Source: Candidatus Thiodiazotropha sp. (ex Myrtea sp. 'scaly one' KF741663)
GTDB lineage: Bacteria > Pseudomonadota > Gammaproteobacteria > Chromatiales > Chromatiaceae
NCBI GenBank assembly: GCA_025655555.1
Contig: JAHXIQ010000001.1
Span: 1 to 64,000, forward strand
Direction of reading: 5' to 3'
DNA: 64,000 nucleotides
Shown here: one piece after another, positions 1-64,000 of the stretch
Position numbering within the stretch: the stretch's first letter is position 1
How the letters are laid out: every line of letters starts with the position of its first letter
The notes under the pieces: model-generated
Told to the model about the DNA's origin: nothing
Databases searched by the model: none
Seen by the model: the letters and a program-made list of their open reading frames with translations, nothing else
Program-made: the position numbers and the translations under genes

Positions 1-52
1 ATGTAACGCGCTTTATCTTCCTTCTATTTGTGCAACAGGTGATTATCTTGCA

Positions 53-96
53 CGCACTGATATTGGAATATATTGCTCGCACTGATATTGCAATAT
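53..96. repeat. Direct repeat pair upstream of the integrase
   Basis: Two 19-bp copies of CGCACTGATATTGSAATAT lie at 53-71 and 78-96, differing at one base, with a 25-bp period. The second copy also contains the palindrome ATATTGCAATAT. They sit 64 bp upstream of the integrase start, so they could be a regulator site or part of the recombination site. No function can be assigned from sequence alone. Confidence 0.5.
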
Positions 97-159
97 CTTG
101 CAAGTTGTTCTATAAATGTTCTCATTAGAAAACTGATTGTACAAGGAGTGTACAAAACC

Positions 160-1539
160 ATGGAACCGGTACAACAAACGACTGATCCTCGAATAGGGCG
201 ATTCTGGTCTAACTATTTGGAAATACTTGATATTTTCCGTATTCCTGAGAAATCCAAACCCTGGTACAGACGCCATATTGAGCGATTTATCGCAGATCAT
301 CCTGATATTCGTTTGCGTGATCACACCCCCGAGTCTGTTGAAACCTGGCTTGATCGCTTGGGTAGATCCAAGCAGATTTCCGACTGGCAGTTCCGCCAAA
401 AGGTGGATGCACTCAGATTGTTGATCTGTCACTTTCTGAAGCTTGCCTGGGGTACAGCATTTGATTGGGAACGTTGGTCTGCGGGATCGCTGGCTTTGGA
501 GAAAAACCATCCGACGATTGTTCGCACCTATGAAATGATCGACAAGGCGGTAGAGGAATCCAGCAATCATTTGGCAAGAAATTTTCCAGATATCTACCGG
601 AAATTTCTTGTCGCGATTCGACTTCCCGACTATTCCGCCAATACGGAACGTTGCTATCTCGGGTGGATCAATCGATTTCTGTATTACCACCATGAGAAGC
701 ATCCCTGCAATTGTGCCGAAGTCGACGTTGCCTCTTTTCTAGAACATTTAGCCCTGAAACGCAAGGTTTCAGGCGCTACTCAGGGTCAGGCCTTGAATTC
801 ACTTGTTTTCTTTTTTTCCCGCGTACTTGAGCAACCCCTGGGAGATATCGGTCCATTCAAGCGCCCGAAGAAACCAAGACGTCTACCGACTGTGTTGAGT
901 CCTCAGGAAGTAAAATCTGTTTTAGCCAATCTGACGGGCATGAACCGTCTAATGGTCAACCTGATGTACGGTAGCGGTATGCGGGTTATGGAGTGTGTCA
1001 GGCTCCGCATACTCGATCTAGACTTCGAATACCGCAATGTCGTGGTCAGAGCCGGCAAAGGCAAGAAGGATCGTTCTGTTCCCATGCCTGAGTCTCTTAT
1101 TGAACCATTAAAAATGCAGATTGCTGCGGTTAAACAACTGCACAAAAAAGATCAGGCAGCTGGCTTTGGTTCTGTCTACCTGCCCGATGCACTTGCTCGC
1201 AAGTACCCAAACGCGGAAAGGGAGTTCCGCTGGCAATATGTTTTCCCATCAAGCCGTATTGCCGAGGATCCTCGTTCTGGCGCAGTGCGTCGCCATCATA
1301 TTCATCAATCTGTAATACAGCGATGTATCAAACAGTCTGCTGCTCAGGCCGGTATCACGAAACGAGTTACCAGCCATACGATGCGCCACTCTTTTGCTAC
1401 CCACCTTCTGGAGTCCGGTTCGGACATTAGGACGGTGCAGGATCTACTTGGCCATGCAGATGTTTCCACCACTATGATCTATACCCATGTAGCGGGGTTG
1501 GGTAGCCATGGAGCAAAGAGCCCTTTGGACCGTCTTTAA
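160..1539 (+). CDS. Integron-integrase-like tyrosine recombinase with extra N-terminal domain
   Basis: Site-specific tyrosine recombinase of 459 residues. The catalytic set is visible: Arg275 in GSGMRV, His406 and Arg409 in HTMRH, His432 in LLGHAD and the nucleophile Tyr441 in MIYTH. The insert ALARKYPNAEREFRWQYVFP (about residues 346-365) matches the additional patch that is diagnostic of integron integrases (IntI). IntI proteins are usually 320-340 residues; this one has about 120 extra residues at the N-terminus that look like a second SAM-like core-binding domain. I chose ATG at 160, not the upstream in-frame start at 73, because AAGGAG lies 11 bases before it. No attI or cassette array is visible, because only 159 bp lie upstream in the window. 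The subfamily call is from recognition of the IntI insert; it could be a chromosomal relative not linked to cassettes. Confidence 0.85.
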   Translation: MEPVQQTTDPRIGRFWSNYLEILDIFRIPEKSKPWYRRHIERFIADHPDIRLRDHTPESVETWLDRLGRSKQISDWQFRQKVDALRLLICHFLKLAWGTAFDWERWSAGSLALEKNHPTIVRTYEMIDKAVEESSNHLARNFPDIYRKFLVAIRLPDYSANTERCYLGWINRFLYYHHEKHPCNCAEVDVASFLEHLALKRKVSGATQGQALNSLVFFFSRVLEQPLGDIGPFKRPKKPRRLPTVLSPQEVKSVLANLTGMNRLMVNLMYGSGMRVMECVRLRILDLDFEYRNVVVRAGKGKKDRSVPMPESLIEPLKMQIAAVKQLHKKDQAAGFGSVYLPDALARKYPNAEREFRWQYVFPSSRIAEDPRSGAVRRHHIHQSVIQRCIKQSAAQAGITKRVTSHTMRHSFATHLLESGSDIRTVQDLLGHADVSTTMIYTHVAGLGSHGAKSPLDRL

Positions 1540-1563
1540 GTTACAGGTATTCACTTCATGAGC

Positions 1564-1593
1564 AAAAAAAAGGGGTGCTGAAGAAGCACCCCT
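1564..1593 (-). terminator. Intrinsic terminator of the phaEC operon
   Basis: Perfect 8-bp stem (GGGGTGCT / AGCACCCC, 1572-1579 and 1585-1592) with a 5-base loop. On the minus strand it is followed by a run of eight U (A run at 1564-1571). It lies 46 bp beyond the phaC stop codon, so it ends leftward phaEC transcription. Confidence 0.85.
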
Positions 1594-1638
1594 AAGGAAA
1601 CCGGTATTGAATACCGGCGGAGGATCAAACGTTACGGA

Positions 1639-2709
1639 CTATTTGCTGCGCTCATCGAGCCAGTTGCCGATGGCGGGCGGCACTTCTTTCTGTGCCTTGC
1701 CGCTGACATAGATGCCAATGTGGCCACCGGGGAAAGAGAGCTCGGTGTAGTCCTTACTGCCGGTGATTCCACGCAGGGCGCGGGAAGCATCCGGCGGCAC
1801 GAGATGGTCTTGCTCGGCGTAGATATTGAGTAGCGGACAGGTGACATTCTTTAGGTCAACCACACGCTCACCAATCTTCACACCACCATTCAGAAAACCG
1901 TTTTTCTGATAGAAGTCTTTAATGAACTGACGGAAGGTCTCACCGGCCTGATCCGGGCTGTCGAAGATCCACTTCTCCATGCGCAGGAAATTTTTCAGCT
2001 TGTTCTCGTCTTCCAGCACATCGACCATGCTGAGGTATTTCTGACCGGTCAGGCTAAAGGGCTTGAGGGATAGAAAAGTCCAGTTCAGCAGTTCACCAGG
2101 TACGTTGCCCAGGGTATCGATCATCGTGTCTACGTCGATATCCTGCACCCAAGCCGAGAGCATGTTGTCGGGGGTTTTGAAGTCCACCGGTGTGACCATG
2201 GTGATCAGGTTCTTCACCTTGTCGGGATGCATGGAGGCGTAGCAGAGACTGAACGCGCCACCCTGGCAGATGCCGAGCAGGTTGATCTTGTCCAGCTTGT
2301 GACGTTTGCGGATCACATCTACACAACGGTCGAGATAACCGTTGATGTAGTCATCCATGGTCAGGGAACGGTCTGCCTCATCGGGGTAGCCCCAATCCAC
2401 CAGATAGACGTCCTGACCGGCGGCCAGCAGGTTGCGTATGGTGGAACGGTTCTCCTGCAGATCGGTCATGTAGGGACGGTTGACCAGTGCATAGACGATC
2501 AGTGTCGGCACTGAACTCTGCACCACATCTCCCGGCGCCTCGTAACGATAGAGGCTCAATTTGTCCTCATGATAGACCTCGACCTTGGGGGTCACGCCGG
2601 TATCGATCTTTTCGGCATTCAGCAAATTCTGCACGCCCTTGCCGAGCTTGCGGCTATAGTCGAGCATCTCTTCAGCCATCTGATCGGGTCGTATATTAAA
2701 TGGTTGCAC
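1639..2709 (-). CDS. phaC: Class III poly(3-hydroxyalkanoate) synthase subunit PhaC
   Basis: Catalytic subunit of the PHA synthase, which polymerises 3-hydroxyacyl-CoA on the granule surface. It has an alpha/beta-hydrolase fold with the lipase-box variant GICQGG carrying the nucleophile Cys148; the catalytic Asp is in AEQDHLVPP and the His in FPGGHIGIYVSGKAQ. The start is taken as GTG at 2709, because GAGGAGA sits 6 bases upstream and it gives 356 residues, the usual class III length (about 355). A longer TTG-started frame to 2730 has no better signal. The sequence is very close to the A. vinosum enzyme as I remember it. It lies downstream of phaE (84 bp gap, same strand) and ends before a strong terminator. 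It requires PhaE for activity in characterised class III systems. Confidence 0.97.
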   Translation of the reverse strand: MQPFNIRPDQMAEEMLDYSRKLGKGVQNLLNAEKIDTGVTPKVEVYHEDKLSLYRYEAPGDVVQSSVPTLIVYALVNRPYMTDLQENRSTIRNLLAAGQDVYLVDWGYPDEADRSLTMDDYINGYLDRCVDVIRKRHKLDKINLLGICQGGAFSLCYASMHPDKVKNLITMVTPVDFKTPDNMLSAWVQDIDVDTMIDTLGNVPGELLNWTFLSLKPFSLTGQKYLSMVDVLEDENKLKNFLRMEKWIFDSPDQAGETFRQFIKDFYQKNGFLNGGVKIGERVVDLKNVTCPLLNIYAEQDHLVPPDASRALRGITGSKDYTELSFPGGHIGIYVSGKAQKEVPPAIGNWLDERSK

Positions 2710-2792
2710 GTCTGTTCTCCTCGATTCCAAACGCTTGTCTGGTATTCATTGTCTGGTTGGGTGACGGATAGATATCAATCTCAGCTGTCAGC

Positions 2793-3869
2793 TTACTTCT
2801 TGACGGCTGCTTTCTTCTTGCTCACCTTTTTCTTTGCTGCGGCCTTTTTGACCGGTGCCGCCTGCTTGGCTGCCGGTTCGGCTGATGCCGATGAAGGCTT
2901 GCGCAGGTCCATCATCTGCTCTTTCAGCAGTTCCACCTCGGAACGCAACGCCTTGTATTCACGACGCGACTCTTGCAGTCGATCCTGCAGGGTGCGCAGT
3001 TCGCGGCGGGTCGGCATGTTCAGGCTGCCCAGGCTCTCGTCCACCATGTGGCTCAGCTTCTGTTTGACTGCCATCAGCGAGTTGACCATCTTGCCGTGGA
3101 TCTTGGCGTACTCAGGCGTCATCACCTGCTCACCGTAGACCTCTTCACTGCTGCTGACCCACAGGTCGTAGAGACCGCGAGCACTGTCGATCTGCTTACC
3201 CTCTTCCACCAGGCCCTGCACCTTGTCGCGCAGACGGTTGGCTGACAACAGGCCGAGGTTGGAGAAGAAGCGCGAATATTCACCCAGGGCGCGCTGGTAT
3301 TCAGCCATCCGTTGCATCAGCCTCTTGTACTGCCCTTCTTCCTCTCGCATGTAACCAAGACCCGGTGCGCTCAGAAAGCGGTCAAGACCGTCGGTGTGAG
3401 GCATGTTTCTCAGTGCATCTCCCGGCATCAGCGAGAGCGAAGAGACCATGCGCTGCCAGTTGTCCATCGGCATCTCCCAGAATGCCATCATCTTGTGCAT
3501 GGCATCATCGCCGGCAGTCTCTGCGCCATTGAAGACATTATCCATACCACCCGAGAACATCTGTTGCAGGTCTGCAATCGTACTGTTGGCCGCGTCCAGC
3601 CAGCTCTTGCTCTGCCCGGCATTCTGATAGTAGCTCTCGGCCATGCGGAAGAAGCTCTTGCTCTGGTCCATCATCTTGCCCATGAAGTCCTGATTGAAAT
3701 CAGTCGTGGACGGGGAGATACCCTGCCACCAGTGGTCCATGGCAGATTCCAGCGGTGACTTGGCCGGCTGCTCCATGCCCATCGCCTGGCGGCTCATATC
3801 GGTCCAGTTCTCCCAGTATTTCTGCTGGGTCTTCATCCAGTCCTCGTTCCAGAAAGGTGAATCGCTCAT
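2793..3869 (-). CDS. phaE: Class III PHA synthase subunit PhaE
   Basis: Partner subunit of the class III PHA synthase, forming a complex with PhaC at the granule. It is 358 residues from ATG 3869, matching the family length; a longer in-frame extension to 3953 lacks support. The N-terminus MSDSPFWNEDWMKTQQKYWE is typical of PhaE, and the body is helical with a long coiled-coil-like segment near residues 290-330. The C-terminus ends in a lysine/alanine tail (AAAKKKVSKKKAAVKK), which resembles the basic tails of granule-associated, DNA-binding phasins; a link to nucleoid association is only inference. The gene is first in the leftward phaE-phaC operon and divergent from phaA, with possible PhaR sites between them. 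Confidence 0.95.
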   Translation of the reverse strand: MSDSPFWNEDWMKTQQKYWENWTDMSRQAMGMEQPAKSPLESAMDHWWQGISPSTTDFNQDFMGKMMDQSKSFFRMAESYYQNAGQSKSWLDAANSTIADLQQMFSGGMDNVFNGAETAGDDAMHKMMAFWEMPMDNWQRMVSSLSLMPGDALRNMPHTDGLDRFLSAPGLGYMREEEGQYKRLMQRMAEYQRALGEYSRFFSNLGLLSANRLRDKVQGLVEEGKQIDSARGLYDLWVSSSEEVYGEQVMTPEYAKIHGKMVNSLMAVKQKLSHMVDESLGSLNMPTRRELRTLQDRLQESRREYKALRSEVELLKEQMMDLRKPSSASAEPAAKQAAPVKKAAAKKKVSKKKAAVKK

Positions 3870-4022
3870 TGGGTGTGGTCCTGTTGTTGTGTCAATTGGT
3901 ATGCTTACTGAAGCCTTGCAAGGAAACCCATTCCCTACAGGCCGTGCCTGCATCCAAGCCGTCCTTATGACGCTCGATGAAGCACCGTCATGCTTTGGAT
4001 GTTTATTAAGCTAGCAATAAAA

Positions 4023-4053
4023 TTTGTGCGCTGCAACATTTTTTGCTACAACA
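4023..4053. promoter_or_regulatory. Candidate PhaR operator between phaE and phaA
   Basis: TTGTGCGCTGCAACA (about 4024-4038) and TTTTTTGCTACAACA (4039-4053) lie in the 302-bp divergent region. Their TGC/GCA-rich core resembles the two better palindromes next to the phaP promoter in this window. PhaR in other bacteria recognises TGC-rich palindromes. Placement would let one site control both phaEC and phaA. Binding is inferred, not shown. Confidence 0.4.
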
Positions 4054-4171
4054 TACACCGTGGCCGGAAAAAACGTCCTAAAACTAACCCGGCAGTCATG
4101 TTTGACTGAACGCTCAATGGATGGGCCGGCAAGCCAAATTTCCATCAAAACAAATACGAGGATTACCCAAC

Positions 4172-5356
4172 GTGAGTGAGAATATCGTCATCGTCGCTGC
4201 CGCCCGCAGCGCCATTGGTACTTTTGGAGGCAGTCTGGCAGGCATCCCCGCCCACGAGCTGGGCGCAAAAGTCATCACCGGTCTGCTTGAGAAAACAGGC
4301 GTCAAAGCTGAGCAAGTGGACGAAGTCATCCTGGGTCAGGTGCTGACCGCAGGCGTCGGCCAGAACCCGGCCCGCCAGGCGAGTATTGCCGCCGGGCTGT
4401 CGGTTGAGACACCGGCACTGACTATCAATAAAGTCTGCGGCAGCGGCCTCAAGGCCGTACACCTGGCCATGCAGGCAGTGGCTTGCGGTGATGCGGAGAT
4501 CGTCATCGCTGGTGGACAGGAGAATATGAGCCTATCCCCTCATGTGCTGCCGAACTCGCGCAACGGCGCCAAGATGGGCGACTGGAAGATGATCGACACC
4601 ATGGTTACAGACGGCCTGTGGGATGCATTCAATAACTACCACATGGGCACAACTGCTGAAAATATCGCCCAGAAATTCGGCTTCAGCCGAGAATCCCAGG
4701 ACGAATTTGCCGCCAGTTCCCAGCAGAAGGCAGAAGCAGCACTCAACGAAAATGTCTTCGCTGACGAGATCATTCCGATATCGATTCCCCAGCGCCGAGG
4801 CGATCCTATTATCTTCGACCGGGATGAATTCCCACGCCCCGGCACCACCGCAGAAAAGCTGGGCAAGCTGCGTGCTGCATTCTCCAAAGATGGTACGGTA
4901 ACGGCAGGCAACGCCTCTGGCCTGAACGACGGTGCCGCTGTGGTGATGGTCATGTCGGAAAGCAAGGCCAAGGCACTGGGACTCTCTCCCATGGCAAAGA
5001 TCGTCTCCTTCTCCTCTGCCGGTGTCGATCCGGCCATCATGGGCACGGGTCCGATTCCGGCGTCTACCAAGGCTCTGGAAAAGGCGGGTTGGTCGGTCGA
5101 CGATCTCGATCGCATTGAGGCCAACGAGGCCTTCGCCGCGCAGGCCATGTGCGTAAACAAAGAGATGGGCTGGGATATGTCGAAGGTCAATGTCCATGGT
5201 GGCGCCATCGCCCTTGGACATCCTATCGGCGCATCCGGCTGCCGTGTGCTGGTGACCCTGTTGCATGAGCTGCAACACAGTGGCGCCAGCAAGGGTCTGG
5301 CTACCCTCTGTATCGGTGGTGGCCAGGGTGTCGCCATGGCAGTAGAGAAAGTTTGA
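4172..5356 (+). CDS. phaA: Acetyl-CoA C-acetyltransferase (beta-ketothiolase) PhaA
   Basis: Condenses two acetyl-CoA to acetoacetyl-CoA, the first step of 3-hydroxybutyrate polymer synthesis. It is a thiolase of 394 residues with the acyl-accepting Cys89 in [14 protein letters not shown], the His motif [17 protein letters not shown] and the C-terminal Cys motif [13 protein letters not shown]. The start is taken as GTG 4172, with a GAGGA ribosome site 10 bases upstream, giving the usual length; an in-frame ATG at 4121 would add 17 residues not normal for the family. It is divergent from phaEC and followed by phaR, phaP and phaB on the same strand. Confidence 0.95.
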
Positions 5357-5374
5357 TCTGAGCCGATGAAATAA

Positions 5375-5431
5375 GTGCGGCAGGCTGGCACCCTACGGCT
5401 TATCTGGCTGTTAGGGTGCAGCCCGCCACAC
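5375..5431. repeat. 57-bp imperfect palindrome (REP-like) after phaA
   Basis: Arms GTGCGGCAGGCTGGCACCCTA and its near-complement TAGGGTGCAGCCCGCCACAC surround a loop of about 14 bases. There is no U-tract, so it is not a classic terminator. The core GTAGGGTG/GCGGC resembles shorter palindromes at 39841 and 46257, which suggests a dispersed REP-like family. Confidence 0.55.
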
Positions 5432-5549
5432 ATTCAGGACTCCAGGACCAAAGCGCTGTAAGACCTCAAACTGCATCAACGTATTCTGCTTGTCCCGCCG
5501 AATGAGGTACACTGGCCGGTAGTCCCAACCAGATATCAAGCCAGCACCC

Positions 5550-6008
5550 ATGTCCGATCGCATCATCAAGAAATACCCCAACCGTCGGCTCTACGACACC
5601 GAAGAGAGCAAATACATCACCCTCGCCCAGCTGCGCCAGCTCATCATCCAGGGTGACGCGATCAGAGTCGTCGACTCCACGACGGAAGAGGACATCACCC
5701 GAAATATCCTGCTGCAGATCATTCTGGAATCGGAATCCGGTGGCGAACCCCTGTTCACTGCCAATATGCTTTCCCAGATTATTCGATTCTACGGCGGTAC
5801 CCTTCAGGGGATCTTCGGCCGCTACCTGGAACAGAGCCTGAGCCTCTTCACTCAACAGCAAGATCAGGTCAGAAAGAATCTCGGTGAAGACCCGTTCAGC
5901 GCCATGACTCAGGTGGCTCAAGATAATATGAAAATGTGGACGGATATGCAGAAAAACTTCTTCAGCGCAGCCGGTATCAAGCCCTCAAAATCGGATGAGA
6001 AGGGATAA
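5550..6008 (+). CDS. phaR: PHA synthesis repressor PhaR
   Basis: DNA- and polymer-binding regulator of 152 residues. The N-terminal PHB/PHA-accumulation DNA-binding domain (about residues 1-62) starts MSDRIIKKYPNRRLYDTEES, and the following PHB-accumulation domain covers about residues 65-105. In characterised systems PhaR represses the phasin gene and its own gene until nascent PHA granules titrate it away. The start at ATG 5550 is fixed by the conserved N-terminus, although the upstream ribosome site is poor. It lies between phaA and phaP, with a 184-bp stretch containing a palindrome before it and a promoter with candidate PhaR sites after it. Confidence 0.95.
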   Translation: MSDRIIKKYPNRRLYDTEESKYITLAQLRQLIIQGDAIRVVDSTTEEDITRNILLQIILESESGGEPLFTANMLSQIIRFYGGTLQGIFGRYLEQSLSLFTQQQDQVRKNLGEDPFSAMTQVAQDNMKMWTDMQKNFFSAAGIKPSKSDEKG

Positions 6009-6130
6009 AAGCGGATACCATAGCCATCCATTTAACAACCTAACCAGCTGTTTATTAAGTAATTCAAACAGAATTCATCCTCTGAGCATCCCCACGCTCC
6101 ATGCCCTGGAGCACAATCCCCAAATATTAT

Positions 6131-6145
6131 TTGTGCGGCGCACAA
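6131..6145. promoter_or_regulatory. Candidate PhaR operator 1 upstream of phaP
   Basis: Perfect palindrome TTGTGCGGCGCACAA about the central G, six bases upstream of the phaP -35 hexamer. It shares the TTG-TGC-GCA-CAA pattern with the site at 6192. Assignment to PhaR is inference from family knowledge and from the neighbouring repressor gene. Confidence 0.55.
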
Positions 6146-6151
6146 TTTTTC

Positions 6152-6180
6152 TTGACAACCCCCCTTACCTGCCCTATGCT
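6152..6180 (+). promoter_or_regulatory. Strong sigma-70 promoter of the phasin gene
   Basis: Consensus -35 TTGACA (6152-6157), a spacer of exactly 17 bases, and -10 TATGCT (6175-6180). Transcription would begin near 6187, inside the gap between two TGC-rich palindromes. This fits a highly expressed gene that is shut off by a repressor straddling the promoter. Confidence 0.75.
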
Positions 6181-6191
6181 GCATAGCAACA

Positions 6192-6207
6192 TTGCTGCAC
6201 CGCACAA
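6192..6207. promoter_or_regulatory. Candidate PhaR operator 2 downstream of the phaP promoter
   Basis: TTGCTGCACCGCACAA is an imperfect palindrome placed just after the expected transcription start. Together with the site at 6131 it brackets the promoter, the arrangement expected for repression by PhaR. Confidence 0.5.
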
Positions 6208-6230
6208 TTCACACACTGGAGATTATGACC

Positions 6231-6602
6231 ATGACTAAGGCAAAAGAGAGCATTGAGATGATGAACGAGATCAACAGCAACGGTTACGACAGTTTCCGTC
6301 AGCTGACCGATATCACCCTGAAGGCCTGGAACCAAGCGATGGACAGCCAGATGGCCGCCTACAGCAACCTGATGAACACCAGCCTGGAGCAGATCAAACT
6401 GGTTTCAGAAGCTAAGGATTACCACGAGGTTGTCCGCGGCCAGATGGACGCTACCCGCAAGCTGGGCGAAGAGATGGTGAGCAACACCCGCGATGCGGTT
6501 GAGCAGAGCCAGAAGACCAGCGAAGAAGTTCGTGCATGGTTCGAGAGCAGCCTCTCTTCCGTGAACGAGCAGGTGACCAAAGCTGTAGAGAAAGCAGCTT
6601 AA
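6231..6602 (+). CDS. phaP: Phasin-family granule protein PhaP
   Basis: Small amphipathic helical protein (123 residues) that coats PHA granules. The sequence is almost entirely helix-forming, with the phasin-like middle NQAMDSQMAAYSNLMNTSLE and a C-terminal heptad-like stretch ending KAVEKAA. ATG 6231 is chosen because GGAG (6218-6221) is nine bases upstream; ATG 6225 would be only three bases away, and the still longer frame from 6192 would begin inside the candidate operator. It has its own strong promoter and a rho-independent terminator, so it is probably a single-gene transcript controlled by PhaR. Confidence 0.9.
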   Translation: MTKAKESIEMMNEINSNGYDSFRQLTDITLKAWNQAMDSQMAAYSNLMNTSLEQIKLVSEAKDYHEVVRGQMDATRKLGEEMVSNTRDAVEQSQKTSEEVRAWFESSLSSVNEQVTKAVEKAA

Positions 6603-6623
6603 TTTCACTTAGCATATATTGAT

Positions 6624-6650
6624 AGCCGGCAGGGCTACCTGCCGGCTTTC
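6624..6650 (+). terminator. Terminator after phaP
   Basis: Ten-base perfect stem AGCCGGCAGG / CCTGCCGGCT with loop GCTA, followed by TTC. It starts 21 bp after the phaP stop. The U-tract is short, so termination may be partial. Confidence 0.7.
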
Positions 6651-6751
6651 ATATAGCTGAATGCTGTCAGACACCTGAACTGCAGACCTTGTGACCCGCC
6701 AGTCGGGAGTCTGACAAGATTGAGTTATCCGATACTGGAGGAAAGATAAAA

Positions 6752-7501
6752 ATGTGCTGTAAAGAAAAACTCGCTGTCGTTACCGGCGGTATGGGCGGAA
6801 TCGGTACCGCGGTCTGTTTGCGCCTCGCCAATGAAGGCGCCAAAGTGGTGGCCACTTGCCATCCATCTGAAGCTGATAGTGCAGATGCGTGGATTAATGA
6901 ACAGAAATCACAGGGTGCTGAAATCTCTGTGGTCGCCGGCGATGTCTCCACCGCTGAAGGTGGCGCCACACTGATGAACGAGATTACCGAAAAGTTCGGT
7001 CCTGCAGATATCCTGGTCAACTGTGCGGGTATCACCCGTGACAGCACCATGAAGAAAATGACCGACGATCAGTGGGATGCTGTCATCGACACCAACCTCA
7101 GCAGTGCCTTCTATGTCACGCAGCCGATCTGGAACAGCATGGTCGAGCGCGGATTCGGCCGTATCATCAACATCTCATCGGTTAACGGACAGCGCGGTCA
7201 GTTCGGCCAAGCCAACTACTCCGCCGCCAAAGCCGGCATGCACGGTTTCACCATGGCGCTGGCCTACGAAGGCGCAGCCAAAGGCGTGACCGTCAATACC
7301 GTATCTCCCGGATATGTTGAGACCGCAATGACTGCAGCCATGCGCGATGACGTGCGTGATGCCATCGTTGGCGGCATTCCCATGCGCCGCATGGGTCAAC
7401 CTGAAGAGATCGCTCAAGCCGTCGCCTTCCTGGCTGACAGCGAAAGCACCTACGTTACCGGCGCAAATCTGCCAGTCAACGGCGGTCTGTTTATTCACTG
7501 A
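6752..7501 (+). CDS. phaB: Acetoacetyl-CoA reductase PhaB
   Basis: NADPH-dependent short-chain dehydrogenase that reduces acetoacetyl-CoA to (R)-3-hydroxybutyryl-CoA, the PHA synthase substrate. It is 249 residues with the nucleotide-binding motif VTGGMGGIG near the N-terminus, NCAG around residue 90, the catalytic Ser in NISSVNGQRGQFGQ and the YSAAK active-site motif. The end PVNGGLFIH is close to other PhaB proteins. The start has a strong GGAGG ribosome site. With phaA, phaC and phaE it completes the three-step pathway from acetyl-CoA in one locus. Confidence 0.95.
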   Translation: MCCKEKLAVVTGGMGGIGTAVCLRLANEGAKVVATCHPSEADSADAWINEQKSQGAEISVVAGDVSTAEGGATLMNEITEKFGPADILVNCAGITRDSTMKKMTDDQWDAVIDTNLSSAFYVTQPIWNSMVERGFGRIINISSVNGQRGQFGQANYSAAKAGMHGFTMALAYEGAAKGVTVNTVSPGYVETAMTAAMRDDVRDAIVGGIPMRRMGQPEEIAQAVAFLADSESTYVTGANLPVNGGLFIH

Positions 7502-7533
7502 TTTATCACACTCCTCCCTTCTTGTGATTGTAT

Positions 7534-7560
7534 GCCCGGCTCCCCGCCGGGCTTTTTTTT
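7534..7560 (+). terminator. Terminator after phaB
   Basis: GCCCGGC / GCCGGGC stem (7534-7540, 7546-7552) with loop TCCCC, followed by eight T. It is a textbook rho-independent terminator 32 bp beyond the phaB stop. Confidence 0.9.
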
Positions 7561-7933
7561 ACTTCAGAAAAACGCTCAAGCTGACTATTTAAGGAAGCTA
7601 TTGCGGAAAGAGATCTTGAACGTGTGATAACAGTACGCAATGCTTGTGCTTTTCGGTTCCTCAATTTTGATTTTTTGGGATAAATATCCACTGCTGCCCC
7701 GTTAAATACACTCAATATCGATATAACCGATTGTTGCTCAATATTATCAATGAACGATGGTTTTGTAAGACATGAAAGTCGATATTCAACGTTCCTTCTC
7801 CTTCCGGAAGAAGGACAGGATGAGGGGATAAGAAAAATCAAAGCGTTAGCTTTTAAAATCCTCTCACCCCAACCCTCTCCCAGAGGGAGAGGGAGTTAAC
7901 GGGACAACAGTGATAAATTTCAAAAGCGCTTTT
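7561..7933. other. Non-coding stretch with palindromic repeats
   Basis: No credible gene is seen. It carries a palindrome around CCTTCTCCTTCCGGAAGAAG near 7794 and a perfect hairpin CCCTCTCCC-AGA-GGGAGAGGG at 7873-7893, preceded by CTCTCACCCCAA. The second is of a kind that recurs in many proteobacterial intergenic regions. An open frame on the minus strand (7506-7841) overlaps the terminator and looks spurious. Confidence 0.5.
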
Positions 7934-8119
7934 TCAGTCCTTACGCTTTTTTCTGTTCCATACGGCAACGGCAATCGTTGTGATACCCAGCGCGATACCG
8001 GTTGATAACACCATACGTGACAACCATTCCGGCCAGGCCGGCTGTGGTGTTACCAGTGCAAAGGTGCCGATCACGATCAACCAGAAAGAAATTTTTCCAA
8101 GTAGTGCTGATTTGAGCAA
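7934..8119 (-). CDS. Small two-helix membrane protein, unknown
   Basis: Encodes 61 residues with two hydrophobic segments (about residues 8-25 and 36-53) separated by a short PQPAWPEW loop, and a basic tail NRKKRKD that would sit in the cytoplasm. The start is TTG with GGGG eight bases upstream, which is weak support. I recognise no family. It is a plausible but unproven inner-membrane microprotein. Confidence 0.45.
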   Translation of the reverse strand: MLKSALLGKISFWLIVIGTFALVTPQPAWPEWLSRMVLSTGIALGITTIAVAVWNRKKRKD

Positions 8120-8224
8120 TTGAAAAACCCCAAAGAAAATAGAAAATGCCGTTCTACACGACCTCTGTAATTTTGCCAGTCAATCTCTTTACCCCATTCC
8201 ATAGGGGGATAGCTATATGACAGA

Positions 8225-9154
8225 CTAAATCGTTTCCATGAAGTCTACCATGCGGCGACGTGTCGATGGGTCCGGTAACACACCAACCCCTGCCCCCATA
8301 TTCTCATGCATGTGGTCAACTCTCGAAGTGGCCGGTATGGCGCAAGTGACCGATGGATGAGACAGAATAAACTTAAGAAAAAACTGTGCCCAATTGGCGC
8401 AATCAATCTCTGCAGCCCAAGCAGGTAACGGTTTCCCTTCCAGCAGATCAAACAACTCACCTCTCCTGAAGGGCCGGTTGACGATTACAGCTATGCCCCG
8501 TTCTGCTGCCAAAGGCAGCAGGCGTTGCTCTGCCTCCCGGTCCAGCAGATTGTAAGTCAGTTGCACAAAATCAAAATCCTCACTGATAAGCGCCTGTTCA
8601 AGCGCCTCATGTCGCCGGCCATGGGATGTTGTGATACCGATATAGCGTATTTTTCCCTCAGCTTTCCATGCCTTGAGCGTTTCGAGGTGTGTTTCCCAGT
8701 CAAGCATGTTATGGATCTGCATCAGGTCAAATTGCTTCAACCCCCACAATTTCATCGATTGTTTCATCTGCTGAATACCCAGCCAACGCATGGGGGTCCA
8801 TACCTTGGTGGCCGTAAACAAGCTGCCATGATGGTTGAGTCGTTCTAGACATGCTCCCACCGCCTGCTCTGATGAACCATACATGGGTGACGAGTCAATC
8901 ATTCCACCACCCAATTCAAAGAAAGCTTTCAACACCTGAGAACGCCGCTGAACCAGTTCAGGATAGTTAGCCACATCAAATGTCTGCCAAGTCCCCATGC
9001 CGAGTATGGGGATAAGTTCGCCGCTGGCTGGTATTTGCCGTTTCAAGATTTCATGTTGACTGAACCCCATAGCTGGCAATGAGATAAGTCCGGCCAGACC
9101 GGTAATCTGTTGTAGAAACCGGCGACGGGAAAGCGTGCATTCTGAACCTTTCAT
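8225..9154 (-). CDS. Tat-exported aldo/keto reductase
   Basis: Periplasmic oxidoreductase of the aldo/keto reductase superfamily, 309 residues. The N-terminus has a twin-arginine signal (SRRRFLQQITGLAGLISLPA), which implies folding with cofactor before export. The mature part shows the TIM-barrel catalytic set: Asp/Tyr in MIDSSPMYGSSE, Lys in FTATKVWTP and His in MQIHNMLDW. ATG 9154 is preferred to the frame opening at 9178, since AAGGA lies six bases upstream and the signal peptide then starts normally. The substrate is unknown. It stands alone on this strand, divergent from the DsbA-like gene. Confidence 0.85.
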   Translation of the reverse strand: MKGSECTLSRRRFLQQITGLAGLISLPAMGFSQHEILKRQIPASGELIPILGMGTWQTFDVANYPELVQRRSQVLKAFFELGGGMIDSSPMYGSSEQAVGACLERLNHHGSLFTATKVWTPMRWLGIQQMKQSMKLWGLKQFDLMQIHNMLDWETHLETLKAWKAEGKIRYIGITTSHGRRHEALEQALISEDFDFVQLTYNLLDREAEQRLLPLAAERGIAVIVNRPFRRGELFDLLEGKPLPAWAAEIDCANWAQFFLKFILSHPSVTCAIPATSRVDHMHENMGAGVGVLPDPSTRRRMVDFMETI

Positions 9155-9347
9155 AATGATTTCCTTGCCAACAATCATTCAGAACCGACATGATGCTCCG
9201 AGTTCAAAACATCGCTCACACTGCCATCCGCACAACCACCACAAAAAATCGGATATGATAAAAAGCGATCGGCTGTCAAAGAAATACTAGCTTCTGTATC
9301 AGGTTGATAGCGAGACAGAATTGTTCTTTTACCCACCAGGGAGTTCG

Positions 9348-9965
9348 ATGGCACACCTCGTTTATATACACGACCCCATGTGCAGCTGGTGCTGGGCCTT
9401 TCGTCCCGCGCTCAAAGACCTATTGCAACGGCTACCCGAGGGCATGACTCACAGCCGGTTATTGGGTGGACTCGCCCCCGATACCGATCAACCCATGCCC
9501 GATGAAATGCAACACACGCTCCAGAAGACTTGGCGGCGAATACAAAAAAAGCTACCCGATACCCGTTTCAACTTTGACTTCTGGAGCCTGAATTCCCCTC
9601 GTCGTTCGACCTATCCAGCCTGCCGGGCTGTACTCTCAGCCAGAACCCTGGACCCCACCAAAGAAGATGCCATGACACTCGCGATTCAACAGGCCTACTA
9701 TCTGCATGCCCGCAACCCCTCGGATGATGCGACGCTGATTGGTCTGGCCGATGAAATCGGACTCAATAGCACCGCTTTCAAAGAGATCTTCCACAGCCCT
9801 GCCACACAGCATCAACTCGAATCAGAAATAGCACAAGCAACCCGCATGGGTGTTCGCAGCTTTCCCTCGCTCGTCCTTCAGCATGAAAAAAGCGCTTGGC
9901 CTGTTGCCGTTGACTATCACTCGGCAGACAGCATGCTGGAGACGATTGAGCTGATCCTGGATTGA
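9348..9965 (+). CDS. DsbA-family thioredoxin-fold protein
   Basis: Thioredoxin-like protein of 205 residues with the redox motif CSWC in IHDPMCSWCWAFRPAL near the N-terminus, followed by the helical insertion typical of DsbA/FrnE-like proteins and a cis-Pro region (VRSFPSLVLQ) near residue 173. There is no signal peptide, so it is probably cytoplasmic. ATG 9348 has AGGGAG four bases upstream. The family includes disulfide oxidoreductases and glutathione-dependent isomerases, and the exact reaction cannot be told. It is followed after 33 bp by the methyltransferase gene. Confidence 0.8.
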   Translation: MAHLVYIHDPMCSWCWAFRPALKDLLQRLPEGMTHSRLLGGLAPDTDQPMPDEMQHTLQKTWRRIQKKLPDTRFNFDFWSLNSPRRSTYPACRAVLSARTLDPTKEDAMTLAIQQAYYLHARNPSDDATLIGLADEIGLNSTAFKEIFHSPATQHQLESEIAQATRMGVRSFPSLVLQHEKSAWPVAVDYHSADSMLETIELILD

Positions 9966-9998
9966 CTTAATCTCACTTGCAGGTAACACTCCGCCACC

Positions 9999-10589
9999 AT
10001 GCTGAATCAAGAGACACTCGACAAACTCCGTCAGGACATCGTCTTCGAAGCCAACCTGGCAGGAGAAGTGCTGTCGTTCCACTCCACCTGGGGCATCTTC
10101 TCTCCCCGTGATATCGACGAGGGTACACGCCTGTTGGTGGATCGTCTGGAAATCCAGCCAACCGACAATTGCCTCGACTTGGGATGTGGTTACGGCCCAA
10201 TCGGCCTTTTCATGGCCCGGCGCGCACCGCAGGGGCAAACGCTGATGGTGGATAAGGATTTCATGGCGGTGGAGTACGCCAGTGCCAACGCCAAACGCAA
10301 TGGCCTCGATAATGCCCAAGCTGGTCTCAGCAATGGCTTCGACCATATCGATCCCGCATTACGCTTCGATATCATCGCCTCCAACATTCCCGCGAAAGTG
10401 GGTAAAGAGATGTTGAGCCTGATTCTGCACGATGCCAGACAAAGACTTAATCCAGGCGGCAGGCTCTATGTGGTTACCATCAACGGATTGCGTCAGTATA
10501 TGAAACGCAACCTCAACGAAGTCTTCGGTAACTACAAAAAGCTGAAGCAGGGTAAGACCTATACGGTTGCCCTGGCGTGCAGGGACTGA
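9999..10589 (+). CDS. SAM-dependent methyltransferase, RsmC-like small-domain family
   Basis: Class I methyltransferase of 196 residues with SAM motif I CLDLGCGYGPIGLFMAR (about residues 58-74) and the motif IV position SNIPAK, which replaces the NPPF seen in RNA/protein-glutamine methyltransferases. It looks like the catalytic half of the RsmC/RlmG group (COG2813), so an rRNA guanine target is possible but not shown. It forms a likely transcription unit with the DsbA-like gene before it and the RDD gene after it. Confidence 0.8.
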   Translation: MLNQETLDKLRQDIVFEANLAGEVLSFHSTWGIFSPRDIDEGTRLLVDRLEIQPTDNCLDLGCGYGPIGLFMARRAPQGQTLMVDKDFMAVEYASANAKRNGLDNAQAGLSNGFDHIDPALRFDIIASNIPAKVGKEMLSLILHDARQRLNPGGRLYVVTINGLRQYMKRNLNEVFGNYKKLKQGKTYTVALACRD

Positions 10590-10593
10590 CCCA

Positions 10594-11049
10594 TTGACTA
10601 CCGAGGCACAACCCCCCGCTGCACCACGCTGGCGACGCTTGTTGGCCTTCTGCATCGATGCCGTCATTTGGGTGCTGATTCTCTACCCGGTCATCCAGGT
10701 TATTCTGAGCGGTAACGAAAGCGACATCGGCGCCATGGTAATGAACAGTTTCACCGCCTGGGTTGGCGTTTCCGGGATCAATCTTTACTTGCTACACAGT
10801 CGCAGTCAGACCATCGGCAAATGGGTATTGAATATCCAAATACGGCGCAGTGATAGCGCCCACGCCGGTTTCAGCCGTAAACTGTTCCTGCGCTATCTGC
10901 TACCGGGTCTGATCGTCTCCATCCCCTATCTTGGCCAGCTGATATTGCTGCTTGATATTGCAACACTGTTCGGACCAGAGCGCCGCACTCTACACGATCG
11001 CCTGGCTGACACCGGCGTCTTCCTTTATCCCAAGACTGTTTCAGACTGA
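10594..11049 (+). CDS. RDD-family membrane protein
   Basis: Integral membrane protein of about 151 residues. It shows the RDD pattern: Arg in APRWRRLLAFCIDAVIW at the first helix, then Asp in the same helix, and a later KWVLNIQIRR segment; three to four hydrophobic helices follow. The end RRTLHDRLADTGVF is typical. I prefer TTG 10594, with AGGGA upstream, because a start at 10567 would overlap the methyltransferase by 23 bases. Function is unknown in general. Its 3' end overlaps the convergent tcdA by nine bases. Confidence 0.75.
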   Translation: MTTEAQPPAAPRWRRLLAFCIDAVIWVLILYPVIQVILSGNESDIGAMVMNSFTAWVGVSGINLYLLHSRSQTIGKWVLNIQIRRSDSAHAGFSRKLFLRYLLPGLIVSIPYLGQLILLLDIATLFGPERRTLHDRLADTGVFLYPKTVSD

Positions 11050-11826
11050 CGGATCAGCTGCAATCTTCTTCAGTACATGGGAAACCGCCACCAAACCAAA
11101 AGTGGCCGTAACAGTCATGGCTGATCCATAGCCACCGCAGTTCAGAGATCCCTCAACCGCCGCAGGCCGATCAAGGCAAACATGTCCTTCAGGGGCGGGA
11201 TAGACCTGCTGTTCCTGAGAGTAAACACAGGGCACATCGAAACGCCGCTTGGTATTGGTGGGGAAATCGTATTCACGACGCAGCAGCTTTCGTGTCTTCG
11301 AGAGCAAAGGATCCTGTTCACTCCGACTCAGGTCGGCGAGTTGAATCCGGGTAGGGTCGGTCTGTCCGCCGGCGCCACCAATCGTGATGATAGGGATCTT
11401 TTGTCGGCGACAGGCCGAAATCAGCGCCGCCTTGATGCGAAAGCTGTCGATACAATCGATCACATAGCCGAACCCGCCATGCGTTACCCTCTGCAGACTG
11501 TCGGGCTCAATAAAGGCCTCTACTGGGGTAACCTGGCAATCCGGATTGATTGCCAACACACGCGACGCCATGGCAGTCACCTTGGCTTTGCCGAAATCAT
11601 CCTCCACAGCATGCAGCTGGCGATTCACGTTTGACTCAGCAATATGATCCAGATCGAACATGGTGATCGCACCGATACCGCTCCTGGCCAGCGCCTCCAC
11701 CACCCAGGAACCGACACCACCCACACCAACGACAGCCACATGAGCAGCAACAAAACGCGTCAGACCCTGCTCTCCGTAGAGCCGGGAAATACCACCAAAA
11801 CGTCTTTCAATATCCAACACCCGCAC
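11041..11826 (-). CDS. tcdA: tRNA threonylcarbamoyladenosine dehydratase TcdA
   Basis: E1-like (ThiF/MoeB-type) ATP-dependent enzyme, 261 residues, that cyclises t6A37 of tRNA to ct6A. It shows the adenylation motif VAVVGVGGVGSWVVEALARS, then FDLDHIAESNVNRQ with the conserved Asp/Asn/Arg, and VIDCIDSFRIKAAL. The family signature near the end, SLNCGGYGSAMTVTATFG, is present. The start is GTG at 11826, with a second GTG two codons on. It is convergent and slightly overlapping with the RDD gene. Confidence 0.93.
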   Translation of the reverse strand: MRVLDIERRFGGISRLYGEQGLTRFVAAHVAVVGVGGVGSWVVEALARSGIGAITMFDLDHIAESNVNRQLHAVEDDFGKAKVTAMASRVLAINPDCQVTPVEAFIEPDSLQRVTHGGFGYVIDCIDSFRIKAALISACRRQKIPIITIGGAGGQTDPTRIQLADLSRSEQDPLLSKTRKLLRREYDFPTNTKRRFDVPCVYSQEQQVYPAPEGHVCLDRPAAVEGSLNCGGYGSAMTVTATFGLVAVSHVLKKIAADPSV

Positions 11827-11964
11827 CTCTGCTTGAAATGAAATTTTGGTAGTCTTTGGAAAATAATCTATGTGTAAAAGATAGAATCGTTGAATTGTAC
11901 CGGATGGAAAACCTTATCATAAGAGGAAGCCATTTCTCCGGTGAGAAATCACCACACGCTCACG

Positions 11965-14940
11965 TCAATGAGACTCTCCTACTGCCCTCACATCACTCTG
12001 GTCCATCAGTTCCAGCGTATTGTATAAGGTTTCCAATTTTTCGACGAACCTGTCGCGCATCAGTTCCAATTCCGGTACTTTTGAGAGCGCAAGATCCCTG
12101 TGACCTTGACTGAACAGCCCGACCATCTCATGTCCCAACGCATGTATCTCCTCATGGACTTTTCTGATCTCGCTATAGACCGTAAGATGTCCATACTGCA
12201 CATATCCGACACCGTGAAACCAACGGCCAAAGGCACAATGCTTACTGTCAAGCTGGGCCGGTGGAATTGAGCGATCGTGTTGTAAAGCTTCGATGAGGTT
12301 TCTCACCCAGTCACGATGACTGGTGATGGCTGCATGAATATCGGCCCCGTCAATATCGTACAATCTCGACTTTAGTCCTTGCCACTCAACGTTCTGTTTC
12401 CACCCCGCCAACCAATCCGGTATTTGCTCTGCCGGCATGGGCCGGGCGATACCATAACCCTGCCCCAGATGACAACCGAGACGTAGCAGTGCCGCCCCAT
12501 GCTCCAGACTCTCCACACCCTCTGCGATTACGGGTTGATCAAAGGCGCCGGCCAAACGCACTACGCTATCGACTATGGTCAGATCCTGTGGGTCCTCAAG
12601 CATATCCCGAACGAACGTCTGATCTATCTTTAAGAGATCCACTGGCAACCGATGAAAATAGGCCAATGACGAGTACCCCGTGCCGAAATCATCAAGCGCA
12701 AACCGTATGCCCAGCTCACGACAACTGACCAGGGTATGGAATATCTGATTGACATCATCGATGGAGGCAGTCTCAAGAATTTCAAACTCAATATCACCAG
12801 GCTTAATCTCAGGATGAGATGACATGAGCGCCTGAATATGTTTGACGAATCCAGGCTGTTGAAGGTGATAGGCGCCAATGTTCACACTGACAGATAGATC
12901 CACCCCGATCTCACGCATCAGCATCTGTTGTTTCAATGCACTCTCTATTACCCAATTCCCGACTTCCACTTCCAAATCCGTATTGACCAGGTATTGGAGA
13001 AAATCATTAGGATAAAGTAAACCCTTCTCCGGATGATTCCAGCGAATCAATGCCTCCATACCCACCACTTCACAAGTGGACATGTTGACCTTGGGTTGGT
13101 AGTGAAGAATGAATTGATTATTGGCGACAGCTTGCTCCAAAAGCAGAACAATCTCACGGTGAGCCTTGACCTGTCTATCTTCTACTGGATCGAAAAGATG
13201 GTAGCGATTCTTACCCATCTCCTTGGCAATATACATTGCCTGATCCGCATGACGCATCAGGATATCCGCATCTGCATCATCCTCAGGAAAGAGGGTCAGC
13301 CCGATACTGGCGAATACTTCGACCTCAGCTTCTCCCCCCTCAATGGATATAGGCGCAGAAACCTTAGATAGGACTCTATCAAGAATCTGCTTGCATTGTT
13401 CAATACCTGATAGCTCTGACAGTATCAATATAAACTCATCGCCACCAATTCGAGATACCGTATCATCCTCCCTGACGGTTAACTGCAGTCTTCGTGCAAT
13501 TTCCACCAGAATCAAATCGCCGACATCATGACCATAAGTATCATTGATCGGCTTGAAGCCATCGAGATCGAGGTAGCAGACAGCCACACTAAATCCAGTC
13601 CGTCGACTGCGCACCAAGGCTTGACGCAGACGATCCGTTTTCAAGAGTCGGTTAGGCAACCCGGTCAAGGCATCATAGTGAGCGATACGATCAAGCTCTG
13701 CCTCCGCCTTCTTCCTGTCAGTCACATCGTGAATAATCGAGTACAGAACCGGCCTGCCATTCCAGTCGATAGGGCCGGAATGTACTTCCACATCCCTCAC
13801 TTCACCTGAAGCAAGCGTATGTTGAAAATAGAAGTGACTGCGCTTCTCCTCACGCGCCATATCCATCTCATATTGAATTTCCTCTTTTGACAGCGTATTC
13901 ACATCGCTGATGTTCATTTGCAGCATTGCTCCATGAGTAAATCCGTAATAACTCTCTGCTGCTTTGTTAGCGCCAATGATACTTCCATCCTGCGGATTGA
14001 TAACCAGCATCACCGCTTTGTTATGCTCGAACAACATGCGAAAACGTTCTTCGCTTTTACTGAGCGCCACCGTCAGGTCGCGTTCTCGATCCAGTGCCAA
14101 CTTGAGGTTCTCATTACTATCCTGCAATGTCTGATTGGTCTGAGCCAGTTGACGTGTACGCTCGTCAACTTTCTCCTCCAGCTCAAACCCTGAACGCTTC
14201 AGTGCCTCAATTTGCTCTTCAAGCCTTTCGCTCATGCGCTCTATTGACTCAGAGAGTCGACCAATTTCATCTTTTCGATCGAGCGCCATCTTGCGGCCAT
14301 ACTCACCATCGGCAATAGACTCAGCATAGTTTGATAGCTTCTTGATCGGCTCGATAATCTGTCTACGTAACAATAGATTAAGTACCACTGCGATAAAGAT
14401 GAATGTCAGAAGCTTGTTAACCAGCAACTGCCTTACAGCTTCCATGACTTTGTCCTCAATGACGGAGGAGGGAAATCCTAAACGGACAACACCGATGCGC
14501 TGACTTCCATCAAATAAGGGTATTGCCACATCGAAGTAATGCTTCCCATCAAAACGATCATATGGCTGCCAAATGGGCCCATCTGATTTAAGCGAGTTAT
14601 GTGACACCTCATCCGTGAATAAACGCCCAACCAAATCGGGTTGACTGTGAAAAACCACCTTGCCATCCGGATCGATCACAGTTGCATAGGTGATATGCTC
14701 ATTCATACCCACCACTTCGGCAAGTTTCTTATCCATACCGGAGAGTGATTCCAATGGCAGTCCAAGCATCAGCAGTTCGTTGAGTAGGCTCTCGATACTG
14801 TGACCGATGCCGAAAGTCCCGGTTATCAATGCATCCGTATAGTTGGTACGAAAATTCATCACACTCACAATCGAACTGGCAAGCAGTAAAGCTGCCAATA
14901 TACCGATGGTAAACAATAGAATTTTTCGGTTTAGACGCAT
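11965..14940 (-). CDS. Membrane GGDEF-EAL protein with PAS and C-terminal CZB domain
   Basis: Bifunctional-looking c-di-GMP enzyme of 991 residues. Order: TM helix (7-27), extracytoplasmic sensor (about 28-165), TM helix (about 172-190), HAMP (IIEPIKKLSNYAESIADGEY), coiled coil, PAS (RFRMLFEHNKAVMLVI), GGDEF with intact IGGDEF and an upstream RxxD inhibitory site (REDD), and EAL with GMEALIRW and LDDFGTGYSSLAYF. The last 120 residues (HRDWVRNLIEAL, SKHCAFGRWF, EEIHALGHEM) match the chemoreceptor zinc-binding (CZB) pattern with its His/Cys ligands, a domain better known from chemoreceptors and some diguanylate cyclases. The net activity cannot be predicted. It is 36 bp downstream of a periplasmic binding protein gene on the same strand. 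Confidence 0.9.
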   Translation of the reverse strand: MRLNRKILLFTIGILAALLLASSIVSVMNFRTNYTDALITGTFGIGHSIESLLNELLMLGLPLESLSGMDKKLAEVVGMNEHITYATVIDPDGKVVFHSQPDLVGRLFTDEVSHNSLKSDGPIWQPYDRFDGKHYFDVAIPLFDGSQRIGVVRLGFPSSVIEDKVMEAVRQLLVNKLLTFIFIAVVLNLLLRRQIIEPIKKLSNYAESIADGEYGRKMALDRKDEIGRLSESIERMSERLEEQIEALKRSGFELEEKVDERTRQLAQTNQTLQDSNENLKLALDRERDLTVALSKSEERFRMLFEHNKAVMLVINPQDGSIIGANKAAESYYGFTHGAMLQMNISDVNTLSKEEIQYEMDMAREEKRSHFYFQHTLASGEVRDVEVHSGPIDWNGRPVLYSIIHDVTDRKKAEAELDRIAHYDALTGLPNRLLKTDRLRQALVRSRRTGFSVAVCYLDLDGFKPINDTYGHDVGDLILVEIARRLQLTVREDDTVSRIGGDEFILILSELSGIEQCKQILDRVLSKVSAPISIEGGEAEVEVFASIGLTLFPEDDADADILMRHADQAMYIAKEMGKNRYHLFDPVEDRQVKAHREIVLLLEQAVANNQFILHYQPKVNMSTCEVVGMEALIRWNHPEKGLLYPNDFLQYLVNTDLEVEVGNWVIESALKQQMLMREIGVDLSVSVNIGAYHLQQPGFVKHIQALMSSHPEIKPGDIEFEILETASIDDVNQIFHTLVSCRELGIRFALDDFGTGYSSLAYFHRLPVDLLKIDQTFVRDMLEDPQDLTIVDSVVRLAGAFDQPVIAEGVESLEHGAALLRLGCHLGQGYGIARPMPAEQIPDWLAGWKQNVEWQGLKSRLYDIDGADIHAAITSHRDWVRNLIEALQHDRSIPPAQLDSKHCAFGRWFHGVGYVQYGHLTVYSEIRKVHEEIHALGHEMVGLFSQGHRDLALSKVPELELMRDRFVEKLETLYNTLELMDQSDVRAVGESH

Positions 14941-14976
14941 CTGTTTTTCACTTGATCCGCATTGCGACAGAACTAT

Positions 14977-16017
14977 TCATCGGACAATATTCTCACCCGC
15001 CAGTTGCAGAATGCCGACCGGTACGGTGACACCAAACTTTCTTGCCTTCATCAAATCTACTGCATAGCCGTATCGGGCCGGCCACTGAGGCTCAATATCT
15101 TTAATGGATTTATCTTCAAACAGATCCCGAATCATCTTTGCTGCCTGCAAGCCGATACTCTCATGTGAAGGAAAAACGCTTGCCATGGCGCCCCAGTCAT
15201 CCATCACATCGCTTTTCACAATTCCGATTAGGGGTTTATCGGCATACAGCTGGACCAACTCAGAGAAATGTCTTCTGGCACCTAACTGATCATTGGCGGA
15301 GATAAAGAGATCGACCTGATTATTCAGCTCTTCAACAATAGGTCTTGCCAGTTGTGCCATGCTTTCATCACCTGTATCCCCCTTCACCAGGGGTACCGGC
15401 CGGAAAATGACCTTGATGCCACCCAGCACAGGATCCTCCTCAAGCAGTCTCACTATCCAGGCATTGTAGCTGTGAGACTGAGGCATATCGGCATAGATCA
15501 ACCCGAGCGTTCGGGCCTGTGGAAACAGGCTTCGAATAAAGCGAAACCTTGCCTTCACCGGTACCGGATAGCAGATACCGGTAAAATTTGCTTTGGGCGG
15601 CTCGTCGAAACGATCGATCGCACCAATACCGACAGGGTCAGTGGGAGAGGCAAAAACCACAGGCTGTTCACGACCGTATAAAACCCGCTTGGCTGCGATG
15701 GTAGCCACGGTCCCACCCGTGTAGACCACATCATATTCACGTACCGACTCATCACGCAGCAGGGATTCACCCCGCTCCACATCATTACCGGCAGTATAGT
15801 GAGTAACTGCTAGATTCTTTCCCGAAATATAGCCAAATCCAGCCAATGCTTGGGATAGTGCATCCCGCACATCACCATAGGGACTGCCGTACTGGGAATC
15901 GAGCATGAGGAGTCGGTAGACACGCCCCGGCTCAGGATCAGCCACTGCGACTGAAAAACTGAGTATCCACACAAGGAGGCCGTGCAGAAAATATCGAAAT
16001 AAGGTACTGGGAAACAA
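14977..16017 (-). CDS. ABC-type periplasmic binding protein (PF04392 family)
   Basis: Exported binding protein of 346 residues with an N-terminal signal peptide ending near VAVADPEP and a type I periplasmic-binding fold. The features YTGGTVATIAAKRVL, PVVFASPTDPVG and FTGICYPVPVKARF are typical of PF04392 proteins. The TTG start at 16017 has GGAGG five bases upstream; an ATG four bases earlier is in another frame. No ABC permease or ATPase lies nearby. It is directly followed by the GGDEF/EAL/CZB gene, which has an extracytoplasmic sensor, so a role as ligand-binding input to c-di-GMP signalling is more likely than transport. That link is inference. Confidence 0.8.
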   Translation of the reverse strand: MFPSTLFRYFLHGLLVWILSFSVAVADPEPGRVYRLLMLDSQYGSPYGDVRDALSQALAGFGYISGKNLAVTHYTAGNDVERGESLLRDESVREYDVVYTGGTVATIAAKRVLYGREQPVVFASPTDPVGIGAIDRFDEPPKANFTGICYPVPVKARFRFIRSLFPQARTLGLIYADMPQSHSYNAWIVRLLEEDPVLGGIKVIFRPVPLVKGDTGDESMAQLARPIVEELNNQVDLFISANDQLGARRHFSELVQLYADKPLIGIVKSDVMDDWGAMASVFPSHESIGLQAAKMIRDLFEDKSIKDIEPQWPARYGYAVDLMKARKFGVTVPVGILQLAGENIVR

Positions 16018-16542
16018 TCATGCCTCCGCCGACGAGGATTCATTCACACCGGGCTCAACTACACTCCCGCCATTTCACTGAATATGCGGGTCATACCGAT
16101 CCACTGGAACACCACTCCTTCGTGCGGAGAGAGGACCCGGGTCCTCAACCCTCCATCGATCCCATAAAAAATAAGGGATCGCACGCAGCAACCACCAACC
16201 TGTTGATTTTAAACAGGAAACAACACAGCACCTTTTGCCTGGCTTGGCTGAGGCCTGCCACCACAATCAGTCATTGTGTTTCAATTCAGTCCTGTTACCA
16301 CGCGATATTGAGAATACACCTCAAATTCAATAATGATATCGGCCATCCATGGCCAAGCTTGATGCTCAATTTAGGCTATTTATCCCATCTGACTGTAAGG
16401 ACAATTAATCAGGAATCTGATTACGGCTGTTACAACCTGTTACAACTCCATACATCCGTGAAAGGATCTTTTCCCGCCGCAGGCCCAGACTCTCCACCAT
16501 GGACATCACGTCCTGGAACTTTCAATCACACAGGAGATTCTC
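16018..16542. other. Intergenic region upstream of the Spy-like gene
   Basis: No convincing gene; an open frame at 16020-16631 has no family features and runs into the real Spy-like gene in another frame. The last 130 bases contain direct TTAC repeats that may bind the downstream response regulator. Confidence 0.5.
16421..16446 (+). promoter_or_regulatory. Direct repeats, candidate OmpR-family regulator site
   Basis: TGTTACAAC occurs at 16428-16436 and again at 16438-16446, exactly one helical turn apart, with a related TTACGG at 16421. OmpR/CpxR-family regulators bind 10-11 bp direct repeats. The site is about 100 bp upstream of the Spy-like gene that precedes such a regulator gene, so autoregulation is a reasonable inference. 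Confidence 0.45.
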
Positions 16543-17022
16543 ATGGGAAAAACCACCTTAATCATCGTCGCCATATTGGCCCTGCTGTTAATCAGTGGGG
16601 TAGCCATTGCCCGCTACAAGGGCTTTTGTAACGGACCTGAGGGACGTATCAGCTGGGTCACCGAACGCCTCGGAAAGAAGCTTGATCTGGATGAGACCCA
16701 GCGGACTCAGCTGACTCAACTGAAGGACCAGACACTGGAGATCATGCAGGAGATGCGCGACGAGCGGGAAAGCACTGCTGAAACGGCAATCGCTTTACTT
16801 GATTCGCCAACGCTGGACAGAGAACAGGCGCGCCAACTGGTAGCGGAGAAGCAGACACAGTTAGCCAGCGCTGCTGACCAGCTGATCGATGTCTTCGCCG
16901 ATTTTAGCGACAACCTGAGAGACGACCAGCGCAGCAAACTGCAGGAGATGATCCAGCATCATCGAGATCGCCGTCACTGTGGCTTCGGCTGCAACCGCTC
17001 CGATGCCGCCACTCAAAACTAA
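16543..17022 (+). CDS. Spy/CpxP-like periplasmic metal or stress protein
   Basis: Exported or membrane-anchored helical protein of 159 residues. Residues 1-23 form a hydrophobic signal/anchor. The mature part is mostly alpha helix with two LTxxQ-like segments (LDETQRTQLTQLKDQ and LRDDQRSKLQEMIQ), the mark of the Spy/CpxP/ZraP heavy-metal and envelope-stress family. The tail HHRDRRHCGFGC has His and Cys residues that could bind metal. It is the first gene of a likely operon with an OmpR-family regulator and a histidine kinase, and in known systems such proteins damp the kinase. A perfect G/C hairpin separates it from the regulator. Confidence 0.8.
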   Translation: MGKTTLIIVAILALLLISGVAIARYKGFCNGPEGRISWVTERLGKKLDLDETQRTQLTQLKDQTLEIMQEMRDERESTAETAIALLDSPTLDREQARQLVAEKQTQLASAADQLIDVFADFSDNLRDDQRSKLQEMIQHHRDRRHCGFGCNRSDAATQN

Positions 17023-17029
17023 ATCGATC

Positions 17030-17048
17030 GCCCCCCTGACAGGGGGGC
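17030..17048 (+). terminator. Hairpin between Spy-like gene and regulator gene
   Basis: GCCCCCC-TGACA-GGGGGGC forms a perfect seven-pair stem eight bases after the Spy-like stop. No T-tract follows, so it is more likely an mRNA stabiliser or attenuator that lets the first gene be expressed above the two-component genes. Confidence 0.5.
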
Positions 17049-17107
17049 ATTGGGTCCACCCCTCCCATCGTATATGCTTGCAGGAAACCAGAAGCACCGG
17101 AAACCCC

Positions 17108-17782
17108 ATGCACCGTATCCTGATGATCGACGACGACCAGGCGCTGGCAACACCCTTGCGAGACTATTTCCAGCGCTATGGTCTCGAACTGGAGTCATCC
17201 CCCCTGCCCTCCGAGGGACTCGAACGGATTCGCCGTTCGCCACCAGACCTGGTGATCCTCGACATCATGCTGCCGGAGATGGATGGATTCGAGGTCTGCC
17301 GCAGAATCCGCCGGGAGAGCAATCTGCCGATTCTCATGCTGACCGCGCGAGGCGAGGTGATGGATCGTGTTGTCGGACTGGAGATCGGCGCCGATGACTA
17401 TCTGGCCAAACCCTTTGAGCCGCGTGAATTGGTGGCGCGCATCCAGAACATTCTCAAACGATCATCGGGCCAATCCGTGCCAGAGAAGAAGATAACCCTC
17501 GGAGAACTGGTGATCGACATTGAACAGCAAGAGGCCATACGGCAAGGTGAAATACTCAACCTGACCACCCTGGAGTTCCGACTGCTGGCACTGCTGGCAA
17601 ACCAGCCGGGCAAGGTATTCAGCCGGGATGAGATCCTTAACGGCATCAAGGGTGTCGAAGCAGATCTCTATACCCGCTCGGTGGATATTCTGATCAGCCG
17701 CCTGCGCCACAAGCTACAACCGCTCGATCTCATCAAAACAGTCTGGGGTAGCGGTTATCGCCTGATAGGTCCCAGCTCATGA
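17108..17782 (+). CDS. OmpR-family response regulator (CpxR-like)
   Basis: DNA-binding response regulator of 224 residues. The receiver domain (1-115) has the acidic cluster MIDDDQAL, the phospho-Asp in LVILDIMLPEMDG, and the Lys in YLAKPFEPREL. The C-terminal winged helix has TTLEFRLLALLANQPGKVFS and the ending KTVWGSGYRLIG. ATG 17108 follows CGGAAA; a longer frame opening at 16979 overlaps the Spy-like gene and is not needed. It overlaps the kinase by four bases (ATGA), so the pair is translationally coupled. Confidence 0.92.
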   Translation: MHRILMIDDDQALATPLRDYFQRYGLELESSPLPSEGLERIRRSPPDLVILDIMLPEMDGFEVCRRIRRESNLPILMLTARGEVMDRVVGLEIGADDYLAKPFEPRELVARIQNILKRSSGQSVPEKKITLGELVIDIEQQEAIRQGEILNLTTLEFRLLALLANQPGKVFSRDEILNGIKGVEADLYTRSVDILISRLRHKLQPLDLIKTVWGSGYRLIGPSS

Positions 17783-19083
17783 AGCGTCGCCACCGACTCA
17801 GCGGCAGGCTGATCCTGCTCTTCCTGCTCCTCGGGCTGCTCATCGCGCTGACGGTGAGAACCGGCTTTCGCTATGGCTTCCAGGACGAGTTTCGCAATCT
17901 GGCCACACCTCATTTAATGGAATATGTCGACCACCTGCGCCGTGAGATCGGCAATCCGCCAAACCGCGAAGCCGCTGCAGCACTCGCGCAACGGCTTGAT
18001 CTGCAGATCGCCATCCTCTCTCCCAACAGCAGTTGGTCAAGCCATGGCGTACCGGCCGATCCCGCAGACATCGAGTTTCATAGGCACCGGCTCAGCAACG
18101 GGCAGGAGATCGAAGCCGGCAGGAACGATCAGCAATTCATGCTACGCCTCAAGCAAGATGACCACACCCTGCTGCTCTCCCATATCAACCCCATAGAAAG
18201 CGGCAGACTACCGCTCATTATCAGTCTGACTATTATCGTGGTCTTGCTCATTATCGCCCTTGCCTACCATCTGGTGCGCAGACTCTTTCGTCCCATTGAG
18301 ACTATCCGCCAAGGCGTCACTCACTTTGGTGAAGGGGATCTGGGTCACCGCATTGCCGTCAGCCGCCGGGATGAGCTGGGGGAATTGGCCAACAGCATCA
18401 ACACCATGGCCGAAGAGATCCAGCAAATGCTGGAAAGCAAACGCCAGCTACTGCTGGCCATCAGTCATGAATTACGCTCACCCCTCACCCGCGCCAGAGT
18501 GAATGCAGAACTGATTGATGAGAGCGAGCCACAAAAACGCATCATCGATGACCTGCAACAAATGGAGGCCGAACTCACCGAACTGCTGGAGACAGAACGT
18601 CTCGGCAGCCGTCATGCCAGACTCGATTGCCAGCCCGTGTCTCCCAAGTTGCTGATCGACACTGTAGTGCAAAAACATTTCGACAAAGACGAACTCATCT
18701 GTCACCACGATAATGATGAAGAGATGATCAGCCTGGATGCAGTGCGCGTTAAATTAATGCTCAGGAACCTGCTGGAAAATGCACTGCGGCACACACCGGA
18801 AGGCATTGAACCACCCACTATCGACAGCCTGCTGACCGAACAGAACTGGGAAGTCTCTGTGACGAACGGCGGTCAGTGCATAACGGCGGAGCACCTACCC
18901 CACCTCACAGAACCCTTTTATCGGGCCGACAAAGCACGGCAGCGGGAGACCGGTGGCTATGGCCTGGGACTCTATCTCTGCCAGGTGATCGCACAGGCCC
19001 ATGGCGGGAGCTTATCGATCAGCAGTGAAAAACAAAAAGGAACAAGCGTCAGAGTTATCTTTCCTCGTAGAGACCACGACTAA
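17779..19083 (+). CDS. Sensor histidine kinase (CpxA-like) with altered G1 box
   Basis: Membrane sensor kinase of 434 residues: TM helix (about 10-27), periplasmic loop to about 140, second TM (about 141-165), HAMP (FRPIETIRQGVTHFGEGDLG), dimerisation H-box AISHELRSPLTRARVNAE, N-box LMLRNLLENALRHTPEG, and G2 box GGYGLGLYLCQVIAQAHGG. The G1 box, normally DxGxG after the central strand, reads VTNGGQCI here; the Asp that contacts adenine is replaced by Thr. This may weaken ATP binding or autophosphorylation. It pairs with the adjacent regulator and Spy-like gene in an envelope-stress or metal-response unit. Confidence 0.9.
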   Translation: MKRRHRLSGRLILLFLLLGLLIALTVRTGFRYGFQDEFRNLATPHLMEYVDHLRREIGNPPNREAAAALAQRLDLQIAILSPNSSWSSHGVPADPADIEFHRHRLSNGQEIEAGRNDQQFMLRLKQDDHTLLLSHINPIESGRLPLIISLTIIVVLLIIALAYHLVRRLFRPIETIRQGVTHFGEGDLGHRIAVSRRDELGELANSINTMAEEIQQMLESKRQLLLAISHELRSPLTRARVNAELIDESEPQKRIIDDLQQMEAELTELLETERLGSRHARLDCQPVSPKLLIDTVVQKHFDKDELICHHDNDEEMISLDAVRVKLMLRNLLENALRHTPEGIEPPTIDSLLTEQNWEVSVTNGGQCITAEHLPHLTEPFYRADKARQRETGGYGLGLYLCQVIAQAHGGSLSISSEKQKGTSVRVIFPRRDHD

Positions 19084-19118
19084 TTGACTCATAATGTCTA
19101 AGGAAGCTCTGAACAAGC

Positions 19119-19224
19119 CGTAGGTTGGGCCGACAAAGGAGGCCCAACATCACCATTGGTACCACCGAACGAGTCTTGTGTGGGGAGATAGATTGTTGGG
19201 CCTCCTTTGTCGGCCCAACCTACG
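19119..19224. repeat. 106-bp REP-like element with 31-bp perfect inverted repeats
   Basis: Arms at 19119-19149 and 19194-19224 are exact reverse complements beginning CGTAGGTTGGGCCGACAAAG. The GTAGGTTGGGC head is a common proteobacterial REP motif mobilised by REP-associated tyrosine transposases, and one such gene lies at 53974 in this window. The 44-bp middle has no coding sense. Confidence 0.75.
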
Positions 19225-19243
19225 CACTAGTTATATATGGGCA

Positions 19244-19584
19244 TTAGCAACCTGATGGTATCTCTACTTGCATTTCACTAACACGCTTAATATTTAATAA
19301 ACCATCATAGTCTGCCGCAAATCCGTCTAAAGCCACACCACTCTTTCTGCCGATAAAGCGAATAAATTCATATTCATAAGGCATCAAAGTATTTGCCTGA
19401 TGAAACTCACGTAATAACTCATAGACATCATTCGTAGTTTCAACCCAATAAACTAAATCAGAGCCACAAAGTTGAATTGAATTTACTTCATGCCCCCATG
19501 TGAATTACCTTCCAACAGTACGAGCTCATCCTCTTCCTGCATGCAGGATGCCAATAACAACGTGATAAAAGCGGCATATTTCAT
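19244..19584 (-). pseudogene. Frameshifted small lipoprotein gene
   Basis: Reading leftward from ATG 19584 gives MKYAAFITLLLASCMQEEDE, a lipoprotein signal with lipobox LLASC, but it stops after about 33 codons. A second frame then encodes a sensible C-terminal part (WGHEVNSIQLCGSDLVYWVE onward) and ends MQVEIPSGC at 19244. The two are joined if one base is added to the C5 run (G5 on the coding strand) at 19493-19497, giving about 113 residues. So this is a single-base contraction in a homopolymer: a true pseudogene, a slippage switch or a sequencing error. I recognise no family. Base composition is more A/T-rich than the neighbouring two-component genes. Confidence 0.7.
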
Positions 19585-19622
19585 TTGTTACGCATAAGCC
19601 TCAATAATGGGCAAGCTGTAGT

Positions 19623-19675
19623 AAAAGGGATCGGTGACAATTAATAATATGATAGATTTGTCACCGACCCCTTTT
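19623..19675. repeat. 53-bp inverted-repeat element, copy 1
   Basis: Arms AAAAGGGATCGGTGACAA and TTGTCACCGACCCCTTTT flank a 17-bp A/T-rich centre. The arm AAAAGGGGTCGGTGACAAA recurs at 62681-62700. It resembles the AAGGGGTC boundaries seen around the transposase at 53974, suggesting mobile non-autonomous elements. Confidence 0.6.
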
Positions 19676-19757
19676 CTATAACGCCAAGAGTAACCGGACT
19701 AATAAATTGGCGCGACGAAAGAGCGCCGCTTTATTGCGGTCCACGTTCATGCTATTT

Positions 19758-20513
19758 CTAGGCATTATTGGCCTTCATTTGCGCCGCAAATTCATGAACA
19801 ATATTGCATTCATGTTCAATTTGTTTTTTGTGTTCTTCAGTTAACTGATAAGCTTGCTTTTTATACCAATTATCAAATTTTTCTGAATTGTGATTCCAGG
19901 TATCTAGGAACGCAGATTCTGTTCTACTTATGTGCTCCCCGTTGGTTGTTCTAACCATAGCTGGAAATCCGTTATCCATAAACCTAATGTAGCATGTAAC
20001 TTTCTGATTAAGAGACAGAAAGGCATCAGAGTTTACGCCGATGCTGCTTGTACATTCATCCACTGGAACAATGCTCGATACTTTGGGCGACAACCCAAGC
20101 AGATGATGCCTATACAACACATGCTGGAATACCATATTTTTATTTGGATCTAGTATCTCTGGTCCGAACACAAATAATCTTCGTATATCCCAGCCATCAT
20201 CTTTTCGATTTAGCATTCCAGCTTCGTAGAATGCAAAAACATTTTGATTCATCCAGTGAATATCTATTTCGTTGTATGTGGCTGTAAGAAGTACTCCGGC
20301 ACCTTTTTCCCAGTCATCATGATCAGCATGCCATTCAACATAATTTACGAGAGAGGTTATCTCTGGAGGGTGAGTGGTAAATTCTTCAGAAAAGGAAGCT
20401 AATAGTATTTTTGCTTTCTTTGGCTCCTTCCATTTGTCGTAAATAGGCTCGAAGGCCTTCTTTGCAAGCCACTTTCCGTCTTTATAGATTCCATCGATAA
20501 GATCAATTTCCAC
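19758..20513 (-). CDS. Unknown 251-aa cytoplasmic protein
   Basis: Soluble protein with no signal peptide or membrane segment and no family I can name with certainty. It starts MEIDLIDGIYKDGKWLAKKA and contains NRKDDGWDIRRLFVFGPEIL followed by a HHLLGLSPKV segment. That layout resembles small effector domains in which a strand-rich core carries VRRLFV and a following LG-x-V strand, but this is a weak impression. The gene is more A/T-rich than its neighbours, is bounded by repeats on one side and a 500-bp gene-free stretch on the other, and lies alone, which suggests recent acquisition. Confidence 0.65.
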   Translation of the reverse strand: MEIDLIDGIYKDGKWLAKKAFEPIYDKWKEPKKAKILLASFSEEFTTHPPEITSLVNYVEWHADHDDWEKGAGVLLTATYNEIDIHWMNQNVFAFYEAGMLNRKDDGWDIRRLFVFGPEILDPNKNMVFQHVLYRHHLLGLSPKVSSIVPVDECTSSIGVNSDAFLSLNQKVTCYIRFMDNGFPAMVRTTNGEHISRTESAFLDTWNHNSEKFDNWYKKQAYQLTEEHKKQIEHECNIVHEFAAQMKANNA

Positions 20514-21020
20514 TGATATTCTCTCTGAATTACATTACCTAACATTGACATATATAGCTGGCACAAATATTGGGATATGTAGTGAAAACTTGATCATCCC
20601 TGGCATCACATTATCTTGATTATTTTGTTATTCCCTCTCCAGCCCTCCTAAGATGCCAGACTAAATCTTTGTTGTCTGTAGTCTTTTTCCTACATAGCTG
20701 CTCTCTCTAGACTAACTGAGGTCTAACCCATATTGTGCACTAACTGAATTAAACCCAATGATGACTCTCAGAGAACTCGATACTGACTCTTTTACAGTCG
20801 ACGACAAGATGATTTTACTCATCACCGACTCTTTGTGAGTCATCGTCGAGGGAATTTTACCCACTGGTGAGGCTTTTCATCTATCGGGCGATACTATTTT
20901 CATCACTCACAGGATGATATTTGGGAACTACCGAGTCCTTAGATCCTTTAATACGTCTATTCGGCAAGCAAACGACAGGGGTCAGAAAAACGGTATATTC
21001 AGACCATTGGCCAGATAGGT
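20514..21020. other. Gene-free stretch with weak tandem repeat
   Basis: No gene recognised. Two imperfect 42-bp units (20785-20826 and 20827-20868) each begin GACTCTTT and end in a TTTTAC-containing block. Each can fold a short GACTC/GAGTC-type hairpin. Function unknown. Confidence 0.35.
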
Positions 21021-22421
21021 TCAGCCAGTCTTTGACCTCATCCGATAGACTTTGCTCTGCTGTTTGACCTCATACATCTTCTGGTCAGCCGCCTTCAGTA
21101 GTTGATCCAGTGTCTCTCCATCGGCCGGAAAGCGGGATGATCCTATACTGGCGTGCAGATCAAGCCGATGCCCGTCGATATAGACCTTGCCTCTCATGTC
21201 TGACAGCAGGCTCTCGGCGAGGCTTTGTGATGCCTCGTCATCCTGAATGCCATCGGCCAGCACGATAAACTCATCGCCACCGATTCGCGCTGCGGTATCG
21301 ACGCTACGGATACCTGTCCGAAGGCGATTGGCCGCTTCCACCAGCAAACCGTCTCCGACTCTGTGCCCATAGCGGTCATTGACCGCTTTGAAATCATCCA
21401 GATCGATATAGTAGACACCGAAGCCACAACCGATTCGCTTGCAACGGGCAATCATCTGCTCGAATCTGTCTTCCAGCAGGCGCCGGTTAGGCAGCTCGGT
21501 AAGGTGGTCTTGCAGGGCCAGAGATCTGTTGATCTCCCGTGCACGCAGCAGGGCGGTGATGAGCAATCCAAAGATCAACGCACTGAACCAACCGACCAGC
21601 CGCGTTTGCCAGATCGTCCCATCCTGCGCCACCCAGCCCTCCACTGGCCTGGCCCCAATGAGCCAGCCACCGTTCGGCAGGAGTACCGACTGTAATACCG
21701 GGTCAGAGGTGAAAATGGTCGGATCGCCCATGATCATCTCTCCCGCATCCCCTTTGGCGTCCTTCCCCTGCAAGGCAAACTGAATACCATCCATCTCCAC
21801 TTCCAATCCGGCAGAACCGAATAGGGTTGGGATGTCGATAACGATGGAGGCGATACCCCAGTAGGAAGGCTTATGCACCGACAGATGTCCTCCCGAGCCA
21901 CCACGGGTATAGATCGGCGTGCGAGCGATGAAGGCCCGCCCACCCTGTACCAGATCGACCGGCCCGGCGACGAGGGTGCCTTTCTGCTCTATCGCCGCCT
22001 GGATTGCCGGCCACTGGTCCGGCATCTTTTTATACTCCAGCCCCAGGGCGGTCTCGTTCCCTGCAAGAGGAAAGAGATGGGTGATCACATTGTCTTTTGC
22101 CAATCCGATATTGCGGATATTGCGACCGACAGCGGTGATTTCACTTGCCAGGGCATCGAACTCGTCACTGTCGACCTCAGGGTTGATCGCCACATAGGCA
22201 ATCAGACCACGGGTGAGATGCAGAGTGGAGTTGATCTCCCCTTCGAGACGGGCGCGCAGGGTCACCACACGATTGAGTACCTCAATGCGCTGGTGTTCTA
22301 TTTGGTTGGTTTTCAGGAGATCAACGCTCCATTCGGTAGCAGCAGCCACAATGACCACCGCAAGCAAACCACCTATCCAACAACCCTTCACAGCACGCAA
22401 TAGAAATCTCCCAGTTCCCAT
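21021..22421 (-). CDS. Diguanylate cyclase with CHASE sensor
   Basis: Membrane c-di-GMP synthase of 466 residues. TM helix at about 15-30, a periplasmic CHASE domain (about 65-265; contains IGLAKDNVITHLFPLAGNET and YWGIASIVIDIPTLF), a second TM near 275-295, then GGDEF (about 300-460). The active site RIGGDEF is intact and an RxxD inhibitory site (RSVD) lies five residues before it. CHASE domains bind small extracellular ligands such as cytokinin-like or aromatic compounds; the ligand here is unknown. It is a single gene, with dgt downstream on the same strand further left-to-right. Confidence 0.92.
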   Translation of the reverse strand: MGTGRFLLRAVKGCWIGGLLAVVIVAAATEWSVDLLKTNQIEHQRIEVLNRVVTLRARLEGEINSTLHLTRGLIAYVAINPEVDSDEFDALASEITAVGRNIRNIGLAKDNVITHLFPLAGNETALGLEYKKMPDQWPAIQAAIEQKGTLVAGPVDLVQGGRAFIARTPIYTRGGSGGHLSVHKPSYWGIASIVIDIPTLFGSAGLEVEMDGIQFALQGKDAKGDAGEMIMGDPTIFTSDPVLQSVLLPNGGWLIGARPVEGWVAQDGTIWQTRLVGWFSALIFGLLITALLRAREINRSLALQDHLTELPNRRLLEDRFEQMIARCKRIGCGFGVYYIDLDDFKAVNDRYGHRVGDGLLVEAANRLRTGIRSVDTAARIGGDEFIVLADGIQDDEASQSLAESLLSDMRGKVYIDGHRLDLHASIGSSRFPADGETLDQLLKAADQKMYEVKQQSKVYRMRSKTG

Positions 22422-22523
22422 ACCACCTATTTTGAGGCGTCATTTGTGACGAATATCGATAGACTGAGCATAGCTGATCAGGCTTGAATAAATCCACGGC
22501 TGTTGTTGAAAAAGGTGATGTCC

Positions 22524-23888
22524 TTATCCACCAGGCAGAGATATGCCAGTCACTTTTTTATACAGCGAAACCGCGTAGGAATCGGTCATACCCGAAACAA
22601 AATCAGTCAGGCGCAGGAGACGTAGATACTCCTCCTCGGCGGGCCTGTGACCGGGTCCGAGGAACTGCTCGGGGATCAGGCGGATCATCATCTGGCTGCG
22701 AGGGCTGGCGTCCTGACCATGCTCTGCAACGTCGTCGATAATCGGAATAAACCGCTCAAGTAATTCGCTGATCACCTGAAAACCGGCGGTCTCGATCTCG
22801 ATCACCTCAGGGGCGACGTAGATCTTTTCAGTGGCCACTTCGATCAATCGGTCCATCTCTGCCCGGTGGGGAATCTTACTCATCAGGGGTTCATCGAATT
22901 GGCCAGCCAGAATTTCACGCTCCTGGTCGAGAAAGCAGGTGAGAATCTCGCTGATCGCCTGACTGATCACTTTTGCCCGCAGGAACTCAATCTTCTCCTT
23001 GTCACCGCTGATCCGGTTCAGACGGGACGAGAGCTTGGATGAGTCCGGCAACACCGCGCAAAACAGGTCCATCGCCTCCTGAAAGCTGAGATGGCCCAGC
23101 CGGTAACCATCTTCGATGTCGATCACCCGGTAGCAGATATCGTCCGCTGCCTCCACCAGAAAGGCCAGGGGATGACGATGCCAGACCGCCAACACCGGAT
23201 CGCGCCGGATCAACCCTACGGTCTCGGCCACTTCGGTAAAGTTGCGCTGATCCTCTGCGTTGAAGCCGGGCTTCTTGGCGCTGACACCCTCAAATCTCCC
23301 CTTGCCGATACAAGACTCACGGGGATACTTGGTAAACGCCGCCAGGGTGGCGCAGGTCAATTGTAATCCGCCCGGGTTATCGCGATTCTGCAGCCGTGTA
23401 ATGACACGAAAGCCTTGGGCGTTGCCCTCGAAATTAAGGAAGTCTTCCCGCTGACTCCCCTGCAGTACTGCCACCCGCTGCTTGCCGTATTCAGCATTCT
23501 CGGCCCAGTGGCGAATGGCATCTTCACCGGAGTGGCCAAACGGCGGGTTTCCGATATCGTGTGCCAAACAGGCTGCCGCACAGATATCGCCAAAATCGGA
23601 GGCCTCATAGGCCGTGAGTTCATGGCGGGCAATGATCTGCTCCCCCACCAGCGTGCCGAGCGAACGTCCCACACTAGAGGATTCGAGACTGTGGGTCAGA
23701 CGGGTACGTACATAGTCGATCTTGGAGAGCGGAAAGATCTGCGTCTTGTCCTGCATGCGCCGAAAGGCCGATGAGAAAATAATCCGGTCGAGGTCGCGCT
23801 GAAAGTCCGTGCGGGTGGCACTGCCTGTGGATTGTTCGCTCGAACCCAGACGTTTACGGGAGAGCAGTTGAGACCAGTTCATCGACAT
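22524..23888 (-). CDS. dgt: Deoxyguanosinetriphosphate triphosphohydrolase-like protein
   Basis: HD-superfamily dNTP triphosphohydrolase of 454 residues, which removes tripolyphosphate from dNTPs. The metal ligands are seen in RTRLTHSLESSSVGRSLG and AACLAHDIGNPPFGHSGE, with the further Asp in FLVEAADDICYRVIDIED. The N-terminal SAFRRMQDKTQIFPL is typical of dGTPase type 1. It ends near a membrane GGDEF gene and begins 60 bp from the EamA transporter gene on the same strand. Confidence 0.93.
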   Translation of the reverse strand: MSMNWSQLLSRKRLGSSEQSTGSATRTDFQRDLDRIIFSSAFRRMQDKTQIFPLSKIDYVRTRLTHSLESSSVGRSLGTLVGEQIIARHELTAYEASDFGDICAAACLAHDIGNPPFGHSGEDAIRHWAENAEYGKQRVAVLQGSQREDFLNFEGNAQGFRVITRLQNRDNPGGLQLTCATLAAFTKYPRESCIGKGRFEGVSAKKPGFNAEDQRNFTEVAETVGLIRRDPVLAVWHRHPLAFLVEAADDICYRVIDIEDGYRLGHLSFQEAMDLFCAVLPDSSKLSSRLNRISGDKEKIEFLRAKVISQAISEILTCFLDQEREILAGQFDEPLMSKIPHRAEMDRLIEVATEKIYVAPEVIEIETAGFQVISELLERFIPIIDDVAEHGQDASPRSQMMIRLIPEQFLGPGHRPAEEEYLRLLRLTDFVSGMTDSYAVSLYKKVTGISLPGG

Positions 23889-23949
23889 CAGTTATTCTCT
23901 ATTGAAAGCAGCGGTAACGGCATCAGGCCGCAACTGTCCGCTCATTGTA

Positions 23950-24837
23950 TCAGGGTCTTGCCGGATCGCTGACCAACGAGCCCGGTTTTGGTTCTCGTGA
24001 CCTCAGGGCGAGCATGCCAGCGACAAAAATCAGCAGCGCGCCCATCACGAACTGCAGACTTAAGGTCTCCCCCCAGAAGAGATAACCATAGACCGCACCA
24101 AACAGCACCGAGGTATAGGTAAAGGGACTGACCACACTCGCGGCAGCGATGGCATAACCGCGAGTCAGCAGTAACTGCCCCAGGGTGCCGCTCAAACCCA
24201 CCAACGCAAACAGTCCCCACTGCTGGGCATTCGGCTGCTGCCAGTGCCAAAACATGGGAAACACGGAGATCACTGAACTCATCAGAGCAAAGTAGAAGAC
24301 AACCCGCACGGAAGGTTCCGAACGACCGAGCCGCCGCAGACTGACCTTGGCCAGGGATGCCAGTACACCACCCAGCAGCCCCACCAGGGCGACGCGGCTG
24401 AACTCTCCTTCGGGATTGAGCACCAGTATGACACCCGCAAAACCTATACCCACCGCAAGCAGGATGGTCTTTCGCAACCGCTCACTGAGCCAGGCCCAGG
24501 CAATCAACGGCATGAAAAGCGGCGCCGTCATCTTCAGCAACATGCCGTCCGCCAGCGGCAGATGGGCCAAGGCATAGAAGAAGCAGTACATGGCCGAAAC
24601 ACCCGCTGTCGCCCGCAGCAGATGGAGACGAAAAATCCCGGTCTTGAGTATCCCGGGGCCGCTGTTCCAGACCAGGGGCGTCATCAATGCCAGGCCGATG
24701 ATATTGCGCATGAAGACGGCCATCTCGCTGGGTAGATCCGCTGTCACCATTTTCACAGCGGCGCCCATGGAGGCAAACATCAGTTCTGCCAGCAGGATGA
24801 AAAGTGCACCCAGCAGGAGATTCTGTCTATAAAGCAC
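23950..24837 (-). CDS. EamA/DMT-family transporter
   Basis: Inner-membrane transporter of 295 residues with about ten hydrophobic helices arranged as two five-helix EamA repeats (RhaT/YdcZ-type fold). The first repeat includes MRNIIGLALMTPLVW and LRATAGVSAMYCFFYALAHL, typical of the DMT superfamily; the second repeat ends with GALLIFVAGMLALRSR. The substrate cannot be deduced, as relatives export amino acids or metabolites. It starts at GTG 24837 and is divergent from the DUF2959 gene. Confidence 0.88.
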   Translation of the reverse strand: MLYRQNLLLGALFILLAELMFASMGAAVKMVTADLPSEMAVFMRNIIGLALMTPLVWNSGPGILKTGIFRLHLLRATAGVSAMYCFFYALAHLPLADGMLLKMTAPLFMPLIAWAWLSERLRKTILLAVGIGFAGVILVLNPEGEFSRVALVGLLGGVLASLAKVSLRRLGRSEPSVRVVFYFALMSSVISVFPMFWHWQQPNAQQWGLFALVGLSGTLGQLLLTRGYAIAAASVVSPFTYTSVLFGAVYGYLFWGETLSLQFVMGALLIFVAGMLALRSREPKPGSLVSDPARP

Positions 24838-24954
24838 GTTGGGTCATCACGGTGATTTGCAAACAATCCTGTCAATATGCCCGGCAATCGCCTTTGGCGA
24901 TCACTCTGTGGCAGAATGTGGCCAATCTATCAGATATCGAGGGGCACCGTTCAC

Positions 24955-25602
24955 ATGCTCGCAATACGTCTTTTCCCAATCCTCATCTTCCTGATCACAC
25001 TCTCCGGCTGCACCAGCGTTTACTACGATACGATGGAGAAAGTCGGCATCCACAAGCGTGACATTCTGGTCGACCGGGTGGAATCGGCACGTGACGCTCA
25101 GAGTGATGCCCAAGAGCAGTTCCAGTCGGCACTGGATCAGTTCGCATCAGTGGTGCAGCTGGAGGAGAGCAATCTCAAGCGGGCCTACGAAAGCCTAAAT
25201 GACGAGTACGAGGCCTGCGAGTCCTCAGCCTCTTCGGTTTCCAACCGTATTGAGAAGGTCGAGTCTGTCGCCGAAGACCTCTTCAAAGAGTGGCAGGCGG
25301 AACTCGATCTCTACCAGAACCAGAGCCTGAAGACCTCTAGCGCCAAGCAACTAAATCAGACCCGCCGGCGTTACAAAGAGATGCTGAGCAGCATGAAGCA
25401 GGCGGAGAAGACCATGCAGCCGGTACTCAACACTCTACGGGACAATGTGCTGTTTCTGAAACATAACCTGAATGCGCAGGCTATCGGCTCTTTGCGTGGA
25501 GAATTCACCACCCTGAAAACGGATATCGCCACACTGATCAAACGTATGAATCAATCTATCGAGAGATCGAACACGTTCATTCGCGACATGCAGACCTCCT
25601 GA
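24955..25602 (+). CDS. DUF2959 lipoprotein
   Basis: Lipoprotein of 215 residues. The N-terminus MLAIRLFPILIFLITLSGCT has a lipobox (LSGC), so it is anchored in the envelope. The rest is coiled-coil rich, starting YYDTMEKVGIHKRDILVDRV, which is the DUF2959 signature. Function is unknown. ATG 24955 is chosen because it places the signal peptide at the start; the frame opening at 24877 would add 26 unlikely residues. The PiT transporter gene follows after 60 bp on the same strand. Confidence 0.88.
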   Translation: MLAIRLFPILIFLITLSGCTSVYYDTMEKVGIHKRDILVDRVESARDAQSDAQEQFQSALDQFASVVQLEESNLKRAYESLNDEYEACESSASSVSNRIEKVESVAEDLFKEWQAELDLYQNQSLKTSSAKQLNQTRRRYKEMLSSMKQAEKTMQPVLNTLRDNVLFLKHNLNAQAIGSLRGEFTTLKTDIATLIKRMNQSIERSNTFIRDMQTS

Positions 25603-25662
25603 AAGGGAGCGACGTTTTAGCCGTCTTGTCAGGATTAGGTAATCGTCAAGCAACTGCCACAT

Positions 25663-27201
25663 ATGTTTCCTGACAGAGTGGATCAACGACTTGCATGGGG
25701 ACGACAACTGTCGGCCCTGCTCTTTCTGCTTGGCATCCTTTTCTCATCGCAATTCTTCTTTCCCGGCATCGGGGATCACAGCGTCCTGCTGATCGCCGCT
25801 GTACTGGGTGGGTATATGGCATTGAACATCGGTGCCAACGATGCGGGCAATAATATCGGCCCGCTGGTCGGCTCCCGTGTCATCGGTCTGCTGGGCGCCG
25901 TGATGTTTGCAGCGATATTTGAAGCCGCTGGTGCGTTTCTCGCCGGTACTGAAGTCATCAGCACCATCAAACAAGGTATTATCACGCCCTCACAGCTGGG
26001 AGACAGCGAGATCATTATCCGCGTCATGCTCTCAGCGCTGCTTGCCGCCGCCCTGTGGCTGAACATCGCCACATTCACAGGCACACCGATCTCAACCACT
26101 CACAGCATTGTTGGCGGGGTACTGGGCGCAGGCATCACAGTGGGCGGTATCGGCGTCGCCAACTGGCAGATGATCGGAACCATGACTTTCGGATGGATTC
26201 TCTCTCCCATCCTGGGCGGACTGATTGCCGCACTCTTGCTCTATCTGATCAAGCGCTCTCTGTTGTATCAAAAAGAGATGTCGGAAGCAGCTCGTAAAGT
26301 CCTGCCACTACTGGTCGGTTTCATGGCATGGACCTTCACCAGCTATCTGCTTCTCAAGGGGTTAAAGACAAGCTGGCGTGTCGATTTCCTCACCGCTCTG
26401 GTCTCAGGTTTTACCATCGGACTCGGCGTCTATCTCATTACCCGACCCATTATTGAGCAACGTACTGCGCTGCTGACAAATACCAAGTCGTCGGTCAACC
26501 GTCTGTTCAATCTGCCACTGCTGTTAGCGGCGGGCCTGCTGAGTTTCGCTCACGGCTCGAACGATGTCGCCAACGCCATCGGACCCATGATCGCGATCAA
26601 AGAGGCGATTCAATTCGAGCAACTCATACAGCAGAACAATATCTCTCTCTGGCTGCTCCTTGTTGGCGCTTTGGGTATCCCGCTGGGACTCATGCTGTTT
26701 GGTAGAAGGCTGATCCGCACCATCGGCTCAGAGATTACAGAATTAGATCAGGTGAGAGCCTTCTGCATCGTCACCTCAGTCGCCATCACAGTACTGTTCG
26801 CGAGCCAGCTCGGTCTACCCATCAGCAGCACACATACCACCGTCGGCGCTATTTTCGGTATCGGCTTTCTGCGTGAAACACTGAAAACCAATTACGCCAT
26901 ACTGCTGGAAAAACTCAGGCGCTACCACAAGGACCAGGAGCCGGAAGTCATTGACGCGTTCACACACCGCTTCGACCATTCACCCTTCAGCGAAAAGGGA
27001 CGCATGCTGGATGAACTCGACAGACCGGATAGACAGATAGCACTCAGCAAGAAAGAGATAAAGTCACTAAAACGACTCTATCGCCATGCGCTGGTGGAGC
27101 GTTCTGCGCTCATCCGTATCATCCTGGCCTGGTTCATTACCCTGCCGTTTACCGGTCTGCTGGCGTCGATGATCTATCTGATATCCAGCTGGCTTGTCTA
27201 A
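25663..27201 (+). CDS. PiT-family inorganic phosphate (or sulfate) transporter
   Basis: Inner-membrane transporter of 512 residues with two inverted PiT repeats: NIGANDAGNNIGPLVGSR near residue 58 and SFAHGSNDVANAIGPMIA near 290. The partner motifs TGTPISTTHSIVGGVLG and LGLPISSTHTTVGAIFG are also intact. The hydrophilic loop between about 420 and 480 is charged. Most members carry phosphate; a few carry sulfate, so specificity is uncertain. It begins 60 bp after the DUF2959 lipoprotein gene. Confidence 0.92.
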   Translation: MFPDRVDQRLAWGRQLSALLFLLGILFSSQFFFPGIGDHSVLLIAAVLGGYMALNIGANDAGNNIGPLVGSRVIGLLGAVMFAAIFEAAGAFLAGTEVISTIKQGIITPSQLGDSEIIIRVMLSALLAAALWLNIATFTGTPISTTHSIVGGVLGAGITVGGIGVANWQMIGTMTFGWILSPILGGLIAALLLYLIKRSLLYQKEMSEAARKVLPLLVGFMAWTFTSYLLLKGLKTSWRVDFLTALVSGFTIGLGVYLITRPIIEQRTALLTNTKSSVNRLFNLPLLLAAGLLSFAHGSNDVANAIGPMIAIKEAIQFEQLIQQNNISLWLLLVGALGIPLGLMLFGRRLIRTIGSEITELDQVRAFCIVTSVAITVLFASQLGLPISSTHTTVGAIFGIGFLRETLKTNYAILLEKLRRYHKDQEPEVIDAFTHRFDHSPFSEKGRMLDELDRPDRQIALSKKEIKSLKRLYRHALVERSALIRIILAWFITLPFTGLLASMIYLISSWLV

Positions 27202-27243
27202 CCACGTTTCCAGTTGTCGGACAATATATTTAAGGAGTCAATC

Positions 27244-27627
27244 ATGCGTATGTTACACACCATGATCCGGGTCGGTGACCTGCAACGGTCCATCGACTTC
27301 TATACCCAGATTCTCGGTATGGCGTTATTGAGACAGAAAGACTATCCGGATGGAAAATTCACACTGGCCTTTGTCGGCTATGGTGATGAGAAAGATAATA
27401 CGGTGATCGAATTGACCCACAACTGGGAAACTGACGGCTATGACCTTGGAAACGGTTTCGGTCATTTGGCTATCGAAGTGGATGATGTCTATGCCGCAAC
27501 TGAACGGATTCGCGATCGGGGTGGAAAAATTATTCGTGAAGCCGGGCCGATGAATGCCGGGATGACAATTATCGCTTTCGTTGAAGACCCGGATGGGTAC
27601 CCGATTGAACTCCTAGGACCAAAATAG
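27244..27627 (+). CDS. gloA: Lactoylglutathione lyase (glyoxalase I)
   Basis: Metal-dependent enzyme of 127 residues that converts the methylglyoxal-glutathione hemithioacetal to S-lactoylglutathione. It is nearly colinear with E. coli Glo[21 protein letters not shown] at the N-terminus and [16 protein letters not shown] at the end. The metal ligands are present: His5, Glu in VIELTHNW, His in GFGHLAIEV and Glu in PIELL. ATG 27244 has AGGAG seven bases upstream, so the longer frame from 27214 is rejected. Confidence 0.96.
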
Positions 27628-27640
27628 CACAGACAATCTC

Positions 27641-28177
27641 TCAGCTGTTGTCAGCCACCGTGACTGCCGGCCCCTCAACAACGACCAAATCATCAGGTGG
27701 CGGCATGCGGCGTGTTATGCCATCCGGCACCTCACCACGACCCGCTTGGTAGATGGAACCGGACTCGAGCACAAAGCAGACCATCACCGTCAACAAGGTC
27801 GGCACCACAGCCACCCGGGAAATGGCCACCATCATGATGTCGCCCTTCGAACTGCCTGAAGTGGCCATCAGTGCCATCCCCAGTATCACAGCACTGATGG
27901 TATAGCCGATCAACAGAATGCGGGTGCGGTTAGCGGACAAGCGCCAGTGGGCGGCAACGAACCAGGGATCCTTGGCAACGCCTTTACTGGCTCTCAACCA
28001 GATGAATGCGATCATGGAGAGGGAGAGTCCCAGCGGTATCAGGAAACCGAGGAGACCCACATCGAGTACAATAGCGGCCGGCGCAGCAATCAGGTGGCAG
28101 GCCACCAGATTCATCATCGAGAGTTCGTGTGGGCTTTTTGCCCGTTTGCGCAGTTTTTCGTCGACCTCAAAAATCAT
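27641..28177 (-). CDS. Unknown four-helix inner-membrane protein
   Basis: Integral membrane protein of 179 residues with four hydrophobic helices (about residues 22-40, 42-60, 86-105 and 115-135) and a proline-rich acidic tail DGITRRMPPPDDLVVVEGPA. ATG 28177 follows GGAGAG with a six-base spacing. A longer frame to a TTG at 28237 has no ribosome site. No family is recognised. It is convergent with gloA and divergent from the inositol-phosphatase gene. Confidence 0.7.
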   Translation of the reverse strand: MIFEVDEKLRKRAKSPHELSMMNLVACHLIAAPAAIVLDVGLLGFLIPLGLSLSMIAFIWLRASKGVAKDPWFVAAHWRLSANRTRILLIGYTISAVILGMALMATSGSSKGDIMMVAISRVAVVPTLLTVMVCFVLESGSIYQAGRGEVPDGITRRMPPPDDLVVVEGPAVTVADNS

Positions 28178-28276
28178 TTTTCTCTCCGCGGGAGAATAAC
28201 TGGAGCGATTCTGCACTATCTCATGCAGACCGGCCAAGATCGTTGATAATGCGCAAACTTTAGCAACAGGAGTAAC

Positions 28277-29092
28277 ATGGGCGCCATGCGCATCGATATC
28301 GAATTACTGAAAAAGCTGGTCATCGAAACTGCCTCGCAGGAACTCATGCCGAGATTCCAGAAAATAGAAGGTAGAAAGAAGGCGGACGGTTCCCTGGTGA
28401 CTGAGGCAGACCTCGCAGTACAGCAGCGACTCAAACAGTATCTGAGTGAAGAATATCCGCTGATCCCCCTCCTCGGCGAGGAGATGAGCTTAGAAGAGCA
28501 GCAGCATGTGCTGCAAAATTCCACCAATGGCTTCTGGTGTCTTGATCCGTTGGACGGTACTTCGAACTATGTCGCCGGTACGCCCTGTTTCGCCACTTCT
28601 CTGGCCTATATCCATGCGGGCGTTGTACAGATCGGCATTATCTACGACCCTCTGCGTGACGAGTGCTTTTATGCCGAGAAAGGAGAAGGTGCCTGGCTGA
28701 ACGGTGAACGCCTGAGACTCGAAAACTCAACCGATCAGCTGGCAGGATGTGTCGCGATGGTGGACTTCAAACGACTCACCCCAGCACTCGCCACCCAATT
28801 GGCGACCCGGCCGCCCTATCGCTCCCAGCGCAGTATCGGCAGTGTCGCACTGGATTGGTGCTGGCTGGCTGCGGGCAGGCTGGAGGTTTATATACATGGG
28901 GGCTCCAAGCTCTGGGACTATGCCGCAGGGAGCCTTATCTACAGTGAGGCGGGGGGTCGCTATCGACTCACTCAGGGACACGTCAGCCTAGCGGCAACAG
29001 ACAAGCTGGGACTGCAGCCAAGCATGGCAGTCGCGGCTGCCAATGCCAGCCTCTTCGAGGATTGGATCGGCTGGCTCAGCCAATACGACTGA
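28277..29092 (+). CDS. Inositol-monophosphatase-family phosphatase
   Basis: Mg-dependent phosphatase of 271 residues. The metal-binding motifs are intact: LGEEM for the first Glu pair, WCLDPLDGTSNYVAGTPCFA for the central Asp set, and KLWDYAAGSLIYSEAGG for the last Asp. Members act on inositol phosphates, fructose bisphosphate or 3'-phosphoadenosine phosphates (CysQ), and the substrate cannot be decided here. The start has CAGGAG five bases upstream. It is directly followed by tRNA-Asp. Confidence 0.88.
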   Translation: MGAMRIDIELLKKLVIETASQELMPRFQKIEGRKKADGSLVTEADLAVQQRLKQYLSEEYPLIPLLGEEMSLEEQQHVLQNSTNGFWCLDPLDGTSNYVAGTPCFATSLAYIHAGVVQIGIIYDPLRDECFYAEKGEGAWLNGERLRLENSTDQLAGCVAMVDFKRLTPALATQLATRPPYRSQRSIGSVALDWCWLAAGRLEVYIHGGSKLWDYAAGSLIYSEAGGRYRLTQGHVSLAATDKLGLQPSMAVAAANASLFEDWIGWLSQYD

Positions 29093-29143
29093 TTATCTGG
29101 TTGACCTCGTCATGAAAAACATTAAACTACCGCGCTTCTCACC

Positions 29144-29220
29144 GGAGCGGTAGTTCAGCTGGTTAGAATACCGGCCTGTCACGCCGGGGGTCGCGGGTTC
29201 GAGTCCCGTCCGCTCCGCCA
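29144..29220 (+). tRNA. tRNA-Asp (GTC anticodon)
   Basis: Cloverleaf of 77 bases including the encoded CCA. Acceptor GGAGCGG pairs with CCGCTCC, the D-arm is AGTTCAGCTGGTT, the anticodon loop is CTGTCAC with GTC, and the T-arm is GCGGGTTCGAGTCCCGT. No integrase or att-like duplication of its 3' end is seen nearby. Confidence 0.98.
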
Positions 29221-29271
29221 TTTTCCAGTCAATTCGTCACCAGACGGACTGACAATCCTTCCCATAAGAAG

Positions 29272-30342
29272 TTACCGACTCAGGTTTAACGGATTGTCCG
29301 GGTCTATGCCCTCCATAAACGGAATGGAGCGCTCTTGATGGGTAACTTGATAGACCAGACCGATCCAGTTACCTATCACAGCCTCTGCGGTGTCGTGCCA
29401 GGTATTGTCGATGGTTTCGAGCACCAGGGCTTCGGGAAATTCCGGCAGGGGCTCGCCTTTCGACCGTGCTGCCTCCACACGCTCCCGATATTCAATGAAG
29501 ATCGCCTGGTTGCGCAGGGTAAAATAGTGTTCTGGGAATGGCGGATAGTCGGGACGATTACCGGCCATGTAGAGATTGACCTCCCGCTTATACTCCTTCA
29601 GCAGGCTGATGGTGTCATACTCCGGATGCCCCTGAAAATAGACCACGCGAAAACCATCACGGCTCACAGCCAGATGAACACCCGCCTTTTCACTCTGCAC
29701 TAACACCTTGAGTCCGGCCTGTTCGAACTGTGCCGGGCTGATCTGATTGTATCGAGAATGCGGCACGTCAAAGCGGGTATTGATGTCATTCACCAGGGGA
29801 TGATGAAGATCCATGACCCGATGACTGTAGACACCCCAGAGTTTGTCTCCCATATGCGTGCGTTTCTGTCCATGATGGGACTGCACCACAGCATGCGTGG
29901 CAAGACAGGAGCAGAGCACCGAAGTGACATTCTCATGCGCCCAGTCCACAACCTCGGTCAACGGCTTCCAGAAAGCTTCCTGCGCCAGATTGGGATGACT
30001 GACATTGGCGCCGGTGATGATCAGCGCATCGAGCCCTTTTTCCTTAACCTCTTCGAATGACTCGTAGTAGGCATCGATATGGGCCTGTGCCTTCTCTCCA
30101 CGGGGCAACTCTTTGAGCGTGAAGGGGTGTAGAAAAAACTGGGCAATGGGATTGGCCTCCCCCACCAGACGGAAAAACTGCCGCTCGGTCGCCTCAATGG
30201 CTGCATCGGGCATCATGTTAAGCAGTCCGATATGCAGTTCCCGGATATGTTGATGTGTGGCACGCTCAGGTGTGAGTACGTTCTGTCCCTCTTCGCGCAG
30301 GCGGGAGAAGGCCGGTAATTCAGTATGTGCAACCAGCGGCAT
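29272..30342 (-). CDS. metA: Homoserine O-succinyltransferase-family MetA
   Basis: First committed enzyme of methionine synthesis: acylates homoserine. It is 356 residues, with a glutamine-amidotransferase-like fold. The nucleophile Cys lies in VTSVLCSCLATHAVVQS and the His and Glu in VVYFQGHPEYDTISLL. The Cys region differs from E. coli MetA (LFVCWAVQA), which suggests the separate MetA subgroup found in sulfur-metabolising gammaproteobacteria. Acyl donor preference (succinyl or acetyl) cannot be told safely. The gene starts one base after the stop of the ATPase gene (TGA-C-ATG), so translation is coupled. Confidence 0.92.
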   Translation of the reverse strand: MPLVAHTELPAFSRLREEGQNVLTPERATHQHIRELHIGLLNMMPDAAIEATERQFFRLVGEANPIAQFFLHPFTLKELPRGEKAQAHIDAYYESFEEVKEKGLDALIITGANVSHPNLAQEAFWKPLTEVVDWAHENVTSVLCSCLATHAVVQSHHGQKRTHMGDKLWGVYSHRVMDLHHPLVNDINTRFDVPHSRYNQISPAQFEQAGLKVLVQSEKAGVHLAVSRDGFRVVYFQGHPEYDTISLLKEYKREVNLYMAGNRPDYPPFPEHYFTLRNQAIFIEYRERVEAARSKGEPLPEFPEALVLETIDNTWHDTAEAVIGNWIGLVYQVTHQERSIPFMEGIDPDNPLNLSR

Positions 30343-30343
30343 G

Positions 30344-31189
30344 TCAGGTATCCCCTTCTATAACCTGTTCCAGTAGTTGAAGAAAGTCGGCCTCGCTCTT
30401 GACCTGGGCAAGTGCCTCGGTATTGACCGTATAGCCATACTCGTCGGCGATCGCCTCATAACGTGGAATCCTTGCGCGGAACAGACGCGGGAAGACCCAA
30501 CTGGTGAAATCCATCGGATCGATGAGTGAGGCATACCCAATCCCCTTCATCTCCATGTAGATGTCTAACTGCTCATCAAGGAAATCTTCACGATAGTAGA
30601 GCGGTTTTGGCGATGAAACCGAACGCGCGATCAAGGCTGCCTCATCCGCCTTGCTGGCGCGGATATAGAGGATCAGCGAATGCTCAGCAAGAAAATCAAG
30701 CAGACCGGGCTCATCCAGCTCACAGAGGCTGCCCCCCACATCGTTGATAAAATGTGGATAGTCGTAGATCAACTGAGCTTTATGCATAAAGCCCGGCACA
30801 TCATACATGGCAGCGATCTCCGCCTGCCTGTGGAGTTGCTGCCTGCGTTTGAACTCCGTCAGGCCGATACCCCCCAACTCGGGATTACCGACCATCCCCA
30901 AAAACGTGGAGACCGGTTTTAGATTATGGAAGGTGATGTTGTTTCGAATGAAGATAGAATCGGAGCGCAGCAGATCACGCAACATCGGGACGCGCATGGC
31001 CTGTTCCTTGAAACTATCGAGAATCGGCTCATCCAGATAGCGCGTACCGATCCGGTAGTCCCCGGAATAGTGGAACCAGTCTTTTTTCCTTAACTTGTTG
31101 GCCAGCCGGGTCTTTCCCACGCCGGACATGCCCATCAGCGTTACACACTTGCGATCCCAGGCACGGAACTGATCAACGCTAAATTTCAC
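30344..31189 (-). CDS. P-loop ATPase linked to metA
   Basis: ATP-binding protein of 281 residues with an N-terminal Walker A motif TLMGMSGVGKTRLANKL and a shape reminiscent of a nucleotide or shikimate kinase, but the role is not established. The start is GTG 31189 with AGGAG eight bases upstream. The stop is one base from the metA start, so the two are one operon. The frequent adjacency of such ATPases to metA in other gammaproteobacteria is recalled, not checked. A possible role is regulating or modifying the methionine branch, but this is only inference. Confidence 0.8.
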   Translation of the reverse strand: MKFSVDQFRAWDRKCVTLMGMSGVGKTRLANKLRKKDWFHYSGDYRIGTRYLDEPILDSFKEQAMRVPMLRDLLRSDSIFIRNNITFHNLKPVSTFLGMVGNPELGGIGLTEFKRRQQLHRQAEIAAMYDVPGFMHKAQLIYDYPHFINDVGGSLCELDEPGLLDFLAEHSLILYIRASKADEAALIARSVSSPKPLYYREDFLDEQLDIYMEMKGIGYASLIDPMDFTSWVFPRLFRARIPRYEAIADEYGYTVNTEALAQVKSEADFLQLLEQVIEGDT

Positions 31190-31689
31190 AAATCTATCTC
31201 CTCACAGTCAAGGCGACAATTCTACGGTCTGAAGCTCAGTGTGGAAAGCCATTCACCGCTTTGTTTGTCCCAATTCCCTGTTTTCCATTAACGAAAGAAA
31301 ACTGAACAACGATAGTGCCACTGCCAGGTGATCTCCCAATCAGCGACAAACCATTCATGACAAATGACAGTAGCCGGTCTGTATGGCCGCGTTTGCATTT
31401 ATAAGATCTGTGTACTTAGAGAACTCGCATAGCAATAGTTAATCGGTTAATATTCTAGGAATTTATTTCACATTCAATAAGGATTATTCTCCTGAATAGC
31501 TGTTATGGTTGGATCCGAAGTGGTAACAAGTGATGGCACCACTGCCGATCCGGCGGCTAATACATGATCAGGAGCATCGAATAGCCCAGGGTAAAGCATT
31601 GGCTGCCCTTGCCGCTATTCCTGATTCGGGGCAAGCGTCAGACGTATGCCGAAGTTGCGTTTTTATTGAGGGCTATTATCGCTATTGCT
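31190..31689. other. Intergenic region, no gene seen
   Basis: 500 bases between divergent operons. No riboswitch, RNA gene or clear promoter was recognised. An in-frame extension of the HD-GYP gene from 31609 has no ribosome site. Confidence 0.4.
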
Positions 31690-32733
31690 ATGTCTAACGT
31701 ACTCATCATTGATGATCAGTCAATAACAAGGATGATCTTACAAGAGCTGATTGGGTCCATAGACAAGGATGTCTCCACCAAGTGCTACGCAGACCCCACC
31801 GAAGCACTCGAATGGGCGAAGCAAAATGATGTCGACCTGGTCATTACAGATTACAAAATGCCGCAAATGGATGGCGTTGAGTTCATCAAATGGTTTAGGC
31901 AGATTCCCGGCTTCAACGATGTGCCGGTTATGATTGTGACCTGCATTGAGGATCAATCAGTCCGCTATCTCGCCCTTGAATCCGGTGCCACAGACTTTAT
32001 CACTAAACCCATTGACCATACTGAGTGTAGGGCGCGCTGCAATAACCTGCTGACCATGAGCCGGCAGCGCAAGCTGATAAAGGACAGGGCGTTACTGCTG
32101 GAAGGTGAAATACGCAAGACGACACAAGAGCTTCATGACCGGGAAGAAGAAACCCTGATCCGACTGGCGAAGGCGGGGGAATATCGGGATGAAGATACAG
32201 GAAACCATATCCACAGAATCTCCCGCTACTCCCGGCTGATTGCCGAGAAACTTGGGCTATCTAAGGAACTGTGTGATTTGATCGCCCAGGCCTCTCCCAT
32301 GCATGATATCGGTAAAATAGGCATACCGGATGCGATTTTATTGAAACCGGCACGCCTTACGCCAGAAGAGTTCGAAATTATGAAGCACCATACCGTTGTA
32401 GGTTTCGACATACTCAAGGACAGTCCGTCGATCTATCTGCAGACAGGTGCCGTAATCGCCTTGAGTCATCACGAAAAATTTAGCGGGGAGGGTTATCCTC
32501 GCGGGCTCAAGGCCGATAAAATACCACTTGAGGCAAGGATCGTTGCCGTAGCCGATGTATTTGACGCATTAGTGACAAACAGACCCTACAAAAAGAGTTG
32601 GCCCCTGGAGAAGGCTTTTGACTATATAAAGGAAGAACGTGGCAACCACTTCGATCCGGATTGCGCTGAGGTTTTCCTACAGGAATCCGACACGGTCATC
32701 TCGATCCATAATTCGCTGAGTGAAGATACTTAA
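31690..32733 (+). CDS. RpfG-like response regulator with HD-GYP domain
   Basis: Response regulator of 347 residues: receiver (about 1-125; MSNVLIIDDQSITRM, phospho-Asp in LVITDYKMPQMDG) joined by a coiled coil to an HD-GYP c-di-GMP phosphodiesterase domain (about 165-335). The HD-GYP motifs are intact: SPMHDIGKIGIPD and SHHEKFSGEGYPRGL. The order receiver-HD-GYP, and a neighbouring RpfC-like kinase, match the RpfC/RpfG pair of diffusible-signal-factor sensing. I use ATG 31690 because it starts at the receiver. The next gene follows 33 bp later on the same strand. Confidence 0.9.
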   Translation: MSNVLIIDDQSITRMILQELIGSIDKDVSTKCYADPTEALEWAKQNDVDLVITDYKMPQMDGVEFIKWFRQIPGFNDVPVMIVTCIEDQSVRYLALESGATDFITKPIDHTECRARCNNLLTMSRQRKLIKDRALLLEGEIRKTTQELHDREEETLIRLAKAGEYRDEDTGNHIHRISRYSRLIAEKLGLSKELCDLIAQASPMHDIGKIGIPDAILLKPARLTPEEFEIMKHHTVVGFDILKDSPSIYLQTGAVIALSHHEKFSGEGYPRGLKADKIPLEARIVAVADVFDALVTNRPYKKSWPLEKAFDYIKEERGNHFDPDCAEVFLQESDTVISIHNSLSEDT

Positions 32734-32766
32734 ACTCCCGCATCGGACGCTAATGGATTACAGGTG

Positions 32767-34353
32767 ATGCCAAACTCAAACAAGAGATCCAGCTTAGAAA
32801 TCAGCAGCCCCTTGGTTTCAATTGCCGTCATCTCAAGTGTATTGCTACTTTTTTCTCAAATGTTGACAAGTCCGATCGAACTATGGGAAACACTGCTTTC
32901 GGTCTCTGCCATCACACTCGTCTTGGCGCTTGTCACTATCCGCTTGAAATCGGGCAGCTCAAACAGCCAGTCCGTTCTATCCGAAGATATTCAATCATCT
33001 CTGCAGCAAAATCATCTTACTGAAGCACAAATCACTTCCCCGCATCAGCAGATAGGTTCTATACAGGACCCTTCATCTGAACACGCGTCCACCGGTAGCG
33101 AAGATGTTTTAATAATCTCCAGAGATCCAAGACATATCGACCCCATTACAGACTGTCTACGAACATGGGGTAAGCGTTATGCTACCTCTGTCAACAGTAT
33201 CCAGGCCCTTTGCAGGCTCATGAATCAGGACAGCTCTCACACGCTGCCCGGCATACTGATCGTGGATACCCAGCGGCTGGACATAGCGCCAGCTCACCTG
33301 CCATCCCTACTAAATAACGAGCCAAGGCTGGCTTCTATAAAGCTGCTCTTTCTAGGCAACCCACAATCCCGGGACGATAGTCACAAGCTACTGAAGGCAG
33401 GCTATTCAGGCTTGATTGAGACCCCTGTCAATAAATCTCAGCTATTCTCAATCATCGAGGGACATGGGGGTCAATCCAATGATTCGGATAACGTCGTTTA
33501 TCTGACGCGTTACCGCAAAAGTCGCAGTCAACGACAGCCTCAGAAAACCATTCTGCTAGCTGAGCAGAACACGACGGAAAGAAACCAACTTGAAAAAGTT
33601 CTCCGTGGTACAGGCTATCGTGTAAAAAGTGTGGCAAACGGGGAACAAGCGCTGGAAGCCTTGGAACAACAGTCTTTCGATATGGCTGTCATCAATTTAC
33701 AGCTACCTATCATGAACGGCACACAGGTCATCAAGCTACACCGCTTTACCACGCCTCACCAGCATTGGGTTCCCTTCATCATAGTCACTAACCAAAACAC
33801 CCCAGCTACGCTGAGACTTTGCCGGGAGCTGCAAATCAGAGCCTGTCTGTTCAAGCCAGTACCCGCCGAAGAACTCCTTAACATGATCAATGCTGCTCCG
33901 GAAAGCCTCCCGCCTTTAACAGTACCGGCAAGTAGACAGTCTCCCCCCACCACACACTACAGAGAGACTCAGTTCCATCATACCGACCTGCTTGATAAGA
34001 GTGTCCTGAATGCATTGGAACAACTTGATGACGATCACGGGTTTGTTGCCGGATTGATCGAGGTTTTTGTTCGTGACTGTGCTGTCATCCTGCAAGGTAT
34101 GCAGGAATCGATCGAGCTTGATCAACCTGATCGTTTCTTCAATTTATGCGGCATCCTGATGGACAACTCAGGACAACTGGGAGCGTTCGCCCTGTACGAA
34201 ATGTGTATCAACCTAGAGCGGGTTAGCAAAGCGCAGTTTAAGTCAGAAGCCGTGCAAAGACTCCCCCGCCTGTCGGAACTTGCTTCTCTGACGTCCCAGG
34301 CATTCCATACCTATCTATCTGAGGAGCATGCATACAAACGCGATAGATCCTGA
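32767..34353 (+). CDS. Membrane protein with degenerate receivers and Hpt-like domain
   Basis: Protein of 528 residues with two N-terminal TM helices (about 17-35 and 43-60), a pseudo-receiver region (about 112-230), a second pseudo-receiver (about 260-375) and a C-terminal Hpt-like helical domain. In the second receiver the acidic pocket is LLAEQNTTE (not DD) and the phospho-Asp is Asn310 in MAVINLQLPIMNG. In the Hpt-like segment the phospho-His position is Gly (CGILMDNSGQLGA). So it seems unable to take part in phosphotransfer. It lies between the RpfG-like and RpfC-like genes and may be a scaffold or inhibitor; that role is inferred. Confidence 0.8.
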   Translation: MPNSNKRSSLEISSPLVSIAVISSVLLLFSQMLTSPIELWETLLSVSAITLVLALVTIRLKSGSSNSQSVLSEDIQSSLQQNHLTEAQITSPHQQIGSIQDPSSEHASTGSEDVLIISRDPRHIDPITDCLRTWGKRYATSVNSIQALCRLMNQDSSHTLPGILIVDTQRLDIAPAHLPSLLNNEPRLASIKLLFLGNPQSRDDSHKLLKAGYSGLIETPVNKSQLFSIIEGHGGQSNDSDNVVYLTRYRKSRSQRQPQKTILLAEQNTTERNQLEKVLRGTGYRVKSVANGEQALEALEQQSFDMAVINLQLPIMNGTQVIKLHRFTTPHQHWVPFIIVTNQNTPATLRLCRELQIRACLFKPVPAEELLNMINAAPESLPPLTVPASRQSPPTTHYRETQFHHTDLLDKSVLNALEQLDDDHGFVAGLIEVFVRDCAVILQGMQESIELDQPDRFFNLCGILMDNSGQLGAFALYEMCINLERVSKAQFKSEAVQRLPRLSELASLTSQAFHTYLSEEHAYKRDRS

Positions 34354-34398
34354 ATACGCTTGGTACCCAAGGTTTATAAGGTAACGGGTAAATAGGTA

Positions 34399-36969
34399 CT
34401 ACCTGGCGCTGGTCGATTCGCGGTTTGCCAGTAAACGGTTTAGCATCTGATTGGTTGCCGAGTAGGCGGTCAGCGTCTCTGCAAACAGGTTCTCCCCGAT
34501 CGCATTAAACTCCCGCTGATCAACTCCTGAACCAGCATCACAAGCAGCTTTAAGCGCATGTGCACCCATACCCGCTGCATTCCCCGCCAGGGCATGCGCA
34601 CATTCACGATAGGTAGCTACCGTTTTTTTACTCACTGCCTCACGCATTGTATCCAGCAGCGCCTCAGAATCTTTGAAGAACTTTTCTGCAAGCTCCTCAA
34701 GAAAAGCAGGATTTTTACTCAATCTTGACAAGTCATCAATGACGGTCGAGTCGATGATCAGTTGTTGCTGCTCGATACTCTCCAACTCAAATTGTTCATC
34801 CTGCTGCAGTCCTTCAGAACTAACGGAGGAATTACCGGATAAGATTTCATCCATGATTGCCACCAATTGTCCGGAACGAACGGGCTTGGTTAAAAATGCA
34901 CGCACACCCATTTCTCGGCATTGTTCTTGTGCATCGATAGTGGCATTGGCGGTCAACATCATAAAGGGGACATCAGAGGGCTCCGCCAGGGATTCCTGAT
35001 AGTGCTTAATAACATCAAGCCCACCCATATCAGGCATTTGCATATCGAGAATAACAAGGTCGAAGTGACTCGATTTCAAGGCATTTAGTGCATCTTCACC
35101 GGTATCTGTAACACTAACGGAATGTCCAGCTCGCTGGAGTATCTTCTGCACCACTTTTTGATTGATATAATTGTCTTCCGCCAGAAGCACTTTGTATTTT
35201 CTCGCAGGTAAAGGACGATTGCCTCCAGTAACCAGATCCAATCCAGCAGACACCGACTTACCCTTCTGTATCATTGCATAAGTAAGCCCATAGCGGATCT
35301 TTTTTGTGGAAAATGGTGCACTGATAATGACAGAAAAACCTGCCTGTTGTAGTGCCTGTTTCCTTTTCCAGTCAACAGCTGTTTCTGTCACCAGTACGAA
35401 AATGAGACCGCGCAAATGTGGCTCACCCCTTATCGTTTGCACCAACTGATCAGCCGGAATTTCAATCCGTGTTTCATCCACGATAGCGACGTCGTATGGC
35501 TTATTCAGTGCCACTGCATTCATGAGTTCTTGAAAACCGCCGGCACTGGACTTACTCACCTTGGTGATCAGATTGCACTCTTGCATAACATTGAGAATGG
35601 CAGACTCCTCATAGGCTGCATCACTGAAGAGAATCCACTGCGCTGTCTGTAACAGATCTTCATCAACATCTTGAGCCGTCTCCAGTAGCGGCAGGTCGAA
35701 CCAAAACCGGCTACCTTGACCCAACTGACTCTCAACACCGATTCTGCCATTCAACAGCTCCACCAATTGCTTGGTGATTGTGGTACCCAGACCTGTACCG
35801 GGATAACGGCGAGTGACAGAGTCATCGAGTTGCGTAAACCGCTCGAAGATTTGGTGTAGATGTTGTTCAGAAATACCGATTCCAGTATCAACAACTTCAA
35901 ACAGCAGTCGCTCGGGTGACATATCTCCCTCTTCAGCAGGTCTGAGAGAAATACGCAGACTGACCCCACCCTCTTCGGTAAATTTGACGGCGTTGGAAAG
36001 TAGATTAACAAGAATCTGCCTCAGCAGCAGTGGATCAACCCGTACGACTGGTGGAACCTCTGCCTCAATCCATAGATCAATATGGATTGATTTTGAAACC
36101 ACCAGGGGCTTGATTATGCCGACAATATCATTTGTCAGAGAGTAGATCTCCTGATCCGCAGGGGAAATGACAATTTTTCCGGCTTCTATTTTTGAAATAT
36201 CGAGAATATCTTCGATCAGACTCAATAATGATTCAGCTGAAGCGTGTATGTTGTGGACGATATCCTGCTGCTCTTCGTTCAAGGGTGTACCGACCAACAG
36301 ATCAGACATGCCGACCACACCATTGAGCGGCGTGCGTATTTCATGACTCATATTGGCCAGAAAACGGCTCTTTGCATGATTAGCCGACTCGGCTCTTAGT
36401 TTTTCCATTTCCAGTCGCGCGAGTAAGGCGGAGACAAATAATGGGATAATCAATAGTCCCAGCAACATACCAATACTGAGAATACGGTGTTGCCACCAAT
36501 AATCACTCCAGACGATTACCATAGAAAAACCGACGAAGCTCAGTGCGGAAGCCAGCAGAAGATATTTTCTGCCGTAACGAAGGCCATTTCCTAATGTGAT
36601 CCAGAGATAAAAAATATAGAGTATCGAAGAGATCTCACCACCAAGCCACATCGCCACGCTGATCATCCCGGCATCAATAGCAGTGCTGATGATACGCCTT
36701 AGGCGGTAACGCTCAGGCTGTATGGCGATGGCTGTGATGACAGACAATGCGAGAAAAAAATAACCGAAGGCTACCGGGAAGAGACTTTTGCCTAAATCAT
36801 GCGAAAGATGGCCGGATAAATGAAATAACCAGAGATAGAGAATGAACAGGCCCGCAAAAAAGAGCCTCACGAGTGATTGTTCCAACTCGCTGTCAAGGCA
36901 ACGCTCAAGCCGCGGAAAAAACCCGACAAGTCTGCTCACCACACTGTCTGATGACCTGATTTGCTCCAT
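34399..36969 (-). CDS. RpfC-like hybrid sensor histidine kinase
   Basis: Sensor kinase of 856 residues. The N-terminal region (about 30-195) has five or six TM helices ending in [20 protein letters not shown], which closely resembles the RpfC sensor region of Xanthomonas. Then HisKA with [12 protein letters not shown] (His209), HATPase with [10 protein letters not shown] and [13 protein letters not shown], a degenerate receiver, an intact receiver with [13 protein letters not shown] (Asp642) and a C-terminal Hpt with [14 protein letters not shown] (His792). This is the RpfC layout plus one extra pseudo-receiver. The likely partner is the RpfG-like regulator at 31690. AGGAG lies three bases before the ATG. 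The signal synthase RpfF is not in the window. Confidence 0.9.
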
Positions 36970-37271
36970 GATCTCCTACACCGGTCCTTGTTTACACGCT
37001 AGCCTGATCGTCGCAGACGATTTGTCTGGGTCCTTGGCTATATCAAACCAACCTCCGTATCCAGTCTTCCTGGTGCCCGGAAAACTCTCACTGAGGTACT
37101 TTTGCCAGCTTATTCTGATTCGACGCTTATATATTATTTAGGCAGCCGTGTAATCTAACCGACTTAGATGAAATTGTCACATTCTGACCCTCATGAGCGC
37201 CGCTATCCGATTGCAATTGCGGCCACTGGAGAAATATTGCCCTACTTCATAAATAATACTACCCTTCAGCA
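36970..37271. other. Intergenic region, nothing recognised
   Basis: About 300 bases between two leftward genes. No terminator with a U-tract, RNA gene or repeat was recognised. The kinase promoter is expected on the minus strand in this stretch, but no clear hexamers stand out. Confidence 0.35.
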
Positions 37272-39806
37272 TTAAGACCTTCTTAGCGGCGGCTTAGTCC
37301 TCGCGGTAGGCTTGGCCTGCATGGGGTCGTCCGGCCAGTAGTGCTTCGGATATCGCCCCATCAGCTCTCTCTTTACTTCAGGATAGGTGCGCTGCCAAAA
37401 GCCCCCCAAATCATCGGTAATCTGCATGGGTCGTTGAGCCGGCGAGAGAAGGTGCAGCATTAGCGGAACCCGTCCTTCACCTACCCTTGGCGTCTCCGAG
37501 AGACCAAACAATTCCTGCAGCCTTACCGCTAATATCGGCGCCTCCCCTGTCGAGTATTTCAACGGGATGCGAGAACCGCTGGGCACATAGATGTGAGAAG
37601 GGGCTTCACGCTCAATCTGCTGCTGCTGATCCCAGCTCAGCATCGCTTTCAGTATCGTTGGCAGATCGAGGCGCTGTAATTGCACCTTACGGGTGACGCC
37701 ATCCAACCACGCTGAAAGCCAATCCTCCAGGTGGGTCGCCAGCCATTCATCTGACAGGTCGGGGAGCCCTCCACCTTCCAACACCTCCCGTAGCCAGCAG
37801 ACACGGTCCTGCCATTGTCGCAGCGGCCGACTCCAGGGTAGTACTGAGAGCCCCATGGATCTCACACCCGCCAACATCGCCTCCAGCACCATAGCGGGGT
37901 CAGCATGACTTATCGGAGACTCTTTAAGTGTTAACGTGCCCAAGCACTCCCTCGACAGCATGACAACACGTTCTGCAGTGCTGTCCCAGGCCACACTCTC
38001 TGTCGACGTTAACTGTAGGTCGGGCAACTCGCGGATCTCGGCCTCGCCGATAGCTGCAGCCAGTCGAACCCATCCTTCTGTTCGGCCTGCATCTAACTGC
38101 GCTGCCACCAGATACTCTTCACCAGCCAGAGGATCCTCCTCCGACAATCGAACTGCCCGGCCACTCACCAGGCGGAAACGTGCGTGTCCGGTACGCTGGG
38201 CTATGCGGTCGGGATAAGCCAACGCCAGATACTGAGCGACGCTAAGCCTTGTCTCAGCAGATAACGGCTCACGCTTTGGCAGACGTTTTTTCCAATCATG
38301 ACTGAGCCTGTCTACCTGCCGCATCGCAGCCACGTCACCACTCCCTCTGCCTGTAGATCCCAAATCTCCAGTCCGCCAGCGCTCAAGAAGACGTAATCGC
38401 AATGTCATGTCGACCGAGCGACCGCTATCAGACGAATACGGGAGAATATCCCTTTCACTTAGCAGCGCCGCAAGATCGCAGACCGTCTGCCTCTCATCCG
38501 GTGCCGCGTGTAACAGCATATGAGCGAGACGCGGGTGCACGGGTAAGCGGGATATAGATCGACCCAGTGTCGTTATGCGACGCTGTAGATTTAGAGCGCC
38601 TAGACGCTCAAGAAGATCACAGGCCTGCGAGTAGGCAGCCACTGGCGGGGGTTCTGGCCAGTGCAACTGATCCGGATCACTCACACCCCAACGCGCCAGA
38701 TCCAGCACCAAGGGCGCCAAGTCTGCCTGCAGGATCTCAGCGGGATGAAAAGCCGGGAGACGATCGTGATAGGATGCCGACCAAAGACGATAACAGACGC
38801 CAGGTCCTATGCGTCCCGCTCTGCCCGCCCGCTGGTCCGCAGCCGCCCTTGAGATAGGTACTGTCTCCAGCCGCGTCAAGCCGATGCCGGGAAGAAATGC
38901 CGGCAACCTGGACCAGCCACTGTCTACCACCGTTGTCACACCCTCTATCGTCAGGCTGGTTTCGGCAATTGAGGTTGTCAGTACAATCCGTCGCCGTCTA
39001 CCAGGATCCGGCAGCAGAGCCCGGTCCTGTTCCGCTTTCGGCAGATCACCATAGAGGGGGGAGAGAATGGGGGCAGCTGCGTCGTTCGATAGGGCATTTC
39101 TCAACCGATCCAATGTTCGTTTTATCTCGCCAACACCAGGCAGAAAGACCAGAAGGTCCCCCGACTCCCGATGAAAAGCCTGAAGCGTGATGTTTACGGT
39201 CTGTTCAACGATGCGCCGCTTGTCAGGGTGCTCTGATGAATAGTGCAGCGTTACCGGATAGCTGCGGCCTTCGGCTTTCACCACAGGCGCGCCACCCAGC
39301 AGAGCGCTCACCCATTCACTATCCAGGGTTGCGGACATCACCAGAAGTCTCAGGTCTTCACGTAGTCCCTGCTGCACATCCAACGAAAGCGCGAGCGCAA
39401 GATCGGATTGTAAATTGCGTTCGTGGAATTCATCGAAGATCACCAGACTGACACCATCCAGTGACGGATCTCTCTGTAACCGCTGGGTCAGGATACCTTC
39501 GGTGACCACCTCGATGCGCGTCTTGGCAGAGACTCTGCGCTCCAGGCGGATGGCATAGCCGACCGTCTCACCCACCGTCTCACCCAGCAGGAAGGCCATT
39601 CGACCAGCAGCAGCTCTGGCTGCCAGGCGCCTGGGCTCTAGCATCAAAATCTGCCCCGTCAACCAGGGTGACTGGAGTAGCTCAAGAGGTACCAGGGTTG
39701 TCTTGCCGGAACCGGGAGGGGCACAAAGCACCGCTGAGGGATGCTCCGCGAGGGCGGCTGAGAGTGTTGGAATTACCGCCTTGACGGGCAGTTCGTCAGT
39801 AGCCAT
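37272..39806 (-). CDS. hrpB: ATP-dependent helicase HrpB
   Basis: DEAH/RHA-type helicase of 844 residues. Walker A is APPGSGKTTLVPLELL near residue 30, Walker B is VIFDEFHERNLQSDLAL, motif III is VMSATL, and motif VI QRAGRAGRIGPG lies near 330. The C-terminal half has the HrpB extension ending in a basic tail. HrpB proteins are about 800-850 residues and of unclear cellular role; a link to RNA metabolism is assumed. It is a single gene, convergent to nothing close. Confidence 0.95.
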   Translation of the reverse strand: MATDELPVKAVIPTLSAALAEHPSAVLCAPPGSGKTTLVPLELLQSPWLTGQILMLEPRRLAARAAAGRMAFLLGETVGETVGYAIRLERRVSAKTRIEVVTEGILTQRLQRDPSLDGVSLVIFDEFHERNLQSDLALALSLDVQQGLREDLRLLVMSATLDSEWVSALLGGAPVVKAEGRSYPVTLHYSSEHPDKRRIVEQTVNITLQAFHRESGDLLVFLPGVGEIKRTLDRLRNALSNDAAAPILSPLYGDLPKAEQDRALLPDPGRRRRIVLTTSIAETSLTIEGVTTVVDSGWSRLPAFLPGIGLTRLETVPISRAAADQRAGRAGRIGPGVCYRLWSASYHDRLPAFHPAEILQADLAPLVLDLARWGVSDPDQLHWPEPPPVAAYSQACDLLERLGALNLQRRITTLGRSISRLPVHPRLAHMLLHAAPDERQTVCDLAALLSERDILPYSSDSGRSVDMTLRLRLLERWRTGDLGSTGRGSGDVAAMRQVDRLSHDWKKRLPKREPLSAETRLSVAQYLALAYPDRIAQRTGHARFRLVSGRAVRLSEEDPLAGEEYLVAAQLDAGRTEGWVRLAAAIGEAEIRELPDLQLTSTESVAWDSTAERVVMLSRECLGTLTLKESPISHADPAMVLEAMLAGVRSMGLSVLPWSRPLRQWQDRVCWLREVLEGGGLPDLSDEWLATHLEDWLSAWLDGVTRKVQLQRLDLPTILKAMLSWDQQQQIEREAPSHIYVPSGSRIPLKYSTGEAPILAVRLQELFGLSETPRVGEGRVPLMLHLLSPAQRPMQITDDLGGFWQRTYPEVKRELMGRYPKHYWPDDPMQAKPTARTKPPLRRS

Positions 39807-39840
39807 GAGAGGTTGCGAAAAATCGATACGGCATGTGTCC

Positions 39841-39864
39841 GGTGCGGCAAAGCCACACCCTACG
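39841..39864. repeat. Short REP-like palindrome
   Basis: GGTGCGGC-AAA-GCCACACC has one mismatch in an eight-base stem and continues CTACGC. It is the same kind of element as the palindromes at 5375 and 46257. Confidence 0.4.
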
Positions 39865-39968
39865 CCTCACTCATCAGCAGACGATCACTTTGCAGATATT
39901 CGTGTTTATCTGCTCTCATTTGCGGACGAGAATAGGACGCTTAATCTTGTTTCAAGAAGGCCTGTCAT

Positions 39969-41852
39969 TTACACAATCGAATCCCTGCTCCGCTCACATT
40001 GAATATGCCGATCGAATTTCAGGTCATCCGAGAAGGCCTGGCCGATGATCCAGATCTGGTTCAGCTCCTCACTAAGGGTCGGCAATACGGTCAAGGCACT
40101 GCGGGTGCGGTGTTCGTCGAAAAAGGCGAACGGCTCATCCAGGAAGAGGAACTGATTACCTTTCACCGTCCGCTCAACCAGCTCTTGGGAGAGCGCCAGA
40201 CGTACCGCCAGCATAATCTGCCGCTGAGTACCGCTGGAAATCTCATCCAGATCCATAAAGTCGCGCTTCTCACTGGAGAAGGCACGGACACTGAGATCGT
40301 CGTCGATCTGCAGATGCTCATAGCGGTTTTCGGTGAACAGAGGCAGGGTCTTGCTGACCAGACCACGCAATTTACGGTTGAACTGGTAGGAGACCTCACG
40401 GGTCGCACCCTGGATCAACTCATCCGCCATTGAACAGATCTCGATATGGCGTTCGCGTTCAGCAGTCTTCTCGCGTATTTCAGTCTGCATGGTGTGCAGT
40501 TGTTCCGACTTATCCAGTCTTTCCCGCTCTTGGGTCAGTGCCTGATCAAGCTGTCCCATGCGGAGCTTGTCTACCTCCATGCCCTGTCGCAGGAAATTCT
40601 GCTCATTGCCGACACCGTCCCTCACCTCAGCAATAGTGGCCTGCCAGTCACTGATCCGCTGGCTTAATCTGCTTCGGGCAGCCCGATCAACCGCAATCGG
40701 TTCTTCTTTCTCTGTCTCTCTAGAAGTGCTGTCAGTTGCCTGCTCACCTTCCTGCTCCCCCACCCCATCTGAAGAAGATGTCTCTGGACTTTCAGCTATC
40801 GGCAGATCATCCAACACGCTGGCGAGAGACTGCGCAGACTGGCCATAATCTTTCACACTGTTACTCAGACTGGCGCGGCGCATCCAGAAAAAGAGGAACA
40901 GCACGGCGGCACCTGCTGCCGCATAGAGTAACCAGGTAACCATTTCCGGCTGCCAGAAAGAGAAGCTTGTTGCCAACAGCTCTGAAAGTTGCTGCGACAG
41001 GTCATGCGCCGGCATATTCGCTAAGAGATACCAACTGCCACCCATCACTAGCGCCAACAGCAGCATGATGAGACGCAAAAAACCAGCACGACCACGCGCA
41101 CCAATCGCTTTCTCCCGCTTGGGCAGTGCATCTTGATAAGCTACAGACGCACTATCCAATGTTTCGATCGACCGGTTGGCCTCACCCATGCGACGGGAGA
41201 TGGTCTCCCTTTCACCTTCCAATTCCGACAGCAAGCGGGGATCAATGTCGAGTTCATCCAGTTGCTCTTGCAGCTTGGTGATATCAGAAAGTTTTGCCTC
41301 GACCTCACTGCGTGTCTCTTCGTGGTCCTCCCGGCAGGCCTCAGCGCAATATTCCAGAGTCACCAGCCCCGCCATGGTCTTGACTGCATAGCTGTGTGGA
41401 TGGGGCGTGGTAATCTCTCGCTGAGCCAGATAGAAAGACTCGATAAACTCCTCGTACTCGTAGCCGATCAGCTCATAGACCTTATCTGCCACCTGTTCTA
41501 TACCTCTTGCCAGAGGCTCATCAGACCGTGGCGACTCCGCCAGCGCCAGACGGGCGCTATGATTACCCCCGTCATCCAAAAATCGCTCCAGGTGGTAACG
41601 CTTACCGTCAGCCGGGGTAAACTCCAGTTCGGCGGAACAGTGGGTCTCATCCCAGCGGATGATCTTCGGCAGCTCATCGAAATCGAGAGAAAAGGTCCTG
41701 CCGAAGAGGGCAAAACAGACGGTCTCCCCAATCGTGCTCTTGCCCGATTCATTGGGGCCGGTAATGGCAATCAGACCTTGTTCGGGAATGTTATCCAGCT
41801 CTAACGACGCATACTTCAGTACATTGCTGGCCTTGATGGAATTAATAATCAT
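39969..41852 (-). CDS. Membrane-anchored Rad50/YhaN-like ATPase
   Basis: SMC/Rad50-type ATPase of 627 residues. The N-terminal half has Walker A ITGPNESGKSTIGETVCF, the C-terminal half the ABC signature DEISSGTQRQIMLAVRLALS and Walker B FLFLDEPFAF. In between, instead of a long zinc-hook coiled coil, there are two TM helices (about 260-280 and 306-326) flanked by shorter coiled coils and an acidic linker, so the molecule should be tethered to the inner membrane. The start is ATG 41852, overlapping the preceding 65-aa gene by four bases (ATGA). It is like B. subtilis YhaN in having TM segments. No nuclease partner gene is adjacent. Confidence 0.85.
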   Translation of the reverse strand: MIINSIKASNVLKYASLELDNIPEQGLIAITGPNESGKSTIGETVCFALFGRTFSLDFDELPKIIRWDETHCSAELEFTPADGKRYHLERFLDDGGNHSARLALAESPRSDEPLARGIEQVADKVYELIGYEYEEFIESFYLAQREITTPHPHSYAVKTMAGLVTLEYCAEACREDHEETRSEVEAKLSDITKLQEQLDELDIDPRLLSELEGERETISRRMGEANRSIETLDSASVAYQDALPKREKAIGARGRAGFLRLIMLLLALVMGGSWYLLANMPAHDLSQQLSELLATSFSFWQPEMVTWLLYAAAGAAVLFLFFWMRRASLSNSVKDYGQSAQSLASVLDDLPIAESPETSSSDGVGEQEGEQATDSTSRETEKEEPIAVDRAARSRLSQRISDWQATIAEVRDGVGNEQNFLRQGMEVDKLRMGQLDQALTQERERLDKSEQLHTMQTEIREKTAERERHIEICSMADELIQGATREVSYQFNRKLRGLVSKTLPLFTENRYEHLQIDDDLSVRAFSSEKRDFMDLDEISSGTQRQIMLAVRLALSQELVERTVKGNQFLFLDEPFAFFDEHRTRSALTVLPTLSEELNQIWIIGQAFSDDLKFDRHIQCERSRDSIV

Positions 41853-42046
41853 GACCAACCCTCATCTGCCAACACACGCAACTTACTCAATACCATTTCG
41901 ATAGCCTGGTCGAATGCCTCCTGGTCGAAAGTCTCCCCTGAATTGAGGCGACGTTCCCGTTCGGCATTGCAGTAGTCCAGAAACTCCTGAGCCGACGCGC
42001 CCAAGGCGGCATTGGTCTGAGTGACGTTCTGTTCGGAAGATGACAT
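41849..42046 (-). CDS. Small 65-aa partner gene of the YhaN-like ATPase
   Basis: Encodes MSSSEQNVTQTNAALGASAQ and then a helical acidic part with QEFLDYCNAERERRLNSGE and FDQEAFDQAIEMVLSKLRVL. The start has GGGAG six bases upstream and the stop overlaps the ATPase start codon, so the two are translationally coupled. No TM helix or family is recognised. It would be a good candidate for a regulatory or adaptor subunit; that is inference. It is too short to appear in many annotations. Confidence 0.75.
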   Translation of the reverse strand: MSSSEQNVTQTNAALGASAQEFLDYCNAERERRLNSGETFDQEAFDQAIEMVLSKLRVLADEGWS

Positions 42047-42097
42047 GAATGGCTCCCTTGATATTGTTCTTTCGATAGATGCGTCAGGCAGTCTTTG

Positions 42098-42365
42098 CTA
42101 GTGGGCCATGCGGTAAATAAGGTAACGATCAGCCGGACCCACAAGCCTCAGCAGCAAGGCGCACGAACGTAGGACTGGCAGGCCAATTCAAGTGAGTGCA
42201 ACGCCGCTGCTGAGGCTTGTGGGCCGGCCCGAAGGGAGCCCAGCTCATGAGCCAATGCTGCGTTGTACTCCTTGGAAAGGGCTTGCCATTCCCTGCGGAG
42301 CACGCCTTGCCTTGGATCATGAGCTGGGCTCTGATCATTACCTTATTTACCGCATGGCCCACTAG
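42098..42365. mobile_element. 268-bp cloverleaf-forming inverted-repeat element
   Basis: Outer arms of 35 bp (42098-42132 and 42331-42365) are reverse complements with one mismatch and begin CTAGTGGGCCATGCGG. Inside are two perfect hairpins: CCCACAAGCCTCAGCAG (42138-42154 with 42207-42223) and AGCCCAGCTCATGA (42237-42250 with 42317-42330). Together they form a stem with two arms, a cloverleaf. If CTAG is a 4-bp target duplication, the element proper is TGGGCC...GGCCCA, as in some IS5-type relatives. There is no coding sequence, so it would be a non-autonomous element (MITE). It separates the YhaN-like operon from tetR. Confidence 0.8.
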
Positions 42366-42510
42366 GGCCTGTGGCGATCTGTTTTTTCAGTGCTCCAGTA
42401 TAAGGAGTTATCCTGAGCAGGTCATCATTCAGGGGATGAAAGCTTCACAATTCCTTTTTGTGAAAAATGCCTTTTACTTGTCAAAGACCCAGCACCACCA
42501 GAGATCGGGT

Positions 42511-42539
42511 TTGACAGGCATTAAATTGACATACATACT
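42511..42539 (+). promoter_or_regulatory. Promoter of tetR, possibly leaderless
   Basis: TTGACA at 42511-42516, 17 bases, then CATACT at 42534-42539. The expected start site (about 42546-42547) coincides with the ATG at 42547, and no Shine-Dalgarno sequence precedes it, so the mRNA may be leaderless. A second TTGACA lies at 42526, inside the operator. Confidence 0.5.
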
Positions 42540-42551
42540 GGTCGGTATGTC
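42528..42551. promoter_or_regulatory. TetR operator palindrome at the tetR start
   Basis: GACATAC-N10-GTATGTC, with seven perfect bases in each arm, covers the -10 hexamer and the ATG. The central ACTGGTCGGT is typical of TetR-family operators. It predicts tight autorepression of tetR and probably of the downstream exporter cassette. Confidence 0.65.
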
Positions 42552-43179
42552 ACCCCCTCTTCATGACCGGCAAACAACAAGCGCAGACGACACCCGCCTG
42601 TCGCTACTTGAGGCCGCCTATGATGAAATCCACCACTACGGCTACCAAGCCGCCAGCCTCAACGCCATTCTGCAACGGACAGGCGTGACAAAAGGCGCCC
42701 TCTACCACCATTTCAGCAGTAAGCTGCAGCTCGGTTACGCCGTGCTGGACGAGGCAATCACCCACAAACTCGAATCCATGTGGTTTGAGCCTATGCAGCG
42801 TCCCGGAGATGCTATCGATATTCTCATCGATACTATTCGTCAGGCTGGCGAGTACTTTGGTAGCGAGGAAATTGCACTCGGATGCCCCCTGAACAATCTC
42901 GCTCAGGAGATGTCCCCCATCGATGACGGTTTTCGACAACGCATCGACGTACTCTATCAGCGCTGGCAGCAGAACATCATCAATCTGCTGACACGAGGAC
43001 AGCATGAAGGCTGTATATCAAAGACCATCAATGTGACCGACACTGCACTTTTTATCCTGGCCTCACTTGAGGGATGCATGAGTATGGCGAAAAATGCGCA
43101 AAGTCATGATGTACTGATGAGTTGTGGAGAAGGATTGCTGCACTATCTGGAGAGTCTCAGGGCATCACCTGACAAATAA
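42547..43179 (+). CDS. TetR-family repressor
   Basis: Regulator of 210 residues with an N-terminal helix-turn-helix domain (LSLLEAAYDEIHHYGYQAAS and ILQRTGVTKGALYHHFSSKL) and an all-helical ligand domain of the TetR C-terminal type (ALGCPLNNLAQEMSPIDDGF). ATG 42547 lies inside a palindromic operator; upstream in-frame sequence runs into the cloverleaf element and is not coding. It is followed after 13 bp by the RND gene and likely controls it. The inducer is unknown, probably a hydrophobic molecule. Confidence 0.9.
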   Translation: MSPPLHDRQTTSADDTRLSLLEAAYDEIHHYGYQAASLNAILQRTGVTKGALYHHFSSKLQLGYAVLDEAITHKLESMWFEPMQRPGDAIDILIDTIRQAGEYFGSEEIALGCPLNNLAQEMSPIDDGFRQRIDVLYQRWQQNIINLLTRGQHEGCISKTINVTDTALFILASLEGCMSMAKNAQSHDVLMSCGEGLLHYLESLRASPDK

Positions 43180-43192
43180 AAAGGACAACAAC

Positions 43193-45475
43193 ATGATTGA
43201 ACGCTTCTTTAGCCTCGTATTGAAGTACAACTATTCGGTTATTCTACTTTCTGTGGTTTTGATGCTCGCATTGGGAACCGGCATCAAGCATCTGCACTTC
43301 AGTAATGACTACAGAATGTTCTTCAGCGAAGAGAATCCCCAACTCCAGGCATTCGAACAGCTGCAGAACACCTATACAAAAAATGACAACGTACTTTTCG
43401 TACTTGCACCGAAGGATGGGATTGTCTTCAGCCGGGAGACCCTCTCGGCTGTGGCTGAGCTAACCAAAGCGGCCTGGCAGATCCCCCACTCCATCCGCGT
43501 TGACTCGATCACCAATTTCCAGCACACCTACGCCGAAGGTGATGACCTGATTGTGGAGGACCTGGTACTAAACCCGGAGACGCTCTCAGATGAAGCGTTA
43601 GCGGAGAAGCAGAAAACCGCTACCACCGATCCATTGCTGGCCAACCGCCTGATCTCACCAAGCGCACACACAACCGGTGTCAACGTCACCGTTCAGCTGC
43701 CGGGCAAGAAACTGACTGAGGTGCCGGAAGTTGCAGAAGCCGCCCAGGCCCTGGTCAGTAAGATTGAGACGGCACACCCCGACATCAAGATCCACCTGAC
43801 CGGTATGATCATGATGAACAACGCCTTTCCCACCGCCTCCCTGGGCGATATGACGACCCTCTATCCCCTGATGTTCGCTGCGGTGATCCTGGTACTGGTC
43901 CTCATGCTGCGGTCAATCCCCGGCACACTCTCTACGATGATCATTATCATCCTGATGATCATCGCCACCATGGGACTGACCGGTTGGCTTGGCATACAGA
44001 TGTCGCCGCCCACCACAACCGTGCCCATCGTCATTATGACCCTTGCCATTGCTGACTGCGTGCACGTATTGGTGAATTTCCTCCATGGCATGCGTCAGGG
44101 AGAGTCAAAACACCAGGCGATGATGGAGAGTCTGAGGATCAACCTTCAGCCAATCTTCCTCACCACACTGACAACCTCCATCGGGTTTCTCAGTCTCAAT
44201 TTCAGCGATGCTCCACCCTTCCGGGATCTGGGTAATATGGCTGCCATGGGTGTGGTACTGGCATTCATTCTCTCTGTCACCTTTCTGCCAGCCATGATGA
44301 TGGTACTTCCGGTCAAGGCCCTGAAAGGGGATACCCAGGGCAGCATCGCCATGCAACACCTGGCAGAATTCGTGGTAAAAAACAAAAAGGCATTGCTGTG
44401 GGGTATGGGTGCCCTGATTCTCTTTCTCATCGCCCAGATCCCCAACAACCGATTGGACGACCAGTTCGTCAAATACTTCGATGAGACCAATCTATTCCGT
44501 CAGGCCACTGACTTCACCACGGAAAACCTGACCGGGATCTACCTCATAGAGTACTCCCTGGAGAGCGGCGAAACAGGCGGTATCAGCGATCCTGGCTTCC
44601 TGCAAAATGTGGAGGCATTCGCCCAATGGTACCGTCAGCAGCCACACGTACTTCATGTCAACACCATTACCGACATCATGAAGCGGCTCAACCGCAATAT
44701 GCATGAAGATGACGATAGCTGGTACCGCTTACCGGACGAGCGGAATTTATCCGCCCAGTATCTGCTGCTCTACGAGTTCTCCCTGCCCTTCGGGCTGGAT
44801 CTGAACAATCAGATCAACGTGAAGAAGTCTGCCACGCGTTTTACCGTCACCCTGGAGAGCATCTCCACACAGCAACTTCTGGCGATAGAGGAGAGCGCCC
44901 AGGCGTGGCTGGCGCAAAATGCGCCCGGCATGCGTATAGAGGGTGCCAGTCCCAGTGTCATGTTTGCGCACATCGGCAATCGCAATATCGTCTCCATGCT
45001 CAAGGGCACTACCCTGGCACTGGTGGTGATCTCTCTCATTCTCGTTTTGGCATTACGATCACTGCGGATTGGCGGTCTTAGCCTGCTGCCCAATTTGGTG
45101 CCCATGGGGATGGCTTTCGGTATTTGGGGGCTATTGGTTGGCGAGGTGGGATTGGCCCTCTCTGTGGTCAGCGGCATGACCCTGGGTATCGTGGTCGACG
45201 ACACGGTCCACTTTCTGAGTAAATATCTCCGAGCCAGACGGGAAAAACAACTTAGCAGGGAAGATGCCGTTCGATATGCCTTCTCCACCGTAGGCACTGC
45301 ACTTTGGGTCACAACCCTGGTGCTGATGGTCGGTTTCGGTATCCTCGCTTTCTCACATTTTCAACTCAATGCCGGTATGGGGCTGTTGACCGCCATCACC
45401 CTGGGACTCGCCCTGGTTGCCGACTTTCTCTTTCTACCCCCGTTGCTGATCTATTTCGGAGGAAAAAAATCATGA
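43193..45475 (+). CDS. RND-superfamily (MMPL/HpnN-like) transporter
   Basis: Inner-membrane exporter of 760 residues with two repeats, each having one N-terminal TM helix, a large periplasmic loop and a block of five TM helices. The intramembrane Asp motif is present twice: TLAIADCVHVLVNFLHGMRQ and GIVVDDTVHFLSKYLRA. This belongs to the RND group that moves hydrophobic lipids, not the AcrB drug-efflux group. ATG 43193 has AAGGA nearby. The stop overlaps the start of the LolA-like gene (ATGA). With that gene and the following outer-membrane protein it forms a three-part export route under TetR. Confidence 0.9.
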   Translation: MIERFFSLVLKYNYSVILLSVVLMLALGTGIKHLHFSNDYRMFFSEENPQLQAFEQLQNTYTKNDNVLFVLAPKDGIVFSRETLSAVAELTKAAWQIPHSIRVDSITNFQHTYAEGDDLIVEDLVLNPETLSDEALAEKQKTATTDPLLANRLISPSAHTTGVNVTVQLPGKKLTEVPEVAEAAQALVSKIETAHPDIKIHLTGMIMMNNAFPTASLGDMTTLYPLMFAAVILVLVLMLRSIPGTLSTMIIIILMIIATMGLTGWLGIQMSPPTTTVPIVIMTLAIADCVHVLVNFLHGMRQGESKHQAMMESLRINLQPIFLTTLTTSIGFLSLNFSDAPPFRDLGNMAAMGVVLAFILSVTFLPAMMMVLPVKALKGDTQGSIAMQHLAEFVVKNKKALLWGMGALILFLIAQIPNNRLDDQFVKYFDETNLFRQATDFTTENLTGIYLIEYSLESGETGGISDPGFLQNVEAFAQWYRQQPHVLHVNTITDIMKRLNRNMHEDDDSWYRLPDERNLSAQYLLLYEFSLPFGLDLNNQINVKKSATRFTVTLESISTQQLLAIEESAQAWLAQNAPGMRIEGASPSVMFAHIGNRNIVSMLKGTTLALVVISLILVLALRSLRIGGLSLLPNLVPMGMAFGIWGLLVGEVGLALSVVSGMTLGIVVDDTVHFLSKYLRARREKQLSREDAVRYAFSTVGTALWVTTLVLMVGFGILAFSHFQLNAGMGLLTAITLGLALVADFLFLPPLLIYFGGKKS

Positions 45476-46251
45476 AGCCAATTGTTCTTTCACTATTGTT
45501 GATATTGATGCCGTTATTGGCACAGGCAATCACCCCCGAGGAGAGAGGCCTGGAAATCGCCCAGGAGATCGAACGCAGAGATACCGGCTTTCACGATTTC
45601 AAGGCAGCCATGACCATGTTACTGAAAAACAAACATGGTGAAGAGAGTTTGCGTGATATGCGCAATCAGACCCTGGAAGTCGAGAATGACGGAGACAAGA
45701 CACTGGTCATCTTCGACGAACCCCGTGACGTCAAGGGCACCGCACTTCTCAGTTTCTCCCACAAAACGGGCGACGATGACCAGTGGCTCTACCTGCCTGC
45801 GCTGAAACGGGTCAAACGCATCGCATCGCGTAACAAATCAGGCCCTTTCATGGGCAGTGAGTTTGCCTATGAGGATATCTCATCCCAGGAGGTGGAAAAA
45901 TACACCTACAAATTTATCGAGGAGAGCAGCTATGAAGGCAAGGCCAGCTTCCTCCTGGAGCGGTACCCGGTCGATCCCAATTCCGGCTATACCCGGCAGC
46001 AGGTCTGGGTTGATCAAGCGCAATTCATCCCACTCAAGATCAAATACTACGACCGTAAAAATACATTGTTGAAGACGCTGGTATTTCGTGGCTATCAGCA
46101 ATACCTCGATCAGTACTGGCGTGCCGATCAAATGTACATGGAGAATCACCAGACCGGCAAGAGTACCCTGCTGAGTTGGGAGAAATATAACTTCCGCTCG
46201 GGGCTGAGTGATGGAGACTTCAACAAGAACAGTCTCAAACGAGCCCGATAA
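45472..46251 (+). CDS. LolA-like outer-membrane lipoprotein-sorting protein
   Basis: Periplasmic protein of 259 residues with signal peptide MKPIVLSLLLILMPLLAQA. The mature part is of the LolA-like beta-barrel kind (PF17131): KTLVIFDEPRDVKGTALLSF, DDQWLYLPALKRVKRIAS and FMGSEFAYEDISS are typical. It would carry a hydrophobic cargo across the periplasm. It is coupled to the RND gene by a four-base overlap and followed by the outer-membrane protein gene. Cargo is unknown; lipids or lipoproteins are likely by family. Confidence 0.9.
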   Translation: MKPIVLSLLLILMPLLAQAITPEERGLEIAQEIERRDTGFHDFKAAMTMLLKNKHGEESLRDMRNQTLEVENDGDKTLVIFDEPRDVKGTALLSFSHKTGDDDQWLYLPALKRVKRIASRNKSGPFMGSEFAYEDISSQEVEKYTYKFIEESSYEGKASFLLERYPVDPNSGYTRQQVWVDQAQFIPLKIKYYDRKNTLLKTLVFRGYQQYLDQYWRADQMYMENHQTGKSTLLSWEKYNFRSGLSDGDFNKNSLKRAR

Positions 46252-46256
46252 ACACT

Positions 46257-46279
46257 GGGTGCGGCTTTGCCGCACCCTT
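46257..46279 (+). repeat. Hairpin between LolA-like and outer-membrane genes
   Basis: Perfect nine-pair stem GGGTGCGGC-TTT-GCCGCACCC followed by TT, five bases after the LolA-like stop. It is related to the REP-like palindromes at 5375 and 39841 and may act as a weak terminator or mRNA-protecting hairpin between two cistrons. Confidence 0.5.
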
Positions 46280-46315
46280 CCAATCCGCAATACCCTTCCC
46301 CAAGGAGTCTATAGA

Positions 46316-47494
46316 GTGAAAGTCTGGTTTTGTATCCTCCTGCTGTTGCCAGGATTCCTTTGCGCTGGAGAATGGAGCGGATACGTGGAGGGTCAGGGAC
46401 GCTATTTCCTGCAGGACCCACTTGACAGCGACCAACCTGACCATGCCTTGTCACTCGCTGTTCAACCCGAGTATTTCCAGCGCTGGGACAATGACAAACA
46501 GAGTTTGTTATTCATCCCCTTCGCCCGCTGGGACAGCGAAGATGATGAACGAAGTCATGCAGATATCCGTGAACTGATCTGGACCTATGCCGGTAACGGC
46601 TGGGAGAGCCGGGTAGGAGTCGGCAAGGTTTTCTGGGGTGTGACAGAAGCATTGCATCTGGTGGATATCATCAACCAGACCGATCTGGTTGAAAACCCCG
46701 ATGGGGAACAGAAACTCGGTCAGCCCATGCTGAAGCTCTCCCTCGAGCGGGATTGGGGTATCCTCGATTTCTACCTGCTTGCAGGATTCCGTGAACGAAC
46801 CTTTCCCGGTGAGGATGGGCGCCTGCGCACTCATCCACGGGTCGATACCGATCTGGCCGGTTATGAATCCGACAGGGAGGAACGACATCTCGACCTGGCC
46901 ATTCGATGGTCCCATTTCATCGGTGACTGGGACATCGGCCTCTCCCACTTCAACGGCACCAGTCGTGACCCCCTGTTCATGCCTTTATCAAATGGTGCGG
47001 GAGAAGTCGTACTGGCGCCCTTCTATGAACTCATGCGGCAGACCGGACTTGATCTCCAGGCCACCAAAGGCGACTGGCTCTGGAAGCTGGAGGCCATTCA
47101 CCGTAGTGCTGACAGCGGCAGCTACAATGCGGCCACAGGCGGTTTCGAATACACCCTAGTAGGAATTGGCGAGAGCGCCATGGACCTGGGTCTGCTGGCC
47201 GAATACCTTTATGACGATCGTCAGGACGCAGCCACCACTCCTTTTGAGAATGATCTTTTTCTCGCTTTCAGATTGACCGCCAACGATGTGGACGGCAGCG
47301 AGCTACTTGCTGGGATAATCAAAGATCTTGACAGCAGCGCCGCACTCTTCAATCTTGAAACAAGCCGTCGTATCGGTAACCTCTGGAAGGTAAGTGCCCA
47401 GGCGCGCCTTTGGTTCAATGTACCCGAAGACGATCCACTCTATCCTTTCCGTCAGGACGACTACGTTGAAATCAGTCTGTCCCGTTTTTTTTAG
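46316..47494 (+). CDS. Putative outer-membrane beta-barrel protein of the RND cassette
   Basis: Exported protein of 392 residues: signal peptide MKVWFCILLLLPGFLCAGEW, then repeated amphipathic strands with many aromatic ends and C-terminal RQDDYVEISLSRFF, a typical barrel terminus ending in Phe. The start is GTG 46316, with AAGGAG eight bases upstream. It resembles uncharacterised outer-membrane proteins found after RND/LolA-like genes. It may receive the cargo at the outer membrane; that is inference from context. Confidence 0.8.
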   Translation: MKVWFCILLLLPGFLCAGEWSGYVEGQGRYFLQDPLDSDQPDHALSLAVQPEYFQRWDNDKQSLLFIPFARWDSEDDERSHADIRELIWTYAGNGWESRVGVGKVFWGVTEALHLVDIINQTDLVENPDGEQKLGQPMLKLSLERDWGILDFYLLAGFRERTFPGEDGRLRTHPRVDTDLAGYESDREERHLDLAIRWSHFIGDWDIGLSHFNGTSRDPLFMPLSNGAGEVVLAPFYELMRQTGLDLQATKGDWLWKLEAIHRSADSGSYNAATGGFEYTLVGIGESAMDLGLLAEYLYDDRQDAATTPFENDLFLAFRLTANDVDGSELLAGIIKDLDSSAALFNLETSRRIGNLWKVSAQARLWFNVPEDDPLYPFRQDDYVEISLSRFF

Positions 47495-47937
47495 CCTAAA
47501 AGCAACCGCTATATACAGGTATCAAAAAAGCTCCACACGTGTCTTAGGCAAAACAGTAATGCTGCCAGTGAAATTATAATTTCCTTTTGGTCAACCTAAT
47601 AATATTAATCCGTATTTTAAAAACCACAAATATTTTATAATAATTACGTAGATGGCTTTGGAGGACAGACACTTGTCCCTTTTTGTTTGTAAACACTATA
47701 ATAAAATCATCTCATCATTATCGCTGGCGCTTAACAGAGAAAGAAACTGCCAACCTATTCAACTAACAGTAAAAGATAATATTTTTTCAGGCTAATCACC
47801 ACTCCATATCAAACATAAAATCTGTCACATGGACAAATACACTATTTAGCTCATCGAAGCACCCTAGCCAAATTTCTTGTAATTTCGCGAACTTTGTCAA
47901 ATCGGAGGAATTACCACTACTCGAGTAATATTATTAT
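47495..47937. other. A/T-rich intergenic region at the start of the accessory zone
   Basis: 443 bases without a gene. Composition becomes visibly more A/T-rich from here, which marks the border with the three-gene island. No repeat or terminator was recognised. Confidence 0.4.
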
Positions 47938-49131
47938 ATGATTCCTTCAAATTCACAGAATAAACAACAAGCATTGCCTGCCGCAGTAATCTATGGTGGC
48001 CTCTCACTTCTCCGTCCATTTAGAAAAACGAACATCTCTTGCCATGCATTGGCCCATTCAAAAAGTGACTTAATACGCTACTCCCGAAAAATCCACTCAT
48101 TTAAAGCATTACCCCCACTAAATAGTGATTCCGACGCCCTTATTCAAGCGCTAATTGATTCAAGTACAAAATTTAAGGTAAAGCCTGTACTTTACTACGG
48201 TAATGACCAAACCATGCGCTTCATATCGACGCATCGTGAGGTTTTGTCTGACCACTACCGCTTCCTCATGCCAACAGCAAAGTTAGTATCGAGTTGTAGT
48301 GAAAAAAATAGCTTTAATGAACTTATTAAAGACATTGATGTAACCTATCCGAAAAGCATTATCACCAATAGTCGATTGAGCGAGAGAGACCTGAACAGCT
48401 TCACACCTCCATTCGTTATCAAGCCAAACAAGACCTCAAATCAATCTGTAATCGCACAAATCACTGCGAACAAAACTCAGAAAGCTATTGTTGTAGAGAC
48501 AAAAAAAGAAGCATTACATGTTGCTTCTCTCTTAGAGAACAAAAACGTCCCCTTCATTCTTCAAGAAATCATCCAGGGAACTGAGGATAATATTTTCTCG
48601 TATCACGCATTTAATGACGAAAACTTTCAGCCGATTGGTTATTTTGTTGGACGAAAAGTTCGGACGTATCCTCATTTTGGTGGGCGCAGTACATGTGTGA
48701 CATTAGTTGACGATGATGAGGTGGTGGAAACCGGTCAGTTTATCTCTCAAAAACTCAACTTTTGCGGGCCACTAAAACTTGATTTCAAAAGAGACTCAAG
48801 GAGTGGAAAGCTCTATTTTCTCGAAGCCAACTTAAGGTTTACGCTTTGGAATCACTTGGCTGCAGAATGCGGAATCAATCTTCCATTGAGAGCATATCAG
48901 TACCTATGCGGATTCCCTATTGACCACGGCAATGAATACCAGACCGGCCGTCAGTGGATTGCCACAAACGACGACATTAGGTCATTTCTTGATATCAATA
49001 ACTCACCGACAGCAATGCTTCAATACGGAATCCAGCGTCTCAATTCATATTCACATGTGTTTTCGATTCAAGATCCCGTGCCCTATCTCATATCCCTGAA
49101 ACGCCGTTTAAAATCTCTTAGAAATCGCTAA
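47938..49131 (+). CDS. ATP-grasp enzyme
   Basis: Enzyme of 397 residues of the ATP-grasp type (carboxylate-amine/thiol ligases). The core shows FVIKPNKTSNQSVIAQI for the first Lys, FILQEIIQGTEDNIFSYHAF for the central strand, and LKLDFKRDSRSGKLYFLEAN for the Mg-binding Asp/Glu/Asn. The N-terminal domain (about 1-110; AVIYGGLSLLRPFRKTNISC) resembles the pre-ATP-grasp domain. The start at ATG 47938 has a poor ribosome site. It is followed after 10 bp by the phosphoesterase gene and is more A/T-rich than the rest of the window. The product is unknown. Confidence 0.85.
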   Translation: MIPSNSQNKQQALPAAVIYGGLSLLRPFRKTNISCHALAHSKSDLIRYSRKIHSFKALPPLNSDSDALIQALIDSSTKFKVKPVLYYGNDQTMRFISTHREVLSDHYRFLMPTAKLVSSCSEKNSFNELIKDIDVTYPKSIITNSRLSERDLNSFTPPFVIKPNKTSNQSVIAQITANKTQKAIVVETKKEALHVASLLENKNVPFILQEIIQGTEDNIFSYHAFNDENFQPIGYFVGRKVRTYPHFGGRSTCVTLVDDDEVVETGQFISQKLNFCGPLKLDFKRDSRSGKLYFLEANLRFTLWNHLAAECGINLPLRAYQYLCGFPIDHGNEYQTGRQWIATNDDIRSFLDINNSPTAMLQYGIQRLNSYSHVFSIQDPVPYLISLKRRLKSLRNR

Positions 49132-49141
49132 GGACAGGCTG

Positions 49142-49936
49142 ATGCGTTTTGCGATTATCGCTGACATACACTCACATACCGCTGCCCTGCAGGCCGTTAT
49201 CAAACATGCAAGAGCCAATTCAGCAGATAAAATATATTGTTGTGGAGATATTGTTGGATATCATGCATTACCAAACGAAACTATTGATTTAGTAAAATCA
49301 CATTCAATTATCTCAATTGCGGGCAATCACGATCTTGCGGTTACGAATAGCGAGATAGATCTATCCGACTTTTGGGAAGTTGCTGTAAAGGCTATAAACT
49401 GGACCAAGGGTGTGCTGACTGACAGCAACCAGGAGTATTTATCCAATCTTCCACGAACAACTTTCTTCAATGATGGATTCCTTTTGTTTCACGGTGCCAT
49501 TAGGGGAAAACCCTTCCCTGAGATGAGCCGAATACGCAATAAAGATGATGTGAAAATAGCTTTTACTGATATGTCACATCATTTTCCAAAGTGCCAGCTT
49601 GCTTTTTTTGGTCATACCCATGTTCCAGTCGTCTATGTGAACAATGGAGATCAGACTTTTGAATTACATAACGACCTGATAAAGTTAGAGCTTAATAAAT
49701 CAAATAGATATATTATTAATCCAGGAAGTATCTGCCTGTCTCGAGATGGCGATATGCGTTCATCTTACGTGATTTATGATTCTGGATCAGAGACTCTCCA
49801 TTTCTACCGAATATCATACAATAACGACAATGTGCTGAATTCCACGAAGCAAGCAGGGCTTTTACAACCACGGTATCAACGGATTGCACGAAGACTACTC
49901 AAACGAATGATAAAAAAAATTGGACTGGCCCGGTGA
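49142..49936 (+). CDS. Calcineurin-like metallophosphoesterase
   Basis: Dinuclear-metal phosphoesterase of 264 residues. All motifs are present: DIHSH at residue 8, CGDIVGYHA, GNHD, and FFGHTHVP near 160. The C-terminal tail is basic (RRLLKRMIKKIGLAR). It is related to the YfcE/MJ0936 group, which acts on small phosphoester or diester substrates. It lies between the ATP-grasp gene and the acetyltransferase gene and overlaps the latter by four bases (GTGA). Confidence 0.88.
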   Translation: MRFAIIADIHSHTAALQAVIKHARANSADKIYCCGDIVGYHALPNETIDLVKSHSIISIAGNHDLAVTNSEIDLSDFWEVAVKAINWTKGVLTDSNQEYLSNLPRTTFFNDGFLLFHGAIRGKPFPEMSRIRNKDDVKIAFTDMSHHFPKCQLAFFGHTHVPVVYVNNGDQTFELHNDLIKLELNKSNRYIINPGSICLSRDGDMRSSYVIYDSGSETLHFYRISYNNDNVLNSTKQAGLLQPRYQRIARRLLKRMIKKIGLAR

Positions 49937-51066
49937 AAAACACCTCCCAAGACAGCACAACACTAAGCGTTTCAGTAATCACTGATATTACTGAATTACG
50001 TGCACTAGAACCTGAATGGAATAACCTGCTAAAGCGGTCCAGCACTCAACAAATGTTTTTGAGCTGGGAATGGGTCGTCTCTTGGCTTAATGCTATCGAA
50101 AACAAAATAACACCTTACATAGTTATAGTCCGAGATAAATGCGGTCAATTATGTGGCTTAGCGCCTTTTTACTTTTGGCGATACAATCTTCTAAAATTCC
50201 CAATCGATGTATTACGGCCATTAGCAGACCATGCTACAGGATTAATGTATCCCAGCTGGATTGTTGACGAGGACAACCCCTCAGCAATCTCTACCGCCAT
50301 TGCTACTGAATTAGCAAACAGACGCAAAGACTTTGATCTCATATGGATGCCTCGTATGGCCTCGTGGAATCCAGGTGCGGATCATATAGAAAAAGGGTTT
50401 CAACATACCGGCCTCACAGTCAGGAAGCGCCCCACCTCATACTCATCAATCCAACTCCCAAGTACCGCCGATGAGTATAGAGGCATTCTCCCCAAGAGTG
50501 TCGCCAAGAATCTCCGATGGAGGCTAAACAAGATCCGCAAATCAGCGGGGACGATAGTAGAATGTGACAACACAACCGACCTTGATCAATTTATGCACGC
50601 CCTATTTGATCTACACGGCAAAAGATGGCAGCAAAAAGGCGAAACAGGCGTTTTCGTTCGTCGGCCGTTGGAAAAGCGTTTTTACGAGGAATTCCTACCA
50701 AAGGCCGCATCAACCGGCTGGCTACGCTTAAAAGCGATCAAGTCATCCAATACCTTCAAGGCAATTAAACTTGGCTACGCCTACGATAATACACTTCTTT
50801 CTGTGCAAGGCGGATACGATCCGGACTACATCAGTGGTGCTGCAAATGTGCTGTTATTCGATGTGATATGTGGCGCAATTGAAGAGGGGCTCGAAGTGTA
50901 TGATTTTTTGAGCACTCACACCAATCATAAAAATCAGTGGCGTGGTGAAGAGAGATTTGGTATCGACCTTTATGTGACTTCAAATTCACTTATTTCAAAG
51001 GCAATTTCTCAAGTAGGCATCTGGCCAACTGGCCGGTACTTACGCCCAAACGAAATTCAAACGTGA
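49933..51066 (+). CDS. CelD/BcsL-type GNAT acetyltransferase
   Basis: Protein of 377 residues of the FemAB-like GNAT group (Acetyltransf_6). The pattern FLSWEWVVSWLNAIENKITP near the N-terminus, LPKSVAKNLRWRLNKIRKS in the middle and FDLHGKRWQQKGETGVF fit this family, which acts in polysaccharide or lipid-peptide modification. It uses GTG 49933, coupled to the phosphoesterase gene. With the ATP-grasp and phosphoesterase it forms a compact three-gene unit, whose substrate is unknown. Confidence 0.82.
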   Translation: MKNTSQDSTTLSVSVITDITELRALEPEWNNLLKRSSTQQMFLSWEWVVSWLNAIENKITPYIVIVRDKCGQLCGLAPFYFWRYNLLKFPIDVLRPLADHATGLMYPSWIVDEDNPSAISTAIATELANRRKDFDLIWMPRMASWNPGADHIEKGFQHTGLTVRKRPTSYSSIQLPSTADEYRGILPKSVAKNLRWRLNKIRKSAGTIVECDNTTDLDQFMHALFDLHGKRWQQKGETGVFVRRPLEKRFYEEFLPKAASTGWLRLKAIKSSNTFKAIKLGYAYDNTLLSVQGGYDPDYISGAANVLLFDVICGAIEEGLEVYDFLSTHTNHKNQWRGEERFGIDLYVTSNSLISKAISQVGIWPTGRYLRPNEIQT

Positions 51067-51311
51067 TTGGTTCCATATCCACAGACTTCCACCTCAGCTT
51101 CCATCAGTTACTTTTTAAGGAAGCCTGAAAACCATTGACAGTTGTTATCGATACAGCATGTATCTGACCATTTCAGGTTCAGAATGATCACCCAACTCGA
51201 CCCAATTCAATGACCAAGCGAAATGTCTGATAGATAATCAGTGACTCACACCTATGCCAGACAAAATCAGCTTGATGTGAAATTTTGATTTTCTTTCATT
51301 AACAGTTAGTT

Positions 51312-53768
51312 TTAATCACATCCATTGAGATCAGTAATCCAAGACCGGACCACGGCCAATGCCTGATTGTCGATCTCAGCCGAGCCAAGCGGTGGCATTC
51401 GAACATTACCCAAGCTCTTCATGCGTAGGACCAAAATCGAATTATCCGGGTCACCCGGTTTCAGCAGGACGGGCGTGATCAATCCAAGATTACCCGTCAA
51501 CGGGGCTTGGTTACACAGACCGGTGGCGGTAAGGCTTGCACTCATACGCAGATCGAGATTACCACCTCCCGGGCCGCCTGGCTGATGGCAGTTAGCACAA
51601 TTGGAATGCAGGTAGCTTCTTGCCCGCCGTTCGGCTGAGTAGGCTGTGTCATCAATCGCATAGAAAGCGGTCGACTTCTGCAAGTCTGTGAGTGGAGTCG
51701 TCAACATACCGATGGACTCAAGGGTAATCAGTTGGTTGGCGGTAGCAGAGGGATAGACCAAGTCCCGATTGAGCTGGCCCACTTCAGGCCCCAGAGTGAT
51801 ACCCGACACATCGGTATGGCACAGCAGGCATTCAGTTGGACTGGGGTAGTGCCAGATCTGTCCGGTAATTGACTTGTCCTTGGCATCAGTAAGCAGATCC
51901 GCATCGGTAAGTGTCGCATTCCACTCATAACTATAGCCCCGCCAACCGCTGTTGGCATGCTGTAACAGCAGGCGGGTCTCAACCAATTCGCCGTTCAGTC
52001 GGAAGTGTTTCCCCAATACGCTGCCAGGCGGGTAGACGAATCGTCCCTCTCCATCGATGGAGATGGTGGTGCCTGAGGGTATCGCCATAAAGCGCTCTTT
52101 ATTCGCAAAATCGGACCAGAGCAGCGCATTGATGTCGTAGGGAACGACACTGTCTGAAAAACTTTCCACATCAACACTCTGAAAGCAGCCCCAGCCTGAG
52201 AGTGTGTCAGGTATGACACCTATTGCCGTGGACGTATCTTCTACAATCTTATGAATAGTTCCACCCAGGTGCAGTACGTAAACCTCACCGGACTGATCTT
52301 CGGCAAAGGCGGCGATACTCAGCGTCGTATCGAGTAATTCAGTTGGGGTATAGCCACCTAATCCGTTATCCTCAAGTGACCAGATCTTGCCGGAACCATA
52401 GTCACCATAGAGATAGCGTCCCGACAAAAAAGAGAGATCTGCACCCCGATAGACATAGCCTCCCGTGACAGCAATCCCTTCGCTACGGCCATACTCGGCA
52501 ACAGGAAGAATCAGACCGGTTTGATCACATCCGATGGAGGGAGAGAAACAGTGACTCGCCTCCATGGTATTCCAGCCAAAGTTGCCTCCGGCAGTGATGA
52601 TATCCACCTCTTCATAGGCATTTTGGCCCACGTCTCCCACCCATAGATTCCCGGATAAACGGTCGAAACTCCAGCGCCACGGATTGCGTAGACCATAAGC
52701 GTAGATCTCCGGTGCACCGCCACCAGAGACGAAAGGATTGGTTGGAGGAATCGTGTAGCCACCTGTCCCATTTCCCACATCGATACGCAGCATGCTGCCG
52801 AGCAGGGTTGATGTGTTCTGCCCGTGACCGAGAGGATCACCACCTGAACCCCCATCTCCCAGACCGATGTAGAGCAAGTTGTCCGGTCCAAAATTAATCT
52901 GGCCACCATTGTGATTGCTATAGGGCTGGCTGACGGTCAGGATGATCTGCTCAGAGGCAGGATCCAGCACTTGCGTTGACGTATTCAAAGTAAAACGTGA
53001 AATACGGGATTCCAACCCAGTCACTGGAGAAGCCGTATAGGACAAATAGACGTAACCATTGACAGCGTAGTTGGGGTGAAAGGCCATACCCAACAAGCCC
53101 TTTTCTCCCCCGTAGTCGACCCGATCCTGGATATCAAGAAAGGTGACCACGCTGCTGACCCCGGGATCATTCACAAAACGGACGACCTCACCGGTCTGCT
53201 TGAGGGCAAACCAGACTGAATTATCCCCCGGGGTTTGAAACAAGCCGACCAGTGGATTCAATGACGGCAGTCCGGGATAGGGTGTCAGAAGCCTGATCGA
53301 TGACGATACTGCGGCATCGGCAGGCGCAACACACTGAACATTATTCGCCGGGGGGGCGCTGAGACCGGAGGCACCAGTTGCTTGGGTATTGACCGTTACA
53401 TCCAAGAAATCACTGGCAATCTGACTGCTTGAAGTTACGTCCAGCACGAGCTGATAACTACCGTTGGTGGGAAAAACAGCAGTTGGCGAAGCGATAGCCG
53501 GATCAGACAAGACAATCGGGCCGGGACCACTGATCTGGCGCCACGCATAATCAACCTGGTTCCCCGCAGCCACACCATCAAGGGTAACGCTGGGCTGCAG
53601 ATTCAACGTATCCGGCAGTGCAACCGTTCGTGCAGCACCTGCATCCACTTGCAGGATGGGTTCGCTACCCGGCTGACTCTCCCCACCGCTGCCTCCACCA
53701 CAACCAATCAGCGGGCTGCAAAAAATAACAATTGCCAAGATAAGTTCAATGCGGGATAGGATCTTCAT
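51312..53768 (-). CDS. Lipoprotein glucose/sorbosone dehydrogenase-like protein with two heme c sites
   Basis: Exported lipoprotein of 818 residues. The signal ends in lipobox LIGC. Residues about 38-128 look PKD-like (WRQISGPGPIVLSD). Residues about 150-520 form a beta-propeller of the GSDH/PQQ-dependent sugar dehydrogenase type (GLLGMAFHPNY, NHNGGQINFGPDNLLYIGLG, YAYGLRNPWRWSFD). The last part has two heme c motifs, CLLCH (647-651) and CANCH (724-728), in a domain found fused to such propellers. It would oxidise a substrate at the envelope and pass electrons via its own hemes. It is a single gene beside the transposase. Confidence 0.85.
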   Translation of the reverse strand: MKILSRIELILAIVIFCSPLIGCGGGSGGESQPGSEPILQVDAGAARTVALPDTLNLQPSVTLDGVAAGNQVDYAWRQISGPGPIVLSDPAIASPTAVFPTNGSYQLVLDVTSSSQIASDFLDVTVNTQATGASGLSAPPANNVQCVAPADAAVSSSIRLLTPYPGLPSLNPLVGLFQTPGDNSVWFALKQTGEVVRFVNDPGVSSVVTFLDIQDRVDYGGEKGLLGMAFHPNYAVNGYVYLSYTASPVTGLESRISRFTLNTSTQVLDPASEQIILTVSQPYSNHNGGQINFGPDNLLYIGLGDGGSGGDPLGHGQNTSTLLGSMLRIDVGNGTGGYTIPPTNPFVSGGGAPEIYAYGLRNPWRWSFDRLSGNLWVGDVGQNAYEEVDIITAGGNFGWNTMEASHCFSPSIGCDQTGLILPVAEYGRSEGIAVTGGYVYRGADLSFLSGRYLYGDYGSGKIWSLEDNGLGGYTPTELLDTTLSIAAFAEDQSGEVYVLHLGGTIHKIVEDTSTAIGVIPDTLSGWGCFQSVDVESFSDSVVPYDINALLWSDFANKERFMAIPSGTTISIDGEGRFVYPPGSVLGKHFRLNGELVETRLLLQHANSGWRGYSYEWNATLTDADLLTDAKDKSITGQIWHYPSPTECLLCHTDVSGITLGPEVGQLNRDLVYPSATANQLITLESIGMLTTPLTDLQKSTAFYAIDDTAYSAERRARSYLHSNCANCHQPGGPGGGNLDLRMSASLTATGLCNQAPLTGNLGLITPVLLKPGDPDNSILVLRMKSLGNVRMPPLGSAEIDNQALAVVRSWITDLNGCD

Positions 53769-53860
53769 AGAGAGTTCCCCTTCTCTTCAGCAGCTTTTAT
53801 ATCCGGTCGAGCAGGCTAGATGTGACCAAATGCTATGCCGTAATCCAGTACCAGTCTAAC

Positions 53861-53949
53861 CTAAATCGGCATCATCAATTCAGCATATTCATCAAGTGAA
53901 TGCCGAACTTGTTCAAAGGGAGGAAAATCGACCCGACTCAGGTCAAAGC
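53861..53949 (-). pseudogene. 3' fragment of a lipoprotein gene paralogous to the one at 62994
   Basis: Reading leftward gives DLSRVDFPPFEQVRHSLDEY and then AELMMPI with a stop at 53861. This aligns with DLNRADPPSLGEVRYSLGEF and AELVMPI, the end of the intact lipoprotein at 62994-63539, and the bases beyond the stop are also alike. The upstream part of the gene is missing and is replaced by the AAGGGGTCAGAG boundary of the transposase element at 53950. Confidence 0.75.
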
Positions 53950-53973
53950 ATCAAGGGGTCAGAGTACTTGAAC

Positions 53974-54681
53974 TCACGATTCCCCTACAAATCTCTTGCT
54001 TCTTCTGTCTCCTCCGTGTGGATGCAGTCGTACCCGCCGACCAAGCTGTGACTGAATCTCATCCTTAAAGCGATCGTTACCCAATACCTCATTCCGATTT
54101 GTGCTACTGCGTATTTCTTGCAGTAAATCCGTCTCGATAGGATCCACAAACAGGCCACGGTATGCTCGACATCGCTCATGCTCGTCACCCCCCAATCGCA
54201 GGTACTCCTCATGTACCTCTATATACTTATCTTTGTACCCCAATGCATTGGATGCATAACTTGACCAACGATACGCTTCCGGTGAATTTACCATCCCAGC
54301 CCTGACGGGGTTTAACTCGATGTAACGGTAGCATGTCAGCAAATAGCTTTCGCTTTGTACAACACTTGACTTAAAGCGGCCTTCCCAAAGCGTGCCGGTG
54401 CGCTGATAAACGCCGTTGATATACCGGACGTAGCATCTGCCTAATGATTGCATTACCTGACCAATAGACAAATCGGTTTCAGGCGTCAATAAGAGATGTA
54501 TGTGATTGGTCATTAGGACATATGCGTGAAGCTTACAACCATACTTCTGCATTGCCTCACCCAGCCAATTCAGGTAAGCATGATAGTCGCTATCGTCAAA
54601 GAAAATGGCTGAGCGGTTATTGCCTCGTTGAATAATATGATGCGGCAATCCCGGACAGGTTACTCTTGGCATCCTTGCCAT
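53974..54681 (-). mobile_element. REP-associated tyrosine transposase (RAYT)
   Basis: HUH/Y1-type single-stranded DNA transposase of 235 residues of the TnpA_REP family. It starts MARMPRVTCPGLPHHIIQRG; the metal-binding HxH is in VLMTNHIHLLLTP and the likely nucleophile Tyr is in SLGRCYVRYINGVYQRTG. The Arg/Tyr-rich YRYIELNPVRAGMV is typical. The element is bounded by AAGGGGTCAGAG (53953) and CTCTGACCCCTT (near 54740), which form an inverted pair. It probably mobilises the REP-like palindromes. A partial copy of its 5' end lies at 55168. Confidence 0.9.
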
Positions 54682-54719
54682 AGCTCACCTTATAATCGTA
54701 AATCAGAAACAGTAGGGTA

Positions 54720-55097
54720 TCACATCCCTATTTCAACAACTCTGACCCCTTGCTTGCTGTTGAGGCTTGATACTGATTCTAAAGGTATGAGTGTGTTTGG
54801 TGTGCCTGGAGTTTGAAACTCACGATGTTCTGTTAGTGCCATTAGAAGACTCCATCCCTCATTCTGAGCTTGATTGAGTGCATCCAGAATATCCTGTCTA
54901 TTTGGGCAAAACACCTTTGATTCAGTTTCAGGCACTATGATCGATTTTGACCACAGCTCTAGGTCTGCAGTGTATATCAGTCCATCATGACAGAGCGGCG
55001 CAAATAAGTGATCTTTTTTAGTGCTCCGTAATTTATCGCCACGCGGAGGAGAACCTGACGTTGCGAATGTGATTAAGACGTAATTAAACGGCATCAT
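54720..55097 (-). CDS. Unknown small gene truncated by the RAYT element
   Basis: Frame of 125 residues starting MMPFNYVLITFATSGSPPRG. Most of it reads like a real cytoplasmic protein (FCPNRQDILDALNQAQNEGW, then LLMALTEHREFQTPG), but the last residues KQGVRVVEIGM come from the boundary repeat of the transposase element. So the original C-terminus has been replaced at about 54756. No family is recognised. It may be non-functional. Confidence 0.55.
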   Translation of the reverse strand: MMPFNYVLITFATSGSPPRGDKLRSTKKDHLFAPLCHDGLIYTADLELWSKSIIVPETESKVFCPNRQDILDALNQAQNEGWSLLMALTEHREFQTPGTPNTLIPLESVSSLNSKQGVRVVEIGM

Positions 55098-55167
55098 TTA
55101 TTGCTCACTATCTAGAAGGCCGACTAAACGGACAGGCTATCGCTCCTGGAGGGGCTGTTTTTGATGC

Positions 55168-55382
55168 ATCGTCAAAGAAAATGGCTGAGCGGTTATTGCC
55201 TCGTTGAATAATATGATGCGGCAATCCTGGACAGGTTACTCTTGGCATCCTTGCCATAGCTCACCTTATAATCGTAAATCAGGAATAGCAGGGTATCACA
55301 TCCCTATTTCAACAACTCTGACCCCTTGCTTGACGGAAACAGTAGGGTATCACATCCCTATTTCAACAACTCTGACCCCTTG
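55168..55382. repeat. Satellite copies of the RAYT 5' end and boundary
   Basis: Bases 55168-55332 repeat 54592-54756 almost exactly (codons 1-30 of the transposase plus upstream boundary). A shorter third copy, 55336-55382, repeats GAAACAGTAGGGTATCACAT through CTCTGACCCCTTG. This is a tandem array of partial elements, probably left by abortive or one-ended transposition. Confidence 0.85.
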
Positions 55383-55682
55383 ACTGACCCCTTGATTTCT
55401 CCTTGATTTCTTCCACCCAAAGTTATTTATTTGGCCCAACAAATCCTAAAAACCTGTCTCGATTTTATTTTTTTAGGTGAAAGTGAAGTAGCCGAAACGG
55501 GGTAGTGTATGCGCGAGCAATATCATTTGCTGGCGCTGCATCCAAATGACCGGCCTGCTGGTAACAACTGACCACCTAAACCGGAAAAGGCTGACCAGGG
55601 TGCTGCTATTGACCATCTGACATATAGAAAGTTAAGTACATGGATACAAATAAACTGTCTCCAGAATCCGTATTGTCGGACT
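55383..55682. other. A/T-rich stretch, nothing recognised
   Basis: 300 bases between the transposase satellites and the exported protein gene. A short frame around 55508 (ATGCGCGAGCAATATCATTT) has no full ORF. It may hold decayed element DNA. Confidence 0.3.
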
Positions 55683-56564
55683 TCATTTTATTCCGTCATC
55701 TTCCTTAGCTATTAGTACTCCATTTATAATCCAATGTGGATCATATCCTGTGGCAATTTTTTTTCGCTCTAAGCTACGTGCATTCTGCGTATAAATTGTC
55801 CACTTAGAGAAAGGACCACCTCGAATATAGTTCAGAACAAAATGATTACAATCTGGTGACCAGGAATGTCTATTAACAGTAATTCCTGATGTAAAGTCCC
55901 CGCGCTTCCATGTAAATACAGGCTTTTCGTATCCGCTTGAAACATCTATTATCGATACTTTCGTAAATAGATCGATACTTTTTTTCCAGCGGAGTATTTT
56001 TTTTCTATCATTGCTTATAGCTTCAGATATAACAGTTTTGTTTTTATTCTCATACTCAGCCAGCTTAGCGAATTGACCTACACCGAAGTCTTTTTTAGTT
56101 TTTATATTGCCTGTCAATACAGATAGAGTACCTGCTACCATTTGAGCACGAGCAGCACACCCTTCTAGATCATCACCTTCTCCACAGGCAGGCCCACCAT
56201 CATCTACTCGAATATGGCGGATAAAGTTGAGTGTCACACTGTCATCAGACCACCAACTATCACTCCATTCTGCATGAGGGAGTTCTAGTACTTTTTTCGT
56301 GCCATCGATCAAATTATAAATGGTGGCCAGACAAATGTTCTTTTTTTCACAGCCAGATTTAAAGGCAGCCAAATGCCCTTGATCTGGTGTAATAGTAAAA
56401 TATTCTACATCATTGATAACCACCTGCCTGCCAGATCCATCAGCATTTATCTTTACAAGGGGTGTATTACTTGCCTCGATATCACGAAATAGTATGAAAT
56501 CGCTAGCTATTGCCATTTGCAAAGAAAAGCAAATTAAAATGATAAAACTATATACTAAGCGCAT
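55683..56564 (-). CDS. Exported beta-propeller-like protein coupled to the Rhs gene; candidate immunity protein
   Basis: Protein of 294 residues with signal peptide MRLVYSFIILICFSLQMAIA, so it is periplasmic. It has repeated strands and TolB/PD40-like phrases (YFTITPDQGHLAAFKSGC, WSPDCNHFVLNYIRGG), suggesting a propeller. ATG 56564 lies four bases after the stop of the Rhs gene (TAA-AGTT-ATG), so translation is coupled. In polymorphic toxin systems the gene just after the toxin usually encodes immunity, and an exported one suits a toxin acting in the periplasm. Function is inferred from position only. Confidence 0.7.
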   Translation of the reverse strand: MRLVYSFIILICFSLQMAIASDFILFRDIEASNTPLVKINADGSGRQVVINDVEYFTITPDQGHLAAFKSGCEKKNICLATIYNLIDGTKKVLELPHAEWSDSWWSDDSVTLNFIRHIRVDDGGPACGEGDDLEGCAARAQMVAGTLSVLTGNIKTKKDFGVGQFAKLAEYENKNKTVISEAISNDRKKILRWKKSIDLFTKVSIIDVSSGYEKPVFTWKRGDFTSGITVNRHSWSPDCNHFVLNYIRGGPFSKWTIYTQNARSLERKKIATGYDPHWIINGVLIAKEDDGIK

Positions 56565-56568
56565 AACT

Positions 56569-59500
56569 TTATTGTCCATGTACAAGCTCATCCCACATCG
56601 GGTCTTGCCACGGCGGCACTGGAAGTGGGTATGGAGATTTCGAGGCATCACAGGGTTCATTTGGCCAATTACCTGGATCTTTTAACTTACATGCATTAAT
56701 AGCATTCGCAACACATCGACAACAATTAAACCGACAAAAGCGATAGTGGTCTGCTCCGCATTTTTTCATTTCTCTCCTTAGGCATGCATCATCTTGTGTG
56801 CCGGGTATAGGATTGTATTGTGCACCACCTGGATTTGGATCTGGTCCTACACCTGTATTTGAAAAACTTAAAGTATCATTGTTATTACCATTAAAACGAA
56901 GAAAGCAGTGCCTCGCATATGGCACTGGTGTGGGATAGAAAGGTCGTATTCCAACTTCGCCATATAATCCGTAATAATCAATATTGATAATTGGATTCCC
57001 TTCAACATAGGCATAGGTGTTAATTCCTCCATCTAGACCTATAGGATCAGACTGCAAGTATCTACCTGTTGTCGGATCATAATCCCTAAAGTAGTTGTAA
57101 TAGTTATTCGTTTCCTGATCGAAGTACTGGCCAGGAAACCCCAACGGCATCTCAATCTGTGCCGTCGTGACATTCCGCTCACCAAAGGGTTTGCGTTCCG
57201 CATCCCACACTACTATTTGTTGGCTGTCGGTAGCCTTGACCACCGCGCCCAGGTGATCGGTATGAAGATAGGTAATCGTATCGCCATCAACGCGGCCTTC
57301 AATAACTACTGTCGGTGTAGTGCCTTGTCTACGTATGGCCGCAGGATCTCCCCCCGCTGTACTGACATCCTGGGCAAACAGGTGGCCTTCAAGCTGCAGG
57401 ATGTCGACGGTTTCCAGCACATGACCTGTCTCGCTGTCTTTTGACTGTTCTTCCTGATATTTAAGTTGCTGCTCACCTGCGACAGCCCAGTTCTGATTAA
57501 GGCTGATCTGGCTTAACTGGTAGTTGAGGTCTGCACCGTAAAAGCGGGCTGTACCACTGGTATTCGGACTGTGGATGGCGAGGTAGCCGATGGTCTCTTC
57601 CGGATGACCATTCTGTAGGCTTTCCTGTTCGGAAAGGGATGCCTGAAAGCCGGTTTGACTGAGGTTTCGTGCTCGTACAACACTTGTCTCTAGATCATTA
57701 CGGGTCTGCTGGGTCAGAATGAGGTAGGGCGTAGTCTGAAAGGCTTCACTGAAGCTGATGTCGTGCCATTGCTTTGTACCCGATAGGTTGAAGCGGCCGA
57801 TTTCCCAGGTGCTGCCATCGGCCTGGGGGTATCTGCCCGCCGGTAGGGCCAGGAGTGAGATGTCTTCGACCAGGTGAGCGCCATCCAGATAGTTCCATTC
57901 CTGAACAGAGACATTCGCACTTGTGTTGGTGATGTTACTAAGTGCCACTATGGCACCCTGTGTCCCGTTATTAGTCGGTGGTCCTGCAATCACGACGGGC
58001 TGGCTGATGTGGTTACCGAGGGAGACCTGTTGACTGAGGTGGCTTGTCGATACGGCTTGCAGCAATGTCTGGCTGGTTGGGGTTGTACTCTGCAGCATGG
58101 CAACCGGGGTTTCACCCAGGTAGACATATTCTCGGATGGCCTGGCCCGTTCCGTCATACTCTCCCAGCAGTTGGCCGCTGTCTGCATAGCGGAATCGGGT
58201 GGTGATGCCGTTGACGGTTTTTTTGATGCGTTCGCCTTTGCCGTTGTAGGCGTATTCTGCGGTAACACCGCTTTTGCTAAAACCGGTCAGGCGGTTGCTG
58301 TCGTCGTAGCTGTAGCTGCCGATGAGGCTCTGGATGGTATTGCCCGCAGCGTCGTAGCTGCGGCTGTCGGTGCTGTTGCTGAGAATCTGTTGCAGTTGAT
58401 GGCTGCCGGGGGCGTAGGTGTAGGTATCGGTCTCTGTGCCGTTGGTCAGACTGAGGCGATTGCCGGTGGCGTCATAGCTATAACCGAGATCGCCATAGGC
58501 GCCACTGGCATTGGTGAGTCGATCGAGTTGGTCGTAGCCGAACTGTTGATCCCTAACGGTATTCAGCAAATTGATCCAGTCGGTGATGTTGCCCACCGGG
58601 TCATGCAGGTAGCTGCCTTGCTGGATGCCAGGGACGGTCTGTTCTATCAGGCGGTAGTCCTGATCGTAGATACGCGTGAGGCTGAGGCCGTTGCCATAGT
58701 CATAAGCCTGGATAGGACCAAAGGGGAGCTGTTGGATGTTGCTAATGAGGGGTTGAATGGCGCCATCGGTTTTTGCCAGGCTGAGGCTCTCGATGCTTCT
58801 CTGGGCATCATAGCCATACTCGACAGCTTGGCCTGAGGGATAGGTCAGTCGGGTCAGACGCCCAGTATTGTCGTAAACATAGGTGAAGGTGGTGACGATG
58901 AGATCAGTGCTTGTGCGTATCTTACCGAGTGGCTGGCCAAAGGCGTTATATGTGTAATCCGTAGTGCCTTGGCCGTCTGTCATGCTTGTCAGTCGACCAA
59001 TGCCGTAGATGCCTTGGTCGTAGGTGTAGCTGACGTTGAGGTTGCTGTCGGGGTAGCTGATCTGGGTCAGGCGATTGAGGGCGTCGTAGCTGTAATTGAC
59101 GGTGATGCCTCTGGCATCAGTTTGGGTCAGCCGGTTGCCTGCCTCATCATAGGTGTAGGTAGTGGTACCAGTATCGGGACTGGTCTGGCTGGTCAGATTG
59201 CCCAGGTAGTCGTAACTGTAACTGGTGGTCAGTCCATTGGGATCGGTGACGCTGGTGAGGTTGTCCTGGGTATCGTAGGTATATTGGGTGGTGCCGTTGA
59301 GGGCATCGGTGGTCTGTTGCAACCGATCCAGGGCGTCGTAGGCCTGGGCGGTGGGGTTGAGGTTGGCATCGGTGGCTTCTGTCAGGTTGCCGTTGGCGTC
59401 GTAAGCGTAGCCGGTGGTATGGTTTTGGGCATCAAGGTTCTGGATGAGACGGCCCAGCTGGTTGTAGACTTGCTGTTGATGTTGTTTGAGGGCACCACTG

Positions 59501-60051
59501 GGATCGGTGACCTGTGTCTCCAGGCGATTGCCCATGGCATCGAGGATGTAGTCGATGCGATTACCGGCTCCGTCTTCCATCCTTATCAAGCGATTGGCGT
59601 CGTCGTATTCGTATTTGAGCACGCTACCGTCGGGTGAGGTCACCTGGGTCAGGTTGCCGACGGGATCGTAGGTATAGTTCGTGACTCGGGTATCGGTGCC
59701 ATCGGTGACGCTTTGGCTGATTAATCGGCCACGAGGGTCGTAGGTGAGTTGGGTGGTCAGGCCGTTGGGGTCGATGATTGTGAGCGGGCGGCCGGCGCCG
59801 TCGTGGGTGGTGGTTTGGGTTTCATGGCCGAGGGCGTTGCGGATGAGGATGCGATTACCCTGAATATCGTACTCGTGAGCTGTCACATCAATGACATCTA
59901 TACGAGGACCGTCAATAGTGGCTACCTGCCCTTCTGGGGTGTAGGTATAGCTGGTGATCCGGGCGGCCTGCGCATCAGCGGCCATGATCCCCATTCCGGC
60001 AACAGCCGACAGTAGCGCTTTTCTGAAATAAGCCTTGATGAGATGTGACAT
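56569..60051 (-). CDS. Exported Rhs/YD-repeat protein with cysteine-rich C-terminal tip
   Basis: Protein of 1160 residues with its own signal peptide (ending near DAQAARITSY). Many YD repeats (for example YDPVGNLTQVTSPDGS) run to about residue 650. An inserted domain at about 690-830, with LPAGRYPQADGSTWEIGRFN and FQTTPYLILTQQT, looks lectin-like (H-type). The conserved core end DPIGLDGGINTYAYVEGNP is at 1002-1020. The variable tip (about 1028-1160) has nine Cys, with His1048 in YARHCFLRF and the cluster CRFNCCRCVANAINAC at 1106-1121. It starts 26 bp after the gene for the N-terminal Rhs half. Confidence 0.85.
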   Translation of the reverse strand: MSHLIKAYFRKALLSAVAGMGIMAADAQAARITSYTYTPEGQVATIDGPRIDVIDVTAHEYDIQGNRILIRNALGHETQTTTHDGAGRPLTIIDPNGLTTQLTYDPRGRLISQSVTDGTDTRVTNYTYDPVGNLTQVTSPDGSVLKYEYDDANRLIRMEDGAGNRIDYILDAMGNRLETQVTDPSGALKQHQQQVYNQLGRLIQNLDAQNHTTGYAYDANGNLTEATDANLNPTAQAYDALDRLQQTTDALNGTTQYTYDTQDNLTSVTDPNGLTTSYSYDYLGNLTSQTSPDTGTTTYTYDEAGNRLTQTDARGITVNYSYDALNRLTQISYPDSNLNVSYTYDQGIYGIGRLTSMTDGQGTTDYTYNAFGQPLGKIRTSTDLIVTTFTYVYDNTGRLTRLTYPSGQAVEYGYDAQRSIESLSLAKTDGAIQPLISNIQQLPFGPIQAYDYGNGLSLTRIYDQDYRLIEQTVPGIQQGSYLHDPVGNITDWINLLNTVRDQQFGYDQLDRLTNASGAYGDLGYSYDATGNRLSLTNGTETDTYTYAPGSHQLQQILSNSTDSRSYDAAGNTIQSLIGSYSYDDSNRLTGFSKSGVTAEYAYNGKGERIKKTVNGITTRFRYADSGQLLGEYDGTGQAIREYVYLGETPVAMLQSTTPTSQTLLQAVSTSHLSQQVSLGNHISQPVVIAGPPTNNGTQGAIVALSNITNTSANVSVQEWNYLDGAHLVEDISLLALPAGRYPQADGSTWEIGRFNLSGTKQWHDISFSEAFQTTPYLILTQQTRNDLETSVVRARNLSQTGFQASLSEQESLQNGHPEETIGYLAIHSPNTSGTARFYGADLNYQLSQISLNQNWAVAGEQQLKYQEEQSKDSETGHVLETVDILQLEGHLFAQDVSTAGGDPAAIRRQGTTPTVVIEGRVDGDTITYLHTDHLGAVVKATDSQQIVVWDAERKPFGERNVTTAQIEMPLGFPGQYFDQETNNYYNYFRDYDPTTGRYLQSDPIGLDGGINTYAYVEGNPIINIDYYGLYGEVGIRPFYPTPVPYARHCFLRFNGNNNDTLSFSNTGVGPDPNPGGAQYNPIPGTQDDACLRREMKKCGADHYRFCRFNCCRCVANAINACKLKDPGNWPNEPCDASKSPYPLPVPPWQDPMWDELVHGQ

Positions 60052-60077
60052 ATCCCTATCCTGATAGTTTCCGGTGT

Positions 60078-61820
60078 TTATGGGGTGGCGCTTTCAGTTT
60101 TACTCAACAGACGTCCGTCTGTGTCATAAGTAAATTCAGTAATCCGATCTGGCTCTGTAATGCGAACCGGTTTTCGAAAGTCGGTGTGCCACTCTGTTGT
60201 GATCGTGCGGGCCTCGGGAGTACCCGCAGCCTCAGTACGACTGAGTTCCAGACCTGTGGCATCTCGGACATAGGTGGTAGTAGCACCATTCCAATCTGTG
60301 CGGCTGGAGATATGTCCATTATTGTCATAGTTTCTATGCTGATCTTCAGCATGGCCGCAACTATCACATCGGTCACCGGCCACCTGAACATACTTCATGG
60401 TCCCGTTAACGACATCAAAACTGTATACCCTGCTCGCTCCCAGTCCATCTGTGACGGTCGTTGTACCGTCCGCATTGTAGGTAAACCCATAGTGATCAGT
60501 GCCGCCAGCCCTTTCGTTCATGGTGACCCGGCCTTCTGAGTCATACTCCCAAGTGGCTATACCCTGATCTTTCTCATCGATCACGCCAGTGATTGAGCTG
60601 ATATTGTAGAAATCGTCATATATGTATTTTCGAGTTGTATTGTCAGGGTAGCTAACCTGGGTCAGGTTACCGTAAAAATCGTAACTGTAGCTTACCGCCC
60701 CATCGGGACCAGTGACGCCTGTCAGGCGTCCATCTGTGTAGGTGAAATTAAGAGTGTGTCCAAAGGGACCGGTCACACTTTGTAAAATACCATCATGATA
60801 GTGATAGCTCGTGGTTTTATTGTCTTGGGTGGTGGAATGTGTGATGTGCCCATCTACGTCATAGACTTCGACTGTCTGATCGTCTAGTGTCAACAACCAA
60901 TTCGTCCCCTCTTGCACGAGTTGTATCGGCAGATTTTCCACATTCTCCCAGGCACCATTATTATCAACAAAATGGTAGGTCACCCCATTCGGTCTGATAA
61001 CATCGTGAGCAACGGCGGTGCTCGATATGGGGCGTTGCTTGTCTGCAACCTTAATCGGCAACTTCGCTACAACCTCGTTGTTCAGGGTCAGCACGCAGTT
61101 GTTGTTGGTGTAACTGATCGCAGAGTTGGCCAGTATTCCTGAATAGACTGTGCTCTTAATGGTTTCACCGCCGACGAGACAGGCATCTTCACGGGTTACA
61201 AAGTAGCTTGAATACTTGGCTGGCAGCCTATGTAGGGTGGCCTGATCAGGTCGCGTATCTAATTGGCTAGCGTAATTGTGGCGCCAATTGATCCCAAGCA
61301 GGGCTTTTGATTGATGCAGTGTATGGGAACGGTAATATCGGGTGAATGAGAGTCCATGCCCGTTATCGTGGATATCAGTCTCCGAAAGAAAAACCATGCC
61401 TGAAGCAGGATCGCAAGGATCGCCTTCGCACGCCGCCGGCTGTTGTGGCTCATCCGAAACGTAGTGAAGAGGCATAGTAAATGTTCGTAGAGGGTAATTT
61501 ATTACATAAAAAGTGCCAAGACAGTCCGGACATTTTTTTTTCGTGCAGCCAAAAATATCAACATATCCATCTCTTCCATATACATCACGGCACTGACCGC
61601 CATACTCTTGTGCCATCAATTCAGCCACTTCCTGCCTTAGCGCACGAAGCTCCGTTATGTCTTGGTAATCTAACGGCCCGATTGCGCATATTCCGTCCAT
61701 AGGACCATTGAAAATCTGATCGCGCCCTGCATCACTGCAGACCATGAGGGCATGTGATGAACTGCTGAAGATCCATAAAATTAAAAGAGTACTGACTATA
61801 TTGGTAGGAGTTTTACTCAT
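60078..61820 (-). CDS. Exported N-terminal Rhs half with DUF6531-like and YD repeats
   Basis: Protein of 580 residues with a signal peptide (MSKTPTNIVSTLLILWIFSS). A Cys-rich N-terminal region (CRDVYGRDGYVDIFGCTKKKC then CPDC) is followed by a DUF6531-like entry, GDPCDPASGMVFLSETDIHD and FTRYYRSHTLH, and then YD repeats to the end (ITEFTYDTDGRLLSKTESATP). It ends where one-piece Rhs proteins would continue into ITSYTYTPEGQVATIDG, which here opens the next gene after a new signal peptide. ATG 61820 follows GGAAG. Confidence 0.85.
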   Translation of the reverse strand: MSKTPTNIVSTLLILWIFSSSSHALMVCSDAGRDQIFNGPMDGICAIGPLDYQDITELRALRQEVAELMAQEYGGQCRDVYGRDGYVDIFGCTKKKCPDCLGTFYVINYPLRTFTMPLHYVSDEPQQPAACEGDPCDPASGMVFLSETDIHDNGHGLSFTRYYRSHTLHQSKALLGINWRHNYASQLDTRPDQATLHRLPAKYSSYFVTREDACLVGGETIKSTVYSGILANSAISYTNNNCVLTLNNEVVAKLPIKVADKQRPISSTAVAHDVIRPNGVTYHFVDNNGAWENVENLPIQLVQEGTNWLLTLDDQTVEVYDVDGHITHSTTQDNKTTSYHYHDGILQSVTGPFGHTLNFTYTDGRLTGVTGPDGAVSYSYDFYGNLTQVSYPDNTTRKYIYDDFYNISSITGVIDEKDQGIATWEYDSEGRVTMNERAGGTDHYGFTYNADGTTTVTDGLGASRVYSFDVVNGTMKYVQVAGDRCDSCGHAEDQHRNYDNNGHISSRTDWNGATTTYVRDATGLELSRTEAAGTPEARTITTEWHTDFRKPVRITEPDRITEFTYDTDGRLLSKTESATP

Positions 61821-62314
61821 GATTACTTCCATTCATTGATGTAAACGCCGTTGATGAATTTGATACCCCTTCAACACCATAGATTGATACGTAGCACCAG
61901 GTGTCATTCGGATTGGCCCAAAAAACTATAAGCTGTTGAACTGACGAAAAGACAAAATAGTTCAATGAGGCTGGGTACTGTAAGCGTTTTCATTTCTAAT
62001 CCCTTTACAACACTTAACATAGATCGACGTTGCTTCCCCAATTGCTGGGTAGTGCAGAGAAATGTCGAATTGGAATGATGTTTAAGGGGGGCTAGAGTCC
62101 TTTCAATCTTCAGTCCATCTTCGTATCTAAATCATTATCAATATTTTAAAATATAATTGCATTAAAAATGTGGTTACAATTCACTAAATATTGACCTGCA
62201 TCAGTTTAGTCTTTTCAATACAAACAACAAGAATCTGGAATATAGTTTTATTTTTTCTAACTGATTGATTCTCAAGTAATACTCGAACCTTGAAATGGCT
62301 CGACTATCTTTATC
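61821..62314. other. A/T-rich upstream region of the Rhs operon
   Basis: About 490 bases without a gene. The Rhs operon promoter is expected on the minus strand here. Nothing definite was recognised. Confidence 0.35.
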
Positions 62315-62680
62315 CTATCTTGGTCTCCCTAGCTTTTTGTCTTTGGCAATGCAGCGCTTACCTTTAGCGCCTGAATTTCGGTAGTCTGGCAATAAAGCAT
62401 TAGGAATTTGCCCTCGTTTCCAAAACTGCCTGGCAATTCGGTACAGATAGGGCTTCGAGACCTCCTTTGTTTCCAGTATTGCATTTATAACCTTTGCCCG
62501 TACTTTTGGCTGGTATAAGTTGGGTTCTTCGATCAAAGGCTTCAGCAATCTAAAATTCTTATCCCGAATCTTGATTACTTTTGAATCTGGTTCAGGCACT
62601 TCGAGTTGAAGATAGGCATATGGGTCATCTGCTCTGGTGAGATTTTCATCGAGGACTAGTTGTTCAATTGCTGTTGGAGA
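62315..62680 (-). pseudogene. Remnant of a Tn7-like TnsB transposase
   Basis: The frame encodes NFRLLKPLIEEPNLYQPKVR, then EVSKPYLYRIARQFWKRGQI and PNALLPDYRNSGAKGKRCIA, ending KKLGRPR. This is the N-terminal helix-turn-helix region of TnsB/TniA-type DDE transposases, whose next residues would be KYSD-like. Here a stop follows LGRPR and the DDE core is missing. The upstream end is fused to the repeat at 62681-62700, so both ends are lost. A continuing open frame to 62743 crosses that repeat and is not meaningful. Confidence 0.75.
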
Positions 62681-62700
62681 AAAAGGGGTCGGTGACAAAT
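62681..62700. repeat. Repeat arm shared with the element at 19623
   Basis: AAAAGGGGTCGGTGACAAAT matches the right arm of the 53-bp inverted repeat at 19623-19675 on the opposite strand. It marks the break point of the TnsB remnant, so it may be the edge of a mobile unit. Confidence 0.6.
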
Positions 62701-62993
62701 GATTATCATTTGAGCAATATACATGATGAAAAAATGAAGCCAATATTTCCCTGGTTCACGAGAACTAATTCCTTAGACTGAAACCAACTTACGAGAACCC
62801 CGAGTTCAAGGCCAACGGCACCATTGAATAATGATTGCTGCGCTAACTGATTGAGCAGACTTTAAATATAGAAATCGACCAAGTAGGACGTAGTTGGCTT
62901 AATAAACTCAATAGCCGACCGGACAATCCTTCGATCCGGTCGAACAGGTTGGAAGTGACCGGGTGTTAGGCAGGCGCCCCGTATCAATCCAGC

Positions 62994-63539
62994 CTAAATC
63001 GGCATTACCAATTCTGCAAACTCACCGAGCGAATACCGTACCTCTCCAAGGGAAGGAGGGTCAGCCCGATTCAGGTCATCGAAGCTACCCCGGCATGTCA
63101 TGCGCATTACGTCAGGTTGCCTATCTGAACCCAGCCAGAGATGGTAACCACGCGTCACCATGGGCTTGCCGCCAATGTCGAATCCGACCTTCACAAAACC
63201 CTGTTCAGGCCCAAGTTGCTTGACGACCTGTTCCATGGTGCGTTGCACCTCGGTGACAATAAAACTGTCTGGTTCTATGTCTCTGGGTATGTCGTCCAGT
63301 TTTCTGAGTTCAAAACTGCAATTTGCTTTGTAACGGTCAAACTCTGATTTATTCATTAAAACGCCGCCCTGCAGAAAAACACGCACCTCACCTGCAGGGA
63401 CGCTGACGGTTTTTTTCAAGACAATGGTACTTCCCACCGGTGGGAGATTGTAGGGATAGTTTGGATCATCACTGACCACATAGCGCTGACTGCATGCGGT
63501 CAGCGTGACTAACAGAAAGATAACAAATAACTGTTTCAT
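62994..63539 (-). CDS. Lipoprotein of unknown function
   Basis: Lipoprotein of 181 residues. The N-terminus MKQLFVIFLLVTLTACSQRY has the lipobox LTAC. The mature part includes VVKQLGPEQGFVKVGFDIGG and RGYHLWLGSDRQPDVMRMTC, with two Cys that might pair. I cannot name its family. The 3' end of a paralogue is found at 53861. It is downstream of the RNase-like gene on the same strand with a 14-bp gap. Confidence 0.8.
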   Translation of the reverse strand: MKQLFVIFLLVTLTACSQRYVVSDDPNYPYNLPPVGSTIVLKKTVSVPAGEVRVFLQGGVLMNKSEFDRYKANCSFELRKLDDIPRDIEPDSFIVTEVQRTMEQVVKQLGPEQGFVKVGFDIGGKPMVTRGYHLWLGSDRQPDVMRMTCRGSFDDLNRADPPSLGEVRYSLGEFAELVMPI

Positions 63540-63553
63540 ACCCTTTCACCTCT

Positions 63554-64000
63554 TCAAAGCACCCTGAAGTAGCAGGTGAGATCCGGCGGGTCGATCTCGC
63601 GCGGCTTCAGTCTGATGCAGTCATTCAGTCCTGCCTGGCTTTTGATACGTATCTTCGCATCCATACCGAGTTCGGGAATCAGTACGGACGCACGCTCCCC
63701 ATCTTTGGCCACAATAACCGCCTCGCCCTGCCAATCGGGATGATCCCGCAGATAGATCAAGCGCCAATGATTGTTCGACAACCTTTCGGTTTTACGGTTC
63801 GCCATACTACCGGCTTCCGCTTCGGCGATTCGTTCAGATATTACATGGATGTCGAGGGGTGTCGTTCCGCTCAAATGGGCACGCAACTGCTGGTGGGTCA
63901 GCAGATCGGAATAGCGCCTTAGCGGACTGGTGGTTCGCGTATAGACAGACAAGCCCAGGCCGGCATGCGGTTCCGGCTGCGTCTTGATCTGAGTTGGTTT
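63554..64000 (-). CDS. RNase II/R-family exoribonuclease, partial at window edge
   Basis: C-terminal 148 residues of a protein that enters from the right edge. The RNB-domain end RTTSPLRRYSDLLTHQQLRA is diagnostic of RNase II/RNase R/VacB. The following HWRLIYLRDHPDWQGEAVIV and ELGMDAKIRIKSQ look like the C-terminal S1-type barrel. The frame is open to base 64000. An internal TTG at 63952 is not the start. Confidence 0.85.
   Translation of the reverse strand, partial: KPTQIKTQPEPHAGLGLSVYTRTTSPLRRYSDLLTHQQLRAHLSGTTPLDIHVISERIAEAEAGSMANRKTERLSNNHWRLIYLRDHPDWQGEAVIVAKDGERASVLIPELGMDAKIRIKSQAGLNDCIRLKPREIDPPDLTCYFRVL

Follow-up and report, generated by a model that had tools for sequence, protein, structure and literature searches.

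A candidate IS630-type miniature element with a recurring twin-hairpin core in Candidatus Thiodiazotropha

MITEs are usually regarded as little beyond transposase binding sites around filler. An IS630-associated transposon is said, in the title of a 1991 paper by Tenzen and Ohtsubo, to transpose preferentially to TA in CTAG, and REPIN/BIME elements are, like the element described here, units of two inward-facing palindromes. Transposons of the IS630/Tc1-mariner group (ISY100, IS630) share with our element the duplication of a TA target, which the available text on ISY100 reports together with mini-transposons for which 30 bp of each end sufficed (PMC2170065). RUP of Streptococcus pneumoniae, a MITE related to IS630-Spn1, is also non-coding, with IS630-like terminal repeats and a TA target (PMC2229807, PMC3049150), but it is 107 bp long and AT-rich, and two conserved internal hairpins are absent from the available part of its description (PMC3049150). 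QMITE2 of Coxiella burnetii resembles our element in being a MITE whose transcript is predicted to fold strongly; compared by its partly available description, it differs in having direct repeats of 7-9 bp, terminal repeats of 23-29 bp and a core of 113-145 bp (PMC10969869). In the text at hand, REPs are reported as imperfect palindromes with a GT(A/G)G head (PMC2817692).

Here, we describe an element from a 64,000-nt stretch of contig JAHXIQ010000001.1 (the window, analysed as a whole) that, judged from its sequence, is very probably a non-autonomous MITE of the IS630 (Tc1/mariner) type. It is short, non-coding and multi-copy, bears terminal inverted repeats and a TA target duplication, and its ends are matched, at the level of a sister family, by those of an autonomous IS630 element (L294). 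Our explanation as a whole, to which we give a probability of roughly 0.78, is that this IS630-type MITE would be mobilised via its ends while its core would be kept as a folded single strand. IS630-type MITEs are a known kind of element; the unusual part is the twin-hairpin core that recurs under changing ends.

Locus and structure of the element

Candidatus Thiodiazotropha are sulphur-oxidising symbionts of lucinid clams. The element sits between the start of a small minus-strand ORF, for which no Pfam match was obtained, and a plus-strand TetR gene (TetR_N, E 4.2e-13), whose two closest full-length relatives also come from Candidatus Thiodiazotropha (98% and 80% protein identity). Close by, a window gene on the minus strand (39969-41858) matches AAA_23 and, at a score under the family cut-off, SbcC Walker B; SbcC-type proteins act on DNA hairpins, and the vicinity of such a gene to a hairpin element is probably a coincidence.

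The outer arms (42098-42132 and 42331-42365, 35 nt each) are complementary at 34 of 35 positions (97%), exactly as the first-pass annotation of this DNA had stated, and CTAG is present, as it had also noted, at both the left and the right outer edge. Its two inner hairpins are likewise real, while the perfect stems, counted there as 17 and 14 pairs, comprise 18 (CCCACAAGCCTCAGCAGC) and 15 (GAGCCCAGCTCATGA) pairs; with interruptions allowed, the hairpin arms lengthen to 27 nt (85%) and 23 nt (91%). The three-way shape that had been proposed agrees with the folding energy of positions 42080-42385, which at -186 kcal/mol (RNA parameters) lies far below that of 100 shuffled sequences (-116.5 +/- 5.3; z = -13.1; none equally low), the predicted fold being a three-way junction in which the arms enclose both inner hairpins. 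The description as gene-free holds too, as none of the listed ORFs (at least 80 aa) falls wholly within the element, and two overlap it partially. More fitting limits are 42101-42362 (262 bp), with a TA dinucleotide on either side (Table 1).

The covariance model R1 matches hairpin 1 at 42133-42228 on the plus strand (E 3.4e-15) and hairpin 2 at 42236-42331 on the minus strand (E 6.5e-23), both hairpins being themselves part of the model's alignment. At the Rfam gathering score the element has no family (the sole match in the window is a tRNA elsewhere), and at E values up to 10 only three miRNA models appear, far below threshold.

Table 1. Features of the element, in window coordinates
Feature	Position	Strand	Basis
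Left copy of the TA target duplication	42099..42100		within CTAG 42098-42101; empty-site comparison L074, L056
Left terminal inverted repeat arm, 31 nt, terminal G to TCA	42101..42131	+	30/31 complementary to right arm
Hairpin 1, 97 nt, reads inward, inner motif CAAGGC...CAACGC	42132..42228	+	row 1 of alignment A1
Spacer CCGAAGG, 7 nt, separates the hairpins	42229..42235		sequence
Hairpin 2, 96 nt, reads inward, same CAAGGC...CAACGC motif	42236..42331	-	model R1 match
Right terminal inverted repeat arm, 31 nt	42332..42362	-	arm complementarity
Right copy of the TA target duplication	42363..42364		within CTAG 42362-42365
Whole non-autonomous element, 262 bp	42101..42362		five full-length copies in own genome

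Copies, empty sites and target duplication

In the own genome, five copies are full-length, that of the window and four more at 96-99% identity to it, and many others are partial; DNA matches place the family in 22 of 56 genomes (own included). The empty-site comparison, made for the window copy, revealed two relatives (L074 and L056) in which the site is empty between flanks 93-97% identical to those of the window (93 and 97% in L056). In L074 the site reads TTTG-CTAG-GGCC, with a single CTAG, and in L056 the flanks continue through CCAG; a more diverged locus (L054), which aligns poorly at the site, is also without the insertion. Two loci, L004 from the own genome and L026 from another (G018), occupy the same flanks and thus represent one shared insertion. 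The BLASTN search for copies and the comparison of empty sites, both suggested by the first-pass annotation, thereby bear out the mobility it had suspected, and on every point (copy number, empty sites and the compensatory changes described below) the findings are the reverse of the single unique copy that would have spoken against it. A regulatory RNA resident at this locus, as the placement between the start of the small ORF and the TetR gene might suggest, can practically be discounted given the empty site in relatives with 93-97% identical flanks and the copies at other places. Distant BLAST searches of plasmids and phages returned no match to the element, and one strict pattern run on viral contigs gave 0 matches, which is a weak negative.

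CTAG had been put forward as a possible target duplication. It stands as a target; the duplicated part is best read from the sequences as TA, often inside CTAG, which is the IS630/Tc1-mariner pattern, since in 20 analysed copies (of 22 found) of a family from a complete genome (G156) the base inside the TA is constant and the base outside it variable. There, the ends read TA-C-TAAGAC ... GTCTTA-G-TA in 17 of the 20 copies with a variable outside base (mostly A/T); TA is absent on one side in the other 3, and the inner base is constant on both sides in all 20. Over 124 distinct elements in 54 clusters, drawn from loci already fetched, many of them as matches, so that the counts are biased, TA was found on both sides in 97 (30-32 nt from the hairpins), on one side in 23 and on neither in 4; those 97 include 45 with CTAG, 13 with TTAG and 12 with CTAA. 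This set remained after 19 of 143 raw inverted-repeat finds, which did not fold as two hairpins, were dropped. A 4-bp duplication, suggested by L141 (TTAG/TTAG) and L132 (CTAT/CTAT), was abandoned on the inner and outer base pattern of the G156 copies. At five loci (L127, L128, L131, L133, L135) elements of different families abut at a common CTAG, as if inserting into each other's ends.

Decayed copies were also encountered. In a 0.8 Mb sample of one genome (G006), 50 of 115 terminal arms had neither a partner arm within 360 nt nor a terminus found within 130 nt. In L085, L088, L091, L092 and L093, from several genomes, window-family copies have collapsed to ~47 bp, the left arm and a few bases being joined to the last bases (CCCACTAG), and a few bases are shared where the two parts meet, as though the hairpins favoured deletion; L077, L079 and L089 are collapsed copies with other junctions. 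Remnants of 22 bp, reading CTAG-TGTRGTGTCCTATA-CTAG, occur in L145, L158 and L162, and L195:83-274 and L196:15372-15537 each hold just one hairpin, apparently a chimera such as recombination between the two hairpins would leave.

Terminal repeats and candidate transposase partners

A link to a transposase comes from a 1186-bp element (L294) in another genome of the genus (G006), whose ends (CTAGTGTGGCGTAACGAATAAA and CTAGTGTGGTGTAACGAATAAA) match CTAGTGTGGTGTAACGTATAAA, the start of the common twin-hairpin family residing in the same genome, at 20/22 and 21/22 positions. With an uninterrupted frame that hits DDE_3 at E 3.4e-21, L294 is, as predicted from frame and termini, an IS630-family element with ends matching this sister family. 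No twin hairpin was seen when its ends were read and folded, whereas the window element has the twin-hairpin core and lacks a transposase gene. A comparable resemblance links L293 (G230; ends TA-GTACATCGACCAGTTTATATTG) and the twin-hairpin element L261 (G340; TA-GTACATCAACCATCTTATATTG).

For the window family itself, the evidence of an autonomous partner is partial and comes from a third genome of the genus (G016). Six of its seven listed contig ends carry CTAGTGGGCCATGCGGTTAATT (the window terminus being CTAGTGGGCCATGCGGTAAATA), and on the other strand three of them encode the peptide KSAEKIIASVNRAKNASSN and three KPAANIIAAVGRAKNALHN; these are 10/19 and 8/19 identical to the C-terminus of L294, the stop codon falling within the repeat in each case. 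These 19-residue peptides may be the C-termini of the family's transposase. In the own genome (G000), DDE_3 (PF13358) gave no match, and among the places listed there no inward-facing pair of window-family ends was found at 0.5-2.5 kb; with no transposase of this kind found there, the resident copies are, for the present, probably stranded. An autonomous partner in the same genome is not a defining requirement of MITEs, since partners can be lost. Out of 30 genomes chosen for hairpin matches, DDE_3 was present in 8, over the cut-off in 7.

In G156 all 22 terminal-repeat pairs lie 240-241 bp apart (start to start), and this complete genome yielded no longer element with the same ends (up to 3 mismatches over 24 nt), while the five identical DDE_3 copies it carries are bounded by different ends. 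The 22 copies, whose ends are identical or differ by one mismatch, are apparently recent. One could regard such elements as REPIN-like units moved by a RAYT (tyrosine Y1) transposase, to which the paired inverted hairpins, the high copy number and the lack of a same-ended partner in G156 would be congenial. We deem this very unlikely: the long terminal repeats and the TA duplication of the window element argue against it, and inspection by eye found in the element no GT(A/G)G head beside an imperfect palindrome, the hallmark given in the available text on REPs (PMC2817692).

A search of 22 genomes of the genus addressed IS481 elements. Their target holds CTAG, and they were rejected as partners, for the sole match over the cut-off (L165, G020:C71) has other ends and a 6-bp flank, GCTAGA, on both sides.

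Returning to an IS630-type MITE, an IS630-family transposase would have bound the outer ~20 bp of each arm, excised the element and pasted it into TA, often within CTAG. Judged from ISY100, the core would be dispensable for this reaction: since ISY100 needs only short ends, a core is unlikely to be required by the transposase as such, and its conservation would then suggest a host-side or RNA role.

Conservation and possible role of the twin-hairpin core

Two inward-facing hairpins of ~97 nt, mostly 7 nt apart and carrying the CAAGGC...CAACGC motif, recur across families, while the terminal repeats differ widely between clusters. Counting the own genome each time, model R1 found such hairpins in 33 of 56 relatives (E <= 0.001), in 98 of the 369 genomes of a class-wide sample (E <= 1e-8) and in 60 of the 398 of a phylum-wide one, 28 of these 60 lying outside the class as model matches alone; in the class and phylum searches the best 10-11 candidates per genome were scored, so that copy numbers are lower bounds. 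Among 29 loci from the class search, 20 have arms enclosing 263-293 bp and 3 enclose another length; the other 6 include L251 and L253, where elements were found in a later inverted-repeat scan. No description of this element group was found in the literature searched, which covers subscription journals little.

The architecture is largely fixed. Of the 54 cluster representatives, 40 have a spacer of exactly 7 nt, 8 have one of 25-27 nt, and 39 have TCA or TGA at the inner arm end; the arm is 31 nt long in 22 of the 36 with an AGT/AGG anchor. Of their 108 hairpins, 95 measure 95-100 nt and 9 measure 110-126 nt; 94 carry [AT]AGGC close to the 5' side, and 106 have AAC close to the 3' side. By motif counts, 105 face inward and 3 outward (16 are ambiguous, including at least 2 of the outward three). 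Related families with the 25-27 nt spacer (L199:19703-19989, L211:2534-2818, L222:8693-8978, L109, L118), several with TATTAACCCGGC ends, carry CAAGGC...TAACGC or CAACGC in their hairpins. There are also 162-bp single-hairpin elements (L232:9988-10149 and L220:16647-16808, with AGGGCTGCGGC and AGGGCCGCGG ends), the former showing a similar motif, TAGGCG...CAACAACG.

Alignment A1 comprises 27 hairpins from many loci, after leaving out the insert-bearing first hairpin of L017 (its insert folds as a small hairpin) and second hairpin of L028, hairpins at least 93% identical to a kept one, and elements not folding as two hairpins (L008); AGGC and AAC are among its invariant positions. The compensatory changes that the first-pass annotation had asked for are present: RNAalifold predicts 33 pairs, 28 of which show at least one double change. 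Paired cells amount to 93.0% against 63.1% in shuffled alignments, and the covariation score to 0.781 against 0.224 (neither value reached in 500 shuffles); pairs with a double change number 28 against 23.9 (1/500) and further pair types 75 against 67.3 (7/500). Slid structures leave 35-42% paired, in a comparison that favours the unslid structure, derived as it is from the same alignment.

A serious rival is that the core is a functionless passenger, whose stems stay complementary through common descent, exchange of ends between elements and replicative copying from arm to arm. Template switching readily occurs at long inverted repeats, and compensatory changes can arise when one arm is copied from the other; decay is common as well, as the 50 partnerless arms of 115 in G006 and the several window-family remnants with shared junction bases attest. 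Such copying leaves conserved internal loops unexplained, and bases outside the stems are conserved ([AT]AGGC in 94/108 hairpins, AAC in 106/108), as is the 7-nt spacer in 40/54 representatives. We regard neutral upkeep as distinctly possible, at somewhat below an even chance.

The preferred reading, in which the core would be retained for its function as a folded single strand, builds on its recurrence between families with different ends though it would not be needed for transposition. Isolated non-standard pairs in the first 17 stem pairs, read on the inward strand, include 65 G.T against 30 A.C (sign test: 30 clusters against 12, 12 ties left out, p = 0.008, with clusters not fully independent); without the neighbour filter there are 88 G.T, 44 A.C, 48 other and 1656 standard pairs. 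This excess hints that the inward-reading strand folds alone, as RNA or DNA. The terminal arms (22 against 67) were discarded as a control, their alphabetically-first-strand orientation biasing the count; the hairpin count, oriented by position, is free of that bias. A transcription terminator was set aside, as no T-run was seen by eye after the hairpins, and an integron attC was dropped after comparison by eye.

Were the whole element moved or regulated as folded lagging-strand DNA, its arms paired into one double-stranded end, the joint folding of arms and hairpins (under RNA parameters) would be expected, and the G.T excess fits any folded single strand. We consider such a cloverleaf unlikely: the TA duplication and the IS630-type ends point to double-strand cut and paste. 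The single-stranded recognition by a transposase that the first-pass annotation had entertained is unsupported, for the enzyme matched here belongs to the DDE proteins of the IS630 family, and 30 bp of each ISY100 end suffice in the available account (PMC2170065).

Overall, we give about even odds to a core under selection as a folded single strand, more likely RNA than single-stranded DNA. The RNA version, in which a transcript entering from either side would meet the same kind of hairpin first, is mildly favoured by the G.T over A.C excess, though this fits single-stranded DNA equally. More tentatively still, and with some doubt, the core may be a conserved module of structured RNA or single-stranded DNA that has travelled through Pseudomonadota on interchangeable IS630 ends, with the fold selected and not the ends.

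Here, then, a MITE core reappears between different terminal repeats, its lengths largely fixed and its stems showing compensatory changes. If functional, it would represent a widespread, uncharacterised structured nucleic acid; if functionless, it would offer a large natural data set on the upkeep of inverted-repeat complementarity. Either way, the work provides a covariance model for repeats that have no Rfam match here.
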